Below, piece by piece: positions 1 to 7,858 of a DNA stretch of 7,858 bases. The stretch lies in contig JAUXFG010000166.1 of the NCBI GenBank assembly GCA_030620115.1, forward strand, positions 1 through 7,858, given 5' to 3'. The first letter of the stretch is position 1. Each line of letters starts with the position of its first letter. The stretch comes from Candidatus Fermentibacterota bacterium. GTDB lineage: Bacteria; JAFGKV01. The notes below the pieces were generated by a model. The model was not told where the DNA came from, did no database searches, and saw only the letters and a program-made list of their open reading frames with translations. Both the position numbers and the translations under genes were made by a program.

Positions 1-2931
1 CCGACTTGCCTCCCTTTTCCCCAGGGATTGCAGGAGAAGCCGGGCCTTGGGATCGCTGTCCACGACGAGCGAAGAGCCATGCGCGAGCCGTTCCCTATGG
101 CGATCAGAGCCATAGAGGGAGATGAGCTCTCGATGATAAAAAGCTTGTTCCCACTGGGATTGCTGCTCGGCTCGGTCCATGGCCGACCAGTGGAGATCCG
201 CCAGCATTGCCCGTATCTTGGGACTGACCGGGTCTTTCGCAAGGGCGCGGTGACATTCAACCACTGTTTCTTCCCATACACGCTGTCGCAGCGTTTGCTT
301 GGACAAAAGAGCGAGCCAGAGCTCCCAGGAATGCCCCACGTCATCTCTGCCCGGTGAGGAGATCTCTTCAGGCAGCCGTCTGATCTTCTCCTCCAGCGAA
401 AGCAGTTCATCAATGGTGGCTTGATAGCGATCCACTGCAAGCGAGGCCATGGCCGCAACCTCTGCAAGCCTCGTCTCCTGCTCCGCCAGGAAGTTTTCTT
501 CGTCGTCATTGAGAATGCCGGATTCTTTCAAGGGGGCCATCAACGAAAGGCGAGCACCATCAAGTGCGGTGTCGAATTCCCTGGCGGACGTCATTTCGAG
601 ACTCAGGAATTGACGGAGAGCCTTGAGCTCGAGATACTCCGGCCCAAGCAGCTCGAGAAGGGCATTGGCATGGTCGGGCGTGGGAAGACCAAGGCCCGGT
701 TTTCCTCGGAACCATAGATTCGTGGCGAGCCGCAGCGTCACCAGGCGCCGCATCAGGGCCAACACTTCCTCAGCGGATTCGAGCCCTCCCGGCCTGAGCT
801 CATCCAACGGGGCTTTCCCGATTCCCGTGGCCAGCACGGAGAGGATCTCCCGGGCAGGAGCTTGCCAACGGAGAGAGATCCGACCAATTGCCCACTGAAG
901 ATGATCCCGCCTGATTCTGCGCAGATTCCAGAGCTCACTATCGACGTTTGGGTGTGCCAGAACCCAGCGCAATGCCAATTGGAGCTCCCATGGCAGCCAT
1001 CCAGTCTCCATGAGATCAGCGGCGGCGTGGTTGGCGAGATGTGATGAGGCCCCCGCCTTTTCCAGGAGATCGGCCATCTGTTCCCGGCTGGGTGGAATCA
1101 TGCCAAGCTGGCCAACTCTGGGGATCCCCGCCTCGGTGAGAAAAAGGAGCGCTGCGTCGACATCTTCTGATCGGGAGACAAGCACCAGTCGCGTGGGTGC
1201 GTGCACGTCCTCCGTCTCCGCCACTACGACTCTCATGGCATCCGACCAGCATGGACTCACTTCCGGCCACCTGCCGTGGTCATCAATCGCGATGACGTTT
1301 CCCGCGGAAGTGGGGTCGGGCGAACGATTGAGGAGCTTCTCGAGTCGCTCCAGAGGTCTCGCTCTCGGGAGGTAGAAGGCCCGCCATCCGCTCTCGCGCA
1401 GCAGTGGGAACAAGCCCGCCAAAACAAGGGATGTCCTCCCCGAGGATCCCGCCCCATGAAGCACCACCGCCTGGTTCTCCAAGACCTGTCGCAGGAGTGC
1501 TCTCGTCAGGCTTGGCTGCGAGGGGAAGCCCGGGGCCATACGCCGGGTATAGGGGCCTGTCCGTGTCGAGGGTGCCGGTTTGACGGTTACTGGTTCGATG
1601 CCATCCGAGAGTACGTTGAGAACCTGTCGGCAGGAAACCACCAGCACAAGATGATGCTTGGAGATTCTCCTCAAGGCCGACCAGCTTGTCTGCTGGGGTG
1701 TGAGAATCTGCGCTTGTAGAAGCTGTTCCGGCATATCCCCTTGGCCTTCAGGGAGACGACCAAGAACCAAGAGACGATCCTTGCCGGTTGGCCGCACCAA
1801 CCGATACGCCTCATGCAGGGTCGGCACGATGAGGGCGGTGCCCGGTTCCATGCCGTCCCGAAGTACGTGGTTGGGGGCGACTATCCGGTACCCCAGGGTG
1901 CGTACACGTCCCACCATGGCTCCGTGCTCTCCCACCATTATCACGCCCACGGGTTTCTGCTCGAGGAATATCTGTGCAAGTTTATCGTCGGCCTGACTGG
2001 TGACGATAAGGGCGCCCTGTCCGCTCCAGAGTTGCGCCAGGGCGCCGGACGCAGTCCTTAGCTGGGATTTCGCGGCGATCTTTTTGCTCACATCAAGCAC
2101 GGCCGCAAAGGATTCGGGGCGATGCGAGGGCTCGTGGGCGATCATTTCATCCACGAGATCCGCGAGATCCTGCAGTTCCTCGCTCATGAGCTGGCTGCAT
2201 GGGGTAGGGGGAGTGGCGCGGAGGGAGAGCAGCTCATCCATGTCATGTGCATTGTGGGGGAGCGTTCCAGTGAGCATCTCATACAATGTCACCCCCAAGG
2301 AGAAGACTTCGCTGGCTTCGGTACATGGATTCCCTGCAAGCGTTTCTGGCGCCATGTAGGCCGGGGTTCCCACTGATGGAAGCGCCTGGGATCCCAAGAG
2401 GAACGTAGTGCCGAAGTCAACCAGGACAAGGCTTCCCGTGGTCCGTTCCATGATATTGGATGGCTTGAGATCGCCGTGGAGCAGACCCCGCTCCATGGCC
2501 TCGCGGAGTGCCGGGCAGAGGGCTTGTAAAAGAAGCAGGGCCTGTTGCGCGGAGCAGGGGCCGTGTGTGGCGAGATCATTGGCCAAAGTGGCGCCCTCCA
2601 CCAGCTCCATGACCAAGAAAGGTACGCCTTCTTCCGTGGCTGCAAGATCGAATACTCTCGCAATGGCTGGATGGCCAACCAGTCTGCTGAATTTGACCTC
2701 CCATGCCGCGCGCGTGGCCCCATCGGGAAGGGACAAGAGTACTTTCACGGCCACGTTCAGGTCGAGACGCATATCGCGCGCTCGATAGACAACCCCATAG
2801 CTTCCTTGACCAAGCTCATCTTCCAGGAGGTAGCGACGATCGAGAATGTCCCCGGGGCCCAATGTGCCTTGGCCGGGGAGTTTCGTGGTGCCGCGAAGGC
2901 TTCGTTTTTTCCGCTTACGCGGAGTAGCCAT
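1..2931 (-). CDS. Ser/Thr protein kinase fused to a STAND-like NTPase; C-terminus beyond left edge
   Basis: The frame is open for 977 codons from ATG 2931 to base 1 with no stop, so the protein is 3'-partial. GGAGG at 2941-2945, nine bases upstream, supports the start. After a basic N-terminus (KRKKR), residues about 34-285 form a Hanks-type kinase: glycine loop GQGSYGVV at 41-48, Lys63, Glu78, catalytic loop HGDLKPSN at 152-159, DFG 172-174, APE 194-196 and Arg271. It should phosphorylate Ser/Thr on unknown targets. Deviations are HGD for HRD and Glu208 where subdomain IX normally has Asp. Residues about 305-380 are alpha/beta and resemble a PEP-utiliser swivelling domain. A P-loop-like module follows: GAGSSGRTS at 493-501 (Arg for Lys), VIAIDD at 546-551 and a sensor-like LVLVSR at 582-587. 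The rest (about 610-977) is mostly helical and possibly TPR-like. No membrane helix is seen, so it is probably cytoplasmic. The kinase call is firm; the later domains are inference. Confidence 0.93.
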   Translation of the reverse strand, partial: MATPRKRKKRSLRGTTKLPGQGTLGPGDILDRRYLLEDELGQGSYGVVYRARDMRLDLNVAVKVLLSLPDGATRAAWEVKFSRLVGHPAIARVFDLAATEEGVPFLVMELVEGATLANDLATHGPCSAQQALLLLQALCPALREAMERGLLHGDLKPSNIMERTTGSLVLVDFGTTFLLGSQALPSVGTPAYMAPETLAGNPCTEASEVFSLGVTLYEMLTGTLPHNAHDMDELLSLRATPPTPCSQLMSEELQDLADLVDEMIAHEPSHRPESFAAVLDVSKKIAAKSQLRTASGALAQLWSGQGALIVTSQADDKLAQIFLEQKPVGVIMVGEHGAMVGRVRTLGYRIVAPNHVLRDGMEPGTALIVPTLHEAYRLVRPTGKDRLLVLGRLPEGQGDMPEQLLQAQILTPQQTSWSALRRISKHHLVLVVSCRQVLNVLSDGIEPVTVKPAPSTRTGPYTRRMAPGFPSQPSLTRALLRQVLENQAVVLHGAGSSGRTSLVLAGLFPLLRESGWRAFYLPRARPLERLEKLLNRSPDPTSAGNVIAIDDHGRWPEVSPCWSDAMRVVVAETEDVHAPTRLVLVSRSEDVDAALLFLTEAGIPRVGQLGMIPPSREQMADLLEKAGASSHLANHAAADLMETGWLPWELQLALRWVLAHPNVDSELWNLRRIRRDHLQWAIGRISLRWQAPAREILSVLATGIGKAPLDELRPGGLESAEEVLALMRRLVTLRLATNLWFRGKPGLGLPTPDHANALLELLGPEYLELKALRQFLSLEMTSAREFDTALDGARLSLMAPLKESGILNDDEENFLAEQETRLAEVAAMASLAVDRYQATIDELLSLEEKIRRLPEEISSPGRDDVGHSWELWLALLSKQTLRQRVWEETVVECHRALAKDPVSPKIRAMLADLHWSAMDRAEQQSQWEQAFYHRELISLYGSDRHRERLAHGSSLVVDSDPKARLLLQSLGKREASR

Positions 2932-2940
2932 GGTTCTCAG

Positions 2941-2945
2941 CCTCC
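2941..2945 (-). promoter_or_regulatory. Shine-Dalgarno of the kinase gene
   Basis: GGAGG on the minus strand lies nine bases before ATG 2931. It is the best ribosome site near the beginning of the kinase domain. The frame stays open for some distance upstream, so this site is what decides the start. Confidence 0.7.
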
Positions 2946-3130
2946 CTCTCGGAATATAACAATAGCGATGCGCATGGCCACATTCTGGCCTGTTCGGAAT
3001 CTAAGGCGCCGCCTTCGCAGAGGAAAGAGGGGAAGCCGGCTCAAAGGACCAGCAGAAAGAAACCGCCACATAGTACTCCGTCTCGGAAGTTTTGTCCTCT
3101 GTTTTGGCAATTCAAAATGAGACGGCATTA

Positions 3131-3150
3131 GGAGATGATGAGACATCTCC
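3131..3150. repeat. Hairpin with a perfect 7-bp stem
   Basis: GGAGATG and CATCTCC pair exactly around a six-base loop. It lies about 110 bp downstream of the hydrolase stop. No T-run follows on the minus strand, so an intrinsic terminator is not well supported. An operator or mRNA-end structure is equally possible. Confidence 0.4.
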
Positions 3151-3261
3151 GGATTCTGCGACACGGGCGCGGGTGGGTGACATTGCCGGCTGCTGTGAAG
3201 GATGTAGAATTGCCGGAAACAGGTACAGAACCTCTGAAACACGATACTAGCGAGGAGAGGT

Positions 3262-3951
3262 CTAGCTCAGCGTGTAGCTGTCTCCCGGGTTGAGCAGGAT
3301 AGGCTCAGCCAGGTCGGCACGCCTCACGTCTTCGGCCCATGACTTCACATCCTGTTTGATCATGTCGAATGTGTCATAGTGCATTGGTATGACAACACGG
3401 GGTCTGATGAGCTTGATGGCTCGAAGGGCATCTTTCGGCCCCATGGTGAAGTTGTCGCCCACCGGCAGAATGGCGACATCAATACCCTCTTCGCCGATCA
3501 ACGCCATGTCCCCAAACAAGCCGGTGTCTCCCGCATGATATACCGTACCATCAGAGAGAGAAAGGAGCAGCCCGGCGGGGTTGCCGCCGTAGCTCCCATC
3601 GGGCAGGGCGGACCCGTGGAGTGCATTGGTCAGTTTGAGTGTTCCCCATGGATACTGCGCTGCTCCACCGATGTGCTGGGGATGGACGTTCTCAAGACCA
3701 TGGGTGTTCTGCAAATAAGTGACTATCTCGAAGTTTGAGATCACCATCGCGCCCGTTCGTTTGGCGATGGCAACCGTGTCACCGAGATGATCGCCGTGGC
3801 CATGGGTGACGAGAATGTAGTCGGCCTGTGCCTCATCGGCTGAGATGCTTGCCAACGGGTTCCCGGTGAGGAATGGGTCGATGAGCAGAGTGTGTTTTTC
3901 TGTCTCGATAAGGAAGGCAGAATGCCCGAGCCACGTCAGTTTAGTCGCCAT
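3262..3951 (-). CDS. UPF0173-type metal-dependent hydrolase (metallo-beta-lactamase fold)
   Basis: A 229-residue protein, the usual length for the UPF0173 branch of the metallo-beta-lactamase superfamily. The N-terminus has the characteristic WLGHSAF segment (residues 7-13). The metal site appears complete: THGHGDH at 49-55 (His50, His52, Asp54, His55), His112, Asp142 in the HAGDTG motif, and His191 in PMHYDTF. Members are cytosolic and are expected to bind two metal ions and hydrolyse a small substrate, which is unknown for most of the family. No signal peptide is seen. An in-frame ATG six codons upstream (3969) was not chosen because GGAGG at 3957-3961 sits five bases before ATG 3951, giving the N-terminus typical of the family. 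The gene is flanked by gaps of about 267 and 330 bp, so it is probably transcribed alone. The family call is firm; the substrate is not known. Confidence 0.95.
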   Translation of the reverse strand: MATKLTWLGHSAFLIETEKHTLLIDPFLTGNPLASISADEAQADYILVTHGHGDHLGDTVAIAKRTGAMVISNFEIVTYLQNTHGLENVHPQHIGGAAQYPWGTLKLTNALHGSALPDGSYGGNPAGLLLSLSDGTVYHAGDTGLFGDMALIGEEGIDVAILPVGDNFTMGPKDALRAIKLIRPRVVIPMHYDTFDMIKQDVKSWAEDVRRADLAEPILLNPGDSYTLS

Positions 3952-3956
3952 GATAA

Positions 3957-3961
3957 CCTCC
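3957..3961 (-). promoter_or_regulatory. Shine-Dalgarno deciding the hydrolase start
   Basis: GGAGG on the minus strand, five bases before ATG 3951. It lies inside the extension that the upstream ATG at 3969 would give, which argues for the shorter protein. Confidence 0.75.
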
Positions 3962-4021
3962 CGCGTCATGGGAAAGCGCTACGCCTCTTTTGAGACTTCG
4001 CTCGGAAGAAGAAACATCGAA

Positions 4022-4053
4022 CATCCAACGCCCAAAGCCTTGGGTGTTGGATG
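4022..4053 (-). terminator. Strong hairpin downstream of the membrane operon; possible terminator
   Basis: CATCCAAC (4022-4029) pairs perfectly with GTTGGATG (4046-4053). The inner GCCCAA/TTGGGT adds six more pairs, one a G-T wobble, around a four-base AGCC loop, making a 14-bp stem. Read on the minus strand, the downstream flank (about 4003-4021) is moderately T-rich but has no clean T-run. It could end transcription of the membrane operon that finishes at 4219. It may equally belong to a dispersed repeat family. The hairpin itself is certain; its role is inferred. Confidence 0.45.
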
Positions 4054-4081
4054 GGAGGACAAAGGACAGAGACCATAGATA

Positions 4082-4163
4082 TGGAGTGCGGCGACATGTC
4101 GCCGCTTTGTTTTCCCGCGACACGTCGCGGAATCTGAAAGCGGCCTCGTGCGACCGCACTCCA
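4082..4163. repeat. Compound palindromic repeat element (about 82 bp)
   Basis: The outer arms TGGAGTGCGG (4082-4091) and CCGCACTCCA (4154-4163) pair over 10 bp. Inside are a perfect 18-bp palindrome at 4088-4105, a second hairpin CCGCGAC/GTCGCGG at 4115-4130 with a two-base centre, and GCCGCTTT (4101-4108) complementary to AAAGCGGC (4137-4144). Several of these pairings exclude each other, so alternative folds exist. This layout is typical of dispersed non-coding palindromic elements in bacterial genomes. I believe I have seen similar elements in uncultured lineages, but only a genome-wide search would show whether it is repeated. Confidence 0.75.
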
Positions 4164-4218
4164 AGATTCCGTCTTCTGAACTTTATCCCGCGTAGTACGT
4201 GGGATCGGTGATGTCGCG

Positions 4219-4845
4219 CTACAGGAATCCCAGCCACTCTCCCATGAGAAACTGGAGCCGCCCAATGAGCAGAGTAATACGGCTCATTACCGTGTAGCCA
4301 AACGATGCCCCAAACCCAATCATGAGGAACACGATGCCGATCTTCGAAAAAAAGCCGAACGCCCCACGATGTTCAGCGGAGAAGTAGAAGTAGAGCAATA
4401 CGCTGATCACGCCGACGAACAAGAGGAAGGCAGAGACATTCGTCCAAAGAGAACCCTGATCGAGGAAATTCAGCATGGAGGTCTGCATCTGCTTCACGAC
4501 CCTGGTCTGAAGACCCGAGGGGATGCTGTAGCCTGCGCCTGCCGCCACATAGAATGCGATGGGGTACCGGCTCAGCCATGACTTCCTCGGAACGAGCCTG
4601 GTAAAGACAAGAAGACCGAGGATGGCACAGCCTATGAAAAGAAGGTTGCCCTGGTCGAAAAGCGGCACATACAGTTTTTTGTAGATAGCGGAGTAGGCGT
4701 ACTGTACCAGGTAGTAGCCCGCCGAAACACCCACCAGGATGTGTTCTGCCAAGCGGAACAGGGGATTGTCTTTCCAGAGGAATGAGAAGACCGCAAGCGT
4801 CAGTATGGCGGCTACCCAGATTCCGATATCACCGGACAGATTCAT
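4219..4845 (-). CDS. Six-helix membrane protein, fourth gene of the membrane operon
   Basis: A 208-residue integral membrane protein that I cannot assign to a named family. About six hydrophobic segments are visible, near residues 7-24, 34-50, 67-82, 94-110, 136-155 and 168-186. Short basic loops (KDNPLFR, RLVPRKSWLSR) separate some of them. A soluble stretch of about 25 residues (111-135) contains a Gln-rich patch, VVKQMQTS. There is no obvious catalytic motif or transporter signature. The ATG overlaps the stop of the preceding gene in an ATGA junction (4842-4845), so translation is probably coupled; GGGGAAAG lies 9-13 bases upstream as a weak ribosome site. It is the last gene of the four-gene unit and most likely a structural or channel-like partner of the other three. 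The reading frame is secure; the function is unknown. Confidence 0.9.
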   Translation of the reverse strand: MNLSGDIGIWVAAILTLAVFSFLWKDNPLFRLAEHILVGVSAGYYLVQYAYSAIYKKLYVPLFDQGNLLFIGCAILGLLVFTRLVPRKSWLSRYPIAFYVAAGAGYSIPSGLQTRVVKQMQTSMLNFLDQGSLWTNVSAFLLFVGVISVLLYFYFSAEHRGAFGFFSKIGIVFLMIGFGASFGYTVMSRITLLIGRLQFLMGEWLGFL

Positions 4846-5669
4846 GAGCTCTTTCCCCTTCTCCGCTCGATGACGTGCCCCACATTGCCGATGACTATCA
4901 TCAAGACCATGAACAGATGTGCGATTGTCTGCGCGTCCATGCCCTTTATGCCTTCGCCGGGCTGGCCCACCAGTGTTTCATATTCCGCCGCACCCTTCAG
5001 GCCGCCAAGGAAGCCGACGATCTGGCCCGAATCGTGGTATGGGTACATACGTATTGCCTCCACGGCGGTGGCCCCCACGGCAACCGGGGCGCCGTACCGA
5101 TCGTGGGCGTACTGGGCCCAGAACTGGGGCATGGCCGTGGACGAGAGACTGATGACGAGATCGATGTCGCGGTAGTTCTTGACGCTTCTCATCAGAGGAA
5201 ACTCAGTGATCAGCGTGCCATACTGATCAGTGGGGTAGACCATGGAGATATCTTCCCCAATCCTCAACATGGCGGCAGTAGGAGCAGGCACGTATCCCAG
5301 GAATACCCATTCAATGCCGTATTCCTTCTCGGCGGCGTCGGCCTCCTCCTGCAGAATGCTCTCCGCGATGCCCGGGGCGCCCGCGAGCAACGCCATGCCG
5401 AGGACGCGTGCTTTCTTGCGGAATAGATGTTTGAGAAGAGTCCGGGCCATGGGATCAAGTTCAGCCATGGTGGAGGGCTCGTAGTCGAAGCTCAAGATGA
5501 CCGTGCTGCCCTCTTCCAGCTTCTCGACGAAGTCGTAGACGTTCTGAACCTGCCTTGTCACGCTCGTGCCGAATCCTATAGGATTGAGCAGGGGAATGGC
5601 AATACTGAGCGCGACGCCCGCGAAGATGAATTTGCGATCAATATTAAGGAGCGCGTTGGGCAATCCCAC
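4842..5669 (-). CDS. Membrane-anchored alpha/beta protein, third gene of the membrane operon (GTG start)
   Basis: A 275-residue protein with a membrane helix at each end (about 13-30 and 247-264) and a soluble domain of about 215 residues between them. The domain alternates strand-like and helix-like segments, for example STVILSFDY (55-63), EWVFLGYV (120-127) and IDLVISLSS (169-177), which suggests a Rossmann-type fold. A glycine-rich segment SGQIVGFLGGLKGAAEYE (214-231) looks like a conserved family signature. Basic residues before helix 1 and after helix 2 (ERRRGK) place both ends in the cytoplasm and the soluble domain outside by the positive-inside rule. The start codon is GTG at 5669, with GGGGAG at 5677-5682 seven bases upstream and only two bases after the previous stop. 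The family resembles uncharacterised proteins I recall from Chloroflexi and similar phyla, a memory-based link only. Function unknown. Confidence 0.9.
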   Translation of the reverse strand: MGLPNALLNIDRKFIFAGVALSIAIPLLNPIGFGTSVTRQVQNVYDFVEKLEEGSTVILSFDYEPSTMAELDPMARTLLKHLFRKKARVLGMALLAGAPGIAESILQEEADAAEKEYGIEWVFLGYVPAPTAAMLRIGEDISMVYPTDQYGTLITEFPLMRSVKNYRDIDLVISLSSTAMPQFWAQYAHDRYGAPVAVGATAVEAIRMYPYHDSGQIVGFLGGLKGAAEYETLVGQPGEGIKGMDAQTIAHLFMVLMIVIGNVGHVIERRRGKSS

Positions 5670-5671
5670 GA

Positions 5672-6304
5672 CTAGTCTCCCCTGCCCAAGTAGGAGGTTT
5701 CGATTCCCAGGATGATTTTGAGAGCGGTGGCGGTCATGCCCAGGCCTACGCCGATAAGGATGCCGCGTTTTGCCGCGGTGTTGGGGTAGTCGAGTATCCA
5801 GGTAGAAATATCGGTCAATGAGAGGCCACCCACATGGATATACTCTCCCGCGGGAACCCTTCCAAGCATGACGATGACACCGGCTACCAGCAACAAGGTG
5901 GCAGTTACACTCCTGGCCCGGAAAGCCCGATATGAAGCGCTGGCAACGAAGAAGGCCAGCAGACTGAACATGCTCGACTGGGCGGGCATCTGTATATAAT
6001 CAAACATCCATTTATAGGGGCCGCCGCGGATCCCGCCAATAATTCCCGCGAGGACCATACTCACCAACCCGAGGAGTGCCACCATGCTGTAGCGATACCC
6101 CTCCTTCTTGCGTTGTATGCGGATCACGTGGTGACGCACCATGCTCAGAGTTCCCACGACAAGAACAAAGCCGAATATGACCTGCTGCCAGTCAAGGACG
6201 CCATTGTAGATTGCCTGGAAGGTTGGATGAGGAATAAAAAACTGAATCACCATAAAGGTGCCGACTACAAACGCGAAGATGAGAGGTATGGTTCGTCGAA
6301 ACAT
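5672..6304 (-). CDS. Six-helix membrane protein, second gene of the membrane operon
   Basis: A 210-residue integral membrane protein with about six hydrophobic helices, near residues 6-24, 37-55, 73-91, 110-125, 134-150 and 181-200. A basic loop after helix 2 (RHHVIRIQRKKEGYR, 57-71) indicates a cytoplasmic face there. A glycine-rich turn, GGIRGGPYKWMFDYIQMP, spans 90-107. A non-helical stretch of about 30 residues (151-180) precedes the last helix and may form an external loop. No enzyme or transporter motif is recognisable. Its ATG shares one base with the stop of the upstream gene (TAATG at 6302-6306), and I see no Shine-Dalgarno of its own, so translation probably depends on ribosomes finishing the first gene. 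It is not obviously related to the other six-helix protein of the operon, though similar size and helix number make distant homology worth testing. Function unknown. Confidence 0.9.
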   Translation of the reverse strand: MFRRTIPLIFAFVVGTFMVIQFFIPHPTFQAIYNGVLDWQQVIFGFVLVVGTLSMVRHHVIRIQRKKEGYRYSMVALLGLVSMVLAGIIGGIRGGPYKWMFDYIQMPAQSSMFSLLAFFVASASYRAFRARSVTATLLLVAGVIVMLGRVPAGEYIHVGGLSLTDISTWILDYPNTAAKRGILIGVGLGMTATALKIILGIETSYLGRGD

Positions 6305-7422
6305 TACTTGAATACGGCCACAAACTGGGGAACACCAGCGATCGACAAGATTGTCCCCAGGAGGATGAGAGCGATGGTGATTGCTTTCGCATAGTCCTGG
6401 CCTTTAAGGCTTCCGAGCAGTTTCGGTTCTTTGGAGAGATACACGCTTGCCGCGTAGAGCTCCTCACCGATGAGCGTGTAATCACACGCAGTGATGAAAA
6501 AGGGAAGCTGCGCGTCCGAATCAGTACCCGCGATTTGGATGGCCCCGGTGGCATTGCCGGTTTCGGCCAGGATCAGAGATTCAGCGTAGAACATGCCGAG
6601 CAGGAAGTTCGTGGCGGGCTTCTCCCGCATCATGATGCCGCTCACCGCAGCGGCGTATCCGAACTGGCTATAGGTGACATAATGGATGTCGTCTTCTCTG
6701 AACAGATCCGGTCGTCCGATCTGATTGTACGACTCGCGGACCACTTCCTGGCAGACCGTCATAACGATGGGATCCCTGTTGGGGACCGTGAGCCGTGTTG
6801 CGTACTTTCCGGCCTTTTTCGCGACCTGCGCAAGAATCTGGATGGAAGCAATGGTAGCCACGTCGCTCATAGTGCTTATGCCCGGCACGTACATGATGGG
6901 TCTGCCCATCTCAGTGGCCCGGCCCACGGCCTCCTCAACCGCCTCGAGACCGGCGATTCGACGGATGAACATCTCACGGCCCTTGCTGGCATGGTAGGTG
7001 AACCAGAGCAGAAGACTCGTGAATATGACCACTGCACCACACACTGCTGAGCGGCTCTTGTTGAACCATTGGATGGTGGGTGTGGCGGTTGTCTCATTGC
7101 TGACCAAGGTGGCTGAAGGGAAACGAGCCTCGAGAACGTAGGCATACGGTTCGTCAGTGACGAGATCCTTGTCGTCAATGAAGAGACTGTCACGAGCGCC
7201 CAACGACGTCAACTCGAGCGTATCGGTTTCATCCTCAGCTCTGCGGAGCAGTACGAGAGACTGCAGGGAGTCGGCCATCCCAAGCCGGTGTAAAGGAATC
7301 CACTCCAGGGTGATGGATTTGCCCCCATCATCAGGCGTATCGAATGCCGTGAGGTCAATAGGTAAACCGGCGTGGGCAGGGAAGACGAGAAGTAAAAGGA
7401 GCAGGGCAGCCATAGCTGTCAT
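6304..7422 (-). CDS. Signal peptide, FN3-like and probable DUF6754 membrane protein, first gene of the operon
   Basis: A 372-residue protein. Residues 1-18 form a signal peptide with a likely cleavage after AHA. Residues about 19-115 resemble a fibronectin type III beta-sandwich (SITLEWIP at 36-43, EPYAYVLEARF at 91-101). A membrane helix lies at about 126-143, followed by a basic segment (SKGREMFIRR) that marks the cytoplasmic side. The cytosolic domain (144-345) contains VGRATEMGRPIMYVPG (166-181) and CDYTLIGEELYAAS (313-326), which I associate from memory with DUF6754, an uncharacterised family. A last helix (346-364) ends close to the C-terminus. ATG 7422 has AGGAGG eight bases upstream, which favours it over the Met at codon 4. 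It leads the four-gene unit. The FN3-like part suggests contact with something outside the membrane, and the inner domain may bind or signal. No catalytic residues can be named. Confidence 0.92.
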   Translation of the reverse strand: MTAMAALLLLLLVFPAHAGLPIDLTAFDTPDDGGKSITLEWIPLHRLGMADSLQSLVLLRRAEDETDTLELTSLGARDSLFIDDKDLVTDEPYAYVLEARFPSATLVSNETTATPTIQWFNKSRSAVCGAVVIFTSLLLWFTYHASKGREMFIRRIAGLEAVEEAVGRATEMGRPIMYVPGISTMSDVATIASIQILAQVAKKAGKYATRLTVPNRDPIVMTVCQEVVRESYNQIGRPDLFREDDIHYVTYSQFGYAAAVSGIMMREKPATNFLLGMFYAESLILAETGNATGAIQIAGTDSDAQLPFFITACDYTLIGEELYAASVYLSKEPKLLGSLKGQDYAKAITIALILLGTILSIAGVPQFVAVFK

Positions 7423-7672
7423 TCAGGGATCCTCCTGGAGCATATTCCAGAGGGGACATGGCATTTCATTTGGGATCAAAGTACGACCGGCGGCTCAGGC
7501 TGTCCAGGAAAATGCCAGTGGAGGGGGGGAGGGAACCCGGATGTTTCATGGGACGAGCCTTGCCTTACGCGATCCTGAAGAGTACGCGTCCGAGCGCTCA
7601 GACATATCGCATGAGAAGACCAGACCCTTGCTCTCCTTTTTCGAGAGAAGCCCGCCACATATGCGGTGCTCA
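7423..7672. other. Upstream region of the membrane operon, no gene seen
   Basis: About 250 bp between the operon start and the repeat array. Frames on both strands encode low-complexity, Arg- and Pro-rich peptides without motifs. The operon promoter should lie here on the minus strand, but I could not find a convincing pair of -35 and -10 boxes. A small inverted repeat (CTCTC/GAGAG, about 7631-7647) is present. Confidence 0.55.
7431..7436 (-). promoter_or_regulatory. Shine-Dalgarno of the membrane operon
   Basis: AGGAGG on the minus strand lies eight bases before ATG 7422. It is the strongest ribosome site of the operon. It overlaps a small hairpin formed by 7432-7452 (TGGA/TCCA plus CTC/GAG with one bulged G), so access to it could depend on RNA folding. 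That effect is speculative. Confidence 0.7.
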
Positions 7673-7858
7673 GTCATTGCGAGCACCAGCGAAGCAATCT
7701 CGTTCTTGATATGAGATTGCTTCGTCGCGGTACTCCTCGCAATGACAGGTGGAGAAGTTGGTCATCGCGAACGGAAGCGCGGCGATCTCAGTTTGCGAAT
7801 GAGATTGCTTCGTTGCGGTGCTCCTCGCAATGACAGGTGGAGGAGCTGGTCATCGCGA
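7673..7858. repeat. 88-bp tandem array of a palindromic repeat, continuing past the right edge
   Basis: Copies begin at 7673, 7761 and 7849 (GTCATYGCGA), exactly 88 bp apart; the third is cut by the window end. In copy 1, GTCATTGCGAG (7673-7683) pairs with CTCGCAATGAC (7736-7746), and CGAAGCAATCTC (7690-7701) pairs with GAGATTGCTTCG (7713-7724) around an 11-base loop. A spacer of about 14 bp (AGGTGGAGAAGTTG in copy 1) separates hairpins. The core resembles the widely seen dispersed GTCATTGCGAG...CTCGCAATGAC palindromes of many bacteria, a REP/MITE-like class. No coding potential. Confidence 0.88.

Follow-up and report, generated by a model that had tools for sequence, protein, structure and literature searches.

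A DUF6754 membrane gene unit conserved across many phyla and its association with a GlmL-like ASKHA protein

Genes and domains at the locus

The window (the whole stretch of DNA that was analysed, 7,858 nucleotides in length) contains four consecutive membrane-protein genes, referred to here as A to D, whose coordinates and main features are as follows:

7422-6304, minus strand: gene A (372 aa); signal peptide, fibronectin type III (FN3) domain predicted outside, helix, DUF6754 alpha/beta domain predicted inside, helix
7066..7365, minus strand: FN3 ectodomain of A (residues 20-119), from structure and profile matches
6319..7077, minus strand: DUF6754 (PF20539) match of A (residues 116-368), which includes helices 122-146 and 333-361
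6304-5672, minus strand: gene B (210 aa); membrane protein of about six helices by hydropathy, probably with both termini inside (N-in/C-in); between A and C in operons
5669-4842, minus strand: gene C (275 aa, GTG start); helix, Rossmann/DHS-like alpha/beta domain, helix
4962..5555, minus strand: alpha/beta domain of C (residues 39-236), probably extracytoplasmic
4845-4219, minus strand: gene D (208 aa); membrane protein of about six helices; 3' of C in operons

A and B have one base in common (junction TAATG), B and C are separated by 2 nt, and C and D overlap by 4 bases (ATGA). An earlier note had described four coupled minus-strand genes for membrane proteins without a recognised transporter or enzyme signature, the first of which was tentatively assigned to DUF6754. 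The open reading frames and junctions agree exactly with this description, and searches of Pfam and NCBIfam returned DUF6754 for A alone (PF20539, 398.6 bits, E 1.2e-119, gathering cut-off 27), with no significant match for B, C, or D. Moreover, no convincingly recurring family appeared when 47-65 homologues of each of these three proteins were scanned singly. Hydropathy, the only basis here, would allow six helices in each of B and D, as had been suggested for two of the proteins. Of the remaining two, which were expected to hold one soluble domain of about 200 residues each, C conforms to this description, whereas A holds two soluble domains.

The predicted structure of A (pLDDT 92.8) consists of an FN3 domain at residues ~20-119, a helix, an alpha/beta domain corresponding to DUF6754 on the other side of that helix, and a final helix. 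The FN3 assignment is consistent with VIA-align matches of Z 11-12 (best 12.0, 2.5 A over 96 residues) and with a match to titin FN3 (E 1e-17) in a profile search of known structures, in which FN3 was the only part of A to be matched. Since the VIA list for A was filled by FN3, it barely tested the fold of the DUF6754 domain, for which Foldseek gave no clear whole-domain match. The DUF6754 domain would be cytoplasmic according to the positive-inside rule, and FN3, on the other side of the helix, would lie outside. With 260-354 aa, most of the A proteins examined from Armatimonadota have no room for FN3, so this domain cannot be an essential head. The DUF6754 family, of which A is a member, has no described function, and no paper mentioning it was found among the open-access papers searched.

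The predicted structure of C (pLDDT 95.6) contains a Rossmann/DHS-like domain between two helices. The best fold match of this domain was the CODH/ACS epsilon subunit (Z 9.6, 3.1 A, 146 residues), which is little (about one Z unit) above generic Rossmann folds with Z values around 8, so no function follows from it. Neither Foldseek, which gave no clear whole-domain match, nor a profile search of known structures produced anything convincing for C. In homologues, basic N- and C-termini adjoin both helices, and the domain of about 200 residues would thus be placed outside the cytoplasm by the positive-inside rule. Two internal relationships were considered and rejected by profile comparison, namely B and D as a pair of inverted homologues of the kind found in Rnf/Nqr (1.6% probability) and the soluble domains of A and C as homologues of each other (0.8% probability). 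Downstream of A-D, the window also carries a metal-dependent hydrolase gene (3969-3262) and a Ser/Thr kinase gene (2931-1) that is truncated at the end of the contig; no link of either gene to A-D was found.

Conservation of the four-gene unit and its partner genes

By scanning one genome per species, relatives of A were detected at 76 loci, and the A-B-C-D order is kept in most of them. The labels of these loci include Stahlbacteria/WOR-3, Poribacteria, Coatesbacteria, Fermentibacteria, Zixibacteria, Cloacimonadota, Mcinerneyibacteriota, Riflebacteria, Wallbacteria, Planctomycetota, Armatimonadota, Sumerlaeota, Eisenbacteria, and others, while A was found in none of 14 well-known control genomes. 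A total of 92 complete A-B-C-D operons with constant order were collected from contigs whose labels name at least a dozen phyla, which is the co-occurrence across phyla that the earlier note had proposed to look for. Across related loci, gaps of at most 30 nt or overlaps are kept in 74/85 A-B, 76/78 B-C, and 67/74 C-D pairs, and this coupling exceeds chance. B is missing after 18 of 102 A genes, some of which lie at contig ends and others of which belong to a subfamily of lone A genes. In the 92 operons, the distance matrices of B, C, and D are correlated with one another (r 0.77-0.84) and less so with that of A (0.54-0.60), all permutations giving values below 0.30, and shared vertical descent raises such values too. 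The four genes constitute a genuine, ancient unit, and the proposal that their products form a complex is strengthened by these comparative data but not proven. A reading in which A-D are co-transcribed and their products form no complex is scarcely credible given the constant order over many phyla and the correlated divergence.

The genome to which the window belongs (4.1 Mb, 98% complete) contains seven A, seven C, and seven D genes (eight D matches, two of which are pieces of one open reading frame), of which six sets make up ABCD operons, while the seventh A stands alone (C207) and a further B-C-D group occurs without A (C122).

Clustering of neighbouring genes revealed one recurrent partner group, present in 28 loci of several phyla. 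Two of its genes, G and S, encode a MutL/GlmL-like ASKHA protein and a barrel-sandwich protein, respectively; a third gene alongside, N, encodes a protein of about 110 aa that is perhaps membrane-attached. G and S are sometimes fused into a single chain of 900-985 aa. All seven genes form one operon, N-G-S-A-B-C-D, in some Planctomycetota (L131, L138, L139, L143, and L148), and in L139 the N-G, G-S, and S-A pairs each overlap by 4 nt. In Armatimonadota, two arrangements occur, with either N upstream of A-B-C-D and S at another site, or S immediately upstream of A. Among all loci retrieved, G precedes S in 51/71 cases and A follows S in 27/72; the gene after N is G in 28 cases and A in 15. The window genome has N-G-S in one locus (L108, 5717-9167) and fused G-S in another (L109, 6132-9089), i.e. 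seven copies of A to two of G.

The co-occurrence of A and S was further examined at the level of genomes, and 46 of 48 genomes with A also encode S. Two tables of genomes sampled from single phyla, which count A and S, gave a similar picture. Among 196 Planctomycetota genomes, 43 have both genes, five A only, one S only, and 147 neither, and S lies directly beside A in 29 of the 43. Among 201 genomes of the phylum of locus L083, labelled Armatimonadota, the corresponding numbers are 183, 0, 4, and 14. Fisher p values are 2e-36 for Planctomycetota and 2e-18 for Armatimonadota, which overstate independence because the species are related. Thus, the conserved gene unit of the earlier note stands, while its four-protein frame is too small, as A-D are the membrane part of a system of seven genes; that N, G, S, and A-D constitute one conserved module is almost certain.

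Several other candidate associations were tried and set aside. The gene lplA adjoins N-G-S in the window genome and lies near ABCD in L078, which might have pointed to a lipoylated S; this neighbourhood is not recurrent, and the hairpin of S lacks a conserved lysine. Genes such as those for transketolase and a UvrD-like helicase recur as flanking genes specifically in Fermentibacteria loci, and a neighbouring aminotransferase gene that could have suggested a link to amino-acid degradation does not recur. With regard to known anti-phage defence, PADLOC gave no match for A-D, G, or S, and its three weak matches concern the coiled part of N only. A profile search of known structures yielded nothing convincing for S.

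Proposed mechanism and its alternatives

A model of the system starts from what was observed, i.e. the gene module, its order and co-occurrence, the predicted folds, and the ATP-site motifs, and from these we infer the remaining steps. A-D would form the membrane half and G, S, and N the soluble half. G, in which the ASKHA motif columns DCGSTTTK, DIGGATTD, and GSGG are invariant and which shares 61-69% identity with relatives from other phyla, would bind and hydrolyse ATP. S would link G with the DUF6754 domain on the cytoplasmic side of A, the resulting change would pass via B and D to the outer face, and the alpha/beta domain of C together with FN3 of A would act outside on an envelope substrate or partner. 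A single G-S pair may serve several ABCD units that differ mainly in their ectodomains, acting as a common motor to which different heads can be fitted. As for the function, we favour transport or assembly at the envelope over remodelling.

The paralogues of the window genome fit this scheme. With the divergent L020 copy left out, the DUF6754 part (residues 151-335) is 63% identical among them, as against a mean of 25% for the FN3 part, as would be predicted for an inner face that docks on a common partner; B, the ectodomain of C, and D show 43%, 39%, and 45%, respectively. A fixed inner face, a free outer face, and many ABCD units per one or two G-S pairs are consistent with one shared motor. 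On the other hand, the neighbourhoods vary and suggest no substrate, A-only and BCD-only loci exist, and five Planctomycetota genomes have A without detectable S. Moreover, ASKHA ATPases are not known to us as direct drivers of membrane transport. Considering these points, we assign a probability of about 0.4 to the whole mechanism, in which a shared G-S pair works several ABCD membrane units by docking on DUF6754. The broader proposal of a new class of membrane machine, in which a GlmL-like ASKHA ATPase-adaptor pair powers interchangeable DUF6754 complexes with differing outer heads, is more doubtful.

The resemblance of G to known families offers a different interpretation. GlmL is presumed to act on B12-dependent mutases as a reactivase or cofactor loader, and related ASKHA families activate enzymes. 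G matches MutL (PF13941) with 429 bits over the whole model length, although it falls below the NCBIfam cut-offs for GlmL (237/475 bits), Or-4 (220.5/600), and the GlmL family (183.6/204.05). G-S could therefore be a reactivase or cofactor loader, and ABCD a membrane enzyme whose labile cofactor it repairs. However, glutamate mutase was found in 4/49 genomes and the lysine 5,6-aminomutase family in 9/49, and neither of these two mutases was detected in 40/49, the window genome included. In the tree of G, whose long branches warn about the inner order, the GlmL relatives located in mutase loci fall outside a clade of the system's G and fused G-S (support 100/99). As judged from the absence of these two mutases in most of the 49 genomes and this separate position, G is not the B12-mutase helper that it resembles. 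It keeps the ASKHA ATP-site motifs of the GlmL/MutL family (PF13941, NF040745, NF040744, TIGR01319), while differing in a C-terminal extension of about 120 residues, in forming a clade apart from canonical GlmL, and in an operon that holds membrane proteins in place of a mutase. No paper was found under the name PF13941 in a literature search. In addition, no heme or iron-sulphur motif is evident in A-D, and C313 is the sole conserved cysteine of A. Cofactor repair of a membrane enzyme is thus considered unlikely.

An envelope sensor is an equally unlikely alternative, in which FN3 and C would sense and DUF6754 would signal via S and G to two-component regulators. Two-component genes are enriched within two genes of N-G-S (14/178 genes compared with 6/440 background genes), a PhoB-like regulator is often directly beside S in Armatimonadota, and the genes after S in the window genome encode a histidine kinase and an NtrC-like regulator. 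However, this enrichment comes mostly from one phylum and is therefore not independent, no enrichment was observed near ABCD (4/284 genes), and G and S contain no receiver or kinase domain.

The system could also organise the envelope as a scaffold, with G polymerising under the membrane like the actin relatives FtsA, MreB, and PilM. G is an ASKHA protein, N and A-D could offer membrane sites, and near-universal presence in Armatimonadota is what a structural function might show. To our knowledge, however, GlmL and hydantoinase, the nearest families of G, are not filament formers, and such a role appears improbable.

A redox-driven ion pump of the Rnf/Nqr type, with S as the RnfC/NqrA-like subunit, B and D as the six-helix subunits, and C as the ecto-subunit, finds some basis in the common presence of a barrel-sandwich soluble subunit, two subunits of about six helices, and a membrane-anchored ectodomain. 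S resembles the RnfC_N and NqrA_N barrel-sandwich domains weakly (10/12 members, best 7e-6), and fused G-S copies pass the RnfC_N cut-off (29.6 vs 25.6 bits). However, no Rnf-Nqr Pfam match was found among the 25 most frequent of 82 families listed for 51 B proteins or among 47 D proteins, S lacks invariant cysteines that could hold iron-sulphur clusters, and the system has an ASKHA ATPase without counterpart in Rnf or Nqr where those complexes have a flavoprotein. A redox pump is accordingly regarded as very improbable.

Relation to known transporters and distribution

A shared-motor arrangement would have a parallel in the Group II ECF vitamin transporters, in which a shared energising part serves several membrane units encoded elsewhere. 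The likeness is one of logic only, as no ECF family match was found in this system, and the conserved module of N, G, S, and A-D differs from ABC/ECF transporters in having no P-loop ATPase, G being an ASKHA protein. We know of no other case in which an ATPase of the enzyme-reactivase type is joined to a membrane complex. The seven genes keep their order across many phyla, little-studied ones included, and the system seems to have been studied by nobody. Among the four membrane proteins, A alone could be placed in a family. Because the system occurs in phyla with cultured members, its function is open to bench work; among the sampled genomes, A is encoded in 183/201 Armatimonadota and about a quarter of Planctomycetota.

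Incomplete and diverged copies of the membrane operon

In the genome of the window, the coupled membrane-protein genes A (DUF6754 protein), B, C and D also occur as incomplete sets, namely one A gene without B-C-D on contig C207 (locus L019) and one B-C-D set without A on contig C122 (L021), and these two might pair in trans. Contig C5 carries a strongly diverged copy of the complete operon (L020, 7766-11085), whose A is 30% identical, and an SH3_3-domain protein gene lies 5' of this copy with an overlap of 4 nt. A low-scoring A like that of L020 was found in both sister genomes searched. Single A genes without B-C-D were observed at four loci from Fermentibacteria (L048, L050, L052 and L105), where one or two short genes coupled to A appear to encode GNAT acetyltransferases.

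Genes adjoining the system

A lipoate-protein ligase gene (L108, 4975-5766) is located immediately 5' of the genes for the soluble half of the system (small protein N, ASKHA ATPase G and barrel-sandwich protein S) in the genome of the window, and a similar gene (L078, 15118-15852) lies two small genes 3' of two A-B-C-D sets.

In Armatimonadota, eight loci (L157, L159, L161, L163, L165, L169, L171 and L174) have a gene for a 150-200 aa protein 5' of N, and several of them a RecO-like gene after D. The 150-200 aa protein resembles the PH-type membrane proteins of bacteria; the one protein tested had no Pfam match. At six Armatimonadota loci (L160, L162, L164, L170, L172 and L175), S is directly adjoined by a PhoB-like response regulator. 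N-A-B-C-D is complete at L168 (contig C1 of genome G353), in an Armatimonadota genome of one contig (5,231,762 bases).

Repeats and the truncated kinase gene in the window

7673-7848, tandem repeat upstream of the A-B-C-D operon, two copies of 88 nt, 78% identical, partly palindromic
4082-4163, imperfect inverted repeat between D and the metal-dependent hydrolase gene, 40 nt with a 2-nt loop
1-2931, Ser/Thr protein kinase fused to an nSTAND1-like P-loop region, truncated by the contig end

A 16-nt core of the 88-nt repeat is also present in L072. Within the inverted repeat, a stem (4088-4105) is followed by T-rich sequence, a terminator-like arrangement on the plus strand only.
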